Made by a program: the position numbers and the translations under genes
The notes under the pieces: model-generated
The model's database searches: none
The model's input: only the letters and a program-made list of their open reading frames with translations
What the model was told of the DNA's origin: nothing
Assembly: GCA_944323595.1 (NCBI GenBank)
Contig: CALUTF010000003.1
Location: 1 to 64,000, forward strand
DNA from: Candidatus Gastranaerophilales bacterium
GTDB taxonomy: Bacteria; Cyanobacteriota; Vampirovibrionia; Gastranaerophilales; Gastranaerophilaceae
Direction of reading: 5' to 3'
DNA length: 64,000 bases
Shown: piece by piece, positions 1 to 64,000 of the stretch
How the letters are laid out: each line of letters starts with the position of its first letter
Position numbering within the stretch: the stretch's first letter is position 1

Positions 1-3000
1 AACTTGTCAGCCCAGTTACGTTGAACACCAACCCCGTATTCAACATAAGGTTTAACACTCATTTCAGGAAGCTTAACATTGTTAGCTGTAACTTTGGATT
101 CATTCATTAAGTTCCAGACCATACCAACAGAAGCGTACGGCTGCCAACCGCCTTTGAGGTTTGCAATGAATCTTACACTAGGGTTCAATTGAATAGTGTG
201 CAACGGGTCACTTTCTATGCTGACCCCTGCAGCGTTCTTGTAATCAAAGGTGTTAACGAAAGTATAAGACAAGAACATAATCGGCTGGATAATGAACTTA
301 CCGTCTTTAAATTCAAAGTTGTACCCTGTTTTAGAACCAACACCAGCAAGAAGAGAAGTATAATCTTCTTTACCGTACATAGTGTGAGATTCACCAACAG
401 AAGCACCTGCGGATGCAGTGATAGCAGTCCAGAAGTTACCTTTGTAGAAAGTTTCGGTGAAGCCTAACAGTCCTCCGTTCATAGTAGTATCGACGCCGGA
501 GTAATTCAAAGAAGAACCCATGTAACCGGCATAACCAGTGAAGATTCTGCTCCAGCCGTTTTTCATTTCTTTGAAATCACCGTCAAAGCCTACAAGAGAA
601 CCATAAGTGATGGCATCAACTTTCGGACCGTTTTTAATGTTCATGGTTTCAAAAGTGGTGTAAGGTCTGAACCAGACAGCATTGTTATGAAGCTGATCAG
701 CGTATGACGGCATATTATCGTTAAAATCAGTACTTAATGCATATTTGTTAGCATTGATTTTAGCGTATCTTTCCATAGATGGTAATTGAGTAAATGCGTC
801 AGCGTGTTCAAAGACGTATTTGAACGCTTCGTTCATAGCAGCCTGGCCTGCAGCGAGGTTACCGACAGGGGTAGCCAGAACAGCAGGGTTAAATGCGTCA
901 GACGGGTTGCCTGTGGTTCCGCCACCTGTAGGCGGAATAGGTAAATTAGGTTCATCCGGTTCATCGGGCTCGTCAGGCAGAATAATGTCACCTTTGGCAA
1001 AAACGAAGTAACCGCCGTCGCCTTTACCGTCGTATTGATTGTCTTTGTCGTAGATAACATTGTATTTGTATATAGGTGTGTAAGCAGTTGTTTGGAAGCT
1101 GTCGGGAAGATCCCCTGTGCCACCTGAGATAGCGTTAACAACGTTATTTTTTAGGTCAGGTTCAGCGAAATAGACAGCGGTGACGGATTCACCCTCAACT
1201 GCGTCTGACAAAAGATTCATGCCGATAACGTTAATGTTTCCTGTATGTTCACCGTATTCAGCAGCAGTAAATCTATCCATTTCTTTGTTAGCTAAATCGA
1301 CGTCTGCTGCGAAATTAACATCGCCTGAGACAGTCAGATTATTGAGAGCAGAGATGCCTGCGGAGTCATTAACCATAGACATAAAACCGCTTTTCAGGTT
1401 CAGATTGTTGCCGTCGAAGATGTTGTCGCGGGCGCCGAGGTACAAATTAGTATTTTCAAGGCTAATGTTCACTGGCGCTTGTGCTGTTACATTTCCCTCG
1501 TCGTCGTATTCGTGTGCAGTTACGTCGTTGTTTAAGATAACTTTACCTGTTTCATCACCAGTGATATTGAGAGAATAACCGGTGTTATCGCTTGATTCCG
1601 TTGTACTTTGTTTATTCGTCATATACAGAAATCCATGCTCGTACGCACTTTCAAGAATTTCTTCATCAGACAGATTTCCCCAATTATCATCTGCCCAATA
1701 GGGCGGATCGTTTTTAATTTTCTCAAGAAATTCTTCAATACTTTCGGAGTAATAGGTGTTGTACCTGTCAGCAACCAAATCTCCAGTAGTCGTAGTAGTA
1801 ACAGTAGAGTTTAAGTCACCGTCAATGGCGTCATCAAACAGAATAGTTCCGTTAGAAACCGCATTCAGTGTTAAATCAGGAACACTAATTTGTGTAATTC
1901 GTTCTGTTGTGACAGTTTGAGTGTTTATAGATGTAACTTTATCCTGTTGTTTTACGCTGCTAACTCCGCCTAAATATATAGCGTTAGGCGTTTGTACGCC
2001 TTTTGATTCAGTATAATTGCCTGAAAAAACACTTTGTCCTCCGTCTTTCGCAATAATATTCAGGTCAGCTGTTGAATATATTGCGCCACCTTTGGCTTCT
2101 CCGTTTTCAGATTTGGCATAGTTGTTGTAGAAAGAGGTATTAATAATGCCGCCATCTTCAGAACCTATTGTTTTTGTATTATAAATAGCCCCGCCGTACG
2201 CAGCAGTATATCCGCTTACATAATTGTTTACAAAGGTAGTTTCAATGTCGTCAAGTTGTCCGTTGTTAAAAATAGCACCACCGCCTGCACCGCCTTGTTC
2301 ACTGATTGCAGAGTTAGATATAAACTGTTCCGCATCCAGAGTTTCTATTTTACCGATAGCATAGTTGTTATAGCTGTCATAGTAATCGCTAATATAGATG
2401 GCACCGCCGCTTGCTCCAGTTATTCCCTCAGCAGAATTGTTAACAAAATTGCCCTTTATTTTATTGATGCGTGCAGAATCAATATAAATACCACCTCCGC
2501 TGGCAATGTCACCAATTGCTTTATTTTCTTCAAAGTTGCCGGTGATTTCGCCTATAGTGATTTCACTGGCGGTTACATTTTCACCTCCTAATCCTGCAAA
2601 AATAGCACCACCTCTTGCAGTTCCTTGTAGTGATTTAATAATATTCTTTGTAAAATTACCATTTATAGTGCCGGTAACACTATTTATATTACTAGGGTAT
2701 CCGCGCAGAAATGCAACAGCACCGCCACCGCTATTGGGATTATCATAAGAAGAAATTTCCTTTTCATTTTGTATAAAATTAGAGTTGATGCTATTTATTT
2801 CTCCTTGCTGAAAAATTGCTTGACCATTCCCAATAAAATCACCGGTAATATTACCGATGGTGCCGTGGTTTGAGATAGCAATCTCATTATTATTGATAAA
2901 ATTGCCTGTTATATTATTTATTTTGTCAGGGTTCTGTATAGCTGTACCATTATTGTAAAATTCTGCAGTAATATTGTTAATAAGTCCGTCGTTCCGGATT

Positions 3001-5036
3001 GCGTAACGTTCATTATCAATAAATAGTCCGTTAATATTACTTCCGTTTGTGCTTCCTATGTCAATAGCATTTCTATTACCAATGAAATCACCGGTAATGT
3101 CGCCAACTATACCGAAAACATTTATCCCAGTACCATTATTAATAAAATCACCGGTGATATTACCTATTACCCCACTGCTGGAAATACCATAACCGTTTCC
3201 AATGAAGTTACCGGTAACATTCCCAATTACACCATCGTAGTTGCGAATACCACCACTGTTTCCAATGAAGTTGCCTGTAATATCGCCAATTTTTGCAGAA
3301 CCCTCAGGTGCATCATAGTCTTGCTCATTATAAATAGCATCATAATAATTATTAATAAAATTACCTGTAATATTACCTATTTCAGCTATGGAGCCTTGAT
3401 TATCATAGGAATCATAATAATTATGGATAACACCACTTGCAACATACATTGAATTGCCAACAAAATTACCTGTAATATCTCCGATTTTACCGCTATTACT
3501 TATCGTTCCATCAGAAGCGTAATTATTAATAAAATCTGCATTAATATCTCCAATGGTGGCACCTACGTTGTTATAAATGGCTCCGCCTTCTGAATCTGCT
3601 GTGTTATCAATAAAAGTACCTGTGATACCACCAATAGTACCATCATTATAAATCGCCCCGCCATAGCGAGCGCTATTACCAACAAAATTCCCGTTAATAT
3701 TTGAGATTGTGCCGGCATTATAGAGAGCTCCGCCATGACGCTGATAATAATCTCCATTGATGGAATTGTTAATAAAATCAGCATTGAGATTGGTTATATT
3801 ACCGGCATTATAGAGAGCTCCGCCATGACGCTGATAATAACCTCCATTGATGGAATTGTTAATAAAATCAGCATTGAGATTGGTTATATTACCGGCATTA
3901 TAAAGTGCACCACCATAACTATAATTAGAATTAGAATATAATGGGCTATTGATAGAATTGTTGCTGAAAGTGGCATTGAGATTAGTTATACTGCCTGAAT
4001 TATAAAGAGCCCCACCGTATACGTTATTGTAGTTGCTTGCCGCGGACGCCGAGTTGTTGTAAAAATCTGCGTTAAGGTTTGTAATATTGCCAGAATTGTA
4101 TAACGCACCGCCGTGAGCGTATACTGTTCCATCATCATAGTAACCCTCATTAATAGTAGAGGTAATAGAATTATTAATAAAGGTCCCGCTGATAGTCTCA
4201 ATGCTAGCAGAGTTGTTCAATGCACCCCCCAGAATGTCAACATAGGCATCTTTCCCACTGGAATCTGAGGTCCCATCGCCATAAACATTCAGAGTAATAT
4301 TAGTTATGTTGTCTTGAAAGAGTACATTTTCAAAATTTGTAACGCCTGACACTCCTCCAATATGTTGGTAATGGCTGCTTGAAGTACCATCAGGATTTTC
4401 CAGAGTAACCGGCTGCACCTGATTGATGTATTCAGCAGAATAACTGCCGCCATCAGGTGCTGTTGTTTCGGATGAATTGTATTTGTAAGTAATAGTCTGC
4501 CCTATAGGTGTCGTCGGATCCTGAACAAATTCATTGTCGCCATCCTCGTCTTTCTGCCAACCGAAAGTAAGAGTAACATCGCCGTTCGGATCCCCGTATT
4601 CGGTTTGTTTGAGGTTCATTTGATAGTAAACAGGCGTAAACTCTCCTGTTTCGCTATTATAATTGAATTTAGTAATAATGTTGTCGCCTGTTGGTGCAGC
4701 CCCGTCCGCCCCTGCAGGAACTTCTGTCAAAGTGTATGCGCTTTCGGGCGCTAAAATAGAGCCGCTTTGGACAAGGTTCCCCTCGTCATCATATTCTGTT
4801 TGAGGGATTTGGACATTGTTTTCGTGCAAATAGTCTAAAGTAGGCTTATTGAGCGGAATTTTACTCAAATCGACATCAGCAAGTTCTGCCGCTCCAGCGC
4901 CGGAAAAACTAAAACCAAAGCAGCCGACAAGTGTTGCAATACAAAGGGTACGGGAGTTCAATTTGCCCCCCCCCCTTTCTGAGAAAAGGCTATTATTGCT
5001 TAATTTGGGCAGTGTAGTAAAAACCGTGTTTGACAT
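1..5036 (-). CDS. Giant Pmp-like autotransporter adhesin (C-terminus beyond left edge)
   Basis: The minus strand is open from the ATG at 5036 through position 1, about 1678 codons with no stop. An AGGA lies 7 nt before the start; a second in-frame ATG at 5042 is too close to that site. Visible order: a 25-residue leader ending in a run encoded by G10; a signal peptide (hydrophobic TLVGCFGFSF, then GAGAAE); a spacer to about residue 250; many short beta-helix repeats of the form GGA(L/I)YN..G.I..(L/I)..F..N(N/S) to about residue 1050; further beta-rich passenger; a Pro/Asp/Glu linker (EPDEPDEPNLPIPP) near residue 1360; and from about 1380 a region rich in aromatic beta-strands that looks like an outer-membrane barrel, cut by the window edge. 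GGAI and FxxN repeats are the hallmark of chlamydial polymorphic membrane proteins. Role inferred: surface-exposed adhesin. The autotransporter call is firm; ligand and substrate are unknown. Confidence 0.85.
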   Translation of the reverse strand, partial: MSNTVFTTLPKLSNNSLFSERGGGKLNSRTLCIATLVGCFGFSFSGAGAAELADVDLSKIPLNKPTLDYLHENNVQIPQTEYDDEGNLVQSGSILAPESAYTLTEVPAGADGAAPTGDNIITKFNYNSETGEFTPVYYQMNLKQTEYGDPNGDVTLTFGWQKDEDGDNEFVQDPTTPIGQTITYKYNSSETTAPDGGSYSAEYINQVQPVTLENPDGTSSSHYQHIGGVSGVTNFENVLFQDNITNITLNVYGDGTSDSSGKDAYVDILGGALNNSASIETISGTFINNSITSTINEGYYDDGTVYAHGGALYNSGNITNLNADFYNNSASAASNYNNVYGGALYNSGSITNLNATFSNNSINSPLYSNSNYSYGGALYNAGNITNLNADFINNSINGGYYQRHGGALYNAGNITNLNADFINNSINGDYYQRHGGALYNAGTISNINGNFVGNSARYGGAIYNDGTIGGITGTFIDNTADSEGGAIYNNVGATIGDINADFINNYASDGTISNSGKIGDITGNFVGNSMYVASGVIHNYYDSYDNQGSIAEIGNITGNFINNYYDAIYNEQDYDAPEGSAKIGDITGNFIGNSGGIRNYDGVIGNVTGNFIGNGYGISSSGVIGNITGDFINNGTGINVFGIVGDITGDFIGNRNAIDIGSTNGSNINGLFIDNERYAIRNDGLINNITAEFYNNGTAIQNPDKINNITGNFINNNEIAISNHGTIGNITGDFIGNGQAIFQQGEINSINSNFIQNEKEISSYDNPNSGGGAVAFLRGYPSNINSVTGTINGNFTKNIIKSLQGTARGGAIFAGLGGENVTASEITIGEITGNFEENKAIGDIASGGGIYIDSARINKIKGNFVNNSAEGITGASGGAIYISDYYDSYNNYAIGKIETLDAEQFISNSAISEQGGAGGGAIFNNGQLDDIETTFVNNYVSGYTAAYGGAIYNTKTIGSEDGGIINTSFYNNYAKSENGEAKGGAIYSTADLNIIAKDGGQSVFSGNYTESKGVQTPNAIYLGGVSSVKQQDKVTSINTQTVTTERITQISVPDLTLNAVSNGTILFDDAIDGDLNSTVTTTTTGDLVADRYNTYYSESIEEFLEKIKNDPPYWADDNWGNLSDEEILESAYEHGFLYMTNKQSTTESSDNTGYSLNITGDETGKVILNNDVTAHEYDDEGNVTAQAPVNISLENTNLYLGARDNIFDGNNLNLKSGFMSMVNDSAGISALNNLTVSGDVNFAADVDLANKEMDRFTAAEYGEHTGNINVIGMNLLSDAVEGESVTAVYFAEPDLKNNVVNAISGGTGDLPDSFQTTAYTPIYKYNVIYDKDNQYDGKGDGGYFVFAKGDIILPDEPDEPDEPNLPIPPTGGGTTGNPSDAFNPAVLATPVGNLAAGQAAMNEAFKYVFEHADAFTQLPSMERYAKINANKYALSTDFNDNMPSYADQLHNNAVWFRPYTTFETMNIKNGPKVDAITYGSLVGFDGDFKEMKNGWSRIFTGYAGYMGSSLNYSGVDTTMNGGLLGFTETFYKGNFWTAITASAGASVGESHTMYGKEDYTSLLAGVGSKTGYNFEFKDGKFIIQPIMFLSYTFVNTFDYKNAAGVSIESDPLHTIQLNPSVRFIANLKGGWQPYASVGMVWNLMNESKVTANNVKLPEMSVKPYVEYGVGVQRNWADK
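3721..3900. repeat. Tandem 90-bp duplication inside the adhesin repeat array
   Basis: 3721-3810 and 3811-3900 are identical except for one base (T at 3751, C at 3841). Each encodes 30 residues containing GGALYNAGNITNLNADF. The neighbouring repeats are clearly more diverged, so this is a recent, in-frame unit duplication. Confidence 0.95.
4966..4975 (-). repeat. G10 homopolymer at the 5' end of the adhesin gene
   Basis: Ten consecutive C on the given strand (G10 in the coding strand) encode part of an Arg-Gly-Gly-Gly stretch about 20 codons after the ATG and just before the signal peptide. Loss or gain of one G would frameshift the gene. The tract also lies 4 nt before an in-frame TTG (4961), which would place a start directly before the signal peptide with the G tract as its ribosome-binding site. 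Confidence 0.8.
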
Positions 5037-5070
5037 AAACATATCCTCGCAAGATAAAGTATATATCTAT

Positions 5071-5099
5071 ACTATATACTATATTTTATAAAAATTCAA
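5071..5099 (-). promoter_or_regulatory. Predicted promoter of the adhesin gene
   Basis: On the minus strand there is TTGAAT (5094-5099), 17 nt, then TATAGT (5071-5076). This would give a leader of about 28 nt carrying the GAGGA ribosome site. It lies in a very AT-rich stretch, so other -10 choices are possible. Confidence 0.45.
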
Positions 5100-5420
5100 G
5101 TGTTTAGAGTGCACATTTAATAAAAATTTACAAAACGAATGGGCTTAGTTAGGGGTATTTGTAAAGTGTGGCAAAGGTTTTCGACAGAAAAAAGTTTTTT
5201 AAGAAAAGATTAAGAAATATGTAGAATTGTTAAGGAAATGCCACATCAAGGGGCAAGGCTTTCCCCACATCTTACCTCACCCCTAAAAGCCCCTCACCCT
5301 ACCCCTCTCCCCCACAGAGGTCAATCTGACGGGGGAGGGAAATGCAACTCCAGCCTTGAGGAGTCGTTCTGATGCAAACGTAACGTTTGCACCTCACCCC
5401 TACCCCCCTCACCCTACCCC

Positions 5421-5550
5421 TGTCTTGGATTTGCTCCACGCTCACGGAGCCTCGACAAGAAGCCTGCGGCTAAGCAGTCTCGTTCCGTTCGCTATCCGGA
5501 CTAACTCCGTGTCGTCCGTCCGCAAATCCGCTCTCCTACTAAGGAGAGGG
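5421..5550. repeat. 130-bp direct repeat, copy 1
   Basis: It matches 5684-5813 at 127 of 130 positions. It has nested inverted repeats: GGATTTGC (5427-5434) pairs with GCAAATCC (5522-5529), and inside that CACGGAG (5443-5449) pairs with CTCCGTG (5505-5511). As RNA or single-stranded DNA it could fold into one long interrupted stem. Its last 20 bases form the GC-rich hairpin that starts the 136-bp element. Confidence 0.9.
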
Positions 5551-5666
5551 AACTCTTTATTTCTCCAAAAGCCGGCATTACAAAGATATTCAAAATTTTT
5601 TGAACACCTAATACAGGCGACTTTGCCGATATTGAAGAGTAGTATTGATGCAAACGTGACGTTTGT
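5531..5666 (+). repeat. Dispersed hairpin-palindrome element, copy 1 (136 bp)
   Basis: It begins with the hairpin CTCTCCT/AGGAGAG, continues through a core with AAAAGCCG, TTTTTTGAA, AGGCGA and TTGAAGAGT, and ends with the palindrome GCAAACGTGACGTTTGT at 5650-5666. The complement of 25255-25390 has the same length, the same order and recognisably the same core. Confidence 0.8.
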
Positions 5667-5683
5667 ACCTCACCCCTGCCCCC

Positions 5684-5813
5684 TGTCTTGGATTTGCTCC
5701 ACGCTCACGGAGACTCGACAAAAAGCCTGCGGCTAAGCAGTCTCGTTCCGTTCGCTATCCGGACTAACTCCGTGTCGTCCGTCCGCAAATCCGCTCTCCT
5801 ACTAAGGCGAGGG
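5684..5813. repeat. 130-bp direct repeat, copy 2
   Basis: Near-identical to 5421-5550, with three substitutions. All nested inverted arms are kept; one substitution falls in the terminal hairpin (AGGCGAG instead of AGGAGAG). Confidence 0.9.
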
Positions 5814-6014
5814 GAATAAAGTCCGTCATACTGATGCAAACATTATGTTTGCTGCAGGAAAGTTCGGAAACGTAGTTTCTGATCACTCGTTTCATTTGGA
5901 CGCGTTTTTCTCTTTCTTTGGTTGCGTTTCTTTCTCTTTTACTCGCAATAAAAGAGAAAGAAATGAACATGAAAGAAGAAAGTTATGTTTGTGCCTAACA
6001 CCCCCTCCCTTAGT

Positions 6015-6107
6015 CCCTCCCCTCGAGGGGGCGGGAAACACAATTTTATATAAAAGCCGCCAATACAAAGATATTTAAAACTTTTTGAACACCTATTACA
6101 GGCGACT
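6015..6107 (+). repeat. Partial copy of the dispersed element
   Basis: A GC-rich hairpin (6015-6035) is followed at 6052-6107 by a core close to 5567-5622: AAAAGCCG, then TACAAAGATATT, TTTTTGAACACCTA and ACAGGCGACT. It lacks the terminal GCAAAC palindrome. Confidence 0.75.
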
Positions 6108-6138
6108 ACTTGAAAGTTTGGGCGTCGTTGTTACAAAC

Positions 6139-6167
6139 TTGTATCATATTTTTATTTGCTGTATAAT
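6139..6167 (+). promoter_or_regulatory. Predicted hppA promoter
   Basis: TTGTAT (6139-6144), a 17-nt spacer, and a perfect TATAAT (6162-6167), about 40 nt before the chosen hppA start. Confidence 0.6.
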
Positions 6168-6206
6168 ATGCATCGTAAACTTGTACTTTTAGTGAAGGAG
6201 AGAATT

Positions 6207-8645
6207 ATGACTAAAATGTTCAATTTACCAAAATCAATGTTTGCTTTATTAGCTGCATTGCTGGTTGGTATCACTCCTGCTTGTGCGGGAGAAGCTGATT
6301 TGGTAGTTCCAAATATTCTCCAATCATCACCTGAAAGTTTTAATCTCCTTATGATTGGGATTATAATTTCGGTTATCGGTGTAATATTTGGATTTATCGA
6401 ATTTTTGAGAATTAAAGCTCTACCGGTTCACCATGCCATGGCTGATATCGGTAACACAATTTTCGAAACTTGCAAAACTTACTTGATTCAACAAGGTAAG
6501 TTTTTGTTAGTTTTAGAGGTATTAATCGGTCTGTGTATCGCTTTTTACTTCGGTTATTTGCAACATATGGGGTTAACCGGTGTATTGACAATTTTGGGGT
6601 GGTCAGTTATCGGTATCCTCGGTTCTTACGCAGTAGCTTGGTTTGGTATCAGAATGAATACTCTTGCTAACTCAAGAACCGCTTTTGCTTCTTTAAAGGG
6701 TGATCCTTTAAATATCATGAATATACCTTTAAAAGCCGGTATGAGTATCGGTGTATTGCTGGTATCTGTTGAATTAATCATGATGTTGACAATTCTTTTA
6801 TTCGTACCGGGGCATCTTGCAGGTGCCTGCTTCATCGGTTTTGCTATCGGTGAATCATTGGGTGCTTCTGCACTTCGTGTTGCCGGCGGTATCTTTACAA
6901 AGATTGCCGATATCGGTTCTGACTTGATGAAAATTCAATTTGGTATTAAGGAAGATGATCCGCGTAACCCGGGTGTAATTGCGGATTGTACAGGTGATAA
7001 TGCCGGAGATTCTATCGGACCTACTGCTGACGGTTTTGAAACATACGGTGTAACTGGTGTTGCTCTTGTTTCATTTATTCTGCTCGGTGTAGCTCCTGAA
7101 TATCAGGTTAAATTATTAACCTGGATTTTCACAATGAGATTTTTGATGATTGTAACTTCTGTTGTTGCATACTGGATTAACAATGTTGTTGACAGAATTT
7201 ACGCTGCAAAAACTCAAAAATTTGATTTTGAACAACCTTTGACCAACCTTGTTTGGTTAACTTCTATATTATCAATCGGTATGACTTTTGGCGTAAGCCA
7301 CTGGTTATTATCAGGTTTGGGCGGCAATTTGTGGTTGATTCTTTCATCAATCATTTCTTGCGGTACTTTAGGTGCAGCTTTGATTCCTGAATTTACTAAA
7401 ATCTTCACTTCACCTAAAGCTAAACATACTGAAGAAGTTGTTACTGCTTCAAAAGAAGGCGGTGCATCTTTGACAATCCTTTCCGGTATTGTTGCTGGTA
7501 ACTTCTCAGCATTCTGGATTGGTATGGTTATCGTATTGTTGATGGCTCTTGCTTATGTTGCAAGTACTCATATTCCTTACGATATTATGATTTATTCTTC
7601 AGTATTTGCTTTTGGTCTTGTAGCATTTGGTTTCCTTGGTATGGGGCCTGTTACTATTGCAGTTGACAGCTACGGACCTGTTACTGATAACGCTCAATCA
7701 GTTTACGAATTATCATTGATTGAGGAAATTCCTAACGTCAAAGATGAAATTCAAAAAGATTTTGGTTTTGAAGCTAACTTTGATGTTGCTAAAAAATATC
7801 TTGAAGAAAACGACGGCGCAGGTAACACATTTAAAGCTACATCAAAACCTGTACTTATCGGTACAGCTGTAGTTGGTGCTACTACAATGATATTCTCATT
7901 GATTTTGGTTATCCAAAATACACTGGGAATTCAGCCTGAAATGATTTTGAACTTATTGAACCCTTACACTCTGCTTGGTTTATTAACCGGTGGTGCTGTT
8001 ATTTACTGGTTCTCAGGTGCTTCTATGCAGGCTGTTACTACAGGCGCATACAGAGCAACAGAATACATCAAGGATAACATTAAACTTGATGATGCCGCTT
8101 CAAAATCAGCTAACGTGGCAAATTCAAAAGAAGTTGTTAAAATTTGTACTCAATATGCTCAAAAGGGTATGTTTAACATCTTCATTTCATTGTTTGCATT
8201 TGCGTTAGCATTTGCATGTCTATCAGCTCCGCTGCTTCAAAAATGTACTGCAGGTTTAGACAACAGACCTGTATCATTCTTTGTAAGCTATCTGATTGCA
8301 ATTGCAGTATTTGGTTTGTTCCAGGCTGTATTTATGGCAAATGCAGGCGGATGCTGGGATAACGCTAAGAAAATCGTTGAAGTTGATATGCAGGAAAAAG
8401 GTACACCGCTTCACGAAGCTACGGTTGTTGGTGATACTGTTGGTGATCCGTTCAAGGATACATCTTCTGTTGCAATGAACCCGATTATCAAATTCACAAC
8501 ATTATTCGGTTTGCTTGCTATGGAAATTGCTATTAGCGAAGCATTCAGAAGTGTTGCGCCGATTGCTGGATGGATATTCCTCGTTATCGGTTTGATTTTC
8601 GTTATCCGTTCATTCTATGCAATGAGAATACCTTCTAAAAAATAG
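6207..8645 (+). CDS. hppA: Membrane-bound proton-translocating pyrophosphatase
   Basis: An integral membrane protein of 812 residues that couples hydrolysis of pyrophosphate to ion export. The ATG at 6207 is chosen because AAGGAG precedes it by 6 nt; an upstream in-frame ATG at 6156 lies in the promoter. It shows the family core: GGIFTKIADIGSDL, then EDDPRNPGVIADCTGDNAGD (substrate and Mg binding) and a late GDTVGDPFKDT motif. The sequence GNTFKAT near residue 545 carries Lys where K+-dependent members carry Ala, so the K+-independent class, usually proton pumps, is likely. Some core positions differ from plant and proteobacterial forms (GPTADGFETYG). In an anaerobe it would recover energy from biosynthetic pyrophosphate. 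It stands alone, followed by a strong terminator. Confidence 0.93.
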   Translation: MTKMFNLPKSMFALLAALLVGITPACAGEADLVVPNILQSSPESFNLLMIGIIISVIGVIFGFIEFLRIKALPVHHAMADIGNTIFETCKTYLIQQGKFLLVLEVLIGLCIAFYFGYLQHMGLTGVLTILGWSVIGILGSYAVAWFGIRMNTLANSRTAFASLKGDPLNIMNIPLKAGMSIGVLLVSVELIMMLTILLFVPGHLAGACFIGFAIGESLGASALRVAGGIFTKIADIGSDLMKIQFGIKEDDPRNPGVIADCTGDNAGDSIGPTADGFETYGVTGVALVSFILLGVAPEYQVKLLTWIFTMRFLMIVTSVVAYWINNVVDRIYAAKTQKFDFEQPLTNLVWLTSILSIGMTFGVSHWLLSGLGGNLWLILSSIISCGTLGAALIPEFTKIFTSPKAKHTEEVVTASKEGGASLTILSGIVAGNFSAFWIGMVIVLLMALAYVASTHIPYDIMIYSSVFAFGLVAFGFLGMGPVTIAVDSYGPVTDNAQSVYELSLIEEIPNVKDEIQKDFGFEANFDVAKKYLEENDGAGNTFKATSKPVLIGTAVVGATTMIFSLILVIQNTLGIQPEMILNLLNPYTLLGLLTGGAVIYWFSGASMQAVTTGAYRATEYIKDNIKLDDAASKSANVANSKEVVKICTQYAQKGMFNIFISLFAFALAFACLSAPLLQKCTAGLDNRPVSFFVSYLIAIAVFGLFQAVFMANAGGCWDNAKKIVEVDMQEKGTPLHEATVVGDTVGDPFKDTSSVAMNPIIKFTTLFGLLAMEIAISEAFRSVAPIAGWIFLVIGLIFVIRSFYAMRIPSKK

Positions 8646-8671
8646 ATTAGAGCGTATTTAAAATAATGAAA

Positions 8672-8708
8672 CAGGTGTAAAGTTATATGGACTTTACACC
8701 TGCTTTTC
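8672..8708 (+). terminator. Rho-independent terminator after hppA
   Basis: CAGGTGTAAAGT (8672-8683) pairs perfectly with ACTTTACACCTG (8691-8702), followed by CTTTTC. Confidence 0.85.
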
Positions 8709-8745
8709 TAATCACACCAATAATAGGATTCATTACAATGTAGTA

Positions 8746-8775
8746 TTGACTAATGATTAGTTGTTCTTTTATCAT
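8746..8775 (+). promoter_or_regulatory. Promoter placing transcription start at the GT8 start codon
   Basis: TTGACT (8746-8751), an 18-nt spacer, TATCAT (8770-8775), then 6 nt and the ATG at 8782. There is no Shine-Dalgarno sequence, so the mRNA is probably leaderless. Confidence 0.55.
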
Positions 8776-8781
8776 ATTAAT

Positions 8782-9708
8782 ATGGGTAATTTAGAAAAAA
8801 ATAATAATTCTGTTAATATTGTATATGCAACTAATAATAATTATATTGCATATTTGGCAGTATCTCTGGCTTCACTTATTGATAATACATCACCTGACAG
8901 GAATTATCGTGTTATTATACTTGAAACTGATGTATCTGATGATAATAAAAACAAGATACTTTCCATGCAAAAAGAAAATATTGATATAGATTGTGTAAAT
9001 ACTACGTCAGTGCTTCAAAATTTTAATGAAAATAAATTGTTTTGCCATATGCATTTTTCAAAAGAAATGTATTTGCGGCTTTTTATTCCTGATATTCTTA
9101 ATGAGATTGATAAAGCTATTTATCTGGATTGTGATACTATTATTGAAAGTGATATTGCAGAACTTTTTGATATTGATATAAGCCAATTTTATATTGCGGC
9201 AGCTAAAGATTTTAATTCGATTATTAATTATGATTTGTACCCTAATGTAAAATTGTATTTTGATTCTGCTATTAAAATTCCGGATATTAATAAATATTTC
9301 AATTCGGGTGTTTTACTGATGAATTTGTCAGAACTTAGAAAAGAAAATTTGCCGCAAAAAGCCGGGGTTTTGTTAGATTATTATAAAGAATTTCTCTATC
9401 CTGATCAGGACTTACTTAATTTGATTTGTGCTAATAAAGTTCTTCTACTATCCAATTGTTGGAATTATGTCTTTGCAATTAATCCTGCTATAATCCAATC
9501 TAATAAATTTGTTAAGCTTGCTGTTGAATATGTTTCAGGTCTCCAGAATCAAAAAATTGTTCACTATATTTCGGAACATAAGCCCTGGGATTTGCCTGAA
9601 ATGTTTTATGCGGATATCTGGTGGGCATTTGCTAAAAAATCGCCATTTTATCAAGAACTTCTTGCAAAGTATTTTGAAAAGCATCCTGAAAAGTTGCCCC
9701 AAAAGTAA
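8782..9708 (+). CDS. Family 8 glycosyltransferase
   Basis: 308 residues. GT8 enzymes transfer glucose or galactose from UDP-sugars, in bacteria mostly to lipopolysaccharide core or surface glycans. Signs seen: N-terminal NIVYATNNNYIAYLAVSLASL, the donor region FSKEMYLRLFIPDIL, the metal-binding DxD in YLDCDTI, YFNSGVLLMNL, DQDLLN, and a C-terminal HY..HKPW. The ATG at 8782 is preferred over the in-frame TTG at 8761 because the TTG lies inside the promoter. There are no membrane segments, so a cytoplasmic or membrane-associated enzyme is expected. It stands alone; the acceptor is unknown. An A/T-rich codon choice matches the neighbours. Confidence 0.87.
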   Translation: MGNLEKNNNSVNIVYATNNNYIAYLAVSLASLIDNTSPDRNYRVIILETDVSDDNKNKILSMQKENIDIDCVNTTSVLQNFNENKLFCHMHFSKEMYLRLFIPDILNEIDKAIYLDCDTIIESDIAELFDIDISQFYIAAAKDFNSIINYDLYPNVKLYFDSAIKIPDINKYFNSGVLLMNLSELRKENLPQKAGVLLDYYKEFLYPDQDLLNLICANKVLLLSNCWNYVFAINPAIIQSNKFVKLAVEYVSGLQNQKIVHYISEHKPWDLPEMFYADIWWAFAKKSPFYQELLAKYFEKHPEKLPQK

Positions 9709-9759
9709 GCTGTCTTCTCTTACTAAATAATTAAATAAACATTAATTTTATAGATTTTT

Positions 9760-9789
9760 TTGAAAAATAAATTAAAATGTTAATATAGA
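9760..9789 (+). promoter_or_regulatory. Possible clpB promoter
   Basis: TTGAAA (9760-9765), 18 nt, TATAGA (9784-9789), about 25 nt before the clpB ATG. No CIRCE-type inverted repeat was seen. Confidence 0.35.
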
Positions 9790-9813
9790 GATTATTTTAA
9801 AGGAGTTGATTAT

Positions 9814-12423
9814 ATGGTTGATTTGAACAGATTCACAAATTACTCTCAGGAGATTTTGTCATCCGCAAATGCAATTACTAATTCATACAAAAATACGGAA
9901 ATGCAGCCAGAACATATTATGCTTGCAATGATTAAGGACAGCGGGATTATTAAAGATTACCTGACAGAATTAAAATTGTTAAATCAGGGATTTATAGATA
10001 GAGTCGTAAATTCGGCAAAATCGTTCCCTGTTATCTCGGGTGTTGTGAACGGACAACAGTTGTTTTTGTCTAACCAGACAGCGCAGCTTTTGGATTTGGC
10101 TGATGAACAGGCTAATGAACTGAAAGATGAATTTATTGATATAGCTGATATTTTGCTTGCAATGACAAAACTAGACGGTTCAAATATTCAGAAAATTTTA
10201 TCCGACTTCAGGGTAAATTCAAATTCTGTTTTAAACGCAATGAAAAAAATAAGAGGTAATAAAAAAGTGGATAACAAAAATGCTGAAGAAAATATGAAAG
10301 CACTTGAAAAATATTCAACTGACCTTACAGCACTTGCCAGAAAGGGTAAATTGGATCCTGTAATCGGCAGAGATGAAGAGGTCAGAAGAATTATTCAAGT
10401 CTTAAACAGACGTACAAAAAATAATCCGGTACTTATCGGCGAACCGGGGGTTGGTAAAACCGCAATAGTTGAAGGGCTTGCCCAACGTATCGTAAGAGGT
10501 GATGTCCCTGAAAGTTTAAAAGACGTAAAACTGATTTCTCTAGACCTTGGTGCACTTGTTGCAGGTGCAAAATTCAGAGGTGAGTTTGAGGAACGTTTGA
10601 AAGCCGTTTTAAAAGAAGTTGAAGATTCAAACGGTGAAATTGTTATGTTTATTGATGAACTTCATACTGTTGTCGGCGCAGGTGCTACTGAGGGCTCAAT
10701 GGATGCTGGTAACCTCCTTAAGCCGATGCTTGCACGAGGTGTTTTGAGAACAATCGGTGCTACTACTATTAATGAGTACAGAAAATACATTGAAAAAGAC
10801 CCTGCATTGGAAAGACGATTCCAACCGGTACTTGTTAACGAACCGAGTATAGAAGATACAATTAGTATACTCAGAGGCTTAAAAGAAAAATATGAAGTCC
10901 ACCATGGTGTCCGTATTCTGGATAGCGCCCTTATTCAGGCTGTAAAACTTTCTGACAGGTACATCACAGACAGATTTCTTCCTGATAAGGCTATTGACCT
11001 TATCGATGAAGCCGCTTCATCCTTGCGTATTGAAATAGATTCTATGCCGGAAGAAATTGATGCTATGATGCGTCAAAAAATCCAGCTGGAAATTGAACGT
11101 GAAGCGCTTAAAAAAGAAACAAGCGATGAAGCAAAAGCTAAAGTTGAAGATATTTCTAAACATATAGCTACCCTTGAAGAAAAAATTTCCGCTATGAAAT
11201 GCCAGTGGGAAAAAGAAAAAGCATCAATCATCGGTGAAGCTGCAATTAAGGATGAGATTGATCAGGTTAAAAAGCAAATAGAAGAAGCCGAACGTAATAC
11301 AGACTTACAAACTGCCGCAGAACTTAAGTACGGTAAATTAATGCAGCTGGAAAAACAGCTTAAAGAATGTCAAAATCGTGACCGCTCTGAAAATAAACTT
11401 CTAAAAGAAGAAATTGACGACGAAGATATCGCAAATGTTGTAAGTAAATGGACAGGTATTCCTGTTTCAAAACTGGTAGAAAGCGAAAAACAAAAGCTGA
11501 TTAATATGGAAGAAATTCTTCACAAACGATTAATCGGTCAGGATGAGGCAGTAGAAACAGTCTCCGATGCAATTCGCCGTGCCCGTTCCGGCTTGAAAGA
11601 CCCTAAACGTCCGATTGGTACATTCCTCTTCTTGGGGCCGACCGGTGTTGGTAAAACCGAACTTGCAAAATCTCTGGCGGAATTTATGTTCAACGATGAA
11701 GACGCTCTTATCCGTATAGATATGTCAGAATATATGGAAAAACATAACGTCGCAAGATTGGTTGGTGCCCCTCCGGGATATGTAGGCTACGACGAGGGCG
11801 GACAATTGACTGAAGCTGTCAGAAGAAAACCTTATTCCGTTGTCCTATTTGATGAAATTGAAAAAGCACACCCTGATGTGTTCAATATTATGCTTCAAAT
11901 TTTTGATGATGGTCGTTTGACAGATTCTAAAGGCAGAACCGTTGATTTCAAAAATACTCTGATAATTATGACAAGTAATATCGGAAGTGACATAATTCTT
12001 GAAGATTCACTGAATAAACTTGTCACGCAGCAGGATTTTGATGAAACAAAAGAAAAAGTTATGGCAGTGTTAAGAAGCAGATTTAAACCTGAATTCTTAA
12101 ACAGAATTGATGAAACAATTTTCTTCAAAGCTCTGACTCTGCAACAATTATCAGCAATCGTTGATATACAAATGGATTACCTGAGAAGATTGTTAAAAGA
12201 TCAGGAACTCGATTTTGAAATAACAGAAGAAGCCAAAGAATTTCTTGCAACGCGCGGATTTAATCCTGTCTACGGTGCAAGACCGCTGAAACGTGTAATC
12301 AGACAAATGGTTGAAAATCCTCTGTCTAAACTTATACTTTCACAAAAATTCATGAAAGGCGACAAAGTTATTATTGATGTCGACAACGATGAAATTAAAT
12401 TCATTAAAGATCGTGAACAGTAA
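9814..12423 (+). CDS. clpB: ClpB protein disaggregase
   Basis: 869 residues, the usual ClpB length. This hexameric AAA+ chaperone threads aggregated proteins with DnaK help. Layout: Clp N-domain (1-150); first AAA+ domain with GEPGVGKT near 209 and FIDELHT; a long coiled-coil middle domain (about 400-525) that separates ClpB from ClpC and ClpA; second AAA+ domain with GPTGVGKTE near 608 and [10 protein letters not shown]-terminal D2-small domain with [19 protein letters not shown] lies 8 nt before the ATG. It ends just before a strong hairpin terminator. No dnaK or grpE is nearby. Confidence 0.97.
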
Positions 12424-12454
12424 TAATATCCATTAAGAGGATATGACTTAAGTT

Positions 12455-12488
12455 AATTACCCTCTCCTCATAGGTGAGGGTAATTTTT
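12455..12488 (+). terminator. Rho-independent terminator after clpB
   Basis: AATTACCCTC pairs with GAGGGTAATT around an 11-nt loop, followed by TTT. Confidence 0.75.
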
Positions 12489-12578
12489 CGCGCCGGATTA
12501 CGGATTTTTGAAATACACAGCCCTACAGCGCACGCAATAATTTTCTCAGTTGTGTTATGTAAAACTTTTATAAGGATA

Positions 12579-12607
12579 TTTAAATTTACATTTTTCGATG
12601 ATATAAT
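12579..12607 (+). promoter_or_regulatory. Possible glmS promoter
   Basis: TTTAAA (12579-12584), 17 nt, and a perfect TATAAT (12602-12607), giving a leader of about 30 nt. That leader is too short for a glmS ribozyme. Confidence 0.45.
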
Positions 12608-12645
12608 CTATTTTAGTAACAGACTTAAAGGGAGCAATAAATATT

Positions 12646-14490
12646 ATGTGCGGAATAGTTGGATACGTTGGTAATCAATCGGTTGTTGATATACTTCTTG
12701 ACGGCTTGGAACAATTGGAATACAGAGGATATGACTCTGCCGGTGTTGCTTTGCAAACTCCCGATAAATTGGATGTCTATAAGGCTGTAGGCAAATTATG
12801 TAATCTTAGAGAAGAACTCAAGCACCACACCGATGAAACCAGAAAAGCCATAATGGGTATCGGACATATTCGCTGGGCTACACACGGAGCTCCAACACTT
12901 TTAAATGCACATCCGCATTCTTGTAATTGCGGAAAACTTGTTGTTGTCCATAACGGTATTATTGAAAATTACAAAGAACTAAGAGAACTTTTAGCTTCAA
13001 AAGGTTGTGTGTTCAAAACTCAAACTGATACCGAAGTAGTTGCGCATCTTATTGCTCAAAAGTATGCATTAGCAAAAGATTTAACTGAAGCGGTACGTCT
13101 TGCCGTAAAGGACTTAAAGGGAGCGTATGCACTCTGTGTTATGCATAAGGAAGAAAAAAATAAGCTTGTAGGGACTAAATTGAATGCTCCGCTTCTGATT
13201 GGAGTTGGCGAGGAAGAAAATTTCTTTGCCTCTGATGTTCCTGCAATCATTAAACATACCAAAAAGGCTGTGTATCTTGAAGATGGAGAAATAGCTACTC
13301 TGACTAAAGATACTTATTCTGTTATTGATTCTGACGGGAATGCGGTTGATAAGAAAGAAGAAATGCTCCCATGGGAACCTATCGCATTGAGCAAGATGGG
13401 CTATAAACACTTCATGCTTAAAGAAATTCATGAACAGCCTGATGTAATCAGAAACATTCTTACCGGTAAACTTCATACACCGCAGGATAATGTTATTTTG
13501 AATGAAGTTAAACTGACAAAAGAACATCTGAAAAAATTAAATCGTATTCAAATTATTGCCTGCGGTACTTCATTACACGCCGCAATGATAGGGAAATATC
13601 TTCTTGAAACTCTCTGCGGAATTGCAGTTGATGTTGAAGCTTCAAGTGAATATATTTACAGGAGAACGGTGACGGATGAACATACCCTTGTTATCGGAGT
13701 TTCTCAATCTGGAGAAACTGCTGATACTCTGACTGCAATTAAACAGGCAAAAGCCAAGGGGTCTCATATTTTAATAATTACAAACCGTCCGGATTCAGCT
13801 ATGGCTCGCGAAGCTGACAGTCTTGTTCCTGTTAATGCGGGTATTGAAGTTTCCGTAGCAGCGACAAAATCTTATATCGCACAGCTTGTTTCTTTCTATC
13901 TGCTTGCAATTTATATGGCAGAAATAAAAGAAAGTGCAAATGAATATTTATTACTTTCATTGAAAACTGATTTGATGATTTTACCGCAAAAAATTGAGCA
14001 GATTCTATCGCACAAAGAAGAAATTCAAAAGTGTGCAAAAATTTATTCCGGCACAAAGGATTTTATCTATATTGCACGCGGAATAAATTATCCGACAGCG
14101 CTCGAGGGTGCTCTTAAACTTAAGGAAATAAGCTATATCAACGCAACAGGTTACCCTGCAGGCGAACTTAAACACGGCCCTATTGCGATGCTGGATGAAA
14201 CAATGCCCGTGCTTTCAATTTTGATGAAAGGCTGCGTTTACGAAAAACTTCTCTCAAACAGTGAGGAAGCAAAAGCACGTAATGCAAAAATGATTGCGCT
14301 TACAAATTCCGAAGATGAAAAATTGAATGATTTGTTTGACTTTATAATTCGAGTACCTGATGTTCAGGACTTGCTCTCACCTATTATTGCGATTGTGCCG
14401 TTGCAGCTTCTGGCATATTATATTGCGGAATTTTTAGGCAAAGATGTAGACCAGCCTCGTAACCTTGCTAAATCAGTAACGGTGGAATAA
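12646..14490 (+). CDS. glmS: Glutamine-fructose-6-phosphate aminotransferase
   Basis: 614 residues. It makes glucosamine-6-phosphate from fructose-6-phosphate and glutamine, the first step to UDP-GlcNAc for peptidoglycan and lipid A. The N-terminal glutaminase starts MCGIVGYVG, where Cys2 is the nucleophile once Met is removed; HIRWATHG and HNGIIENY follow. The C-terminal half holds two SIS sugar-isomerase domains (CGTSLHAA, SQSGETADT, ARGINYPTALEGALKLKEISY) and the family ending DQPRNLAKSVTVE. AGGGAG precedes the ATG at 12646. The next, 52-codon frame starts 1 nt after the stop. Confidence 0.97.
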   Translation: MCGIVGYVGNQSVVDILLDGLEQLEYRGYDSAGVALQTPDKLDVYKAVGKLCNLREELKHHTDETRKAIMGIGHIRWATHGAPTLLNAHPHSCNCGKLVVVHNGIIENYKELRELLASKGCVFKTQTDTEVVAHLIAQKYALAKDLTEAVRLAVKDLKGAYALCVMHKEEKNKLVGTKLNAPLLIGVGEEENFFASDVPAIIKHTKKAVYLEDGEIATLTKDTYSVIDSDGNAVDKKEEMLPWEPIALSKMGYKHFMLKEIHEQPDVIRNILTGKLHTPQDNVILNEVKLTKEHLKKLNRIQIIACGTSLHAAMIGKYLLETLCGIAVDVEASSEYIYRRTVTDEHTLVIGVSQSGETADTLTAIKQAKAKGSHILIITNRPDSAMAREADSLVPVNAGIEVSVAATKSYIAQLVSFYLLAIYMAEIKESANEYLLLSLKTDLMILPQKIEQILSHKEEIQKCAKIYSGTKDFIYIARGINYPTALEGALKLKEISYINATGYPAGELKHGPIAMLDETMPVLSILMKGCVYEKLLSNSEEAKARNAKMIALTNSEDEKLNDLFDFIIRVPDVQDLLSPIIAIVPLQLLAYYIAEFLGKDVDQPRNLAKSVTVE

Positions 14491-14491
14491 A

Positions 14492-14650
14492 ATGGCATCA
14501 ATTCATTCCACGACAGTAGATTTACCTAAAACTGCAATTAATAACATTGAAGATAATCTGAAATCTCTTGGTTATGATGTTTTACGCTGGGCTGTGGTTC
14601 AGGTTAATGACAATTCTGTTGTAGTGAGTTTGTCATATATAACAGGTTAA
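14492..14650 (+). CDS. Small 52-residue protein coupled to glmS
   Basis: The ATG at 14492 starts 1 nt after the glmS stop and the frame runs 52 codons to TAA at 14648. The product starts MASIHSTTVDLPKT and ends VVVSLSYITG. It is soluble, with an amphipathic middle (INNIEDNLKSLGYDVLRWAVV). Tight spacing suggests translational coupling to glmS. I do not recognise the family. It could regulate GlmS or be unrelated. Composition and codon use look normal for the region, which favours a real gene. Confidence 0.55.
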   Translation: MASIHSTTVDLPKTAINNIEDNLKSLGYDVLRWAVVQVNDNSVVVSLSYITG

Positions 14651-14668
14651 TATATATTAATATAAAAT

Positions 14669-14697
14669 TTGATTTTAAAAATTTTTGGTTGTACACT
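14669..14697 (+). promoter_or_regulatory. Possible metK promoter
   Basis: TTGATT (14669-14674), 17 nt, TACACT (14692-14697). The leader would be about 66 nt and contains GCCGG/CCGGC arms. It matches no SAM riboswitch class I can recognise. Confidence 0.4.
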
Positions 14698-14769
14698 GTT
14701 TCTTAATGGAGTGGCCGGGTTGGAATTAAAAAACTTACCGGCGGTAAAACAATTAAGGAGAATTAAAAA

Positions 14770-16044
14770 ATGACACCAAGAAACTTTTTATTCACTTCCG
14801 AATCAGTAACGGAAGGACACCCCGACAAAGTATGCGATCAGATTTCTGATGCTATTTTGGATGAATTTTTGACAAAATATCCACAGTCACGTGTTGCTGC
14901 AGAAACTACTGTAACGACAGGTATGGCGCTTGTATGCGGCGAAATTACCGCAGACTGCTATGTTGATATTCCGTCAATAGTAAGAAGTACTATTAAAAAT
15001 ATAGGTTACGTCGGCGAAGAAGGCGGCGGATTTGATTACAAAACCTGCGCAGTATTGACAAGTATTGACGAACAATCAGTTGATATTGCAGGCGGTGTAA
15101 ACAAAGCTCTTGAATCAAGAAACGATAATGCTGATACTTCAACATCAGAAACAGAAGATATCGGTGCAGGCGATCAGGGGATTATGTTCGGTTACGCTTG
15201 TAATGAAACACCTGAACTTATGCCTCTTCCGATAAGCCTTGCTCATAAATTATCTTACAGATTAGCTCAGGTAAGAAAACAGGGCATTCTGTCTTACCTC
15301 AGACCGGACGGTAAATCTCAGGTTACTGTTGAATACGTTGACGGAAAACCGGCGAGAATTGACACCGTTCTTATTTCAACGCAACACGACCCTGAAATTA
15401 ACGGCGAAACAGATAACGCTAAAATTCAGGAAATCATAAGAAAAGATATTACAGCATTTGTTATTGATGAAGTATTCGCACACGAAACAATCAAGTTAAG
15501 TGCTGATACAAAAATTCTTGTTAATCCTTCAGGACGTTTCGTAGTCGGCGGTCCTCAAGGCGATGCAGGTTTGACAGGACGTAAAATCATTGTTGATACT
15601 TACGGCGGTTATTCACGTCACGGCGGCGGTGCTTTCTCTGGAAAAGATCCTACAAAAGTTGACCGTTCTGCAGCTTATGCAGCAAGATGGGTTGCTAAAA
15701 ATATCGTAGCCGCAGGTTTGGCTGAAAAATGCGAAATTGAATTAGCTTACGCTATCGGTGTTGCAGAGCCTGTTTCAATTATGGTTGATACATTCGGTAC
15801 AGGTAAAATTTCTGATGACGAAATTTCTAATCTTGTTGCAGAAAACTTTGACCTCAGACCTGCCGCAATTATCAAACAGTTTGACCTGCGCGGTCTGCCT
15901 GCTAAAAACGGCGGCAAATTCTATCAGTTATTAGCCGCATACGGACATATGGGCAGAACTGATATTGATGTACCTTGGGAACATACGGATAAAGCTGCAG
16001 CTTTAAAGTCACAGGCTTTTAACTGCTGTTCCTGTTCAAAATAA
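14770..16044 (+). CDS. metK: S-adenosylmethionine synthetase
   Basis: 424 residues; it makes SAM from ATP and methionine. Signatures seen: [20 protein letters not shown] at the N-terminus, [12 protein letters not shown] (signature 1), [20 protein letters not shown], and [16 protein letters not shown] (signature 2). It is about 40 residues longer than the E. coli enzyme, partly through a longer central segment and a Cys-rich tail (NCCSCSK) not typical of the family. AAGGAG precedes the ATG. A perfect hairpin terminator follows. Confidence 0.97.
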
Positions 16045-16053
16045 CTAAGTGAG

Positions 16054-16092
16054 GAAAAAGATTGAAGAAATATTCTTCAATCTTTTTCTTTT
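16054..16092 (+). terminator. Rho-independent terminator after metK
   Basis: GAAAAAGATTGAAGAA (16054-16069) pairs with TTCTTCAATCTTTTTC (16073-16088) around a 3-nt loop; more T follow. Confidence 0.9.
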
Positions 16093-16116
16093 TAACAACG
16101 TATCTAAGGAGAAATT

Positions 16117-16752
16117 ATGCAGGCTGTATTGCCGAAGTTTTACACAAATAATATAATGCCAAATCCCGTAACGAGTTTTACTCCGCAGCGAATTTTACCT
16201 CTTATTATGCCGACAGCAGCTATTCATCCTCAAGCAAGCGTAATAGGCAATGTCACTATCTGTGACGGAGTAAATGTAGCTCCTTTTGCTTCAATTAGGG
16301 GGGATGAGGGGACTCCGATTTATATAGGCCACGGCTCTAATATTCAGGACGGTGTTGTAATCCACGGATTGAAAGACGGTCGCGTTAAACAAGATAACAA
16401 AGAATTTTCTGTATATATCGGCAATAATACAAGCCTTGCACATCAGGCACAGGTACACGGGCCTGCAAAAATAGGAGATAACGTATTTGCCGGCATGCAA
16501 TCGTTTGTTTATAAATCAGAAATCGGTAATAATGTAGTAATTGAACCTGCTGCTAAAGTTATCGGGGTTAAGGTAGAGTCTGACAGATATGTTCCCGCAG
16601 GTGAAGTCATTAAAACACAGGAGCAGGCTGATAAACTTCCTCGCATAACTTCTGATTATAAGAATAAAGATTTAAACCGCGAAGTTGTTGATGTTAATAA
16701 GGAACTGGCTTTTTCATATCCTGCTAATTATTATTTGAACAATTTTATTTAG
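16117..16752 (+). CDS. CcmM-like gamma-class carbonic anhydrase (left-handed beta-helix)
   Basis: 211 residues with hexapeptide repeats (IGNVTI, VNVAPF, IGHGSNI, IGDNVF, IGNNVV). The sequence resembles the N-terminal gamma-carbonic-anhydrase domain of cyanobacterial CcmM in detail: SIRGDEGTPIYIG, NIQDGVVIHGL, SLAHQAQVHGP, YVPAGEVI.T..QAD.LP. The three expected zinc ligands are present: His83, His109 and His114. It has no RbcS-like C-terminal modules, and no carboxysome or Rubisco gene is nearby. Gamma enzymes interconvert CO2 and bicarbonate; activity here is inferred. AAGGAG precedes the ATG. Its 3' end overlaps the convergent YibE/F gene by 8 bp. Confidence 0.85.
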   Translation: MQAVLPKFYTNNIMPNPVTSFTPQRILPLIMPTAAIHPQASVIGNVTICDGVNVAPFASIRGDEGTPIYIGHGSNIQDGVVIHGLKDGRVKQDNKEFSVYIGNNTSLAHQAQVHGPAKIGDNVFAGMQSFVYKSEIGNNVVIEPAAKVIGVKVESDRYVPAGEVIKTQEQADKLPRITSDYKNKDLNREVVDVNKELAFSYPANYYLNNFI

Positions 16753-17845
16753 CAGATTTTTTCTTTCTGATAAGTATTGCAGATACAATAGCGGTAAGCG
16801 GAACACAGGCAAGAATTCCTATGCTTCCGATGAGGGCTGAGACAATTTCTGTTGCGACCTGATTAAGGTTAAAGAATTTTTGCAGGTCTATGTTGTTGGC
16901 CAGTAGTACCAGCGGAAGTGCGCTTCCAAGGTATACGAGGATTAATGTATTTGCCATCGTGCCGATAATATCGCATCCCACATTCATTCCTGATTTAAAT
17001 AGTTCTTTTGTCGTCATCGTAGTATTTGTTTGATAAAGTTCATTTATTGTACTTGCGATTGAGACTCCTATATCCATAACAGCACCGAGTGTTGCAAGCA
17101 TCATAGAAGCTGTCAGGATTCCGGTAAAGTCCAAGTTAGGTCTTGCTGAATATAAAAACATAGTTTCTTCTCCGGCAAATCCTGTCAGATGCGCAAAGTT
17201 AATTGCAATTATTGAAATTATTCCTGCAAAAATAAGGCTTGCGGCAGAACCAATTACAGCCGAAGTGCTTTTTCTGTTAAAGCCCGCTACTATATAAATA
17301 GTGACAATGGTTGCGAGTATACACACAAGTATGGCTGCTAAAATCGGGTTAACTCCGTATAAAATCAGAGGCATCAGTATAAAAAATATCATAGCAACAG
17401 TTGTGAAGATGGAAATGAAACTCAAAAGCCCTTTTAATCGTCCGACAAGCAGCAGTCCGGCAAAAAATATTGCTCCAAGCCAGTATAGTGTTGTGTCACG
17501 TTTAAAATCCGCAATAAAAAAGTCTACATCATCTTCGCTTCCGACAACTTCATCTTTTGCTTCAAGGTGGAGAATAACTTTATCACCCTTAGAAAGCATC
17601 ATATCGTATGCAGGATTGTTAGTAATAACATTTTCAATCAGCTGTTCGCTGCCTTTAAATTCTCCCGTGAGAACTTTAACAGTGGCAAGCTGTTTTGTCA
17701 TTGATTGCCCGTTGCTTTCCCCGTCCATATCAATGTAGTCTATACTTTCAATAATCCCCGTTTCAGATTTCAAAACAGGCGGTTCTGCAAGCACCGGCAA
17801 TATTGCCATAAACATTACAAATATAAATAAAAATATTTTTTTCAT
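16745..17845 (-). CDS. YibE/F-like membrane protein
   Basis: 366 residues. A signal peptide (MKKIFLFIFVMFMAILPVLA) is followed by a beta-rich extracytoplasmic domain of about 100 residues (GIIESIDYID... VKVLTGEFKG), then about seven membrane helices with the family features LYWLGAIFFAGLLLVGRLKG and MLATLGAVMDIGVSIASTINEL. The family is widespread, often in Firmicutes, and its function is not established; transport has been suggested. It starts 15 bp after the ruvB stop, so it is probably cotranscribed with ruvB. AGGGAT lies before the start. Confidence 0.85.
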   Translation of the reverse strand: MKKIFLFIFVMFMAILPVLAEPPVLKSETGIIESIDYIDMDGESNGQSMTKQLATVKVLTGEFKGSEQLIENVITNNPAYDMMLSKGDKVILHLEAKDEVVGSEDDVDFFIADFKRDTTLYWLGAIFFAGLLLVGRLKGLLSFISIFTTVAMIFFILMPLILYGVNPILAAILVCILATIVTIYIVAGFNRKSTSAVIGSAASLIFAGIISIIAINFAHLTGFAGEETMFLYSARPNLDFTGILTASMMLATLGAVMDIGVSIASTINELYQTNTTMTTKELFKSGMNVGCDIIGTMANTLILVYLGSALPLVLLANNIDLQKFFNLNQVATEIVSALIGSIGILACVPLTAIVSAILIRKKKSAK

Positions 17846-17860
17846 TATGTTATCCCTGAT

Positions 17861-18928
17861 TTAAAACAAATTTTGCTGTTCAGCTGTTTGCGGAACTTTA
17901 TATCCCATATGGCGGTAAGTTTCAGGCGAAACTTTGCGCCCCCTCGGGGTTCTCTGGAGTAATCCCGCCTGCAGCAGGAAAGGTTCGCAGACGTCCTCTA
18001 TTGTTCTGACGTCTTCTCCTATGGCTGCGGCGATTGTTTCAATTCCGACAGGACCGCCGTCATATTTTTCTATAATCAAACGCAAAAGACTTCGGTCTGT
18101 GTTATCAAGCCCGTAGTTATCTATTTTTAAGATATCAAGCGCGCTGTTTGCGACATCTTTTGTAATTTTACCGTCATATTTAACAAGCGCAAAGTCGCTT
18201 ACACGTTTTACCAGTCTGTTTGCTATACGCGGGGTGCCTCTTGAACGTCTGGCTATTGCATGTGCGCCATCTTCGTCTATTTCTATATTCAAAATTCCTG
18301 CTGTCCTTGTTATTACCTGCGCAAGCTCATCTTCTGTGTAAAATTCAAGTCTGTGAATGATACCGAATCTGTCTCTTAACGGGCCTGACAGTTCTCCTGC
18401 TTTTGTAGTTGCTCCGATTAGCGTGAATTTAGGAAGCGGAAGCCGCATTGTTTTTACTGTCTGGCTTTTGCCTGTGGTCATATCAAGAATAAAATCTTCC
18501 ATTGCAGGGTAAAGAATTTCTTCTGCAACTTTATTCAGACGGTGAATTTCATCAATAAACAAGATTTCCCCGCCTTTAAGCGACATTAAAATCCCTATAA
18601 TATCTCTTGGCCGCTCCAGTGCCGGTGCTGATGTAATCTTAATTTCTACACCCATTTGTTCGGCTATTACTCCTGCAAGAGTTGTTTTTCCAAGCCCCGG
18701 AGGTCCGTAAAATAAAAGATGGTCAAGCGGTAATTCCCGTTTTTTTGCTGCTTCTATGGAAATTTTCAGAGTCTCTTTTAGTGCACTCTGACCTATGTAT
18801 GTATCAAAGCTTTTAGGGCGGATGCAGTTTTCGAAATTTTTGTCAAATTCAATGCTCTCAGCCTTTATTACGGGGTTTTTCTTTGCCTTTATGTGTTCAA
18901 AGTTTTCGTCGTCTGCTATGATACTCAT
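17861..18928 (-). CDS. ruvB: Holliday junction branch-migration helicase RuvB
   Basis: 355 residues. This is the hexameric AAA+ motor of RuvABC recombination. Seen: the family start region [11 protein letters not shown], Walker [12 protein letters not shown], Walker [11 protein letters not shown], sensor [18 protein letters not shown], arginine-finger region, and C-terminal winged helix with [28 protein letters not shown] precedes the ATG at 18928. It is the first gene of a likely ruvB-yibE/F operon, and shares a 73-bp divergent region with dapL that holds a perfect palindrome. Confidence 0.97.
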
Positions 18929-18948
18929 GTTCTTCCCTTTTTCCTTAT

Positions 18949-18964
18949 TTCATGATATCATGAA
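18949..18964. promoter_or_regulatory. Perfect 16-bp palindrome between ruvB and dapL
   Basis: TTCATGATATCATGAA reads the same on both strands and sits midway in the 73-bp divergent intergenic region, where both promoters must lie. It has the form of a dimeric regulator operator; the regulator is unknown. Confidence 0.5.
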
Positions 18965-19001
18965 GTCAAGTTATAGAAAAGAATGTTAAGAAGGAGAAGT
19001 T

Positions 19002-20171
19002 ATGAAAGTATCAGAGCGTTTGGAAAAAATTCCGCCGTATTTGTTTGCGGAAATTGACAGAAAAATTGCCGAAGCAAAAGCCAGAGGTGTTGATATTATA
19101 AGTCTTGGTATTGGCGATCCTGATACTCCGACTCTTCCTCCTGTTGTTGCTGAAATGCATAAAGCTATTGATAATCCTGCCAATCACGATTATCCGCCGT
19201 ATAACGGCACTGAAAAATTCAGAAAAGCTGCCTGCGCATGGATGAAAAAACGTTTTGGAGTTGAACTTAACCCTGATACGCAAATGCTTGCCAATATCGG
19301 TTCAAAAGAAGCTATTGCGCACGTATTTTTCGCCTTTGTAGATAAAGGTGATTATACGCTGATTCCTGATCCGGGGTATCCTGTTTATAAAAACGCAACG
19401 ATATTTGCGGGTGGAACTCCGTATTCAATGCCGCTTTTGGAAGAAAACGGATATCTGCCGGATTTAGATGCAATTCCTGAAGATATTGCTAAAAAATCTA
19501 AAATTATGTTTCTGAATTATCCTAACAACCCGACAGGTGCTGTTGCGACAAAAGAATTCTATAAAAAAGCAGTTGATTTTTGTAAAAAATATGATATTCT
19601 TCTTTGCTCTGATATGGCATATTCAGAAATGACTTATGACGGCTACGTAGCACCGTCGGTTCTTGAAGTTGAGGGTGCAATGGATGTTGCTCTGGAATTC
19701 TATTCACACTCAAAATCTTATAATATGACAGGATGGCGTGTCGGATTCTGCTGTGGTAACGCGAATGCTGTGAAAGCGCTCGGTACTATCAAAAATAATA
19801 TTGACAGCGGTACATTCAAAGCTATTCAGGATGCGGCTGTTGCGGCTTTCAATGTAGATAAATCTTACATCGAAAATTTGAATAAAATGTATCAGGAACG
19901 CCGCGATGCAGCTGAAGAAGGGTTTAGAGAACTTGGATGGGATATAAAACCGTCTAAAGCTACTTTCTATCTCTGGTTACCGGTACCAAAAGGAATGACC
20001 AGCGAAGAATTTGTTACGGTTATGCTTGAAAAAGCTCATGTGGTCGTTCCTCCCGGAAACGGTTACGGCAAATACGGTGAGGGCTATTTCCGTGTTGCAT
20101 TGACTAAAGACGTCGATACAATTAAAAAAGCTATAAAAAGAATGAAAGATGCAGGAATTTCCTATAAATAA
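19002..20171 (+). CDS. dapL: LL-diaminopimelate aminotransferase
   Basis: 389 residues, a fold-type I PLP enzyme. It converts tetrahydrodipicolinate directly to LL-diaminopimelate for lysine and peptidoglycan, a route known in cyanobacteria, Chlamydia and plants. Seen: IISLGIGDPDTPTLPPVV, YPPYNGTEKFRKA, NYPNNPTGA, and the PLP lysine Lys238 in SHSKSYNMTGWRVGF; late VVVPPGNGYGKYGEGYFRVALT. The close alternative is another class I/II aminotransferase, but the start and tail fit DapL well. AAGGAG precedes the ATG. Confidence 0.88.
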   Translation: MKVSERLEKIPPYLFAEIDRKIAEAKARGVDIISLGIGDPDTPTLPPVVAEMHKAIDNPANHDYPPYNGTEKFRKAACAWMKKRFGVELNPDTQMLANIGSKEAIAHVFFAFVDKGDYTLIPDPGYPVYKNATIFAGGTPYSMPLLEENGYLPDLDAIPEDIAKKSKIMFLNYPNNPTGAVATKEFYKKAVDFCKKYDILLCSDMAYSEMTYDGYVAPSVLEVEGAMDVALEFYSHSKSYNMTGWRVGFCCGNANAVKALGTIKNNIDSGTFKAIQDAAVAAFNVDKSYIENLNKMYQERRDAAEEGFRELGWDIKPSKATFYLWLPVPKGMTSEEFVTVMLEKAHVVVPPGNGYGKYGEGYFRVALTKDVDTIKKAIKRMKDAGISYK

Positions 20172-20218
20172 TTTTGTAGAAAAATCCCGCATTCAAAGTA
20201 GATAAAACATGAATATTG

Positions 20219-20227
20219 TGATATATT
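20219..20227 (+). promoter_or_regulatory. Extended -10 promoter at the start of the zinc-ribbon gene
   Basis: TG-A-TATATT (20219-20227) is followed by 6 nt and the ATG at 20234. No ribosome-binding site is present and no clear -35 was found. A leaderless transcript is predicted. Confidence 0.45.
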
Positions 20228-20233
20228 GAAACT

Positions 20234-23200
20234 ATGGAATGTCCTAAATGCGGTTACGAAGTCGATGATAAGGCAATGGTTTGTCCGAACTGTAAAAAGG
20301 TTCTGAAACTTGTCTGTCCGATTTGTAAGACGGTAAATAAATCTAATACATGTAAAAAGTGCGGTTATGTTATCATTACCAAATGCCATAAGTGCGGTAA
20401 AGTTAACCCGACCGAACGGAAAAAGTGCGCCAAGTGCGGATTCAGTACTCTGGATAGTGTTATTCTGAATGAATCTAATCTTGACGATTATGCATGTTTG
20501 ACCATAGATTTTCCAAATATGGACGAGATGAAAATCCACCTCGGTTCTGCTAAATTGTTGAATAAATTTAAAGTTAATCTTGATAATATTATTCTTGATG
20601 CAGTTAAAGAACTCGGTCTCAGACGCCAGATTATTGATAACCGTTATGTGATTCGGTTTAATAAAGATTATACTTTCAGCAGCTCTGCTCATAACGCTAT
20701 GGAATCTGTTGTCAAGATTGCAACTGAAATTACAAAGCTCAATTACAAATTGACTAACCTTAAAAATGCATCTGTCAGATGTAATATGATGGTTTTAAAA
20801 CGTAACGTTAAAACTGCGCAAAGTGACCATAAAATTGATTTTAATATCAGTATGGTGAACACTTCTGCATCTAAAGAAGAAAAAGCCTTGAATACTTTTC
20901 AAGTTATTGCAGATTCCCAGATTAATGATTGCTTATCTTCTGAATACAAACTTACTCCGTTAAATTCTGTTATGGTAAACGGTAAGATGGAAATGTTCTA
21001 TGAAATGGATGTTCGTCCTCTTATCAATGTTAATTATGCTGAATTGCTTCCAAAGGAAGAAGATGAAATTGTTGTTCCTAATTTTGTCCAAAATATGCTT
21101 ATTGAACAGGATAAAATTGATGGTCAAGCTTTAAGACAAATGGATTCACCGGATGATCCGGATGCTATCTATGATATTGAAACTATCAATTTCAATGAAA
21201 TTAACTGTTATTTTGAAAGAATTCAAAATATTGACGTGTTTGACAAAATTGTAGAACGACTTAAAGAAAATCCTAAATCTATTACGGCAATTAAAACGGA
21301 TCCTTTATATGTTCCTTATTCACTGAAAGTTATCACAGAAGTCGAGCAAACCGGCTTGTATAATAATATTATCAGTGTAACCTGTTATGATGAGATGAAA
21401 TATTCTCCGTATTCTTTCTTTAGAGATTTGCTTTCAAGTATTTTTGAGTACACGGTATCTCAAAAATTATTCTCGCAAAATGACTTTTCAATGTTTAATT
21501 CGCTTGACCCTACAGGTCTTGTTAAGGATCTTGTTACTCTGACTGACAGAGGCATTGATATGCCGGAAGATACCAGATATACTTATTATGATATCTTTCT
21601 TACTATATTAAAAGCCATTCCTAATACGCTAATTTTTATAGAAAATTTTGATAAAATTGATGAAAGTTCTTATGATGTTATGAAATTTCTTTTTGAGTCA
21701 TTTGATAAACTTGAAATTTCTTACCTGATATCTTATGACAAAGATTTTTCATTGCACAGACAATCACATTTCTTACTCGCGCAGCCGTACTATTCTGAAT
21801 TATACATGAAGCCGACTCCGTTTGAAAAAATGATTGAGGGAAATAAAGAATACTATAAAAATATTCTTGATGACTTCTATTTCCATCGTATCGCAAAATA
21901 TTCATGCGGCAGTATTTTGTTTCTTGATATTGCGTTGCAGTACCTTGTGGAATCTGAAGTTTATACAGCTGATGATACAACAATTTATTTATCAAACCCT
22001 AAGACCATCATTATACCGTCCAGTTTGAATAAACTGTTTAAACGGAGATTAAATTTGATGCAGGATGAACCTGATGTTATGAAGTTTCTGGCAACAGTTT
22101 TGCTTCTCGGTACCCGTATTGACAGGGCGACCCTTAACAGTTTAGGATATGAAAATCTTGATGAAATTATTGATAAACTCGCTAATATGGGTTATCTTTA
22201 TTTCTACAATAACTGTATGTACTTCCCTAACTATAACCTTTTGAGAGAAAATCTTCTCGGTACAATGAATAAAGAAACTCTTCAGGAAATGGCTAATGAA
22301 CTTTTTGAAAAAGTTCTGGATGAAAGTATGCCAAGTCCGGTTAAATCTTATTTATACGGTTTGCTGGGAGATTCAGAGTCACAGCTTAAAGAATGGCAGA
22401 AACTTATGCAGGTTAACCTTTCGTTGGGAGATTTTAACTCATACCTGAATTGTGCTAATGAAATACTGAAAATTCTTGATAAAAATAAGGATGAGGAAAA
22501 ACAGGAAGAGATAGAAAATTATAAGTTGGAACTTTATGAAAATATCTCAAATAACTTATATGAATATGTTCCGGCTAAAACTCAGGAAATTGCAGAAGTT
22601 ACTCTGGAAAATTTGGAAAAAACAACAAATATTGACCAGATAATACAACTTTGCAGTAAAATGATTCAAGGTTATATGACGGCAGGCGATTTTAATCGTG
22701 CACTGGAACTTATGCATAAGGTTTTATCGTTGCTGCCAGGTGCTTCAATAGATCCGCTTGATCCAAACTTTAATCAATATTTGCTTTTAATGTCAATTGT
22801 ACATATTGAAATTTTATTTAATATTGGTGCAATGTCTGAATGTATTGATGTAGGATACAGAGTTTTGAGTATTGTTAATAAAAATAATATTGAAACTGTT
22901 AAACCTGAACATATAACTGCTGAAAACTTCAAATCAATGATTTTTGATGAGGTTGGTTACGTCGCAATTGCAAACATTTTACAATTGCAGGGCAATTTAA
23001 AACAATTTTTTGAAATTGTTCGAACCAATTTTGATGACTTGCCGCAGTCTTATGATTTGTTCCTTTCCTTGGAGAGTCTTGTCAGAGGAGAAATTGTACA
23101 GCCTCAAAAAGAGCTTGTTTCTGAAGATGACAAGTTTTCCGGTGTTATTTTCCACGTAATCAATGCATTTCAAAATATTTCATTTGATTATATAGCATTT

Positions 23201-23788
23201 GCTGAAGAAATTTATCAGGCTAAAATCCTTGCTAAATTATATCATCTTCACCAGATTGAATTGTGTCTTGATGCTTTAATCGGATATGCTTATATGAAAT
23301 TGGAATCCTATGTTAAAGCGTCTGCTATATTATTCAAGATTATCAAAGCTGCAAATATAAACGGGATGATGACTCTGCTTTATCTTGCCTGGTATCTTAT
23401 GTGTGAAATGCATCTGAAGCAGGGTAAGTATAATGTTGCTTACGGTATCGTTAATAACTCACTTATTCAATTAGAAAAGAATAATAATGCTTGTGAATAT
23501 CTTGCAATTTTATTCAGATATGCTTTATTTAAAGTCTTTATGTTTGAGGGTCAACATGAAAAAGCTCAAATTTGTATAGAGCAGGCTAAATATATGACTT
23601 CAAAATATGGTATTCATTTTGAATTTGATACAGATCCGTCGCATTATATTCCGATAGAAGAGAATGCAGAAAATTCAGAAGAGGGCGAGGTTCAGGATAT
23701 GAATGATTCTGACAATGATGACGATGACGATGACGATGAGGTTGTCGGGCCCATAGGCGGTGTACCGCCGGAAAATGGGGCTGCATAA
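20234..23788 (+). CDS. 1184-residue zinc-ribbon / degenerate STAND-like ATPase / helical-repeat protein
   Basis: The N-terminus has six CxxC knuckles (CPKC, CPNC, CPIC, CKKC, CHKC, CAKC) within 75 residues, enough for three zinc ribbons. Residues about 85-190 have alternating alpha/beta segments that might be a worn nucleotide-cyclase-type domain (weak). Residues about 345-700 follow the plan of the ATPase module found behind adenylyl cyclases: the P-loop position reads ITAIKTDPLYVPYSLKV, with no GxxxxGK(S/T); a Walker-B-like NTLIFIENFDKIDESSYDVM is present; a winged helix (KFLATVLLLGTRIDRATLNSLG) follows. The last 450 residues are TPR-like helices, ending in an Asp-rich tail. A cytoplasmic scaffold or signalling role is inferred. 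glgA follows after 11 nt, so the two are probably cotranscribed. Confidence 0.75.
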   Translation: MECPKCGYEVDDKAMVCPNCKKVLKLVCPICKTVNKSNTCKKCGYVIITKCHKCGKVNPTERKKCAKCGFSTLDSVILNESNLDDYACLTIDFPNMDEMKIHLGSAKLLNKFKVNLDNIILDAVKELGLRRQIIDNRYVIRFNKDYTFSSSAHNAMESVVKIATEITKLNYKLTNLKNASVRCNMMVLKRNVKTAQSDHKIDFNISMVNTSASKEEKALNTFQVIADSQINDCLSSEYKLTPLNSVMVNGKMEMFYEMDVRPLINVNYAELLPKEEDEIVVPNFVQNMLIEQDKIDGQALRQMDSPDDPDAIYDIETINFNEINCYFERIQNIDVFDKIVERLKENPKSITAIKTDPLYVPYSLKVITEVEQTGLYNNIISVTCYDEMKYSPYSFFRDLLSSIFEYTVSQKLFSQNDFSMFNSLDPTGLVKDLVTLTDRGIDMPEDTRYTYYDIFLTILKAIPNTLIFIENFDKIDESSYDVMKFLFESFDKLEISYLISYDKDFSLHRQSHFLLAQPYYSELYMKPTPFEKMIEGNKEYYKNILDDFYFHRIAKYSCGSILFLDIALQYLVESEVYTADDTTIYLSNPKTIIIPSSLNKLFKRRLNLMQDEPDVMKFLATVLLLGTRIDRATLNSLGYENLDEIIDKLANMGYLYFYNNCMYFPNYNLLRENLLGTMNKETLQEMANELFEKVLDESMPSPVKSYLYGLLGDSESQLKEWQKLMQVNLSLGDFNSYLNCANEILKILDKNKDEEKQEEIENYKLELYENISNNLYEYVPAKTQEIAEVTLENLEKTTNIDQIIQLCSKMIQGYMTAGDFNRALELMHKVLSLLPGASIDPLDPNFNQYLLLMSIVHIEILFNIGAMSECIDVGYRVLSIVNKNNIETVKPEHITAENFKSMIFDEVGYVAIANILQLQGNLKQFFEIVRTNFDDLPQSYDLFLSLESLVRGEIVQPQKELVSEDDKFSGVIFHVINAFQNISFDYIAFAEEIYQAKILAKLYHLHQIELCLDALIGYAYMKLESYVKASAILFKIIKAANINGMMTLLYLAWYLMCEMHLKQGKYNVAYGIVNNSLIQLEKNNNACEYLAILFRYALFKVFMFEGQHEKAQICIEQAKYMTSKYGIHFEFDTDPSHYIPIEENAENSEEGEVQDMNDSDNDDDDDDDEVVGPIGGVPPENGAA

Positions 23789-23799
23789 GGAGGACATTT

Positions 23800-25245
23800 A
23801 TGAAAATTTTATTTGCGTCAGCAGAAGTTGCACCTTTTTCAAAGGCAGGAGGGCTTGCTGATGTTATAGGAAGTTTACCCAAGTATCTTGAAAAGGATGC
23901 GGAAATCGCTATATTTACACCATTACATGGCTGTATTGACGTTGATAAATACGGAATTAAAGAACTCGAAAATTCTACTATGTGGCTGACTTTTGGTAAT
24001 CAGGGACATAAATTCCGATTATTCATGTGTAAACTTCCCGGGACTGATATAAATGTCTTTTTTGTCCATAACGACTGGTACTATACCTGTTTTAAAGAAG
24101 TTTATCCTAAATGGCTTGATACAAGATATGAACATGAAAGATATATAGCATTTTCTCTTGCAGTAATGGAATATGCAAAAGCATTAAACTTCCGTGCTGA
24201 TATTATACATGCAAATGACTGGCATACAGCTATGCTGCCGTTATATTTGCATAGCAATTATAAATTTGATGAATTTTGGTCAAAGACAAAATCCGTTTTT
24301 GAAATTCATAACCTTGCATATCAGGGAGTCTGGTTTGAGGATATTCTGGACTTTGCAAATATGCGTAAAGATATTGTCTATAACGAATGGGGTTGTGAAC
24401 ATTACGGGCGTGTAAACTGGATGAAAGGTGCAATAAATTATGCAGATAAAGTTATAGCTGTTTCACCGAATTACGCCAGAGAAATTTTGACGGGAGAATA
24501 CGGCGAGGGAATGGATTACACCCTGCGCGGAGCACGGCATAAGCTTGTCGGTATTTTAAACGGAATTGACTACGAGGTGTTTAATCCTCAAACCGATAAA
24601 ACGCTCGTGAAAAATTATGATGTTAATTCTATTCAGTATAAAGAAGATAATAAAAAAGCAGTGTGCGACTTTTTCGGACTTGAGTACAAGCCTGAGCGTC
24701 CGATGTTTGCAATGATATCCCGCCTTGTGGAGCAAAAGGGTATTGATTTAATCAGACAGGTTGAAAATGAACTCCGCTCAATGGATGCTGACTTTGTATT
24801 TTTAGGAAGCGGCAACGGAGATTATGAAAATCTATTAATCTGGCTTTCAAATAATTCTTCAAATGTCCGTGCTTATGTAGGTTACAGAGGAGATTTAGCA
24901 AACAAGATTTACGCAGCATCAGACTTTTTCCTTATGCCGTCAAGATTTGAACCTTGCGGATTAAGTCAGTTAATTGCAATGCGTTACGGTTCATTACCGG
25001 TTGTTCGGGCAACAGGCGGTTTAGAAGATACGGTAACGGGTTATCCGCTGGATAATTCAAACGGATTTAAATTCTGGGGCTATGACGGGCATTGTATGCT
25101 TGATGCAATCAAAACAGCAGAATGGGTTTACAAAGACAAATATGTGTTGAATGCAATGAGAAAGTCTGCGATGAGTGCTGATTTTTCGTGGAAGAAAAGT
25201 TCAGAAAAATATCTTGCGCTTTATCACGAACTCTGCGGGCAATAA
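23800..25245 (+). CDS. glgA: Glycogen (starch) synthase, GT5
   Basis: 481 residues, normal length. It extends alpha-1,4-glucan from ADP-glucose. Seen: the KxGG nucleotide-sugar motif in MKILFASAEVAPFSKAGGLA, HANDWHTAM, FEIHNLAYQG, NGIDYEVFNP, and the GT-B C-domain RLVEQKGIDL, MPSRFEPCGLSQLIAMRYG and RATGGLEDTV. It lies 11 nt behind the zinc-ribbon gene with a strong AAGGAGG site. Other glg genes are not in the window. It suggests glycogen storage in this organism. Confidence 0.96.
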   Translation: MKILFASAEVAPFSKAGGLADVIGSLPKYLEKDAEIAIFTPLHGCIDVDKYGIKELENSTMWLTFGNQGHKFRLFMCKLPGTDINVFFVHNDWYYTCFKEVYPKWLDTRYEHERYIAFSLAVMEYAKALNFRADIIHANDWHTAMLPLYLHSNYKFDEFWSKTKSVFEIHNLAYQGVWFEDILDFANMRKDIVYNEWGCEHYGRVNWMKGAINYADKVIAVSPNYAREILTGEYGEGMDYTLRGARHKLVGILNGIDYEVFNPQTDKTLVKNYDVNSIQYKEDNKKAVCDFFGLEYKPERPMFAMISRLVEQKGIDLIRQVENELRSMDADFVFLGSGNGDYENLLIWLSNNSSNVRAYVGYRGDLANKIYAASDFFLMPSRFEPCGLSQLIAMRYGSLPVVRATGGLEDTVTGYPLDNSNGFKFWGYDGHCMLDAIKTAEWVYKDKYVLNAMRKSAMSADFSWKKSSEKYLALYHELCGQ

Positions 25246-25254
25246 TAATGTTTG

Positions 25255-25390
25255 GCAAACGTAACGTTTGCATCAATACAACTCTTCAACATTTAAAAAA
25301 TCGCCTTTAGAAGATATTCAAAAACTTTCAAAGAGTTTTAGCCGTCGGCTTTTGTATAAACCGTAGTACCCTCTCCTACTTAGGAGAGGG
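25255..25390 (-). repeat. Dispersed hairpin-palindrome element, copy 2 (136 bp, inverted)
   Basis: Read on the minus strand it starts with a perfect 10-bp-arm hairpin (CCCTCTCCTA/TAGGAGAGGG, 25369-25390), runs through AAAAGCCG, TTTTTGAA, AGGCGA and TTGAAGAGT, and ends in TGTATTGAT plus the palindrome GCAAACGTTACGTTTGC (25255-25271). Same length and order as 5531-5666. It fills the convergent gap between glgA and typA and may also terminate both transcripts. Confidence 0.8.
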
Positions 25391-25439
25391 TAGGGTGAGG
25401 TATGGTTTCCCCAAGTGTCCGATGCTTTTTTCATATTTA

Positions 25440-27239
25440 TTAGTTATAGATTTTTCTGTTCAGGTCAGCTTTTCTGATTCTGACGTTGGTTGGTGTAATT
25501 TCAACGAGTTCATCGTCACCGATGTATTCAAGGCACTCTTCTAACGCCATAATTTTCGGGGCTTGAAGTGTTACCATTACATCTGCTGTTGCACTTCTCA
25601 TATTGGTTAATTTTTTTGTCTTACAAATGTTAACCACAATATCCTGAGGTTTGTTGCATTCTCCGATAATCATTCCGCGATAAACTTTTGTTTTCGGTGT
25701 TACAAAGAATACCCCTCTGTCTTCAAACTGTGCAAGAGCGTAAGGAATAGCTTCACCCTCCTCAATTGCTATAATAGAACCGTTGCGTTGTCTCGGAATA
25801 TCACCTGCGTAAGGTCTGTATTCAAGATAAGTATGATACATTATACCCTCGCCGCGGGTCATTCTTATGAATTCGCTGCGGAAACCGATTAATCCTCTTG
25901 CAGGAATGTGGAATGCCATAGTTGTTCTGCCTTTGGAATTGTTCATTTCCTGCATTTCCGCCTTGCGGCCTGCCAGTCTTTCAATACAGCTTCCTGCATA
26001 ATCTTCAGGAACATCTACAATCAGATTTTCATAAGGTTCACATTTTACTCCGTCAATCTCTTTATAGATAACTTCCGGTTTAGATACCTGAAATTCGTAT
26101 CCCTCGCGGCGCATTGTTTCAATTAGAATACCAAGGTGAAGTTCGCCTCTTCCTGATACTCTGAAAACATCTGTGCTGTCGGTATCTTCTACACGCAAGC
26201 TTACATTTTTTTCAAGTTCGTTATAAAGTCTTTTTCTTAACTGGCGAGAAGTCACAAATTTCCCTTCAGTTCCTGCAAACGGACTGTCATTTACAGAAAA
26301 GTTCATCTGCAAAGTAGGCTCGTCAACGTGAATCAGCGGAAGCGGATTAGGCTCATTAAGAGAACATATTGTTTCGCCTATCTGAATATCTGCAAAACCT
26401 GCTACGCCGACAATATCACCGGCAGAAGCTTCTTCAATTTCAACTCTGCCTAAATCTTTAAAGCCAAAGAGTTTTGTAACCTTGCCGCGCTCCTGAGAAC
26501 CGTCTGCGTGGACAAGGCATACCTGTTCCTGTGATTTAATTTTTCCGTTTGCAATTCTGCCGATAACAATTCTTCCGACATATTCATTGTAATCGAGAGT
26601 TGTTGCCTGAAATTGCAGCGGTTTTGAAGCATCACCTGACGGCGGCTGGATGTTTTCCATAATGCAATCCAGAAGCGGTACCATATCCACTCTTTCGTCA
26701 TTAAGTTCTTTTATTGCAAATCCGTTCAGGCTGCTTGCAAATATAAACGGAAAATCAATCAAATCTTCTCTGTCAGTTAGTTCAGTAAATAAATCAAAAA
26801 CTTTATCCAGTGCCTTGAGGGGTTCTGCTGCAGGTTTGTCAATTTTATTTATTACAACAATAATTTTTAACCCGAGCTGAAGTGCTTTTGATAACACAAA
26901 TCTGGTCTGAGGCATAGGACCTTCGGCAGCATCGACAATTAGTAATGCACCGTCAACCATGCCGAGCACCCGTTCAACTTCTCCACCGAAGTCTGCGTGC
27001 CCAGGGGTGTCTACTACATTGATTTTACATCCTTTGTAATTAATAGAAATATTTTTTGAAAGGATTGTAATTCCGCGTTCTTTTTCCAGATCATTGCTGT
27101 CCAGTACACGTTCCTGCACCTGCTGGTTTGCCCTGAATGCACCTGCCTGTTTCAAAAGGCAGTCAACAAGTGTTGTCTTGCCATGGTCAACGTGGGCAAT
27201 TATTGCAATGTTGCGTATATGTTCGTTTGTATTAGCCAT
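25440..27239 (-). CDS. typA: Ribosome-associated GTPase TypA/BipA
   Basis: 599 residues. This translational GTPase is related to EF-G and helps 50S assembly and stress adaptation. Seen: P-loop [12 protein letters not shown] near the N-terminus, RGITILSKN (switch I), [21 protein letters not shown], and the BipA C-terminal half ([35 protein letters not shown]). AGGGA precedes the ATG. Stand-alone, facing glgA across the repeat element. Confidence 0.97.
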
Positions 27240-27409
27240 AATTCTTATTTCCCTATTTATTTCAGTAGTGTAAATGTTACACTTTTAATAGTACATTATA
27301 AAAAAATATTTTCAAGTTAAGATTTTATAAAAAACGCTTTAATCAGGCAATTTTCAGGAAGAAAAATTGTTTAAATATATACAAGGGTATTTTAAACAAG
27401 GGGAAAATT

Positions 27410-27928
27410 ATGCCTGACGGAATCGGCTATAGCGCATCATGCAGCAATTACTGGTATAACAACGGTGTTAATACCACTTTAATAGGATTGGAAAGTAAAT
27501 TTTCTTCAGACCGGTTAAGTGCTGCAATTTTTAACGGAATTGCACTTGATACAAAAAGCGGCGGGTCTATGGTAATTGATTTAAAAGCCGGATATAATTA
27601 TGATAAAAACGGCATTGTCGGTCAGAATTTGCGTATAAGAAACAATTTTGCGGAGGGTTCCGTATCGACTCAATTCAGATATTCGCCTTGTACTCTAAAC
27701 GTTCCTGTGGCAGAAAATACAACAGTTTATTTGAACCCGCATGGTGTTGCAAAATATAATTATACAAAAAAAGAATGGGATACAAGTGTCGGTGCATTTT
27801 TAGGTGTCACACAAAAATTTAAAAAGGGTGTTTCTGTTTCTTTGGAGGGGCAGCGTTATAATATTCAAAATCCTAATGAAAACGATGGTAACTGGGGTGT
27901 AAATTTTATTATATCTAAGAAATTTTAG
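27410..27928 (+). CDS. Small beta-strand-rich protein, possibly an outer-membrane barrel remnant
   Basis: 172 residues. The sequence alternates polar and hydrophobic residues in short strands split by Asn/Gly/Lys turns (VNTTLIGLESKF, GSMVIDLKAGYNYD, GVSVSLEGQRYNI) and ends in Phe (NFIISKKF), as outer-membrane barrels do. There is no signal peptide. The frame upstream of the ATG is open back toward the typA start but has no start codon and codes nothing signal-like. AAGGGG lies 7 nt before the ATG. It may be a truncated piece of a larger barrel or a real small protein. Its 3' end overlaps convergent folE2 by 14 bp. Confidence 0.5.
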   Translation: MPDGIGYSASCSNYWYNNGVNTTLIGLESKFSSDRLSAAIFNGIALDTKSGGSMVIDLKAGYNYDKNGIVGQNLRIRNNFAEGSVSTQFRYSPCTLNVPVAENTTVYLNPHGVAKYNYTKKEWDTSVGAFLGVTQKFKKGVSVSLEGQRYNIQNPNENDGNWGVNFIISKKF

Positions 27929-28709
27929 ATGATTTGTCTTCTTGCTGATATGCCCAGGCAGAGTGATTATGGATACTTTCCAGAGCTTCGCATTCTACCT
28001 CAAACCAGTTAACTACAGGGTGATTGCGCAGTTTAACAACAACATCCCTCAAAACATCCTCTACAAATTTCGGGTTGTCATAGGCTTTTTCTGTGACAAA
28101 TTTTTCATCTTCACGTTTCAATAGCGGATATACCGGACAGGATGCACAACTTTCAATAAGTTCTATCAAATCTTCTATCCATATATGTTCGGTTTCATCA
28201 TAAGAAACTTTAACGGTAATGAGAGCACGCTGGTTATGGGCACCGTGGTCTGAAATTTCTTTAGAACACGGACAAAGTGTTGTCACTGGCACTTGTACTC
28301 CGAGAATAAACCTGTAGCATCCGTTTTCAATTTTTCCCTCAAATGTTGATTCATATCCCATAGGGGAAGACAGACCTGTGACCGGTGATTTTTTATCAAT
28401 AAAATATTTGAATTTAAATTGGAGTTCCCCGCTTTTGGCTTCAAGATTTTTGATAATTTTTTCAAGGCAGCCTTTTATGTCGACACCGAGAAGATTTTTA
28501 TTTTTCCATTCTGAAAGAACTTCTACAAACCGTGACATGTGAGTCCCCTTATAGTGTCTTGGAAGTGATACATTAACTTTTGCTTTGGCAGAAACTACCT
28601 GATTGGAGTTATTTTTTCTCTGGATAATAAGCGGTAAGTCAAGATGTTTAATCCCGACTTTTTGTATATCTACATTTCTGTCATCATTTAGTTTTTGAAT
28701 ATCTTTCAT
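27915..28709 (-). CDS. folE2: GTP cyclohydrolase IB
   Basis: 264 residues. FolE2 converts GTP to dihydroneopterin triphosphate, the first step of folate (and queuosine) synthesis, and can use metals other than zinc. Seen: the diagnostic TTLCPCSKEISDHGAHNQRA with the active Cys, EDLIELIESCASCPVYPLLKR, EKAYDNPKFVEDVLRD and a terminal HNHSAWA. The ATG at 28709 is chosen because GGAG precedes it; the frame is open 11 codons further upstream. Confidence 0.95.
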   Translation of the reverse strand: MKDIQKLNDDRNVDIQKVGIKHLDLPLIIQRKNNSNQVVSAKAKVNVSLPRHYKGTHMSRFVEVLSEWKNKNLLGVDIKGCLEKIIKNLEAKSGELQFKFKYFIDKKSPVTGLSSPMGYESTFEGKIENGCYRFILGVQVPVTTLCPCSKEISDHGAHNQRALITVKVSYDETEHIWIEDLIELIESCASCPVYPLLKREDEKFVTEKAYDNPKFVEDVLRDVVVKLRNHPVVNWFEVECEALESIHNHSAWAYQQEDKSSKIS

Positions 28710-28868
28710 AATGCTCCAATCTTTAGAATTATAATAGCACAAATAAAAATCTATGGTTTTCTGCGTTTTGTAAAAAGGAAAAGCACTTTGTTTGTCGTTT
28801 TAGTAATCTTATTTTAATTTTCGTTTACAATAAAAGTTTTTTAATATTGTATGTGTTACCATGAGCTT

Positions 28869-31800
28869 ATGAGTACACAATATGTTCCATTGCATTTACA
28901 CAGTGAATACTCTTTGCTGGACGGGGCTATTAAGGTAAAACAGCTTTGCGAATTTGCTAAAGAAAATAACATGCCGGCGGTTGCGATTACTGATCACGGT
29001 GTTATGTATTCTGCAATTGAATTCTACAGAACAGCAAAAGAAGTTGGAATTAAGTCTATTATAGGCTGTGAATTCTACGTACATGACGGGGACATTCATG
29101 AAAAAAATCCTCAGGATAATCCGCTATACCACCTTGTACTTCTGGCAAAAGACAAAGACGGTTATATGAACCTTGTTAAATTGGTTTCTATTGCTCACTG
29201 TGAGGGAATGTATTACAAACCTCGGATAAATTTTGAGCTGTTACAAAAATATTCTAAGGGGCTTATATGCTGCTCTGCCTGTCTTGGGGGTGAAGTGCTC
29301 CAAAATCTGCTTAAAAACGATTATGAAGCCGCTAAAGCTACAGCCCAAAAATATAAAGATTTGTTTGGAGATGACTACTATATAGAACTTCAGGATCACG
29401 GTCTTGATGAACAAAAAAGAACAAATCCCGATTTGATTAAAATTGCACAGGAACTAGGGATTAAAATGGTCATTACTAATGACTCTCACTATCTAAAACG
29501 CGAAGATGCAGACTGGCATGATACTTTGCTTTGTCTCCAGACTAACGCACTCAAAAGTGATCCGAATCGTTTCCATTTTCCTAATAATGAATTCTACGTA
29601 AAAACTCCTGTTGAACTTAGAGATTCTTTCAAATGGATGGATAGCGCTATGTTCGACGAATGTATTAAAAATACTGTTGAAGTCGCAGAAAAATGTCATC
29701 TTATTCTTGAAATGGGTAAATCTCCGCTGCCTCATTATGAGGTTCCTGCAGGGCATACTGTTGAATCATACCTTAACTACGTTGTACATCAGGGGCTTAA
29801 GGATAGGTACGGTGATGTACCGAAAGAGATTGAAGAGCGTGTTAAGTACGAGCTCGGTATTATTGAACAAATGGGATTTTCCGCATATTTTCTTATTACA
29901 TGGGATTTCGTACATTTTGCCAAAACCCATGATATCCCGGTAGGACCTGGAAGAGGCTCCGCGGCAGGCTCAGTTGTTGCTTATGCTCTCGGAATTACTG
30001 ACCTTGACCCTATTAAGCATAATTTATTGTTTGAAAGATTTCTTAACCCTGAACGTTATAGTATGCCCGATGTCGATATTGACTTCTGCATTGAACGCCG
30101 CGGGGAAGTTATTGACTATGTTGCAAAAAAATACGGCGAAGATAAAGTCTGCCAGATTATAACATTTGGTACTTATGCGGCCAAAGCGGCAATGAAAGGA
30201 GTTGCAAGAGTTTTTGATATACCTTATGCAAAAAGTAACCAGCTTGCATCGCTTATTCCGAACGAACCTAAAACCCATATTGACGATGCACTTCAAGAGG
30301 GGATGGAATTAAAAAAACTCTATGATGAAGACCCTGAAGTTAAAAAACTGGTTGATATGGCAAAAGCCATAGAGGGGATAAAAAACAATACCGGTACACA
30401 CGCGGCAGGCGTAATTATTGCACACAAACCGCTTAACGAAATTGTACCTGTTCAGCCCTCAAAAGACGGTATTATAGTTACAGAATACCCGATGGCTGAT
30501 TTGGAAAAACTCGGGCTTTTGAAAATGGACTTCCTCGGCTTGCGTAACCTTACAATGATTACCAAGACTATGAAGCTTATCAAAAAACGCCGCGGCATTG
30601 AATTTGATATTAACAAAATTCCTCTTGATGACAAGCCAACTTACGATATGTTGATTGCAGGCGATACGGACGGGGTATTCCAGTTAGAATCTGCCGGTAT
30701 GAAAAGGCTTGTAAAAGATTTACAGCCTGACGTTTTTGAAGATTTGGGCGCACTTGTAGCATTATTCCGCCCGGGTCCTCTGGAATCCGGAATGGTTAAG
30801 GATTTCGTTGAACGTAAACACGGGCGTCAGGAAATTAAATACGCCCACCCGAGCCTTGAACCGGTTCTCAAAGATACCTACGGAACGATTGTATATCAGG
30901 AACAGATTATGCAGGTGTTCCAGGTGCTTGCGGATTATACTCTCGGTCAGGCGGATATGGTTCGTCGTATGATGGGTAAGAAAAAACTCGACGAAATGGC
31001 ACAGCAGAAAGGTAAATTCGTTGAGGGGGCAGGGCGACATGGAATGGCAGCTAAGGATGCGGAAGCTCTGTTTGAACAGATTGAAAAATTCGCATCTTAC
31101 TGCTTTAACCGGTCACACTCTGCAGCTTATGCTTTTGTTGCATATCAGACTGCTTATCTCAAGTGCCACTATAAAGTTGAATATCTTGCATGTCTTTTAT
31201 CAAGTGTTGCCGGCGATCAGGAAAAAACTCAACTTTACATTGAAGAAGCACAGAAAAACGGTATCAAGGTTATGGCACCTGATATTAATAAATCTTATTC
31301 AGAATTTACGCCGGACGGAAATGATATACGTTTCGGACTTTCTGCCATTAAGCAGGTTGGTGAGGGCGTAATTGAATCTATCATTAAAGAGCGTGAAGAA
31401 AACGGTGAGTATAAATCTATTTATGACTATTGTACAAGATTAGATGCTAAGTGCTGCAATAAACGTGTTCTTGAAGGTTTAATTAAGGCAGGTGCATTTT
31501 CTAATATTGAAAAAAGCCGCAAACAGTTAATGGATAACCTTGAATATATAATAGCGACTGCTGCAAAAGAGGCTAAGGAAAAAGAATTAGGTCAGGTAAG
31601 CTTATTTGCAGGATTACAGGATAATGCGGATTTTGCGGGTTCTCAATTCCAGCTTGCAGGAAGCGATGAAGAGTATGACCAGCGTCAAATCCAATTGTTT
31701 GAAAAAGAATTTCTCGGATTTTACGTAACAAGCCACCCGCTTTCTACTATTAGAGATAAACTGCCGTTCTTAATGACTCATAAAATTTCGGAAATTGCAG

Positions 31801-32327
31801 AAACTCCTAACGATAAATATGTCACAATCTGTGGTCTGGTTACTGCAGTAAAACAAATCCCGACAAAGAAAGATCCGACTAAATTCATAAGATTTTCCAC
31901 TATAGAAGATTTGACCGGCAAAATTGACACAATATGTTTTAACGGCAAAATAGCTGAATTCGGCGATATGCTGCAGTCAGAACAAAGAGTTATAGTTTCT
32001 GGGCGCGTGAACAGACGTTCGGATGAAGAAGCGCCGAGCATTATTGTAGAAAACGTAAAAACAGTTGATAATTCAAATATATTCACAATTGAACTCAAGG
32101 ATGAGTTTAAATATGAAGAATTGGTACTGTTAAAAGAAATGTTATGTTCTTCAAAAGGTTCTGATCCTGTTATGATTAAGCTTGACGATCCTGTCGGGGC
32201 TGTGAAAATTCTTTGTTCTTCTATATTCTGGGTTAATTCTACAAACGACCTTGTTAATAAACTTAAAAGACAATTTTCGGATAGATTGGAAATTACCGTC
32301 AAATCTCTTGACAGCAATGTAAATTAA
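28869..32327 (+). CDS. dnaE: DNA polymerase III alpha subunit
   Basis: 1152 residues, the replicative polymerase. Order: PHP domain (PLHLHSEYSLLDGAIK, ITDHG); polymerase core with GPGRGSAAGS and the catalytic aspartates Asp401 and Asp403 in PDVDIDF; TGTHAAGVI; SHSAAYAFVAYQTAYLKCHY; helix-hairpin-helix region; C-terminal OB fold (VTICGLVTAVKQIPTKK). The start at 28869 matches family N-termini; an open frame begins 6 codons earlier. No Shine-Dalgarno sequence is visible, and a 3-codon frame (28861-28872) overlaps the start by ATGA. The TTGACA of the next gene's promoter lies within its last codons. Confidence 0.97.
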   Translation: MSTQYVPLHLHSEYSLLDGAIKVKQLCEFAKENNMPAVAITDHGVMYSAIEFYRTAKEVGIKSIIGCEFYVHDGDIHEKNPQDNPLYHLVLLAKDKDGYMNLVKLVSIAHCEGMYYKPRINFELLQKYSKGLICCSACLGGEVLQNLLKNDYEAAKATAQKYKDLFGDDYYIELQDHGLDEQKRTNPDLIKIAQELGIKMVITNDSHYLKREDADWHDTLLCLQTNALKSDPNRFHFPNNEFYVKTPVELRDSFKWMDSAMFDECIKNTVEVAEKCHLILEMGKSPLPHYEVPAGHTVESYLNYVVHQGLKDRYGDVPKEIEERVKYELGIIEQMGFSAYFLITWDFVHFAKTHDIPVGPGRGSAAGSVVAYALGITDLDPIKHNLLFERFLNPERYSMPDVDIDFCIERRGEVIDYVAKKYGEDKVCQIITFGTYAAKAAMKGVARVFDIPYAKSNQLASLIPNEPKTHIDDALQEGMELKKLYDEDPEVKKLVDMAKAIEGIKNNTGTHAAGVIIAHKPLNEIVPVQPSKDGIIVTEYPMADLEKLGLLKMDFLGLRNLTMITKTMKLIKKRRGIEFDINKIPLDDKPTYDMLIAGDTDGVFQLESAGMKRLVKDLQPDVFEDLGALVALFRPGPLESGMVKDFVERKHGRQEIKYAHPSLEPVLKDTYGTIVYQEQIMQVFQVLADYTLGQADMVRRMMGKKKLDEMAQQKGKFVEGAGRHGMAAKDAEALFEQIEKFASYCFNRSHSAAYAFVAYQTAYLKCHYKVEYLACLLSSVAGDQEKTQLYIEEAQKNGIKVMAPDINKSYSEFTPDGNDIRFGLSAIKQVGEGVIESIIKEREENGEYKSIYDYCTRLDAKCCNKRVLEGLIKAGAFSNIEKSRKQLMDNLEYIIATAAKEAKEKELGQVSLFAGLQDNADFAGSQFQLAGSDEEYDQRQIQLFEKEFLGFYVTSHPLSTIRDKLPFLMTHKISEIAETPNDKYVTICGLVTAVKQIPTKKDPTKFIRFSTIEDLTGKIDTICFNGKIAEFGDMLQSEQRVIVSGRVNRRSDEEAPSIIVENVKTVDNSNIFTIELKDEFKYEELVLLKEMLCSSKGSDPVMIKLDDPVGAVKILCSSIFWVNSTNDLVNKLKRQFSDRLEITVKSLDSNVN

Positions 32328-32337
32328 ATGAGATAAT
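32308..32337 (+). promoter_or_regulatory. Promoter at the dnaE end, placing transcription start at the permease ATG
   Basis: A perfect TTGACA (32308-32313, within dnaE), an 18-nt spacer, GATAAT (32332-32337), then 6 nt and the ATG at 32344. No ribosome-binding site. Same geometry as at 8746-8782. Confidence 0.55.
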
Positions 32338-32343
32338 TAATGT

Positions 32344-33216
32344 ATGTTTAAATATTACGGGAAGCTTACACCATATCTGTTTTTAATACCGGCGGGAGTG
32401 GTTTTAATCATATTCTTTTTTATCCCGTTTTTCCAAACAATATTATTGAGTTTTCAGGATTATTCAAATAGTATCTATAATCCTGATATGGTTGGGCTTA
32501 ATAACTATATTGCTTTATTTAAAAATCCGATTTTTTATAAAGTTTTATGGAATACTTTTATTTATTTAATAGTTGCGGTTCCTATACTCGCAACAGTTCC
32601 TCTTATACTAGCGATACTAATCAATCAACAAATCAGATTTACCAATTTGTACAAAATTTTAATTTATCTGCCTGTAATTGTTTCAATAGTTGTTGCGGCT
32701 ATTGCTTTTAAGTGGCTGTATGCAGATCAGGGAATTTTAAATTATATAGTCACAAGTCTGGGATTAGATAGTATAGGATGGTTAACAGATCCTGATTTTG
32801 CATTATACTCTGTTATAATAGTTACTATCTGGAAAGGGATAGGTTATTATATGATAATCTATCTTGCTGCATTGATGAGTGTGCCAAAAGAACTTTATGA
32901 AGCCTGCGACATTGATGGCGCCAATTTTATAACCAAGCATCTGACAGTTACAATCCCGCATATAATGCCGACTATTGCTCTCGTCACAACAATCAGTTCA
33001 ATTTCAGCAATGAAAGTGTTTGCAGAAATTTATGTTATGACAAAGGGCGGACCTCTCAATTCCAGCAAAACAATAGTTTATTATATTTATGAACGCGCGT
33101 TTGAAAATCTTGATTTAGGGTTTGCATCAGCAATGGCGGTTGTGCTTTTGGTAATCGTTATGGCATTCTCGTTCATTAATATTTTCTGCTTTGAAAGGAA
33201 TAAGTATCAGATATGA
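32344..33216 (+). CDS. Sugar ABC transporter permease, MalF type
   Basis: 290 residues with six membrane helices. It is one half of the membrane channel of a carbohydrate importer (CUT1 family). The ATPase-docking EAA loop is ELYEACDIDGANFITKHLTVTIP; the C-terminal region FAEIYVMTKGGPLNSSKTIVYYIYE is typical of MalF/LacF-type permeases. The downstream partner overlaps it by 4 bp (ATGA). No binding protein or ATPase lies beside them, so these must come from elsewhere, for example a shared MsmK-like ATPase. Substrate unknown. Confidence 0.9.
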   Translation: MFKYYGKLTPYLFLIPAGVVLIIFFFIPFFQTILLSFQDYSNSIYNPDMVGLNNYIALFKNPIFYKVLWNTFIYLIVAVPILATVPLILAILINQQIRFTNLYKILIYLPVIVSIVVAAIAFKWLYADQGILNYIVTSLGLDSIGWLTDPDFALYSVIIVTIWKGIGYYMIIYLAALMSVPKELYEACDIDGANFITKHLTVTIPHIMPTIALVTTISSISAMKVFAEIYVMTKGGPLNSSKTIVYYIYERAFENLDLGFASAMAVVLLVIVMAFSFINIFCFERNKYQI

Positions 33217-34058
33217 TAAAAAATATTTTAAAGAAATTTTCAATTCATTTTATATTGATAATATCTTCATTATTGTCAATATTTCCCTTTATCTGGCTTA
33301 TTTCAACCTCCTTAAAAGGCAATGCCGAAAATATATTTGCATACCCGCCGCAGATAATCCCGACGGACTTTACATGGGCAAATTATACAGGAGTATGGAA
33401 ACGGGTAGACTTTATTGGTTACTTTGTAAACAGTATGATAGTTGCCGGCGGTACGGTGTTTCTTAATTTATTATTATCGGCTCTCGCAGGATATCCTCTT
33501 GCCAGAATGGAATTTAAAGGAAAGAAAATTGCATTTTTTGCTATACTTGCGACTATAATGATACCGTTTCAGGCAATAATGCTTCCTGTATATTTGATAA
33601 CAATTAAACTTCATCTGATGGATAGTGTGAATAATTTTGCCGGTTTTATGGGATTAATTATGCCGTTTGCCGTTAACGCTTTCGGAATATTTTTGATGAG
33701 GCAGGCATTTTTAGGAATCCCGAGGGAAATGGAAGAGGCGGCTATTGTTGACGGATGTAATGTTTTACAGTTATTTTTTAAGATACTTCTTCCTATGGTT
33801 AAGCCATCGCTTGCCGTACTTGCGATATTTACGTTTATTGGTTCCTGGGGAGAGTTTTTGTGGCCGAGCATTGTATTGACCAAAGAAGCAATGTACACTC
33901 TGCCTGTTGGTATAAACAATCTGCAGGGAATGTTTAGTTCAAATTGGCGTTATATTGCAGCCGGTTCAATACTTTCTACTATTCCGATAATTATTTTCTT
34001 TCTGGCATTACAACGATATTTTATTTCAGGAGAAAACGAGGGGGCAGTGAAAGGATAA
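33213..34058 (+). CDS. Sugar ABC transporter permease, MalG type
   Basis: 281 residues with six membrane helices, partner of the preceding permease. It has the MalG-type N-terminus (FPFIWLISTSLKGN), PLARMEFKGKK, and the EAA loop EMEEAAIVDGCNVLQLFFKILLP, then GSWGEFLWPSIVL. It starts inside the stop of the upstream gene (ATGA overlap), so translation is coupled. A 10-bp-arm inverted repeat follows, before the convergent TPR gene. Confidence 0.9.
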   Translation: MIKNILKKFSIHFILIISSLLSIFPFIWLISTSLKGNAENIFAYPPQIIPTDFTWANYTGVWKRVDFIGYFVNSMIVAGGTVFLNLLLSALAGYPLARMEFKGKKIAFFAILATIMIPFQAIMLPVYLITIKLHLMDSVNNFAGFMGLIMPFAVNAFGIFLMRQAFLGIPREMEEAAIVDGCNVLQLFFKILLPMVKPSLAVLAIFTFIGSWGEFLWPSIVLTKEAMYTLPVGINNLQGMFSSNWRYIAAGSILSTIPIIIFFLALQRYFISGENEGAVKG

Positions 34059-34071
34059 TAAAAATTGAAAT

Positions 34072-34128
34072 GTTATTTGAGCAACAGGCGAACTCTTTGC
34101 TTTGCTCTAGCTGACTACCTCAAATAAC
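34072..34128. repeat. Inverted repeat between convergent genes
   Basis: GTTATTTGAG (34072-34081) pairs perfectly with CTCAAATAAC (34119-34128) around a 37-nt interior. No T-run follows. It could be a weak two-way terminator or a small repetitive element. Confidence 0.5.
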
Positions 34129-34154
34129 GTCTCTGCATATTACATTAAAACTAC

Positions 34155-35225
34155 TTATTTTAAATCTTTCATATCCTCAATTTCTTCAAGGAATATTTTT
34201 TTAGAGCCGCAGGTTTTGAAGTTTTTCATAATAGCTTTATCGAGAGCTGCAGTAGCAACAATTTTGCCGTTAACGTAGGTGACAGGCATTTTTTCTTCAT
34301 TTTCTCTGTCTAATTCTTCAATATAGCGCTTACCGTCAGTATTTGCAAGAATTGTTCTGGTCACATCATTCATAACATCAAAAATATAGCGCTGCCTGTT
34401 GGACATTCCGTCACCTGTTGTAATAAGACTTGTTGCTTTTTGCATTTCAGCAAGTGATTCTTTATAGTAGCGTAAATGTCTCAAAAGAATTGCAAGATTA
34501 TAATGTGCTTCATAATTCATTGGAGCAAGTTCAATCGCCCTGCAGTAGTTTAATCCTGCTTCATTGTAATCACCGTACAGGTGCTGTGCAAGCGCAAGAT
34601 TATAACGTGCATCATAATCTTTTTTCAAAATTTTAACCGCATGCTTATAAGCATCTATAGCACTTTCCAGATATTTACGCTGTGCAGCCAGATCATCATT
34701 AACCTGATATATAGATTTTTGTCTGTAAGCAATGCCCATATTATACCAGGCTCTGCCGCGGTTAACTTTGGTAGAAAGCTTGTTGCTGTAAATAAACGGG
34801 ATATATAAAAGCCAGCGTTTGATACTAATAATTTGTTTATACTGCTCAATAGCGCCGTCAAAATCGCCGAGTTTTTCCGCAGAAACAATCCCGTAATTCA
34901 TGCGTGCCATAACGTATTTCGGGTTGTACTCAATAGCTTTTTCATAAGCATCGACCGCAGAAAAATAATCTTCATATACAATATAAATATTACCGAGATT
35001 ATACCACGCACCATAATGTTCAGGATAAAGTTTCAGCCCTTTGTTGTATAAATCAATTGCTTTTTGAACTTTGCCTTTGCGTAAAGCTTTGTCGCCTTTG
35101 TAGACGCAGTACATTCCTTTGACTTTATTAATCTGGCGGTTTGTCCAGTCCGGAAATACAAACACAGCACAGCATACAAAAGCTACAACAAGAATAAATG
35201 AAATTATTGATATAATTTTACGCAA
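34155..35225 (-). CDS. Membrane-anchored TPR protein
   Basis: 356 residues. One N-terminal hydrophobic helix (IISFILVVAFVCCAVFVF) acts as anchor or uncleaved signal. TPR motifs follow: AIDLYNKGLKLYPEHYGAWY, AVDAYEKAIEYNPKYVMARM, AIEQYKQI, AIDAYKHAVKILKKDYDARY, AGLNYCRAIELAPMNYEAHY. A charged non-TPR tail follows. Partner unknown; an extracytoplasmic or membrane-surface scaffold is inferred. Confidence 0.8.
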   Translation of the reverse strand: MRKIISIISFILVVAFVCCAVFVFPDWTNRQINKVKGMYCVYKGDKALRKGKVQKAIDLYNKGLKLYPEHYGAWYNLGNIYIVYEDYFSAVDAYEKAIEYNPKYVMARMNYGIVSAEKLGDFDGAIEQYKQIISIKRWLLYIPFIYSNKLSTKVNRGRAWYNMGIAYRQKSIYQVNDDLAAQRKYLESAIDAYKHAVKILKKDYDARYNLALAQHLYGDYNEAGLNYCRAIELAPMNYEAHYNLAILLRHLRYYKESLAEMQKATSLITTGDGMSNRQRYIFDVMNDVTRTILANTDGKRYIEELDRENEEKMPVTYVNGKIVATAALDKAIMKNFKTCGSKKIFLEEIEDMKDLK

Positions 35226-35412
35226 TGCTAAACCTCTTTATGATAATAATATCATACCTGCCGGAAGCTTATCAGGCAACTATATTGCGATAAATTAAGT
35301 GAAATAATTATTAAGAATTGTTAAGGAAAATAATCTTTATAAGCAATTTAATGACGAAAAAAGTTTTTATATAAGTAAGGTAGGTAGAAAATCAATTATT
35401 GGAGGTTAGGTT

Positions 35413-36282
35413 ATGACTGTTAGTGCTGTATCCAGTGTTCCAAGAGAAGCATACAATCCTTTTACAGCAAGTTCATCAGGAGGTCATACTGGGCATTCAG
35501 CTCATTCAATCTGGGAAATGGAAGTGCCGTACAATATGTCCGGATTTGGTTTTGGCTTAGGCGGCGGACACGAATTTGATTCTTTCGGGTTTATGGGAAT
35601 GCCAAGCTTTATGGGCGGATTCGGAGCTTTTCCAATGTTCGGAGGCATGGGTGGAAATTACCAGAACTACTGGGATATGATGAATGAATACAATCAGGCA
35701 TTCACAAATAACCAGATTAAAAATAATGAACGTCAAAGAAATACAGAGCTGCAATATAACGCTCCTTACGAAGCAGTTAAGTTAAAAATGAGCGAACTCA
35801 GAGAAAAAGTTCAAACTAATAACCAGGATCAAATTCTCGGTGCATATAATGAATTTAAAGAGGCAGTAAAAGCAATGTACGGCGGAAGCGATGAACAGGT
35901 TTCAGCACGTGCAAGAACAATATATGAGCAAGCTTATGATGTCCCTTTGACAGAAGATATTAGAAATAACGGAAACGGGTCTTTCTATCAAGCATTCTTG
36001 CAAAGTACATCAGGCGGAATCGGTGTGGATGATACATCTGCTGAATACAATGTATCTCAGATAACAGGACAGCCGACAGGCAGAGCACAAAGAGATAAGA
36101 AAATTGCAGGTCACGCAATGGGCGGTACAATTCCTGGTGGAGTATTCGGCTCTATCGGCGGCGCCATACTGGGAAAACTCTGTAAATCTAAATGCAAACC
36201 GTTTGGAATAGCAGGTGCAATAATCGGTGCTGTAGCAGGTTCTGTTTATGCTGCAGAAGTCGGTTCTAAAAAATATAAATAA
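35413..36282 (+). CDS. Glycine/methionine-rich protein with a glycine-zipper C-terminus
   Basis: 289 residues, family not recognised. The first 85 residues are rich in Gly, Phe, Met, His and Ser (FGFGLGGGHEF, MGMPSFMGGFGAFPMFGG) and look disordered. Residues about 85-160 form charged helices. The last 60 hold two glycine-zipper segments (GGVFGSIGGAILG and GIAGAIIGAVAGSVYAA) split by a Cys pair in CKSKCK, of the kind that insert in membranes or oligomerise. No signal peptide. A strong GGAGG site precedes the ATG; a terminator follows, so it is monocistronic. A membrane-associated or exported structural protein is inferred. Confidence 0.6.
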   Translation: MTVSAVSSVPREAYNPFTASSSGGHTGHSAHSIWEMEVPYNMSGFGFGLGGGHEFDSFGFMGMPSFMGGFGAFPMFGGMGGNYQNYWDMMNEYNQAFTNNQIKNNERQRNTELQYNAPYEAVKLKMSELREKVQTNNQDQILGAYNEFKEAVKAMYGGSDEQVSARARTIYEQAYDVPLTEDIRNNGNGSFYQAFLQSTSGGIGVDDTSAEYNVSQITGQPTGRAQRDKKIAGHAMGGTIPGGVFGSIGGAILGKLCKSKCKPFGIAGAIIGAVAGSVYAAEVGSKKYK

Positions 36283-36332
36283 TAAATTGTGTGTGTAAAT
36301 CGTGTGAAATGTGTGTGTATGGAATGTAAGAA

Positions 36333-36364
36333 AAAAGGCTGATAACATATCAGCCTTTTCTATT
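36333..36364 (+). terminator. Rho-independent terminator
   Basis: AAAAGGCTGATA (36333-36344) pairs with TATCAGCCTTTT (36348-36359), followed by a T-rich run. Confidence 0.9.
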
Positions 36365-36489
36365 TTGTTTTTTGGAAAACAGCTGGAGAAACTTTTTAAT
36401 AAATAATTAAAAATAAATTAATAAACGCGGGAGAGTAAAATTTTTGGGTTAAAATATAATTATGGTTAGATAATAAAAGGAAAAGAAAC

Positions 36490-37326
36490 ATGTGGGATTA
36501 CTCCGAAACAGTAATGGATCACTACAGAAACCCCAGAAATGTCGGCAAACTAGATGATGCTGATGCAATAGGGATTGCAGGTTCACTAACCTGCGGTGAT
36601 CAGTTGAAAATATATTTAAAAATAAAAGACGGTATAGTAACAGATGCTAAATTTCAGACTTTCGGCTGCGGTTCTGCAGTTGCAAGCTCAAGCATTCTTA
36701 CAGAGATGATTATCGGCAAAACCGTAGATGAAGTAAAAAAAATAACTAACAAAGATATCGCAGACAAGCTCGGCGGACTTCCTCCCGAAAAAATGCACTG
36801 CTCTGTTATGGGCTATGAAGCTCTTGAGGATGCACTGAAAAATTACGGTCACGATGATATGACTGATTTGGATGATTTGAGGGAAGAACCTGTCAGAGAA
36901 AAAATTGTCTGCACCTGCTTCAATGTAACTGAAAATTTAATCTGGGACGCTATCAAACAAAACGGACTCAAAACAGTTGAAGAAATTACAAATTATACAA
37001 AAGCCGGAGGTGCTTGCGGAAAATGTAAAGCATTAATTCAGGATATAATTGATACATATTATCATAAAGAAGAGAAGCCTGTACAATTGACCGCAGCACA
37101 AAAGATTATCAGAATAAATAACATTATCGAAAAAACTATATCTCCGGAACTTCAAAAAGACGGCGGGGATATAACACTTGTCGATATTGACGGTAATAAA
37201 GTTATGGTAAAACTACGCGGTAAATGTTTAGGCTGCAAAAATTCTATTCACACTCTTAAATCCTTTGTTGAAACAACATTAAAGGATACTGTTGATAAAA
37301 ATATTGAAGTTGTAGAGGTGGAATAA
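36490..37326 (+). CDS. nifU: NifU Fe-S cluster scaffold protein
   Basis: 278 residues with the three NifU domains in order: IscU-like scaffold with Cys35, Cys60 and Cys104 plus Asp37; a central [2Fe-2S] BFD-like domain (CTCFNV ... GGACGKCK); and a C-terminal Nfu domain with CLGC. It assembles Fe-S clusters and hands them to target enzymes. nifS starts 2 nt after its stop. No nitrogenase gene is nearby, so it probably serves general Fe-S assembly, as NIF systems do in other anaerobes. Confidence 0.95.
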   Translation: MWDYSETVMDHYRNPRNVGKLDDADAIGIAGSLTCGDQLKIYLKIKDGIVTDAKFQTFGCGSAVASSSILTEMIIGKTVDEVKKITNKDIADKLGGLPPEKMHCSVMGYEALEDALKNYGHDDMTDLDDLREEPVREKIVCTCFNVTENLIWDAIKQNGLKTVEEITNYTKAGGACGKCKALIQDIIDTYYHKEEKPVQLTAAQKIIRINNIIEKTISPELQKDGGDITLVDIDGNKVMVKLRGKCLGCKNSIHTLKSFVETTLKDTVDKNIEVVEVE

Positions 37327-37327
37327 T

Positions 37328-38539
37328 ATGGAGAAAAAACTTATATATCTTGACAACAATGCAACTACCAGAGTTGATGATAAAGTTTTTGATGCTATGC
37401 TTCCGTATTTTAAAGAAGAATACGGAAATCCGTCCAGCATTTATGAGTTTGCCAAAAAAGCAAACCATGCAGTAAAAGAAGCCCGCGGTCAAATTAAAGA
37501 TTTTCTTAACGCTGAAAACGAAAAAGAAATCATTTTCACTTCCTGCGGCTCAGAAAGTGCTAATACTGCAATAAAAGGAGTGCTGGAAGTTAATAAAAAT
37601 AAACGGCATATTATAACAACAAAAGTTGAACACCCCTGTGTACTTAATCTGTACAATACACTTGAAAAACAGGGCTACAATGTTGATTACATTGACGTAA
37701 ATTCTAACGGTGAATTAAATCTTGAACAGTTAGAAGCCGCTATTAATTATGATACTGCACTTGTATCAGTTATGTATGCAAACAATGAGACAGGTGTAAT
37801 TTATCCTATTCAAAAGATTTCTGAAATTATTAAATCAAAAAATAAAGAAACAAAATTCTTTGTCGACGCAGTACAGGCAGCAGGAAAAATTCCTATTGAC
37901 GTGCAGACTCTAGGTGTTGATATGCTTGGAATTTCCGGTCATAAATTCCATGCGCCTAAAGGTGTCGGTGCTTTGTATGTAAATTCAAAAACAATGATAA
38001 CTCCGCTCATTGTCGGCGGACATCAGGAACGCGGCAAACGTGCAGGTACCGAAAATGTTCCGTATATTGTAGGGCTCGGACGTGCTGCTATGGAAGCTCA
38101 GGATAATCTCAAATATGAAATGACGGAAGTAAAACGCCTCAGAGATAAACTTGAAGCAAATATTCTAAAAAATATTTTTAATTCACGTCTGAATACAAGC
38201 GTTACAAACAGAGTTCCAAACACTGCAAATATAGGTTTTGAATATATTGAAGGTGAGTTAATTCTGCTTCACCTCAGTGATTTAGGTATATGTGCAAGTT
38301 CAGGAAGTGCCTGCACATCAGGTTCTTTAGAACCAAGCCATGTATTACGTGCAATGAACGTACCTTTCACTTCTATTCATGGAAGCATAAGATTTTCTCT
38401 CAGCAAATATACAACTGAAGATGAAATTGATTATGTGTGTGAAGTGCTCCCCGGTATTATAGATAAACTGCGTAATTTGTCACCGTTTCAGGATGAGCTT
38501 GAAGCGCTAAAGAATTTAAAAGCTGTAGTTCGCAGTTAA
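37328..38539 (+). CDS. nifS: Cysteine desulfurase NifS/IscS
   Basis: 403 residues, a PLP enzyme that takes sulfur from cysteine for Fe-S clusters. Seen: YLDNNATTRVD, the PLP lysine in SGHKFHAPKGVGALYV, and the active-site Cys loop ASSGSACTSGSLEPSHVL. It sits 2 nt behind nifU in one operon and is the sulfur donor to that scaffold. An imperfect hairpin (38541-38576) lies just after the stop. Confidence 0.95.
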   Translation: MEKKLIYLDNNATTRVDDKVFDAMLPYFKEEYGNPSSIYEFAKKANHAVKEARGQIKDFLNAENEKEIIFTSCGSESANTAIKGVLEVNKNKRHIITTKVEHPCVLNLYNTLEKQGYNVDYIDVNSNGELNLEQLEAAINYDTALVSVMYANNETGVIYPIQKISEIIKSKNKETKFFVDAVQAAGKIPIDVQTLGVDMLGISGHKFHAPKGVGALYVNSKTMITPLIVGGHQERGKRAGTENVPYIVGLGRAAMEAQDNLKYEMTEVKRLRDKLEANILKNIFNSRLNTSVTNRVPNTANIGFEYIEGELILLHLSDLGICASSGSACTSGSLEPSHVLRAMNVPFTSIHGSIRFSLSKYTTEDEIDYVCEVLPGIIDKLRNLSPFQDELEALKNLKAVVRS

Positions 38540-38540
38540 A

Positions 38541-38576
38541 CTTTATGCTTATAAAAAATAAATTATAAGCACAAAG
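38541..38576 (+). terminator. Hairpin after nifS
   Basis: CTTTATGCTTATAA pairs with TTATAAGCACAAAG with one mismatch; there is no clear T-tract, so termination is uncertain. Confidence 0.4.
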
Positions 38577-38675
38577 TCCTACTGATTTATACCTAAATTA
38601 CAATAAAATTAAATAACAATTCCGTAGAATAGCTTTTAGTAATATTCAAATTTATTCTAAAGCTAAGGAGTTGTT

Positions 38676-39599
38676 ATGAAGAAAATAATTGTAATATCTG
38701 CTATTATACTTTGCTTTAATATAACTGGCGTTAATGCGCAAAACACCACACTGGATAAAATCGAAAATACTCTCTACGGATTTCAATATGAAAGCCAGAG
38801 TGACACTGAACGATTAGCCAGAATAGAAGAAAGTGTATACGGACAGGTTAATAGCGGTTCCAATGCACAGAGAATTGCAAAATTAGAAAAAGACCTTGCT
38901 GCAAATCTTATGGGGCAGGAGATTGCCCCTGTAGAAGATACTTTCGCGGAACAGGATGAAACCGAAGAAATGATTGCAAAAGGTGCTAATATAAATTATC
39001 CTGCCGTAAATGAACTTGAACAGCATGTATTTAAACAGGAATTCCGTGATAAAGACCTTAAAGAACGTCTTGCTGCGCTTGAACAAAAAACTTTTGGAAA
39101 AACATACTCAGATGATTTCAGTACGCGCGTCGACAGATTGAAAGCAGAAATCAAGCCGCGTTCATTAATGGATAATGCAATTGCACAATCGTCAAATGAC
39201 TATTATGACGAAGAAGTTGTACATCTGGATGAAAATTACCGTTTATCTGAATATAATCCGCCATCACAATTTAGTTACGAAGATTATAACTCTCGCAACC
39301 ATACATTCCCGTTTGCGAATAAGAACAGAACAATGAATCTTTCTGCGATGGAAAATGCGGTCCTAAGCCGTTCGTTCCCGAACGACAGCACTGAGACAAG
39401 GCTTTCAAGACTTGAATCACAGATGTTCGGGACAATATTCAGCGATGATGAACAGGAAGAGCGTATAAAAAGACTCTCAAGCGCTTATAAGGCCCAGAAG
39501 ACTGCAACACGCTATGATTCCAACAGATTTTCTCAAAATATGGCAACCGCAATGCAAATTGGTACAATTCTTTTGATGGTACTGGCATGTATACTCTAA
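38676..39599 (+). CDS. Secreted protein with three LE-FG repeats
   Basis: 307 residues with a signal peptide (MKKIIVISAIILCFNITGVNA) and a hydrophobic C-terminal helix (IGTILLMVLACIL). Three units of about 50 residues begin near residues 26, 109 and 224 and share the pattern LxxΦExxΦ(F/L)xxxFxxDxxxxRΦxxLE followed by a second half such as MFGTIFSDDEQEERIKRL. The third unit closely resembles the single unit in the protein at 51196. The unit is amphipathic and probably helical. It is likely periplasmic, anchored by the C-terminal helix. Function unknown. AAGGAG precedes the ATG, next to an imperfect hairpin. Confidence 0.7.
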   Translation: MKKIIVISAIILCFNITGVNAQNTTLDKIENTLYGFQYESQSDTERLARIEESVYGQVNSGSNAQRIAKLEKDLAANLMGQEIAPVEDTFAEQDETEEMIAKGANINYPAVNELEQHVFKQEFRDKDLKERLAALEQKTFGKTYSDDFSTRVDRLKAEIKPRSLMDNAIAQSSNDYYDEEVVHLDENYRLSEYNPPSQFSYEDYNSRNHTFPFANKNRTMNLSAMENAVLSRSFPNDSTETRLSRLESQMFGTIFSDDEQEERIKRLSSAYKAQKTATRYDSNRFSQNMATAMQIGTILLMVLACIL

Positions 39600-39614
39600 G
39601 GCTGCAAATATACA

Positions 39615-39648
39615 AATACTGGTTGAATGGTAATATTCAACCAGTATT
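39615..39648. terminator. Two-way hairpin between convergent genes
   Basis: AATACTGGTTGAAT (39615-39628) pairs perfectly with ATTCAACCAGTATT (39635-39648) between the repeat protein gene and the AsmA-like gene. Confidence 0.65.
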
Positions 39649-39666
39649 AATTCGATTTTATATTGA

Positions 39667-42600
39667 TTAGAAACTGAAAAGTTTTCTAAGATTATCTTTT
39701 ACACCTTCAAATTGTTCTTTTACATCATCAATGATAACATCTTTTGTTTCATTCAATTGATTTTTAACATCAACGGCAGTCTGTTTCACATCAACTACAT
39801 TTAAAGCTGATGTGTCCCCCTGTGCGAGCCATTTGAAAGATTTTACTGATGACGGACTGTCGACACCGCCGTTAAATTCAACTTTAAAATCTTTGTAATC
39901 AGAACTTTCAAGAGTTAATGGCGGTATGTAAGCAACATTTTCTGTTTCAGGGTTTGTTGTCATTGCTCTGATAATTGAAGACGTCAGCATTCCAAATTTA
40001 GGCAAATATGAGGTTATTTTATCAACAGAAAGCTCTCCGAGTGGTCCGAGCAATGTGACAACCTCTGATGCAAGGCGTCCCAGAATTATGACATTAGTAG
40101 TGGCGTTTAAAAGATTATAACGACCTGTAACATAATAAGATGTATAAGGACCGCTTACTTTTATTGAAGAAATATCAGCCCAGCCGTTTTTAAATGCCAT
40201 CTCGCCGGTTATAGACTCAAAATCCGCAGTTTTGCGTAAAGTTTCATTGTTCAATACGGATGAAACAGCACCTGATAAAATTTTATTTGAATTAATGTTT
40301 TGAGCCCCGATAAATGAATCGAAACGGCCTATATTGCCGAAAGTACCGCTCCCGACATTAAATGTTAGGTTACCTGTCAATGAACTCATCATTTTTTCAA
40401 AATCAAGTGCATACAGCCCTAATTTTGCATTAAAATTCAATTTGCCGTTCAACGCATTTTTAATACCTGCCGCACCTTGAATTGCCGTTTCAGCATCCAT
40501 ATTTTTGCCAGTGATATTTAAAGCTGTTTTTGCAGTGGAAATACCGTATGCAAGTGAACCTGAAATGGTACCTCCGAAAGAATCTCCTGTAATATTTTTA
40601 AGATAAAATACATCATAATCTTTCAGTCCGAAATCAGCTGCCAGATTTTCTGCAACAATACCGCCTGATTGGAGTTTTTTCATTGTTCCGTAGCCGGTAA
40701 GTACAGGACCGTTAACATCGGCAACAAGATTTTCTGCAGAAAAATCCATATCAGGAATTTTTATTGCAGGTATAATTACATCGCCTTTTAATACCGGAGC
40801 AGATATTGAACCTGTTACAGCTAAATCTCCCCTGACACTCAATTCGGAATTAGCCACCCCCGGAATATTTGATGTAATCATCTTTGGCAAAAGAAGATTC
40901 AAATTCAATTTCGGATTTGAAGAGAGATGGTTAATATTTCCGGAAAGTGATAATACAGGATTGCTAAAACTATCAGCGAACACCCCTGTTTCCAAAAATT
41001 TCAAACTGTCAGATGAAATTCTCATAAGAGAATTGATAACTGTTTTTTTATTTTTTAAAGCATCAATATCGAGAATTGATATGTAATTTTGAGTATCAGC
41101 CGTTAATTTAAGACTAATATCCTGTACTTTTGAATTGCCGACAACAAGAAGCGATAGCGGAATATTACCAGCTGCCGGAATACTATTCCTCATTTCAGCA
41201 GGGAAAAACTTTTTCACATCAGCAGCCAGTATATTACCGTTTCCTGTAATATTCATAGCAAGTTTATCGGTCATATAATCAGTTATTGTGCCTGAAAAAT
41301 TCATTGATGAATTATTTAACAGAAGATATGTAGTTAAAATATTTATATTATCTTCATCAATTTCGATTTTAGAATCGCTCATGCTGAGGACTGCCATTGG
41401 GTTGACAACTCTTAAGCCGATTATATTCAAGAGCCCTTCAAATGAAGTTCCGTCGGACAAAAGAGAAAGATTTATTTTAGGAAGTTCCAGTGTTGTTGCT
41501 GACGGAACATTCTTAACAACAAGATTATTGAGGTTAACATCAATAACAGGTAAGAGTTTATTTAGTTTACCGCCCAACGAAGCATCTATAGATACAGTAC
41601 CGCTTTTTATATCATTATCTTTTAAAATATTTGCCTGCCCTGCAAGTGCTACCAGAGATTTAAACATAATATCCGACGTTAAAAGGTGCAAATCAACAGA
41701 AGAATCCGTTTTTATTGTTCCATAAATTTTTAACGGATTACCTGCAACGCTGAATCCTGCATTTTTCAGGTTGAACATACTATTTGAAAAATCAACATCT
41801 GCAAATATATTATCAATTGAAATGTTATACGGTTTGAATTTTAAATAAGACTGTTCTTCTTCCGGAATAGTCAAATAACCGTCAGAAGCAACCGACTTTA
41901 AGTCTGATTTCAATCTAAAGTCAGCCTTTAAACTTCCTTTTGCGGCAATAGTATCAAACTCTTGCACCCCGAATGATTTCATAAAGTAATTAACCATAGA
42001 AAGTAAGTGTGCAAAATTTAAATCAGACTTACAGGATAAATCAATAAAAGGTTTCCTCCCATGATTAATATTACCGTTCAAGGCTGTTTTTTCTTCCTGC
42101 CCCGTGTATAATTCAGAATCAACAGAAATATCCTTATCTTTAAATGCTAAATATAAATGTCCTTTCGGAAGCATATTACGACCGGTTGAAAAAGAGAAAT
42201 CTCTTATATCAAAAATACCGTTCAAGATTATATTGTCAGTAGTACCTGTAATTTTTAAATTAGTAACAAGTCCGCCGGACAGATGTAGCTTTGCAAGTCC
42301 GTCCAGAATTGTCACAATATTAAACGCAGGCGTCGTGGGTGTGCTGCTGGAAACAATAGCAGTATCTGTCTCAGGCACTGTGTTCAACATATCATTTAAA
42401 TCAATATCAGGCATGACTTTGTTAAACAAATTAATATCATAAGTAATTTGTTTTCTGTCTAAAAAGCGCATCTCGCCCTTTGCGAGGAGTTTAATCTTTT
42501 TGTTAAGAATAAAATCTTTTATAACAAAATCTTCACCATCAATAAGACTTTCTTTAGAATTTTCTGTATTAACAATTTTTATCTGGTATTCATCAACTCT

Positions 42601-43107
42601 AATGTCAGGCAAATGGTTTGAAAGTTTCCAGCCTGCGAGCATATCAGTTCCTGAAGAGGACGGCTCTTCTGAAGTATTATTATTTGTAATAGAGGCAATA
42701 TAGTCTTCAAGTTGAAATTTACCGCTGCCGTCTACATTAAACGTAACAGACAAATTGTCGGCTGAAATAACATCCAGTTCAATATGCTTAATGATAAGAG
42801 GAAGCAATGAAATTTTTAATTTAACATCATCAGCGGAAACAAGTTCATCTCCTGATGGAAGTTTTACGTTTATATATCCGGCTTTTATACCGGCAGTAAG
42901 TTTTGGCGTAGTAACGATGCCAATTTTTTTCAATGAAACATCAAGACCTGCCGCATCTTTTGCAATAGCAGAAATTGTGTCACAGTAACGGTTGATAAAA
43001 GGGTTTACCACAAAAGGTAAAGCCAAAAATAATATATATATACAACCGATTACAGAGCCTAAAATAATCGAAACTTTTTTAATAAAAGCCTTTTTATCTA
43101 TATTCAT
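39667..43107 (-). CDS. AsmA-like envelope protein
   Basis: 1146 residues. An N-terminal membrane helix (VSIILGSVIGCIYILFLALPFVV) is followed by a very long beta-rich body of repeated ΦxΦxG strands, as in AsmA/TamB bridge proteins that carry phospholipids between membranes. The C-terminal AsmA-type segment is visible (GSGTFGNIGRFDSFIGAQNI, GRYNLLNATTNVIILGRL) and ends in an amphipathic tail. The ATG at 43107 is chosen because GAGG lies 9 nt upstream; another ATG 9 nt earlier would touch the ribosome site. Together with the MCE protein at 61230 it supports a diderm envelope. Confidence 0.85.
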   Translation of the reverse strand: MNIDKKAFIKKVSIILGSVIGCIYILFLALPFVVNPFINRYCDTISAIAKDAAGLDVSLKKIGIVTTPKLTAGIKAGYINVKLPSGDELVSADDVKLKISLLPLIIKHIELDVISADNLSVTFNVDGSGKFQLEDYIASITNNNTSEEPSSSGTDMLAGWKLSNHLPDIRVDEYQIKIVNTENSKESLIDGEDFVIKDFILNKKIKLLAKGEMRFLDRKQITYDINLFNKVMPDIDLNDMLNTVPETDTAIVSSSTPTTPAFNIVTILDGLAKLHLSGGLVTNLKITGTTDNIILNGIFDIRDFSFSTGRNMLPKGHLYLAFKDKDISVDSELYTGQEEKTALNGNINHGRKPFIDLSCKSDLNFAHLLSMVNYFMKSFGVQEFDTIAAKGSLKADFRLKSDLKSVASDGYLTIPEEEQSYLKFKPYNISIDNIFADVDFSNSMFNLKNAGFSVAGNPLKIYGTIKTDSSVDLHLLTSDIMFKSLVALAGQANILKDNDIKSGTVSIDASLGGKLNKLLPVIDVNLNNLVVKNVPSATTLELPKINLSLLSDGTSFEGLLNIIGLRVVNPMAVLSMSDSKIEIDEDNINILTTYLLLNNSSMNFSGTITDYMTDKLAMNITGNGNILAADVKKFFPAEMRNSIPAAGNIPLSLLVVGNSKVQDISLKLTADTQNYISILDIDALKNKKTVINSLMRISSDSLKFLETGVFADSFSNPVLSLSGNINHLSSNPKLNLNLLLPKMITSNIPGVANSELSVRGDLAVTGSISAPVLKGDVIIPAIKIPDMDFSAENLVADVNGPVLTGYGTMKKLQSGGIVAENLAADFGLKDYDVFYLKNITGDSFGGTISGSLAYGISTAKTALNITGKNMDAETAIQGAAGIKNALNGKLNFNAKLGLYALDFEKMMSSLTGNLTFNVGSGTFGNIGRFDSFIGAQNINSNKILSGAVSSVLNNETLRKTADFESITGEMAFKNGWADISSIKVSGPYTSYYVTGRYNLLNATTNVIILGRLASEVVTLLGPLGELSVDKITSYLPKFGMLTSSIIRAMTTNPETENVAYIPPLTLESSDYKDFKVEFNGGVDSPSSVKSFKWLAQGDTSALNVVDVKQTAVDVKNQLNETKDVIIDDVKEQFEGVKDNLRKLFSF

Positions 43108-43159
43108 ATCACACATCCTCTATTAACTGATAGTATTTTACCATAAATAACAAGTTATG

Positions 43160-44047
43160 TTAAGTAAGGCGTTCCGGATAATAATTCCATTTAATATTTT
43201 CATTTTTCCTGAACCACGTGAGCTGACGTTTTGCATACCGTCTTGTATTTTGTTTAAGTAAGTCAAGTGCTTCCTGCAAAGTCAAATTACCGTCAAGATA
43301 TGAGATAATTTCCTGATAACCTATTGTATACAACAAATTATTAATCCGTCCATGCTTTTTCAGCAATTTTTTTGTTTCTTCTATAAGTCCTGCTTCAATC
43401 ATTAAATCAACACGCTTATTTATACGGTCGTACAGAATATCTCTGGGATAATTGCACCCCAGCCATTCAACATCAAATTCCGATTCTGCAACTCCTCTGG
43501 AATCACTTATTTTTTTACCGGTAGACTTGATAATTTCTATATGCCTTATTAATTTTTTCTTATCGTTTGCATAAATTTTACCGGCAGCATCTTCGTCCAG
43601 TTCTCTTAAAATACTGTGCAGTTCCTCGCTGTTCAACTTTTGCAGTTCTGCCCTAAGCTCGTAATTTGGAGGTACTTGCGGCAAATTGTAGCTTTCCAGC
43701 AAAATTCTGAAGTATAATCCTGTCCCGCCGACCATTATAGGAGTTTTGCCACGCGAGATAATATCATAAATACATTTTTTTGCCTCATCAACATATACCC
43801 CCGCAGAATACTCGACCTCTGGCTCTACAATATCTATCATATAGTGGGGAATATTTCCGCGTTCTTCTAATGTTGGTTTTGCGGTTCCGATATCAAGCCC
43901 TTTGTAAACAAGTCTGGAATCTGCAGATATAATTTCGCCGCCGTTTTTTTGTGCAAGCTCAATTGCAAATGCAGTCTTGCCAGAAGCTGTCGGACCCACT
44001 ACCGCAATTACTTTATTCTTTATTTTCGCAGCAGAATTCACGCTCAT
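43160..44047 (-). CDS. miaA: tRNA dimethylallyltransferase
   Basis: 295 residues. It adds the isopentenyl group to A37 of tRNAs reading U-initial codons. Seen: P-loop AVVGPTASGKTAFAIELA, ISADSRLVYKGLDIGTAKPT, PIMVGGTGLYFRILLE, and a C-terminal RRYAKRQLTWFRK. Its start lies 35 bp inside the 3' end of the upstream membrane-protein gene and lacks a strong ribosome site, so translational coupling is likely. Confidence 0.95.
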   Translation of the reverse strand: MSVNSAAKIKNKVIAVVGPTASGKTAFAIELAQKNGGEIISADSRLVYKGLDIGTAKPTLEERGNIPHYMIDIVEPEVEYSAGVYVDEAKKCIYDIISRGKTPIMVGGTGLYFRILLESYNLPQVPPNYELRAELQKLNSEELHSILRELDEDAAGKIYANDKKKLIRHIEIIKSTGKKISDSRGVAESEFDVEWLGCNYPRDILYDRINKRVDLMIEAGLIEETKKLLKKHGRINNLLYTIGYQEIISYLDGNLTLQEALDLLKQNTRRYAKRQLTWFRKNENIKWNYYPERLT

Positions 44048-44849
44048 AATAAAGAAATACTAGCACAACCAGATAGACAATAAAATAGAAATATACAAGC
44101 ATCATCAAAAAATAAGATATCGGATTAAGAATAGCAAATGTATTCAGAAACGATAGCACGAAATTTAAACATGATATATATATAAACAATTTCAGTGAAT
44201 TGAATAATTTTATAAAGACTTTCTTAATTGACTTAAAAAGAGCAGTGAACGGATTTTTATCAGAAAAAAGAATTTCCGGTGCCCAGAGCATTAAAACAAA
44301 TGAAAATACTGCATTAGAAAGAAAAATTAATAAACTCCACTGGCTTAACTTCAATAGTTGTTCCGGAGAAAGTCCGTCAATAAAAGCACCGAGTTCCTGA
44401 ATAGATGCTATAGGCTCTTTCATCTGCGAAGCATCCAGATTAAGTCCGCCTATCACAGATTGCCCTATATTATAGACAACTCCGCCCCACAGGATTAATA
44501 TAACAACAAAAAGAACTATAAAACCGAGGAACGGCAGGAAATATCCGCCAATTCCTGCCGGAATATCTTTCATAAGATTGAAAGATGCTCTTGCCTGATC
44601 TTCATCAAGAATATAAACGGACTTTGAATTCTCAACTGCACGTTTCACCATAAAAAACCATGCAGCCAGAAATGCACCGAACATTACCCATAAGGTGAAC
44701 ATCGACAACAACATTTCAGGCAAAGTGTCCACTGTATTCTTTGAAAATCCAAGATACATACTGACTATTACCATAAACAAAACAAGCGGCGTCGCCAGTA
44801 TAATATTATAATAAGTAATCCCGAAAGAATCTTTAAATAATTTTATCAT
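44013..44849 (-). CDS. Polytopic membrane protein of unknown function
   Basis: 278 residues with about six membrane helices (YYNIILATPLVLFMVIVSMYL, FTLWVMFGAFLAAWFFMV, FLPFLGFIVLFVVILILW, LLIFLSNAVFSFVLMLW, LKLFIYISCLNFVLSFL, and a final aromatic helix). A soluble loop before the third helix carries DEDQARASFNLMKDIP. I do not recognise the family. It overlaps miaA by 35 bp and is likely cotranscribed with it. A GAGGT lies 13 nt before the ATG. Confidence 0.7.
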   Translation of the reverse strand: MIKLFKDSFGITYYNIILATPLVLFMVIVSMYLGFSKNTVDTLPEMLLSMFTLWVMFGAFLAAWFFMVKRAVENSKSVYILDEDQARASFNLMKDIPAGIGGYFLPFLGFIVLFVVILILWGGVVYNIGQSVIGGLNLDASQMKEPIASIQELGAFIDGLSPEQLLKLSQWSLLIFLSNAVFSFVLMLWAPEILFSDKNPFTALFKSIKKVFIKLFNSLKLFIYISCLNFVLSFLNTFAILNPISYFLMMLVYFYFIVYLVVLVFLYYEREFCCENKE

Positions 44850-44893
44850 AATTTAAGTTATACCTCATTTAACGGAAAATTTTAATAACTGAT

Positions 44894-46033
44894 TTACTTA
44901 ACGATTTCAACCTGTTTTTTAGAGAGTTGATTTTTACGTTTTCTGCGGCGCATCAAGTCAACAAATGCTTCCAATCGTGTTAAGTATCCGGCTTTACCTG
45001 TCTGTTCATCCATAATAAGCGGCAAAATCGGAATATCGCAATTCTCTCTCATTGCAGGAAAAATATTTTGTGACATAATTTCCGGCATGCATGTAAACGG
45101 ACTTATGTGAATAATTCCGTCAATTCCTCTTTCATTTGCATACGCAACATCAGAAACGCATTCAAGTGCGTCCCCGCCGATATCACGGCTCAGATAAGGT
45201 TTCGCCATACGGAAAGCTCTTTGCAGGTGAGTTTCACCTTTTCTGAAAATTTTCGGAATGATAGCATCTTTTAAAAATCCGCTTACCGTCAGACTCTTTC
45301 TTGTTTCAACGCCCATCTTGGCAAGTTCTTTTGCAAGGTTCTGATTGGAAAAACTGTCGCAAACCAGATAGATTTCACCTGTAATATCCACATGTAGAAT
45401 TTCACGTTTAGTGTCAATTTCAGTTTTTGCCATTTCTTCGTAAGCAGCCTTTTGTGCTTTCAAAAGTTTTTTAGTTGTATTTGCTTCATCAATAAGTTTC
45501 AGAGCTTTCAGAAAATGTTTTTCAGCTTCGCCTGAATGAACTTCACGAGCACTGTAATATGCAAGTTTGCGTTCAAGTTCATCACATATAAATACTTTTC
45601 TGATAGCAATGAGTATTGCTCGCAGGAATAAAACGGGGTCATTTTTCCCGCTGATTTTTTTCAGAAAATCATACATTCCCTTAATTCCGTCGTATAGCGT
45701 AAGTTCTATATAATTAGCGTGATATCCCATATCATCCAGTGCATTTTTAATACAATTACCGTATTCACCGAGTCGACAGCATCCCGGTGAAGATATCATT
45801 GCAACATAATCAGCGCCGCCCTCAATTGCCTCTATAAAATTACCGAGAATAAGTTTATAAGGGAGGCAAATAGCTTCCGGCGAATATTTTGTACCTAAAG
45901 ATAATGTTTTTTTGCTGGTATATGGCGGTATAAAAGCCTCACATCCTACTTTTCTGAGCGCTGCTGCCCAGGCTATATATATAATTCCCATATGCGGGAA
46001 TGCTACTTTTATTTTCTTTTTTTCTTCTGTCAT
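44894..46033 (-). CDS. 2-hydroxyacyl-CoA dehydratase-like Fe-S protein (DUF2229 type)
   Basis: 379 residues. It matches the dehydratase-like half of large activase-dehydratase fusion proteins: AFPHMGIIYIAWAAALRKVG, LPYKLILGNFIEAIEGGADYV, the Cys-rich SSPGCCRLGEYGNC, and ISPFTCMPEIMSQNIFPAMR then DEQTGKAGYLTRLEAFVD. Family members bind [4Fe-4S] or double-cubane clusters and receive electrons from an ATP-driven activase, such as the one at 54327. The substrate is unknown; low-potential reduction is inferred. It is the third gene of an operon, 18 bp after gcvPB. Confidence 0.8.
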   Translation of the reverse strand: MTEEKKKIKVAFPHMGIIYIAWAAALRKVGCEAFIPPYTSKKTLSLGTKYSPEAICLPYKLILGNFIEAIEGGADYVAMISSPGCCRLGEYGNCIKNALDDMGYHANYIELTLYDGIKGMYDFLKKISGKNDPVLFLRAILIAIRKVFICDELERKLAYYSAREVHSGEAEKHFLKALKLIDEANTTKKLLKAQKAAYEEMAKTEIDTKREILHVDITGEIYLVCDSFSNQNLAKELAKMGVETRKSLTVSGFLKDAIIPKIFRKGETHLQRAFRMAKPYLSRDIGGDALECVSDVAYANERGIDGIIHISPFTCMPEIMSQNIFPAMRENCDIPILPLIMDEQTGKAGYLTRLEAFVDLMRRRKRKNQLSKKQVEIVK

Positions 46034-46051
46034 GGTTTAAGGTCTTTCTTT

Positions 46052-47473
46052 CTATTCGTTAAATTTCAAATCAGGGTGTCTTGCGGCAAGAGTTTCATCA
46101 ACACGTTTAACCGGCGTGTTATGAGGTGCGGAAATTAATTTTTCAGGATTAAGTTCTGCCTCTTTTGCTATTTTTAACATAACATCTACAAACTCGTCGA
46201 GTTTTTCTTTTGTTTCCGACTCCGTAGGTTCAATCATTATGGCTTCATGAACAATTAGCGGGAAATAAACTGTAGGCGGATGGGTATTTTCATCCATAAG
46301 GCTCTTTGCGATATTCAATGTAGATACACCGAATTGTTTTTGTTTATCGCCTGATAAAACAAATTCATGCATACAAGGTACATCATAAGGTAATTCAAAT
46401 GCATTTTTGAGTTTTTCTTTAAGGTAATTTGCATTTAAAACGGCATTTTCACTGGCTTCTTTGAGGTTTTTACCCATCATAAGAATATATGCATAGGCTC
46501 TCACAAGTACTCCGAAGTTTCCGTAAAAACTTCTTACCGCACCGATAGAGTGTTTAATATTATAGTTTCTGAAATATTTTTCGCCGTCAAAATCAATTAC
46601 CGGAGACGGGAGAAAATTTTTCAATTTTTCAACAACACAAACAGGGCCTGCACCGGGACCGCCGCCGCCATGCGGTGTTGAAAACGTCTTATGCAGATTT
46701 AAATGGACAACATCAAATCCCATAAGTTTAGGGTTTGTGTACCCCATAACCGCATTAAAGTTTGCACCGTCGTAGTAAAGCAGAGAACCGTTATCATGCA
46801 TTAATTTTGATATTTCGAGGACATTTTCTTCATAAATACCGAGAGTATTAGGATTTGTGAGCATAATTGCGGCGACATCTTCGTCAAGCACGGCCTTTAA
46901 CGCATCTATATCAACCTGTCCTTTATTATTTGAGGTAATTTGTACAATATCAAAGTCACAAATTTTAGCACTTGCAGGATTTGTACCATGTGCAGAGTCA
47001 GGTATAATGACTTTTTTTCTTTTTTCTCCTATAGATTCAAAATAAGCCTTTATAATCATCATGCCGGTAAGCTCACCATGTGCTCCGGCAGCCGGCTGGA
47101 GCGTAACAGCATCCATTCCGGTTAAAACTTTTAAAGATTCCTGAAGTTTATACATTAATTCAAGTGCACCCTGAGCATCTTCATCGCATGTTAGAGGATG
47201 CAGAGAAGCAAAGCCCTCTAAAGTTGCAAGCAGCTCATTAACTTTAGGATTATATTTCATTGTGCATGAACCGAGGGGATAAAAGCCTTTTTCAATACAA
47301 AAATTTTTGTCAGAAAGTTCTTTATAATGTCTTAAAACTTCCAGTTCTCCAAGCTGAGGGAGTCCGATATCTCCGGAACGGAGAAACGATGAGTCAAGAA
47401 AATCTGCGTTACAAGGCATATCTGTTAACGTAATACCGTCAACGTTATTACTTTTTTCAAAAATAGTTTTCAT
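46052..47473 (-). CDS. gcvPB: Glycine dehydrogenase (decarboxylating) subunit 2
   Basis: 473 residues, the PLP-binding half of the split P-protein of the glycine cleavage system. It decarboxylates glycine and loads the rest on the H-protein. Seen: [41 protein letters not shown], and the PLP lysine in [18 protein letters not shown]. The partner subunit gcvPA and the T and H proteins are not in the window. It starts 3 bp after the sigma-factor stop, with AGGGG as ribosome site. Confidence 0.95.
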
Positions 47474-47475
47474 TC

Positions 47476-48087
47476 TTATATTATCCCCTGTCTTGCCAGT
47501 TCTTTTTTAATTTTATCCAGTCCGGACTGAATAATACGTGAAATCCGCGACTGTGAAATGTTAAATTCTTCAGAGATTTCTCTAAGTTTTTTTTCTTTGA
47601 AGAACTTATACTCAATCAGTTCACGCTCTCTTTGAGGTAATTTTTTCATTGCAAGAAGAATTTCATGTTTCAATTCCAGAAATTCTATTGATTCTTCCGG
47701 AGTTTTTTCTTCCGCCTTAATCTGGGTTGGAACATCAGCCTCCTGCATTTCGTCAATAGATAGAATAGTTTTATAAACTTCTACCCGTAAATTGTCATCC
47801 TGTTCATCTCCGGTAAATTGTTGTTTTTTATTTTTCAGACTGTACCATTTGTAACGGCGTCTGACCTCATTGCGGATTGCCCATTTAATAGCCGTTGAAA
47901 GATATGTATTATTAAATTTATCCGGCGAGTTATTTTTGAACAAAATATAAAGAGTATGGTTTCCTATATTAACCAGTTCAGGCAATTCTACCAGATGAGA
48001 AACCGAAAACTTCTGATACTCAACCTTTGCGATAGTTTCAACTAAATCTTTATATTCCCTTAAATTAACCTTTTGATAAGCCGGCAT
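47476..48087 (-). CDS. Alternative RNA polymerase sigma factor (sigma-70 family)
   Basis: 203 residues. Region 2 is visible in [20 protein letters not shown] ... [24 protein letters not shown], a linker of about 60 residues follows, and region 4 is clear ([48 protein letters not shown]). Regions 1.1 and 1.2 are missing. The size and layout are like group 3 factors (FliA or SigB/F). With flagellar genes 4 kb away a motility role is possible, but no FliA-type promoter was found in front of them. It heads an operon with gcvPB and the dehydratase-like gene, an unusual pairing. Confidence 0.87.
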
Positions 48088-48215
48088 GATTATATTTGTT
48101 TACCTTATAAAAGAAAATTACCTCACCTACATCATAACAAAAAAAAATATAGAATACCAGACAATGTAATTTCTCTTAACATAAGTTATAGATAGGAAGA
48201 AAAGGAGATTAAAAA

Positions 48216-49088
48216 ATGAAAGTTTTATTCTGTACAGACGGCTCTAAAACCAGCTTTAATGCGCTTGAAAATTTTTCAAAATGGCACAGGGCTGCCAGTG
48301 TTGATATAATTTGTGTAATAGATTGGAGTTTTCTGCCTGATGAAGTTTATATAGAAGAAAGCGGTTTTGCAAATTCATGTGCCAATGTTGCATGCAGCAT
48401 TATAGAAAAAGCTAAAAACGAAATAACCGAATTAGGCATGAATTTGGATGAAGCATACAGGGTATGCGGAAGTGCATCTGACAGTATAGCTGAACAACTT
48501 GATTCAAAGAATTATGACCTTGTACTTATGGGCTCGCATGGTAAAAAAGGGCTGCAAAGATGGCTGGGCTCAGTCTCCAGAGAAATTATAATAAACACCC
48601 AAACCTCAGGATATGTTTCAAAAGAAAATAATAACGCTCAAAAAATTCTATTCACAACGGATGGCAGCGAGCAGGCTTTGCATGCGATAAAAAAGACTAT
48701 TAACAGTTTTAATTTTGAAAATAAGGAAATTCATCTGTGTACGGTGAATGAAGACCCTGATTTATTATTTCTTGAGGGAAGCCTTGATGCAAACTGGCTA
48801 TTGGAAATTCAAAAACGTCAGAAAATGTTTGCACTCAAAACCTTAAAGGAAGCAGAGTTACTAATACAGGAAAGCGGACTCACCATAGCAGGGAAAAGTG
48901 TTTTGAGCGGACAGCCGGCTCAGGCAATAATTGACTATTCTTCAAAAGAAAATATAGATTTAATTGTCCTTGGAGGAAGATTAAAGGCAAAACATACATT
49001 TTTACGTAATTCGGTCAATGAAAGAATTCTTGAGAATACAAAATCAGACGTGATGATTATAAAATCTCAGTCAGAAAATATTGAGTAA
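48216..49088 (+). CDS. Tandem universal stress protein
   Basis: 290 residues with two Usp domains (1-130 and 140-290). The first has the nucleotide loop MGSHGKKGLQRWLGSVS, one residue shorter than the usual G-2x-G-9x-G-S. The second has a degenerate loop (GGRLKAKHTFLRNSV). It is a cytoplasmic ATP-binding stress protein; the target is unknown. AAGGAG precedes the ATG. The 3' end overlaps the convergent GH38 gene by 32 bp. Confidence 0.87.
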   Translation: MKVLFCTDGSKTSFNALENFSKWHRAASVDIICVIDWSFLPDEVYIEESGFANSCANVACSIIEKAKNEITELGMNLDEAYRVCGSASDSIAEQLDSKNYDLVLMGSHGKKGLQRWLGSVSREIIINTQTSGYVSKENNNAQKILFTTDGSEQALHAIKKTINSFNFENKEIHLCTVNEDPDLLFLEGSLDANWLLEIQKRQKMFALKTLKEAELLIQESGLTIAGKSVLSGQPAQAIIDYSSKENIDLIVLGGRLKAKHTFLRNSVNERILENTKSDVMIIKSQSENIE

Positions 49089-51066
49089 TATATTTTTTAT
49101 AATCTTTTACATCAAAAAATCCAACAGCAAATTCAGCAGATACAATGCCGTTCAACTGTGCGTCAGGAACTTCTATAGGGGGTCCTGCCGGTGTTGAGCG
49201 GGAAGAATTGTGCGGATTTGAAATTACGCCGACACTTCTGAGTAGTGTAATCAATATGGAATTACCCGATATTTCGTATTCAGTCAGCCCTTTTGTTATG
49301 ATACCGACTCCCTGCGCGGAAACAAATCTTTGCATAGGTGCAGTATTTGTTTTTGCTTCAATCCCGCGTGTTTCCGGCAAATGCTCTCTTATATTGTAAT
49401 CAGGATTAAAATCACGCTCAATAAGTTCATTCATATCCTCGGAAAGAGTTTTATATAACGGCTCGGGCAAATTAAATTTAACCTGCCATATATGATTTTT
49501 TAGTTCATTATCCCATTTTGCACTAAATCTTAAAAACTCTTCACCCTTATTGTGCCAGATAAGTATATCGAAAAAGTCGGTCTTTAATACCCATTCTTCT
49601 CTGATGACACCGGAGGTATAAGTTAATGTTTCCAGTTTGGCGAACTCGCCTTTATCCTCTCTCTCCGGTCCAAAATTGTAGGTATCACCGTTATCAATAT
49701 ATCTAACAAATTCAACAGAAAGATTCTCTGAAATATATAGTTTGTTTTCTTTTATATAAAGATTAAAATTAATATCAGATACACAGGCTCCGCTATGTTT
49801 TAAGAGTCTGAATATTTTAGTATAATCTTCAGTTACCGGAATACGCTGTGTGTCGTACAAAATTCTGTCATCAAAACCGTTTCTGCAGCCAACAACCTGC
49901 TCGCCGTCAGCTTCGTTCAAACTTTCAAATTCAACAACGGGTATTTGTACTCCAAGTATCTCGGCAGTCTTATTCATAAAATCATAAGATGTCATAGACT
50001 GCTTAAATTGGATTTCTTTAAGAATTGTTTTTGAGATTTGAATGATTTTTCCATACCTGATTACATTTTCTTTATGCACCAAATCCGTTGAGCAGCCGCA
50101 AATTCCATCGTGTGCCTGATTTTTTAAGAGCAATTTATATGCGTATTCTATTACTGCATCATAACCGGCATTAAAATATTTTTGAACCCTATCAGCTGTA
50201 TCCAGTAAAAATGACGCCTTAACATTGTATTGTTTTAAATTAATCCTTGCTGAATAAGCCCCCGGCAGGATGAAAGTTTTTGAGTTGTCGCGGAGTTCTC
50301 CTGAGTATTCGTATTTAAAATTATCTTTGACAGCGTCAAAATAGTCAAAAGGAGAACCAATGATAATTTCATAATCATCAAGCAGTTTATTAACATACTC
50401 AATCTGTTCTGATAAATTAGTTTCAACCCCGAGATGGTCAGCCCCGATAGGCAGCAAAAGTACGCCCGAGGATTTTTCTGCAATCATATCAAGATTTTTC
50501 TTTAAAAAATCAGCCTTTGCGTGGTTATCAATGGGGGCAGAAAAAATATCCATAAAATATCCGCGCACAAGATTAATTGTATTTATACCGTTAAAAATAA
50601 ATTCAGAGGGCAAATCACCGCATCCGCGCCATACCATACATTTGTCTATGCCAAAATTTTTAAAAGCTGCGCAGACATTTTTGCTGTGCCCGAAAGTATC
50701 TGCAAGATATCCTATAAAATCACTGCAGCCAAAATCCTTTGAGATTTTTAAACCAATCTCAAGATTTTTTTCAAAAACGGTTTTATCCGTTAAAAATTCA
50801 TCTATAAGACAGTAAAATGGCCCTATAAATAATTTTTTATCCGCAATAAATTTTCTTACAATTTGTTCTTTCTCCGGTCGAATCTTTAAATAATCCAGAA
50901 GCGCCACGACCTGACCATCAAAATAAAATGAGGGCAGTGAACCGTTTTCAAGCATCTCTAACACATTATCAAAAACTCTTAAAAGGCGCAGCCTGAAAAC
51001 TTCAAATTCCCTGTACCATTCTCTGTCCCAGTGTGAATGAACGTATGCAATGACTTTCTTTTTCAT
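49057..51066 (-). CDS. Glycoside hydrolase family 38 alpha-mannosidase
   Basis: 669 residues. Metal-dependent retaining alpha-mannosidase. The zinc site starts with HSHWDREW (His10, His12, Asp14); the likely nucleophile is Asp123 in GYLADTFGHS. A helical middle domain (AHDGICGCSTDLVH) and a C-terminal beta-sandwich follow. It is shorter than most GH38 enzymes (800-1000 residues) and closest in outline to MngB-like bacterial forms. No signal peptide, so it is cytoplasmic and acts on imported mannosides. No Shine-Dalgarno sequence; a promoter lies 8 nt before the start. Confidence 0.85.
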   Translation of the reverse strand: MKKKVIAYVHSHWDREWYREFEVFRLRLLRVFDNVLEMLENGSLPSFYFDGQVVALLDYLKIRPEKEQIVRKFIADKKLFIGPFYCLIDEFLTDKTVFEKNLEIGLKISKDFGCSDFIGYLADTFGHSKNVCAAFKNFGIDKCMVWRGCGDLPSEFIFNGINTINLVRGYFMDIFSAPIDNHAKADFLKKNLDMIAEKSSGVLLLPIGADHLGVETNLSEQIEYVNKLLDDYEIIIGSPFDYFDAVKDNFKYEYSGELRDNSKTFILPGAYSARINLKQYNVKASFLLDTADRVQKYFNAGYDAVIEYAYKLLLKNQAHDGICGCSTDLVHKENVIRYGKIIQISKTILKEIQFKQSMTSYDFMNKTAEILGVQIPVVEFESLNEADGEQVVGCRNGFDDRILYDTQRIPVTEDYTKIFRLLKHSGACVSDINFNLYIKENKLYISENLSVEFVRYIDNGDTYNFGPEREDKGEFAKLETLTYTSGVIREEWVLKTDFFDILIWHNKGEEFLRFSAKWDNELKNHIWQVKFNLPEPLYKTLSEDMNELIERDFNPDYNIREHLPETRGIEAKTNTAPMQRFVSAQGVGIITKGLTEYEISGNSILITLLRSVGVISNPHNSSRSTPAGPPIEVPDAQLNGIVSAEFAVGFFDVKDYKKYITQYFLTEIL

Positions 51067-51074
51067 AAGAAAAG

Positions 51075-51102
51075 TTTATCACAGCACAATCATCAATGGC
51101 AA
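51075..51102 (-). promoter_or_regulatory. Promoter directly before the GH38 start codon
   Basis: On the minus strand: TTGCCA (51097-51102), 16 nt, GATAAA (51075-51080) preceded by TGT, then 8 nt and the ATG at 51066. The leader would be absent or 1-2 nt. Confidence 0.4.
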
Positions 51103-51195
51103 AATGTTAAGTACTCCTGCGGAATTGCCCTTTAGGTGAATGCAAAAATGTTACGAGTTACGGAAAATTAAAATGAAAAAGTTGAGGGGAATTTT

Positions 51196-51837
51196 ATGTT
51201 TAATTTACTTGTTTTAACCAGAGTGATAATAATAATTGCAATTCTGCTGCACACACCAATCGTATTTGCTGCCGGAAATCATTACAGAGTTACAAACCGC
51301 CCGTATAACAGCGTAAGGCAGGTGTCAAAATATGAAAATAAAGCAGGCATGAGAGAATTATCTCGCATGGAAAAAAACATGTTCGGCAGAAGTTTTCAAA
51401 ATGATTCACAGGCTGAACGGGTATCAAGGCTTGAACGTGAAATGTTCGGCATGAATCAATCAGGCGACTTAAACCGCAGATTTGACAATTTACGTGCCGG
51501 TTATCGCGGTTACAGAAACAACGTAAGCCAGTGTCCGCCGCAAATGTATACGCAAACTTACCCTTATTCACACTATAATCCGCAATACGGTTATCAGACA
51601 CCGATTATTCGAAGCGGAGGAGGTATAAGAGGTGCACTTAATTCACTCGGAAATTTTATGCTTGGCGGAACCCCGACAGGACTCAGCCCGCAAATTAATC
51701 CCGCCTACGCTGACTGGTATGATGAAGACTTTGATGATGCTTCAAGCGGGTATTCAAGAGGATTTACAAGCAACAGAGGCTACGGCTACCATAATACAAG
51801 GACCGGCGGCAGCACAGGGGTTACAATTCTGGATTAA
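51196..51837 (+). CDS. Secreted protein with one LE-FG repeat and a Tyr/Gly-rich tail
   Basis: 213 residues. A signal peptide (VIIIIAILLHTPIVFAAG) is followed near residue 50 by one LE-FG unit (LSRMEKNMFGRSFQNDSQAE, then RVSRLEREMFG) closely matching the third unit of the protein at 38676. The rest is low-complexity, rich in Tyr, Gly, Asn, Arg and Pro (YTQTYPYSHYNPQYGYQTP). GAGGGG precedes the ATG. It lies just before the flagellar genes but has its own start region. Function unknown; an exported envelope protein is inferred. Confidence 0.65.
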   Translation: MFNLLVLTRVIIIIAILLHTPIVFAAGNHYRVTNRPYNSVRQVSKYENKAGMRELSRMEKNMFGRSFQNDSQAERVSRLEREMFGMNQSGDLNRRFDNLRAGYRGYRNNVSQCPPQMYTQTYPYSHYNPQYGYQTPIIRSGGGIRGALNSLGNFMLGGTPTGLSPQINPAYADWYDEDFDDASSGYSRGFTSNRGYGYHNTRTGGSTGVTILD

Positions 51838-51885
51838 TTGACTTTTTTCTAAAAATCATTAAATGAATATCATACGTTTAGATGG

Positions 51886-51913
51886 TTGTCACTAAGCTTA
51901 AAACAAGGATAAT
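51886..51913 (+). promoter_or_regulatory. Possible promoter of the fliJ operon
   Basis: TTGTCA (51886-51891), 16 nt, GATAAT (51908-51913), 27 nt before the fliJ ATG. This is of the main sigma-70 type, not a FliA type. Confidence 0.4.
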
Positions 51914-51940
51914 TAGAATAAGAAAGTGTAGTCTAAACAA

Positions 51941-52432
51941 ATGCCTTTTCGATACAGGTTACAAAAAGTTCTGGAATTCAGAATCCGTAAAAAAGAAGAA
52001 CAACTGATGGTTGTGCAGAAAGCACAGCAGGCAGTCTATATTGCGGAAGAAAATATCAGAAAAAATAATCAGGAAATTCAGGACACAAAAGTTAATATGC
52101 GAAAAGCAGACCCAATGATGTATGAGACTTATGATAAATATCTTATATATCTGTATGAAAAGGCCAAAAAGTTAGAAGAAATCAGAATTGAAGCACAGCG
52201 AAAACTGGATGAAGAAAAACAAAAACTGGTTAAGCTGGAACAAGCCGTAAAAGTTCTGGAAAAACACAAAGAAAAAAACAGAGAAGCCTATATTGCAGAA
52301 GAAAAGGCTGCAGAATTGAAAAAGTATTCGGAACTGGGTGTAACAAGATTTTTTGCACAATCTCAGGAACGACAGGAAGAAGAAGCAAAAGAATTGTTAA
52401 AACAACTGGAAGAATTGGAGGGTAACAGTTAA
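51941..52432 (+). CDS. fliJ: Flagellar export chaperone FliJ
   Basis: 163 residues, almost entirely a charged antiparallel coiled coil, starting with the FliJ-type PFRYRLQKVLEFRIRKKEEQL. FliJ is the stalk of the flagellar type III export ATPase and carries chaperones. It is the first gene of a three-gene flagellar cluster (fliJ, fliK-like, flgG-like) joined by 1-nt and overlapping junctions. No ribosome-binding site is seen before the ATG. fliI is not in the window. Confidence 0.85.
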   Translation: MPFRYRLQKVLEFRIRKKEEQLMVVQKAQQAVYIAEENIRKNNQEIQDTKVNMRKADPMMYETYDKYLIYLYEKAKKLEEIRIEAQRKLDEEKQKLVKLEQAVKVLEKHKEKNREAYIAEEKAAELKKYSELGVTRFFAQSQERQEEEAKELLKQLEELEGNS

Positions 52433-52433
52433 A

Positions 52434-53318
52434 ATGAATATAAGCAGTGCATCATCAACAGCCGTATCAAGCACAGGCAGCACTTCATCAACATCTAAAA
52501 CATCTTCATCAAAGAGCAGTTCAGCATCGTTCGATGAAGAGTTAAAAAATGCTTCCAAAACAGAAGAAGCTCAGGAAACTGAAAATTCTGCAGAAACTGA
52601 AACCGAAAATAAGACTGAAAAAACGGCTCAGGAAGAAAAGACTTCTAAACAGGATGATGCTGATAAGAAAAACGATGATAAAAATAAAGAATCCAATACT
52701 TTAAAAGGTGAAGTTACACAGAATGAATTATTGAGTACTGAAGAACTTCTTGCACAAAATATACAGGCAATGTTTAATAACGGAAAAAACACCAATTCTA
52801 TTCAAAATCAATACCAGAGATTAAATATTGCTAATATAGATGAATTGTCACGCACTCTGACGGCACAGATAGATTACACAAGTATTAATATGGACATGAA
52901 CGATGCCCTGTTTTTCTCTAATCTTGCACAGAATACCGATATGTCTATGAAAAGTGTTGCAGCTGAAATTCAAAATCTTGCAGAAAATAATGCCCAGCAA
53001 GCACAAAAAACAGCCAATGTTTCTGCAACATTGATGAATGCTCTCAATGAAGGATTAAAAACAAATCAGCCATTCAGAATAAATTTTGACAAAGACATTT
53101 CCGTCATTATAAAGATAAATAAGGATGGTAGTATTGCTGCGAACTTCATTCCGGGGGACAAGGCAGTTGAAGAGTATTTAAAAATGAATATATCAACATT
53201 AAGACAACGTTTTGACGATCAGGAACTTTCCTATAGCGAATTAAGCTATAGCAGCTCAAGACGTGAACAGGAACAGGAAAATAACAAGCGTAAAAATAAG
53301 GAGAACAGCCATGAATGA
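52434..53318 (+). CDS. FliK-like flagellar hook-length control protein
   Basis: 294 residues, starting 1 nt after fliJ. Residues 1-95 are Ser/Thr then Glu/Lys-rich and disordered. Residues 95-200 are helical. The C-terminus (PFRINFDKDISVIIKINKDGSIAANF ... LKMNISTLRQRFDDQELSYSEL) follows the FliK C-terminal pattern of a beta-hairpin, then a helix, then the L..aL...G substrate-switch region, with a basic tail. FliK measures hook length and switches export specificity. It is shorter than usual. Position between fliJ and a hook/rod gene supports the call. Confidence 0.7.
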   Translation: MNISSASSTAVSSTGSTSSTSKTSSSKSSSASFDEELKNASKTEEAQETENSAETETENKTEKTAQEEKTSKQDDADKKNDDKNKESNTLKGEVTQNELLSTEELLAQNIQAMFNNGKNTNSIQNQYQRLNIANIDELSRTLTAQIDYTSINMDMNDALFFSNLAQNTDMSMKSVAAEIQNLAENNAQQAQKTANVSATLMNALNEGLKTNQPFRINFDKDISVIIKINKDGSIAANFIPGDKAVEEYLKMNISTLRQRFDDQELSYSELSYSSSRREQEQENNKRKNKENSHE

Positions 53319-54147
53319 TTCATTTATCACGGCACTGAACACTCAAAAAGCAACCCAGAACTGGATGGACGCCATTGCCTACAACATGACAAATGTTTAT
53401 ACGCCGGGTTTTAGAGAAAAGCAGGTAAATTTTAAGACCTTTCTCGGTGGTGCTGTAGCTGATGACTATGACAAAAAACTCAGTCAGGGCAAATCAACTC
53501 CGGGTACTTCAAATGACAACTTATTCCTTGAAGGAAAAGGGTTCTTCCTGACAAAAACCCCTGAAGGTAAAAGTGTTTATACAAGATTGGGCGAATTTAC
53601 ATTTGACAAAGACGGAGTCTACAGAGCAAAAAACGGTAATACCGTACAAGGTTACATACTGAATGATAAAGGCGAAATTATGCAGGGAACAAAACCTGTC
53701 AGTGCGGATTTATATCAACAAACAGCACTTAAAGGCGGCTCTCTGGATATTCCGACAACAAATATCAAAATGTGGATTGACCCTAATAACGGCAAGTATT
53801 TAGGGAAATATGATGATTACGAAATCAAAACTGACGGTACAATTTACGGAAAAGCTGACGGCGGCAAACGAGTAGTTCCTCTGTACAGAATCACAACAAG
53901 AAACTTCCACAACGCTGCAGCTCTGTTTGAGATTAAAGAAGGGTACTTTATCGAAACTGAAGAATCCGGCAAACCCGTACTGGGAACGGGTGAAATCCGT
54001 TCAGGATTGTTAGAATTGTCAAACGCCGATTTTAAAGGTAACATTTCATACTACCAGATGGCTAAACTTCAAATGGAAATAACCAACAAACTTATTTCTT
54101 CAAATAAAGAATTGCTTGAAGAAGCTCTGAGATTGGTAGGGAACTAG
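53311..54147 (+). CDS. Flagellar hook/rod protein (FlgE/FlgG family)
   Basis: 278 residues. The N-terminal rod signature is FITALNTQKATQNWMDAIAY then NMTNVYTPGFREK; a central beta domain holds LFLEGKGFFL and YTRLGEFTFDKDGVYRAKNGNTVQGY; the C-terminal helix GEIRSGLLELSNADFKGNIS then YYQMAKLQMEITNKLISSNK packs with the N-terminus. It forms the distal rod or hook. The ATG at 53311 is chosen because AAGGAG lies 8 nt before it; it overlaps the fliK-like stop by 8 bp. FlgG, FlgF and a short FlgE cannot be told apart with certainty. Confidence 0.85.
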   Translation: MNDSFITALNTQKATQNWMDAIAYNMTNVYTPGFREKQVNFKTFLGGAVADDYDKKLSQGKSTPGTSNDNLFLEGKGFFLTKTPEGKSVYTRLGEFTFDKDGVYRAKNGNTVQGYILNDKGEIMQGTKPVSADLYQQTALKGGSLDIPTTNIKMWIDPNNGKYLGKYDDYEIKTDGTIYGKADGGKRVVPLYRITTRNFHNAAALFEIKEGYFIETEESGKPVLGTGEIRSGLLELSNADFKGNISYYQMAKLQMEITNKLISSNKELLEEALRLVGN

Positions 54148-54191
54148 GAATTATACAACAGATATTTTAAAGATTAAACTCCATTTTACGC

Positions 54192-54230
54192 AAGGAACTG
54201 TGTATGTACGGTTCCTTTTTGTTTTTTTTA
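54192..54230 (+). terminator. Rho-independent terminator after the flagellar genes
   Basis: AAGGAAC (54192-54198) and GTTCCTT (54211-54217) frame a partly paired loop, followed by a long T-run. Confidence 0.85.
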
Positions 54231-54326
54231 GAAAATTGGACTCCTATGCTTTTAAACAAATAATTTACCATCAAATAATTTTTGTGTTAAAGTTAAAGAT
54301 ATAGAATTAAGATTAGGGGAAAAAAC

Positions 54327-55334
54327 ATGTCATTAACAGTATATTTAGGGATAGACGTAGGCTCTGTAACAACAAAACTTGCATTAGTTGATGAAAAAGG
54401 AAAATATGTAGACAGTTACATGCTCCGTACGGCAGGTAAACCTGTAATGGCGGTTCAAAAAGGTTTGCGGGAACTTTATGCAAAAAAACTTACTGATTAC
54501 GACGTAATGGGTGTAGGCACAACCGGTTCAGGCAGAAATCTTGCCGGTGCACTTGTTGGTGCGGATATCATAAAAAATGAGATTACAGCGCACGCAGTTG
54601 CCGCAAGTATCAACGTTCCGGGGGTTCAAACTATCCTTGAAATCGGAGGTCAGGACAGCAAAATAATTATTCTGCGCGATGGTATTGTTACTGACTTTGC
54701 GATGAATACCGTTTGTGCGGCAGGTACAGGCAGCTTTCTTGATCAACAGGCTAACAGATTGAATGTTCCGATAGAACAATTTGGCGAAACTGCACTAAAA
54801 TCAACTAATCCGGCAAGAATCGCAGGCCGCTGCGGTGTATTTGCCGAAAGTGACTTAATTCACAAACAGCAGCTCGGATATCCTGTAGAAGACTTATTAT
54901 ACGGTCTATGTCAGGCGCTTGTTCGTAATTATCTTTCTAATCTTGCGCTTGGTAAAGAGTTACTGCCGGTATTTTCATTCCAGGGCGGAGTTGCTACAAA
55001 TTCAGGAATGGTAAAAGCTTTTGAAGAAGCTCTCGGACACAAAGTTGTTGTTCCTGAAAATCACCAGACAATGGGCGCAATAGGGGCTGCTCTTATTGCA
55101 ATGGAAAACCATCAGTACACTGAAACCCCGACAAAATTCAAAGGATGGGAAGTCGGTGATATGCATTTTTCTTCAATTACATGTGAATGCAACGGCTGCT
55201 CTAACAACTGTGAAGTTATTACCATTGTCGAGGGTGTGGACGAGGTTCAGCACGTAGAAAAAATTAAAGATATTAAAGGTAATATTATTGCACGCTGGGG
55301 TGGAACCTGCGGACGCTGGGATATTGCAGGGTAG
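54327..55334 (+). CDS. 2-hydroxyacyl-CoA dehydratase activase (BcrAD/BadFG ATPase) with Cys-rich tail
   Basis: 335 residues. ASKHA-fold ATPase with GIDVGSVTTKLALVDEKG, GGQDSKIIIL and FQGGVATNSGMV. The cysteines of NTVCAAGTGSFLDQQ and AGRCGVFAESDLIH ligate one [4Fe-4S] across the dimer. ATP hydrolysis drives an electron to a dehydratase-type partner, probably the protein at 44894. A tail of about 65 residues adds CECNGCSNNCEV and GGTCGRWD, absent from simple activases and like the linker of fused activase-dehydratase proteins. GGGG precedes the ATG. Monocistronic. Confidence 0.9.
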   Translation: MSLTVYLGIDVGSVTTKLALVDEKGKYVDSYMLRTAGKPVMAVQKGLRELYAKKLTDYDVMGVGTTGSGRNLAGALVGADIIKNEITAHAVAASINVPGVQTILEIGGQDSKIIILRDGIVTDFAMNTVCAAGTGSFLDQQANRLNVPIEQFGETALKSTNPARIAGRCGVFAESDLIHKQQLGYPVEDLLYGLCQALVRNYLSNLALGKELLPVFSFQGGVATNSGMVKAFEEALGHKVVVPENHQTMGAIGAALIAMENHQYTETPTKFKGWEVGDMHFSSITCECNGCSNNCEVITIVEGVDEVQHVEKIKDIKGNIIARWGGTCGRWDIAG

Positions 55335-55432
55335 TCTGTAGCAGTAGACTCTGTATTGATTCTGAATACAGTAATAACGCGGATTAAGAGATGATAGGCT
55401 CAAATATTACAATGAAGACTACCGCTTACGGT

Positions 55433-55870
55433 TTATTTTTCTATCATAAAAGTCACAGGCCCATCATTAATGAGTTCGACGTCCATCATTGCACGAAATT
55501 TGCCTGTCTGAACAGTTAGTCCATGGTTTTTGACTAATTCAGTGAATTCTTCGTAAAGTTTTACGGCAATATCAGGTTCAGCGGCTTTGTCAAAGCTCGG
55601 TCTGGTTCCTTTTTTGCAGTCCCCGCACAAGGTAAACTGGGATACTACCATAACTTCACCCTGAACATCTTTTATAGAAAAATTCATTTTATCATTTTCG
55701 TCCTCAAATATACGCAAATTTACAACTTTATCGGCAAGTTTTTGTGCATTTTCACTTGTATCACCCTTTTCAACGCCTAAAAGTATAAGGATGCCTTTAC
55801 CTGTTGATGAATACAATTCACCATCTATTGTAACCGATGCCCGTTTTACTCTTTGTATAAGTGCTTTCAT
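55433..55870 (-). CDS. dtd: D-aminoacyl-tRNA deacylase
   Basis: 145 residues. It removes D-amino acids (and mischarged Gly) from tRNA. Seen: MKALIQRVKRASVTIDGE, the SQFTL motif that forms the active site, KKGTRPSF, and the cross-subunit NDGPVTFMIE. GGAAAG precedes the ATG. It lies 27 bp after rlmN and is probably cotranscribed with it. Confidence 0.96.
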   Translation of the reverse strand: MKALIQRVKRASVTIDGELYSSTGKGILILLGVEKGDTSENAQKLADKVVNLRIFEDENDKMNFSIKDVQGEVMVVSQFTLCGDCKKGTRPSFDKAAEPDIAVKLYEEFTELVKNHGLTVQTGKFRAMMDVELINDGPVTFMIEK

Positions 55871-55897
55871 TATTATCTTCTTTCCGTTTTGAGAATG

Positions 55898-56914
55898 CTA
55901 AATTTTACCTTTTAGCTGACCGCAAGCCGCATCAATATCCGCCCCGCGTTCCAGTCTTACCGTAACCTTTTTGCCGGAGTGTTCCAGCAGATACTTAAAT
56001 TTCATAATTGAATTGTTTGTCGGGCGTTGATAATCGTTTTCAGCCGTCGGATTATATGGAATAAGATTTATATTGCATTTTATATCACGCAAATATTCTG
56101 CAAGTTCTTTTGCAGCGGCAACCGTATCATTTAAATTTTTTATAAGCAGATATTCTACTGTAATCCTGCGCCCTGTTTTTTCTATATAAAATTTAAGAGC
56201 CTTTTTGAGTTCATCCATATTGTACTTATCTTCAATCTGCATTAACTGTCTGCGGATTTCATGGTTTGGCGCATGTAAAGAAATTGCCAGTGTAGACTGC
56301 ATATCAATATCAGCCAGTTTATAAATCTGAGGAACAATTCCGCTTGTTGAAACAGTGATTCGTCTGGCGCCTATCTGGAAATTATCGTTAAAAATATGCA
56401 TTGCTTTAATAACATTATCAAGATTTAACAGAGGTTCTCCCTGACCCATAAACACAACATTTGTCACTTTCAGACCTGTATCACGCTGAATAGTCAGAAC
56501 CTGTTCAATAATTTCTTTGTATGTTAAATTTCTGATAAAACCTCTTTTTCCGGTTGCGCAAAATGAACAATTAACAGCACACCCCACCTGTGAACTTACA
56601 CATGCTGTCAGGTTTGCGCGATTATCAAAGCGCATTAACACCGTTTCCACACATTCACCGTCAGGATATTCAATCAGATATTTCAGTGTCCCGTCAACAC
56701 TTTCCTGCTTAACTTTTATTTTAACATCACTAACCTTTGCAATTTTTTTCAGTTCTTCTCTGAATTTAAGAGATAAATCCGTCATTTCATCAATAGTACT
56801 CACGGATTTATGATAAATCCAATTGTGTACCTGACGCGCTCTAAACGCAGTTGCATGAAGTTCATCAGTTATAGCTTTAATTTCTTCTAAACTTAATCCT
56901 GAGAGGATGTGCAT
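55898..56914 (-). CDS. rlmN: Dual-specificity RNA methyltransferase RlmN
   Basis: 338 residues. Radical-SAM enzyme that makes 2-methyladenosine at 23S rRNA A2503 and in some tRNAs. The cluster Cys are 112, 116 and 119 in GCAVNCSFCATG; FMGQGEPLLN and the late methyl-carrying Cys331 in AACGQLKGK are present. Its start lies 22 bp inside the upstream YkgJ-type gene, so translation is coupled. Confidence 0.96.
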   Translation of the reverse strand: MHILSGLSLEEIKAITDELHATAFRARQVHNWIYHKSVSTIDEMTDLSLKFREELKKIAKVSDVKIKVKQESVDGTLKYLIEYPDGECVETVLMRFDNRANLTACVSSQVGCAVNCSFCATGKRGFIRNLTYKEIIEQVLTIQRDTGLKVTNVVFMGQGEPLLNLDNVIKAMHIFNDNFQIGARRITVSTSGIVPQIYKLADIDMQSTLAISLHAPNHEIRRQLMQIEDKYNMDELKKALKFYIEKTGRRITVEYLLIKNLNDTVAAAKELAEYLRDIKCNINLIPYNPTAENDYQRPTNNSIMKFKYLLEHSGKKVTVRLERGADIDAACGQLKGKI

Positions 56915-57561
56915 AATTTTTCCTTATAAAATTCAATAATCTCCATCATAGAATGACATAAAAGCGCAACGGGTTCCACTTCCTGCTTCCATTCGTAAAA
57001 TCCGCAAGATTCCGGCAGAATGCTCAGCGGATTATCAGGAAAATCCCTGCAAATCTGAGGGCGATTTTCATAATCAGTACATAGTTTGCAATCAGAAAGT
57101 TTAGGACAATGATAAAAATAAACTTCATCTTCTTTATTTTCATCAAGCATTTTAATATATTCAGGATAAACTTTTTGCGCTTCTGACTTGCTTTCATAAG
57201 GTATGAAAACACTCAGAAACTGATTTGCAAACCTATCGCCGTTTTGAGCTTTTAGTTTAAGCTGTTCCGGAGAAAATTCACTGCATGCAAGGTTACAGCA
57301 AGTTGCGCAATTATTACATTTGAACATTTTCCTGTAAGCCAGAATTTCCTGCCATTTTATGTAAATATCGCGAGCAATTTCTTCGTCAAACATTTTTAAA
57401 ACCGCGCGATTCCATTCAGAATTTCCTGCATCTAAAAAATCGCCGTCAACATTTGCAGGTCGTAACTCGTCAATTCTTTTGGCAATTTCTTCTGCAGATT
57501 TTTTGAAAATTTCGCGGTATTTTTTTCTAAGTCCGTTTAAATTTGCGCTTAAATCATTCAT
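56893..57561 (-). CDS. YkgJ-type cysteine-cluster protein
   Basis: 222 residues. A Lys/Glu-rich N-terminal part (1-75) precedes the YkgJ/UPF0153 cysteine pattern: CNNCATCCNLACSEFSPEQL, then FYHCPKLSDCKLCTDYENRP and ICRDFP. The family binds zinc or an Fe-S cluster and has no settled function. It overlaps rlmN by 22 bp. A perfect hairpin lies upstream, separating it from the next gene. Confidence 0.8.
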   Translation of the reverse strand: MNDLSANLNGLRKKYREIFKKSAEEIAKRIDELRPANVDGDFLDAGNSEWNRAVLKMFDEEIARDIYIKWQEILAYRKMFKCNNCATCCNLACSEFSPEQLKLKAQNGDRFANQFLSVFIPYESKSEAQKVYPEYIKMLDENKEDEVYFYHCPKLSDCKLCTDYENRPQICRDFPDNPLSILPESCGFYEWKQEVEPVALLCHSMMEIIEFYKEKLCTSSQD

Positions 57562-57580
57562 AGTAATATTGTATCATAAG

Positions 57581-57609
57581 AAAACGATACGTATAATACG
57601 TATCGTTTT
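57581..57609 (-). terminator. Perfect hairpin terminating the 762-residue protein gene
   Basis: AAAACGATACGTAT (57581-57594) and its exact complement (57596-57609) surround one base. Read on the minus strand, TTTTCTT ends the stem. It lies 28 nt after the stop at 57637. Confidence 0.8.
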
Positions 57610-57636
57610 TCGTTTGTGCTATGTTATATAAAGTTT

Positions 57637-59925
57637 TTATCCTCTTATCATTTGTGCAAGTATACTTGACTCTTGTATTGGTGAACCTGTCATATTAATG
57701 TTTGCATTGTTCTTTGGTTCCACCTTGTAGGATTCAATCGGGCGTTTACCTGTTAGTCTTCTCATAAATGTATAATAGTCTTTCAAGAATCCGGTAGCTT
57801 CGTTTTGAGCCTTTTCTTGAGCAATTAATTCGTCACGCGTATGTTTACCAACAGGAATTCCTACAGATTTTCTGTTCAGCCATTCACTTATGGTTGTGTT
57901 GGTCAATGTTACCCAGCTTGCACCTAACAGTGATTTATGGTACTGCTTGCTGAATGTGCTGTTGAATAAGTCAATCAACAGTGCTTGATAGAACAATCTT
58001 GAGGTTTCTTGTACCGCACGTTCTTTGAATTTAGTTTCTGCACCCTCTATGTTATTACCATTTGATTTTAGCATTACCATGTTGTAGTTATCTGTCATCA
58101 GGAACCAGAGAGTTGCAGCTGTACCGGCGGCTTTTGCAAGATTGGATAATTCAGCATTTGATAAATGTGACATTGAATCTGCATTAAACGCTTTAAGTCT
58201 GTTGTCTTTTACAAATTCTTTGAATTTTTCCGGATCAAAATCTTCACGTAATGCTTTTGGTCCGATATTATCAATACTTTTCTGCAATGCTGCTATATTC
58301 CCTTTGATTAATCTTGCGCTTAATTCTTCCGGTGTTTCTTGTTTTACATTAGCTGCCGGTATACCTTTTTTACCTGCTATAGCTTTTTTAATACCGTTTA
58401 CAGCCAGTTCAGTCATTCTGTAAGGCAACGTAACCGCATCCATCGCAAATTTAATCGGAGCTTTAAAGAATTTAATCCACGGAGCATTAGGTTTGTCTTT
58501 AGGACCGAGATTAATATAGTTGCCGTCAGCGCTTATAGCCGGTTTTGCAAAAAGCTCATATTCATCGGCAATGTCATTAAAGCCATTTTCACGTAAAACT
58601 TTTACGATTTTATCAAATTTTTCTTTTGGATATTGATAGTTAGGAATTTTAGTAAGTTTATCGTAAGCAGCGCTCTTTTTACCGATAATAAAGTCCATAG
58701 TGTTGTCTATAGGTTTAAATAAGGCTTTTACTGCGCTGTTATTGCCAAATTTGCCTCTGATGAATTTAATTCCGTACCCTGCTGCGATTATTAATCCGGA
58801 TGCTTTCATTAAAATATCAAAGGATAACAATGGTTTTTGAAGTTTTTCTTTTTCATCTGATTTTGACTCTGCCTGGAAAGATGCATCAGGTTTGATTTCT
58901 GCTTCCGGCGCGTGATTGCGTTCATTTTCCGCACGTGCTTCTTCCGGAGTTAAACGTTTAATGTGTTTACCGTTTGTCAAACGTGAAACGCCTTCTGTTA
59001 ACACTGTGGTAACCGCAGTAATAAGCATAACTCCCCAGGTTGAATTGTTAACGTATTTTGACAGCGCACCGAATGTGATAAGCTGCAAATATGCATTCCA
59101 GCCAACACGGCTAACCTCTTGTTTGAACCTTGATTTTTGTTCATCTTTTGCGGCTGTCGGATCGTCATCCATCAATCTTGAAAGGTTGTAAGCATCATTC
59201 GCAAGGAATACTGCTGGCGGCAAACCTGATACTATACGAGTCAGAGCACGTTCGTGCTTTGTATCATAGTTGCCGAGATTCGGGTCAAAGGATTTCATTC
59301 CTTGCTGGAAAATTATTGCTGCTTGTTCCTGTGCGGATTTTGCTTCTAAATTTTTAATATCTTCAAACTCAAAAATACCTCTTAATGCATTAACTTTTGC
59401 GTCAGTTTTTGCTTGTTGTCTGATATTTTTGAAAAATTTCTTATTATAAATTTCTTTTGAAAAATTTTCTATGGGTTTTATTTTTGTCATAATGCGGACA
59501 ACGCCGTTCAGCATTTCCCCCGGCAATCTTAGCGGATAGGTTAAGTCATTCCATACGCGCTGTCCTATTCCTTTTTCCCTGATGGTAATTAATTCTTTGC
59601 CTGTTGCTTCATCGTGGCTGAATTTAACCATTCCGTTGGCGTATTTTGAATTCCGGATGCTTTCCATAAATTCTTCGCCCATATCTGAGATTCGATATTT
59701 TTTTACCAGCTGGAAATATTTTTCCACTGAATAAGTTTTTGCCGGTTTATACCAAAAAGAGAGACCTTTAAAAGATAAATTCTCGGAATTTGTTTTTAAA
59801 GGTCTCTCTTTATTAAAACTATCTGTCGAGTTCATTGGATGAGAAAGGGGAATACGTCTGACCGGTATTTTTGTCTCCGGCATTTGCTTAAGTCTGGCAG
59901 GTTGCTGCAGTCTTTCGTTCAACAT
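57637..59925 (-). CDS. 762-residue internally duplicated protein of unknown function
   Basis: The ATG at 59925 is chosen because a strong AAGGAGG lies 11 nt upstream; the frame is open 26 codons further. After a disordered 60 residues ending NLSFKGLSF, two related halves are seen. Half 1 has LTYPLRLPGEMLNGVV, ANDAYNLSRL, FKQEVSRVGWNAYLQL, TTVLTEGVSRLTNGKHIKRL and TPEEARAE. Half 2 has VTLPYRMTELAVNGIKK, TDNYNMVML, FKERAVQETSRLFYQAL, NTTISEWLNRK, VGIPVGKH and TRDELIAQE. Each half also has moderately hydrophobic helices, suggesting membrane association. I do not recognise the family. Monocistronic, with its own terminator. Confidence 0.7.
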   Translation of the reverse strand: MLNERLQQPARLKQMPETKIPVRRIPLSHPMNSTDSFNKERPLKTNSENLSFKGLSFWYKPAKTYSVEKYFQLVKKYRISDMGEEFMESIRNSKYANGMVKFSHDEATGKELITIREKGIGQRVWNDLTYPLRLPGEMLNGVVRIMTKIKPIENFSKEIYNKKFFKNIRQQAKTDAKVNALRGIFEFEDIKNLEAKSAQEQAAIIFQQGMKSFDPNLGNYDTKHERALTRIVSGLPPAVFLANDAYNLSRLMDDDPTAAKDEQKSRFKQEVSRVGWNAYLQLITFGALSKYVNNSTWGVMLITAVTTVLTEGVSRLTNGKHIKRLTPEEARAENERNHAPEAEIKPDASFQAESKSDEKEKLQKPLLSFDILMKASGLIIAAGYGIKFIRGKFGNNSAVKALFKPIDNTMDFIIGKKSAAYDKLTKIPNYQYPKEKFDKIVKVLRENGFNDIADEYELFAKPAISADGNYINLGPKDKPNAPWIKFFKAPIKFAMDAVTLPYRMTELAVNGIKKAIAGKKGIPAANVKQETPEELSARLIKGNIAALQKSIDNIGPKALREDFDPEKFKEFVKDNRLKAFNADSMSHLSNAELSNLAKAAGTAATLWFLMTDNYNMVMLKSNGNNIEGAETKFKERAVQETSRLFYQALLIDLFNSTFSKQYHKSLLGASWVTLTNTTISEWLNRKSVGIPVGKHTRDELIAQEKAQNEATGFLKDYYTFMRRLTGKRPIESYKVEPKNNANINMTGSPIQESSILAQMIRG

Positions 59926-60018
59926 TTTTGAAACTTCCTCCTTTGCATGATTTTCACTCAAAGTGAAATTTTTGGCAAGAGTTTTAATATAAAAATTTAA
60001 CAAGACTTTACAATTGTG

Positions 60019-60819
60019 TTAAAGGGTTGCTATTATTGCAGATATCAGTTTTTTGAATTTGGATTTTGACTGATTTGTAACATCAATTACTTCTTCGTGC
60101 GAAAGTGAAGTACTGCTGACTCCGCTGGCTGCATTTGATATACAGCTGATGCCCAGAACATCCATTTTGCAATAATTTGCAACAATAGCTTCCGGAACTG
60201 TAGACATTCCTACAGCGTCTGCACCTATAATTCTTGCCATACGGATTTCTGCCGGTGTTTCGTAACTTGGTCCGCTGTTTGCAAGATAAACACCTTTTTG
60301 AAGTGCAATTCCAAGTTTTTCTGCACAACTTTCTGCAACAGTAACGAGTTTTTTCTTGTATATTTCACTCATATCAGGAAATCTTTCTCCGAGTGAATCG
60401 TCATTTGTTCCCAATAGCGGATTGCTGCCCATATTATTAATATGATCTGTTATAATCATTAAATCAGAGGGCTTAAAATTCTCATTTACAGCGCCGGCTG
60501 CGTTTGTAAGAATAAGCGTTTTGACGCCGAGCTTTTTCATTACTTTTACAGGATAGGTTATCTCCTGCATAGTGTGCCCTTCGTAAAAGTGGTTGCGTCC
60601 CTGCATCATTACTATCTGTTTCCCGCTGATTTCCGCAAAAACAAGCCGTCCTTTGTGTCCTTTTACTGTTGATTTTATAAAATTGGGGATTTCGCTGTAT
60701 GGTATTGCAATGTCGCAGTGTTCATCTGCAAATTCTCCTAATCCTGAGCCTAAAATTATGCCAATTTCAGGTGAAAAATTATTAGTTTTTTCTTTAAGGT
60801 ATTTAATTGTTTCTTCCAT
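60019..60819 (-). CDS. punA: Purine nucleoside phosphorylase
   Basis: 266 residues. It splits (deoxy)inosine and guanosine into base and ribose-1-phosphate. Seen: GIILGSGLGEF, GRNHFYEGH, LILTNAAGAVN, SGPSYETPAEIRM and GADAVGMSTVPEAIVA, typical of the trimeric class. The ATG at 60819 is chosen because GGGGAG precedes it. It follows the omega-like gene, separated by a terminator hairpin, so it is expressed from read-through or a weak local promoter. Confidence 0.95.
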   Translation of the reverse strand: MEETIKYLKEKTNNFSPEIGIILGSGLGEFADEHCDIAIPYSEIPNFIKSTVKGHKGRLVFAEISGKQIVMMQGRNHFYEGHTMQEITYPVKVMKKLGVKTLILTNAAGAVNENFKPSDLMIITDHINNMGSNPLLGTNDDSLGERFPDMSEIYKKKLVTVAESCAEKLGIALQKGVYLANSGPSYETPAEIRMARIIGADAVGMSTVPEAIVANYCKMDVLGISCISNAASGVSSTSLSHEEVIDVTNQSKSKFKKLISAIIATL

Positions 60820-60839
60820 ATCCACTCCCCTTAGACACA

Positions 60840-60873
60840 AAAACACAAGAGCCCGTTGGAACTCTTGTGTTTT
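60840..60873 (-). terminator. Terminator hairpin between the omega-like gene and punA
   Basis: AAAACACAAGAG (60840-60851) pairs with CTCTTGTGTTTT (60862-60873); on the minus strand a T-run ends the stem. It lies only about 20 nt before the punA start. Confidence 0.75.
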
Positions 60874-60884
60874 TCTTTTAAAAT

Positions 60885-61124
60885 TTAACCTACCAATCTG
60901 TTATCGTCAGCTTCTGAAGCTTTTACCATAATTGCGTGTTCAACAGGATTTTCTTTTTTGTATCCGTTTTCAAAATTTTCTTCAAAGCCGTATTCATCGC
61001 GTGCTTTTTTAGCCTGAGTTTCATCAACAAGTTTTTTAGCCAGTTCTGCTATTTCATATACAAGTTGATATCTGTTTTCTGTATTTTCATTCAAATCCCA
61101 CGCTACTTTAATTATTTGATCCAT
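60885..61124 (-). CDS. rpoZ: Omega-like RNA polymerase subunit (tentative)
   Basis: 79 residues. It has the omega pattern NRYQLVYEIAELAKKL and, after a variable insert, NPVEHAIMVKASE, comparable to NR(Y/F)xLVxxxAxRAR and the KPVxxAΦxE of RpoZ. Omega helps fold and recruit the beta-prime subunit. The usual R..Q motif is weak (KKLVDE), so the call is tentative; otherwise it is a small acidic soluble protein. AGAGG precedes the ATG. Confidence 0.55.
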   Translation of the reverse strand: MDQIIKVAWDLNENTENRYQLVYEIAELAKKLVDETQAKKARDEYGFEENFENGYKKENPVEHAIMVKASEADDNRLVG

Positions 61125-61216
61125 TTTATAAACCTCTTTTCTTAGATTAGAATTAATATATTAATAATATAATATAAAAAATTTTTTGACAAGTGGTAAA
61201 AATTACGTATTCCATG

Positions 61217-61222
61217 TATAAT
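61217..61222 (+). promoter_or_regulatory. -10 box directly before the MCE gene start
   Basis: A perfect TATAAT (61217-61222) lies 7 nt before the ATG at 61230. No ribosome-binding site. A TTGACA at 61186 is 25 nt away, too far to be its -35. Confidence 0.4.
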
Positions 61223-61229
61223 AGAGCGT

Positions 61230-61862
61230 ATGAATAGTTCTAAAGAAAATATTCGTTTATATCATTGGATTGAATTTTTAGTATGGTTTCTTATTTTATG
61301 TATTGTTATAGTAGGTTTCAGGTATACGCGATACAAACATATCAAGCAGCTGGCTACGTATCAGATATTTTTGCAGGATGTCGACGGGCTTATTGTCGGT
61401 TCTCCTGTTAAATATATGGGGGTGCAGGTTGGACATATCCAGAAGATTAAAATCCTTACAAATGAAGTTTATATCAAATTTGTAATAACTGAAAAGGGGT
61501 TTAAATTACCGCAGGGAGCTATAGCAACTGTGGAATTCAGCGGTTTGGGCGGGTCTAAATCTCTTGAAATTTTCCCTCCTACTCCTGAAAGTAAAAGTAG
61601 TAAAAAATTAATTGCAATAAAGGACACAAACCGACTCAGCGCGACTGTTTGGAGATTAAATGATATGTTTGATAAGATAGGGGCTATTTCCGTTAAATTA
61701 TCAACATTTGCAAATGATGCAGGTATCCTTTCAACTTCAGCCGAACAGGTCGATATAAAGAAAATTCTTGATAATTTGGATGTTTTTGATGAAAAGATTG
61801 ACAAGTATAATAATGAAAAACAAGTTTTTAAAGATAAAATGAAGGAGTTAAAAAATGAATAG
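61230..61862 (+). CDS. MCE/MlaD-family lipid-transport protein
   Basis: 210 residues. One N-terminal membrane helix (WIEFLVWFLILCIVIVGF) is followed by a single MCE domain (YQIFLQDVDGLIVGSPVKYM, then GVQVGHIQKIKI ... VKFVI-like strands ... GSKSLEIFPP) and a C-terminal coiled coil. MlaD-like proteins form hexameric rings at the inner membrane that pass lipids to or from the outer membrane. The permease and ATPase partners are not here. It overlaps upp by 8 bp. A predicted leaderless gene. Confidence 0.88.
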   Translation: MNSSKENIRLYHWIEFLVWFLILCIVIVGFRYTRYKHIKQLATYQIFLQDVDGLIVGSPVKYMGVQVGHIQKIKILTNEVYIKFVITEKGFKLPQGAIATVEFSGLGGSKSLEIFPPTPESKSSKKLIAIKDTNRLSATVWRLNDMFDKIGAISVKLSTFANDAGILSTSAEQVDIKKILDNLDVFDEKIDKYNNEKQVFKDKMKELKNE

Positions 61863-62505
61863 CGAAAAAGTAAGAATTATCTCCAATCCTGTTGTACTTT
61901 TGAATTTATGCACAATGCGTGATGCTAAGACCGACAGTCAAGGGGTTAGAATTGCAACAAGAAAAATTACAAGATGTCTTTTGTATGAGGCAACAAGTAA
62001 TTTGCCGCTTGTCGAAAAAGAAATTACGACACCAGTCGCTACATTTAAGGCTAAAACTGTTGATCCGGATATTAACTTAATTATCTCACCGATATTAAGA
62101 GCCGGATTAATTTTTACGGACGAAGCAATTGATATTCTTCCTCAGGCTTGCATAAGACATATCGGAATGTACAGGGATGAAAAAACGCTGAAGCCGATAT
62201 GGTACTATAACAAGGTTCCTATGGAGGCTCCAAATCCCGAAAAATTCTATATTTATATAACAGATCCTATGCTAGCAACAGGAAATTCTCTTCTTGAAGC
62301 TATTAAGTTGTATGCTGATAAGGGTATTCCTATAGATAATATTAAAGTTATTTGTATTATTGCTGCACCGGAGGGAATTGAAAATATACAAAAGCATTAT
62401 CCGGATATTGAAATTATCACTGCGGCTGTAGATGATCATCTTAATGAAAAGGGTTATATTGTTCCGGGTATGGGCGATGCCGGTGATAGAATCTTTAATA
62501 CTTAG
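61855..62505 (+). CDS. upp: Uracil phosphoribosyltransferase
   Basis: 216 residues. Pyrimidine salvage: uracil plus PRPP gives UMP. Seen: PILRAGLIFTDEAIDILP, the PRPP loop ITDPMLATGNS and the uracil-binding GYIVPGMGDAGDR at the C-terminus. AAGGAG precedes the ATG inside the 3' end of the MCE gene. Followed by a terminator. Confidence 0.96.
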   Translation: MNSEKVRIISNPVVLLNLCTMRDAKTDSQGVRIATRKITRCLLYEATSNLPLVEKEITTPVATFKAKTVDPDINLIISPILRAGLIFTDEAIDILPQACIRHIGMYRDEKTLKPIWYYNKVPMEAPNPEKFYIYITDPMLATGNSLLEAIKLYADKGIPIDNIKVICIIAAPEGIENIQKHYPDIEIITAAVDDHLNEKGYIVPGMGDAGDRIFNT

Positions 62506-62539
62506 TTTTACAATTTAAAATTTGTAAAAATTCTTTAAC

Positions 62540-62590
62540 AAATAACGGTATTTTTTAAAGTTTACACAAAAAATGCCGTTATTTTTATTT
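62540..62590 (+). terminator. Rho-independent terminator after upp
   Basis: AAATAACGG (62540-62548) extends into a long A/T stem and pairs with CCGTTATTT at 62576-62584, with T-rich sequence after. Confidence 0.75.
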
Positions 62591-62619
62591 GTGTAGAAGA
62601 ATATTTACAGGAGCTCAAA

Positions 62620-64000
62620 ATGGTTTACAGAGTTGAAGGTAATAAATCATCTTCCAGAGTGGAACAGCAAAATAAGAAGAAAAATCCTGAGGTACAGGGC
62701 TATACAGTCCAATCAGGCGATACTATGCAAAAGCTTATAAAGGCTTTCAATTTTAAAAATGAACAGGAATTCAGAAAATATTTTGGACTGAGCGGTACTG
62801 CAAAACTAAAAGCAGGTCAGGTCTTGAAAGCACCTACTACCCCTCTTGAAACTACTTTTACGGCAATTTCAAGAAAGTACAACATGTCTATAGCTGATTT
62901 AAAGGCGCTTAATCCTCAAATCGAAAATTTTGATGTGCTTAAGAAAGATACGCCTATTAATACGCCAATCAGACCTTTTGATAAAAAAGATAATGCCACT
63001 GCATTGCAAACAAAACCTAAAAAAGAAACGGTCAAATCCTCAGACCATTCACCTAAACCGGTTATGACAGATGTTCAGGATAATCCAAAGGCACCTCTTA
63101 TTCAGCCGGAGGAAATAGCTGCGGCTTTGAAAAAATCAGGAAATAAGTGGGGTGCCGTTAATAAAAAAGCTTTTAAAGAACCGTTTAGCAAAATTAATAA
63201 GAATAATGTAATTGATGTTATAAAATCATACGATGAAATTTCCAAAGGTGAATCTTTACTAGAGATGATTTGTGATGAGGTCACAAACTCTGAAGAAGAC
63301 AGGAAAAATGCTGTTACAAAATTGTTTAACACTCTTTGTGAAAAGGTGGGACCTAATATAGCTACGCAGGAGATTAAGGAGCAATTTTTCAAAGAATTGG
63401 ATGATGAATTTGATTCGTTATTCTGGGTTTCTACAGGTAAGATGGACAAAATTGTTAATCAAATGATTGAGGCGTACAAAGAACCTAAAAATTATACAAT
63501 GGACGCTCCCGGGGAGACATCAGGTGTAGACAAACACGGTTTCCCTGTATCAAATAACAAAACCACAGTTCATTTGCGAAACGGGAAAACCCGTACAGTA
63601 GCAGAACTTAGAAACGGTGCTAACAAAACTGCACAAAATACAGGTGCTACGGTTTCACGACCTGAACCGGTTCTTGATGCAAACGGTAAAATCGTTGCCG
63701 ATGTAAGAGAATTTGAGCCGACACAGCAGGGAAGTCTCAGCGGTAATACGATTATTGTAAATGCAGGACACGGCGGTTATAATCCGAATAACGGAGTATT
63801 TGATATCGGAACATACGCAGATGATGCTAAGGGTAAGTTAATAGAAGAATGGTATAAAAATAAAAACTTTGTTGATGAAATTATACCGGCTCTGCAGGCT
63901 CAGGGCGCAAAAGTAATTTATATGAACGGTTCCGCCGCAAATGTTATGAATGCTAAACGTCAATATCGTGATGCTGATTTGTTTATCAGTATTCACTGTG
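62620..64000 (+). CDS. LysM N-acetylmuramoyl-L-alanine amidase (C-terminus beyond right edge)
   Basis: 460 codons are visible and open to the edge. AGGAG precedes the ATG at 62620. A LysM-like module starts near residue 28 (GYTVQSGDTMQKLIKAFNF); a second LysM-like stretch follows (FTAISRKYNMSIADLKALNP). Residues 130-340 are Lys/Pro-rich, then helical. From about 375 an Amidase_3 domain begins: IIVNAGHGGYNPNNGVFDIG (first Zn His), EEWYKNKNFVDEIIPAL (Glu ligand), and DLFISIHC at the edge (second His). It would cut the amide between muramic acid and the stem peptide. No signal peptide is seen, which is odd for a wall hydrolase; it may use another export route or be delivered otherwise. Confidence 0.85.
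   Translation, partial: MVYRVEGNKSSSRVEQQNKKKNPEVQGYTVQSGDTMQKLIKAFNFKNEQEFRKYFGLSGTAKLKAGQVLKAPTTPLETTFTAISRKYNMSIADLKALNPQIENFDVLKKDTPINTPIRPFDKKDNATALQTKPKKETVKSSDHSPKPVMTDVQDNPKAPLIQPEEIAAALKKSGNKWGAVNKKAFKEPFSKINKNNVIDVIKSYDEISKGESLLEMICDEVTNSEEDRKNAVTKLFNTLCEKVGPNIATQEIKEQFFKELDDEFDSLFWVSTGKMDKIVNQMIEAYKEPKNYTMDAPGETSGVDKHGFPVSNNKTTVHLRNGKTRTVAELRNGANKTAQNTGATVSRPEPVLDANGKIVADVREFEPTQQGSLSGNTIIVNAGHGGYNPNNGVFDIGTYADDAKGKLIEEWYKNKNFVDEIIPALQAQGAKVIYMNGSAANVMNAKRQYRDADLFISIHC

Follow-up and report, generated by a model that had tools for sequence, protein, structure and literature searches.

The 64-kb window, which is the whole stretch of DNA that we analysed, begins at base 1 of contig C3 in a Gastranaerophilales genome, and it raises the question of whether a run of ten G at the 5' end of a very large gene switches that gene on and off, tunes its translation, or has no such role at all. 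The run lies on the minus strand at 4966-4975 (C10 on the plus strand), and the next longest run of G or C in the window has six bases. Dinucleotide shuffles of the window held 0.08 matches to G9 each, and the two overlapping matches that are observed were reached in 1 of 100 shuffles. The features of the locus are as follows.

3..5036, minus strand: gene, cut off by the contig start, for a large Pmp-like protein with GGA[ILV]/FxxN repeats and a C-terminus resembling that of autotransporters
4890..4964, minus strand: signal-peptide-like KLNSRTLCIATLVGCFGFSFSGAGA, directly after the tract, read from the sequence with no predictor
4958..4960, minus strand: TGA, the built-in stop of the OFF frame, reached at once with G9 or G12 in a frame count over G8-G12
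4959..4961, minus strand: in-frame TTG, a proposed alternative start that most adhesin paralogs and orthologs lack behind the tract
4966..4975, minus strand: G10 homopolymer, the candidate switch tract, in frame (ON) in the assembly
4976..5036, minus strand: 20-codon leader, MSNTVFTTLPKLSNNSLFSE plus one base, from start codon to tract, in three near-identical genome copies
4958..5220, minus strand: promoter and leader block, repeated at G000:C6:23911-24172 and C16:1-112
5034..5036, minus strand: probable start codon ATG (MSNTVFTT...), with an upstream Shine-Dalgarno (SD) sequence and paralogs of the same layout
5045..5048, minus strand: SD-like GAGG upstream of ATG 5036

The gene reads from ATG 5036 through 20 codons and the G10 tract into KLNSRTLCIATLVGCFGFSFSGAGA and then AELADV..., and it stays open to contig base 1, where it runs off C3 (and the window) so that its 3' end is not seen. 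The sequence-only reading had placed the tract between the start codon and the signal peptide, and this arrangement was borne out, with an ATG upstream and the signal-peptide-like segment (4964-4890) directly after the run. The exact start needed amending: ATG 5042 shares the frame of 5036 but stands too near the SD sequence, and the SD-supported ATG is the one at 5036, 61 nt from the tract. Counting reading frames for lengths from G8 to G12, we found that a change of a single unit shifts the frame of the gene. With G10 the frame is open; with G9 or G12 it meets the TGA at 4958-4960, meaning that one G fewer than in the assembly stops translation immediately; and with G8 or G11 it continues for about 20 more codons before a stop.

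The encoded protein (P0001) is a repeat protein of more than 1,678 aa, cut by the contig end, whose passenger carries 14 GGA[ILVFYM] and 28 FxxN motifs, compared to 0.4 and 5.8 in shuffles. Poly-G switching is known for the Chlamydia Pmp proteins, with which the window protein shares multiple GGA[ILV]/FxxN repeats, although the phyla are unrelated and the match to PF02415 (Chlam_PMP) reaches 15.1 bits against a cut-off of 20.6, with five stretches found at a lax threshold only. We therefore call P0001 Pmp-like and do not file it as a Pmp. The adhesin had no match in Pfam at 1e-3 or in NCBIfam at 1, and its C-terminus matched no Pfam autotransporter family even at a lax cut-off. The C-terminal sequence looks barrel-like; a single-sequence fold of 1,200 aa was of low confidence (pLDDT 37). 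The protein is probably an exported adhesin. Rfam gave no matches on the 64-kb window.

We then asked how common such runs are in the window's own genome (G000; 2,048,099 bp in 77 contigs), using Markov extension from shorter runs to obtain the expected numbers. There are 13 runs of at least nine G in the whole genome, compared to 0.14-1.1 expected, and the earlier impression that a ten-G run is out of the ordinary here was correct. Counts by exact length (6 runs of seven, 1 of eight, 2 of nine, 4 of ten, 3 of eleven and 4 of twelve) dip at eight, with its single run, and show a second mode at 10-12. All 13 of the longer runs are intragenic, each with its G's on the sense strand, in the following places.

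C3 (window) G10, C6 G9 twice, C9 G12, C16 G11: five adhesin paralogs
C14 G10, C35 G10, C43 G12: three pseudopilin-like genes (GFTLAEVLITLG)
C1 and C10: glycosyltransferase-like genes
C2: an SDR gene
C18: a membrane-protein gene

In the adhesin and pilin genes of G000, the tract sits between the start codon and the signal or prepilin sequence. Two more adhesins of this genome have interrupted tracts, G5TG7 on C4 and G4TG7 on C16, and both are in frame. The G11 on C10 (L014; G000:C10:18889-18899) lies near the 3' end of its glycosyltransferase gene, close ahead of an acetyltransferase gene, where a change of length would alter the C-terminus of the glycosyltransferase and would not switch the gene off.

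If the tract is a switch, copies of the same leader should be found in different states, and the promoter-leader block of the window occurs in G000 in three copies with three tract states. The window copy has G10 and is ON; the C6 copy is 99% identical to it, with G9 and OFF; and the copy at C16:1-112 is 94% identical, with G11 and two bases fewer before the tract, and is likewise OFF. Between species, L011 (G000:C6) and L057 (G001:C21) are identical on both sides of the tract, for about 140 nt ahead of it and about 40 nt behind it (about 180 nt in total), and their sole difference is G9 (OFF) versus G11 (ON). An orthologous membrane-protein gene has G12 and is OFF in G000, and has G11 and is ON in both G001 and G002. 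The phase variation proposed by the sequence-only reading is thus supported at the level of paralogs and orthologs, in which the same leader carries G9 to G12 and is in or out of frame to match.

The same pattern extends to the genus, where all four members have tracts of at least ten G, lengths (taken from MAG consensus) range from G9 to G13, and frames are near random thirds. Among 17 adhesin leaders of the genus with pure tracts of G9-G12, 5 are ON and 12 OFF, and the count becomes 5 ON and 14 OFF when two leaders found elsewhere in the order (L090, L098) are included. Where the tract is missing or interrupted, 13 of 15 leaders are in frame, the exceptions being L097 and L137, the latter of which also has an early internal stop; L123, a relative that lost its tract, is in frame. 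Two tract-less adhesin loci with no assignable start (L128, L132) were left out of these counts. Frame loss was therefore seen in 14/19 leaders with a pure tract of at least nine G versus 2/15 without one (Fisher p=0.0006). When the adhesins and pilins of the genus are pooled, 7/27 are ON, which is compatible with one third. Downstream of the tract, the OFF adhesin genes contain long open ORFs of up to 1,663 aa, and since they stay open so far past the tract, we conclude that most have not decayed.

Given these results, we consider it likely, with a probability of roughly 0.85, that the G10 tract acts as a contingency locus, a slipped-strand on/off switch. Under this model, slipped-strand mispairing at replication would alter the number of G's while translation would begin at the upstream SD-supported ATG. 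With G10 (or G13, or G7), translation would continue across the tract to the signal peptide and passenger, the ON state, and with G9, G11 or G12 it would end within a few to about 20 codons, the OFF state. The tract, its frame arithmetic, the differences in length and frame from copy to copy, the concentration in surface and glycan genes, and the intact ORFs of OFF copies are all present in the sequence itself; the length change would probably be reversible and frequent within a population. Hypermutability through missing mismatch repair was ruled out, as MutS was found in 8/8 genomes tested, and slippage therefore need not be fast.

Across the family, tracts of at least nine G occur in 126 of 146 genomes, several of which have more than 100, with a maximum of 176 in 2.2 Mb (G182). 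Pseudopilins account for most tract genes in the 400-kb samples taken from G182, G122 and G012. The sequence-only reading had held that a tract length invariant among strains would count against switching. Lengths do differ within the window's genus, but they are nearly invariant in a sister genus, g7, where the conserved pattern is carried by the following loci.

L141-L160 (G182), and L194-L219 and L244-L260 (G243): g7 pseudopilin leaders

In g7, the tract is G10 in 31/32 cases in G182, in 30/36 in G243 and in 21/23 from other genomes (one locus each), and in 19/21, 23/26 and 17/19 cases, respectively, the frame set by the SD-supported ATG would need one more G to match the pilin frame. This offset is kept despite a distance from ATG to tract that varies from 21 to 85 nt; the flanks are C-G10-C in 57/57, and a stop follows no more than about 14 nt past the tract in 56/57. 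Another sister genus, represented by G012 (L161-L180), has a modal length of G13, with one G in excess of the ON frame in 17/20 tract genes. Random phase as a family-wide rule is ruled out by the constancy of length and frame in g7. Since random switching predicts thirds, g7 and the genus of G012 look either fixed at a default setting a single step away from ON or reliant on the tract as a slippage signal. A poly-G leader in Gastranaerophilales apparently need not act as a switch that drifts at random. Rather tentatively, and with somewhat less than even confidence, we propose a family-wide poly-G gate on the expression of large families of pseudopilins and adhesins, in which the g7 tracts, one G short of ON, would be default-OFF or subject to programmed slippage, and the genes of the window would be the freely drifting version. 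If the genes are default-OFF, each cell would show few of about 100 pilins, and if slippage is programmed, scores of genes would share one signal.

Could the window tract itself be a recoding signal rather than a mutational switch, with RNA polymerase or the ribosome slipping on it at a fixed rate? Programmed slippage would yield a share of product whatever the frame of the DNA, and the conserved length, frame, flanks and early stops of the g7 genes agree with it. However, a conserved slip site with a conserved frame offset, as found in g7, is absent from the window's genus, whose lengths (G9-G13) and almost randomly distributed frames speak against this explanation. In addition, a search for an RNA stem downstream of the g7 tracts as a frameshift stimulator gave no signal (mean z -0.07), and homopolymer runs used in recoding have been described mainly as A/T (PMC3711429). 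We consider programmed slippage improbable at the window locus. The sequence-only reading had also offered the tract as an adjustable ribosome-binding site for TTG 4961, tuning expression. The TTG does exist, in frame and with a short spacer behind the G run, yet this role does not generalise: relatives of the same layout (L011, L013/L120, L134, L136, L139, L121 and others) lack a start codon at that place, and an SD-supported ATG lies upstream in every adhesin tract leader. The model is rejected on the paralogs, among which a TTG after the tract occurs only in the three copies of the window leader, and because the TTG is limited to one leader while the SD-ATG stands upstream in all, general tuning of this kind is disfavoured and has a very small chance of applying to the window.

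Two readings that dispense with regulation altogether seem to us slighter still. Illumina reads can misbehave on poly-G templates (PMC9187656), and the genome copies are MAGs, which might make the length or presence of the tract an artefact of sequencing or assembly; against this, the tracts are internal, recur at matching places in their genes across many separate assemblies, and show a sense-strand bias and specificity for gene class. Equally far-fetched is a neutral leftover, in which OFF copies would be decaying pseudogenes and the tract would have no switching role. The two leaders that are out of frame with no pure tract, one of which is also interrupted early by a stop, could be read in this way, but the OFF genes keep ORFs intact past the tract for up to 1,663 codons.

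The mutational switch that we favour has counterparts elsewhere. A study of the Campylobacter poly-G phasome describes tracts of at least eight with G on the sense strand, interrupted tracts, and one strain with 81 putative tracts (PMC6321876), a number exceeded within the family studied here. The two systems share coding-strand tracts of at least eight G in surface and glycan genes, an AT-rich genome, and interrupted, non-variable relatives (PMC6321876). However, the window lineage belongs to a different phylum (Cyanobacteriota, Gastranaerophilales) and has MutS, and its tracts belong to large families of adhesins and pseudopilins, in which they follow the start codon and precede the signal or prepilin sequence. 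In Bifidobacterium breve, poly-G pilus genes are enriched in the gut for the productive length (PMC9187656). There too, the G tract stands between a secretion-signal ORF and the remainder of a surface appendage protein in a gut bacterium, and only some lengths are productive, although B. breve has one or two clusters per genome and sortase pili, whereas Gastranaerophilales carry between a dozen and over 100 tracts and autotransporter-like proteins and type IV-like pseudopilins (PMC9187656). We found nothing relevant by title and abstract in the literature on phase variation or homopolymers in Gastranaerophilales or Melainabacteria. Sequence comparison thus supports poly-G phase variation at this locus, a known mechanism, in a lineage with no report found, and the family-wide, frame-tuned version could be the part that is new. 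The locus offers a testable case of phase variation by a contingency locus in gut cyanobacteria that do not photosynthesise, a commensal lineage without cultured members, and the one-short-of-ON frame of g7 raises the question of whether its tracts are tuned to a default state or are programmed slippage signals.

Several smaller observations concern the surroundings of these tracts. The C-termini of adhesin paralogs are nearly identical while their passengers differ (window 1-5042; L011, L012, L016, L054), and several contigs break in or beside adhesin genes, which together suggest gene conversion or unresolved repeats. REP-like repeats, ctcaccctacccctctccc / PLTPNPSPKGRGE (translated SSPLAGEVRWG), occur at window 5260-5700 and at L051, L065, L128 and L132; they lie between genes and, in some adhesins, apparently also as insertions close to the N-terminus. 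In G122, five loci (L102, L103, L104, L113, L115) have an ATG-leader-G tract 130-230 nt upstream of pilins that start from an SD-ATG of their own, an arrangement in which the leader looks like a separable cassette. Finally, at L248 (G243:C54) the tract and its flank stand in tandem, as TTAGCAATTC-G11-AATCTGATTTAGCAATTC-G10.
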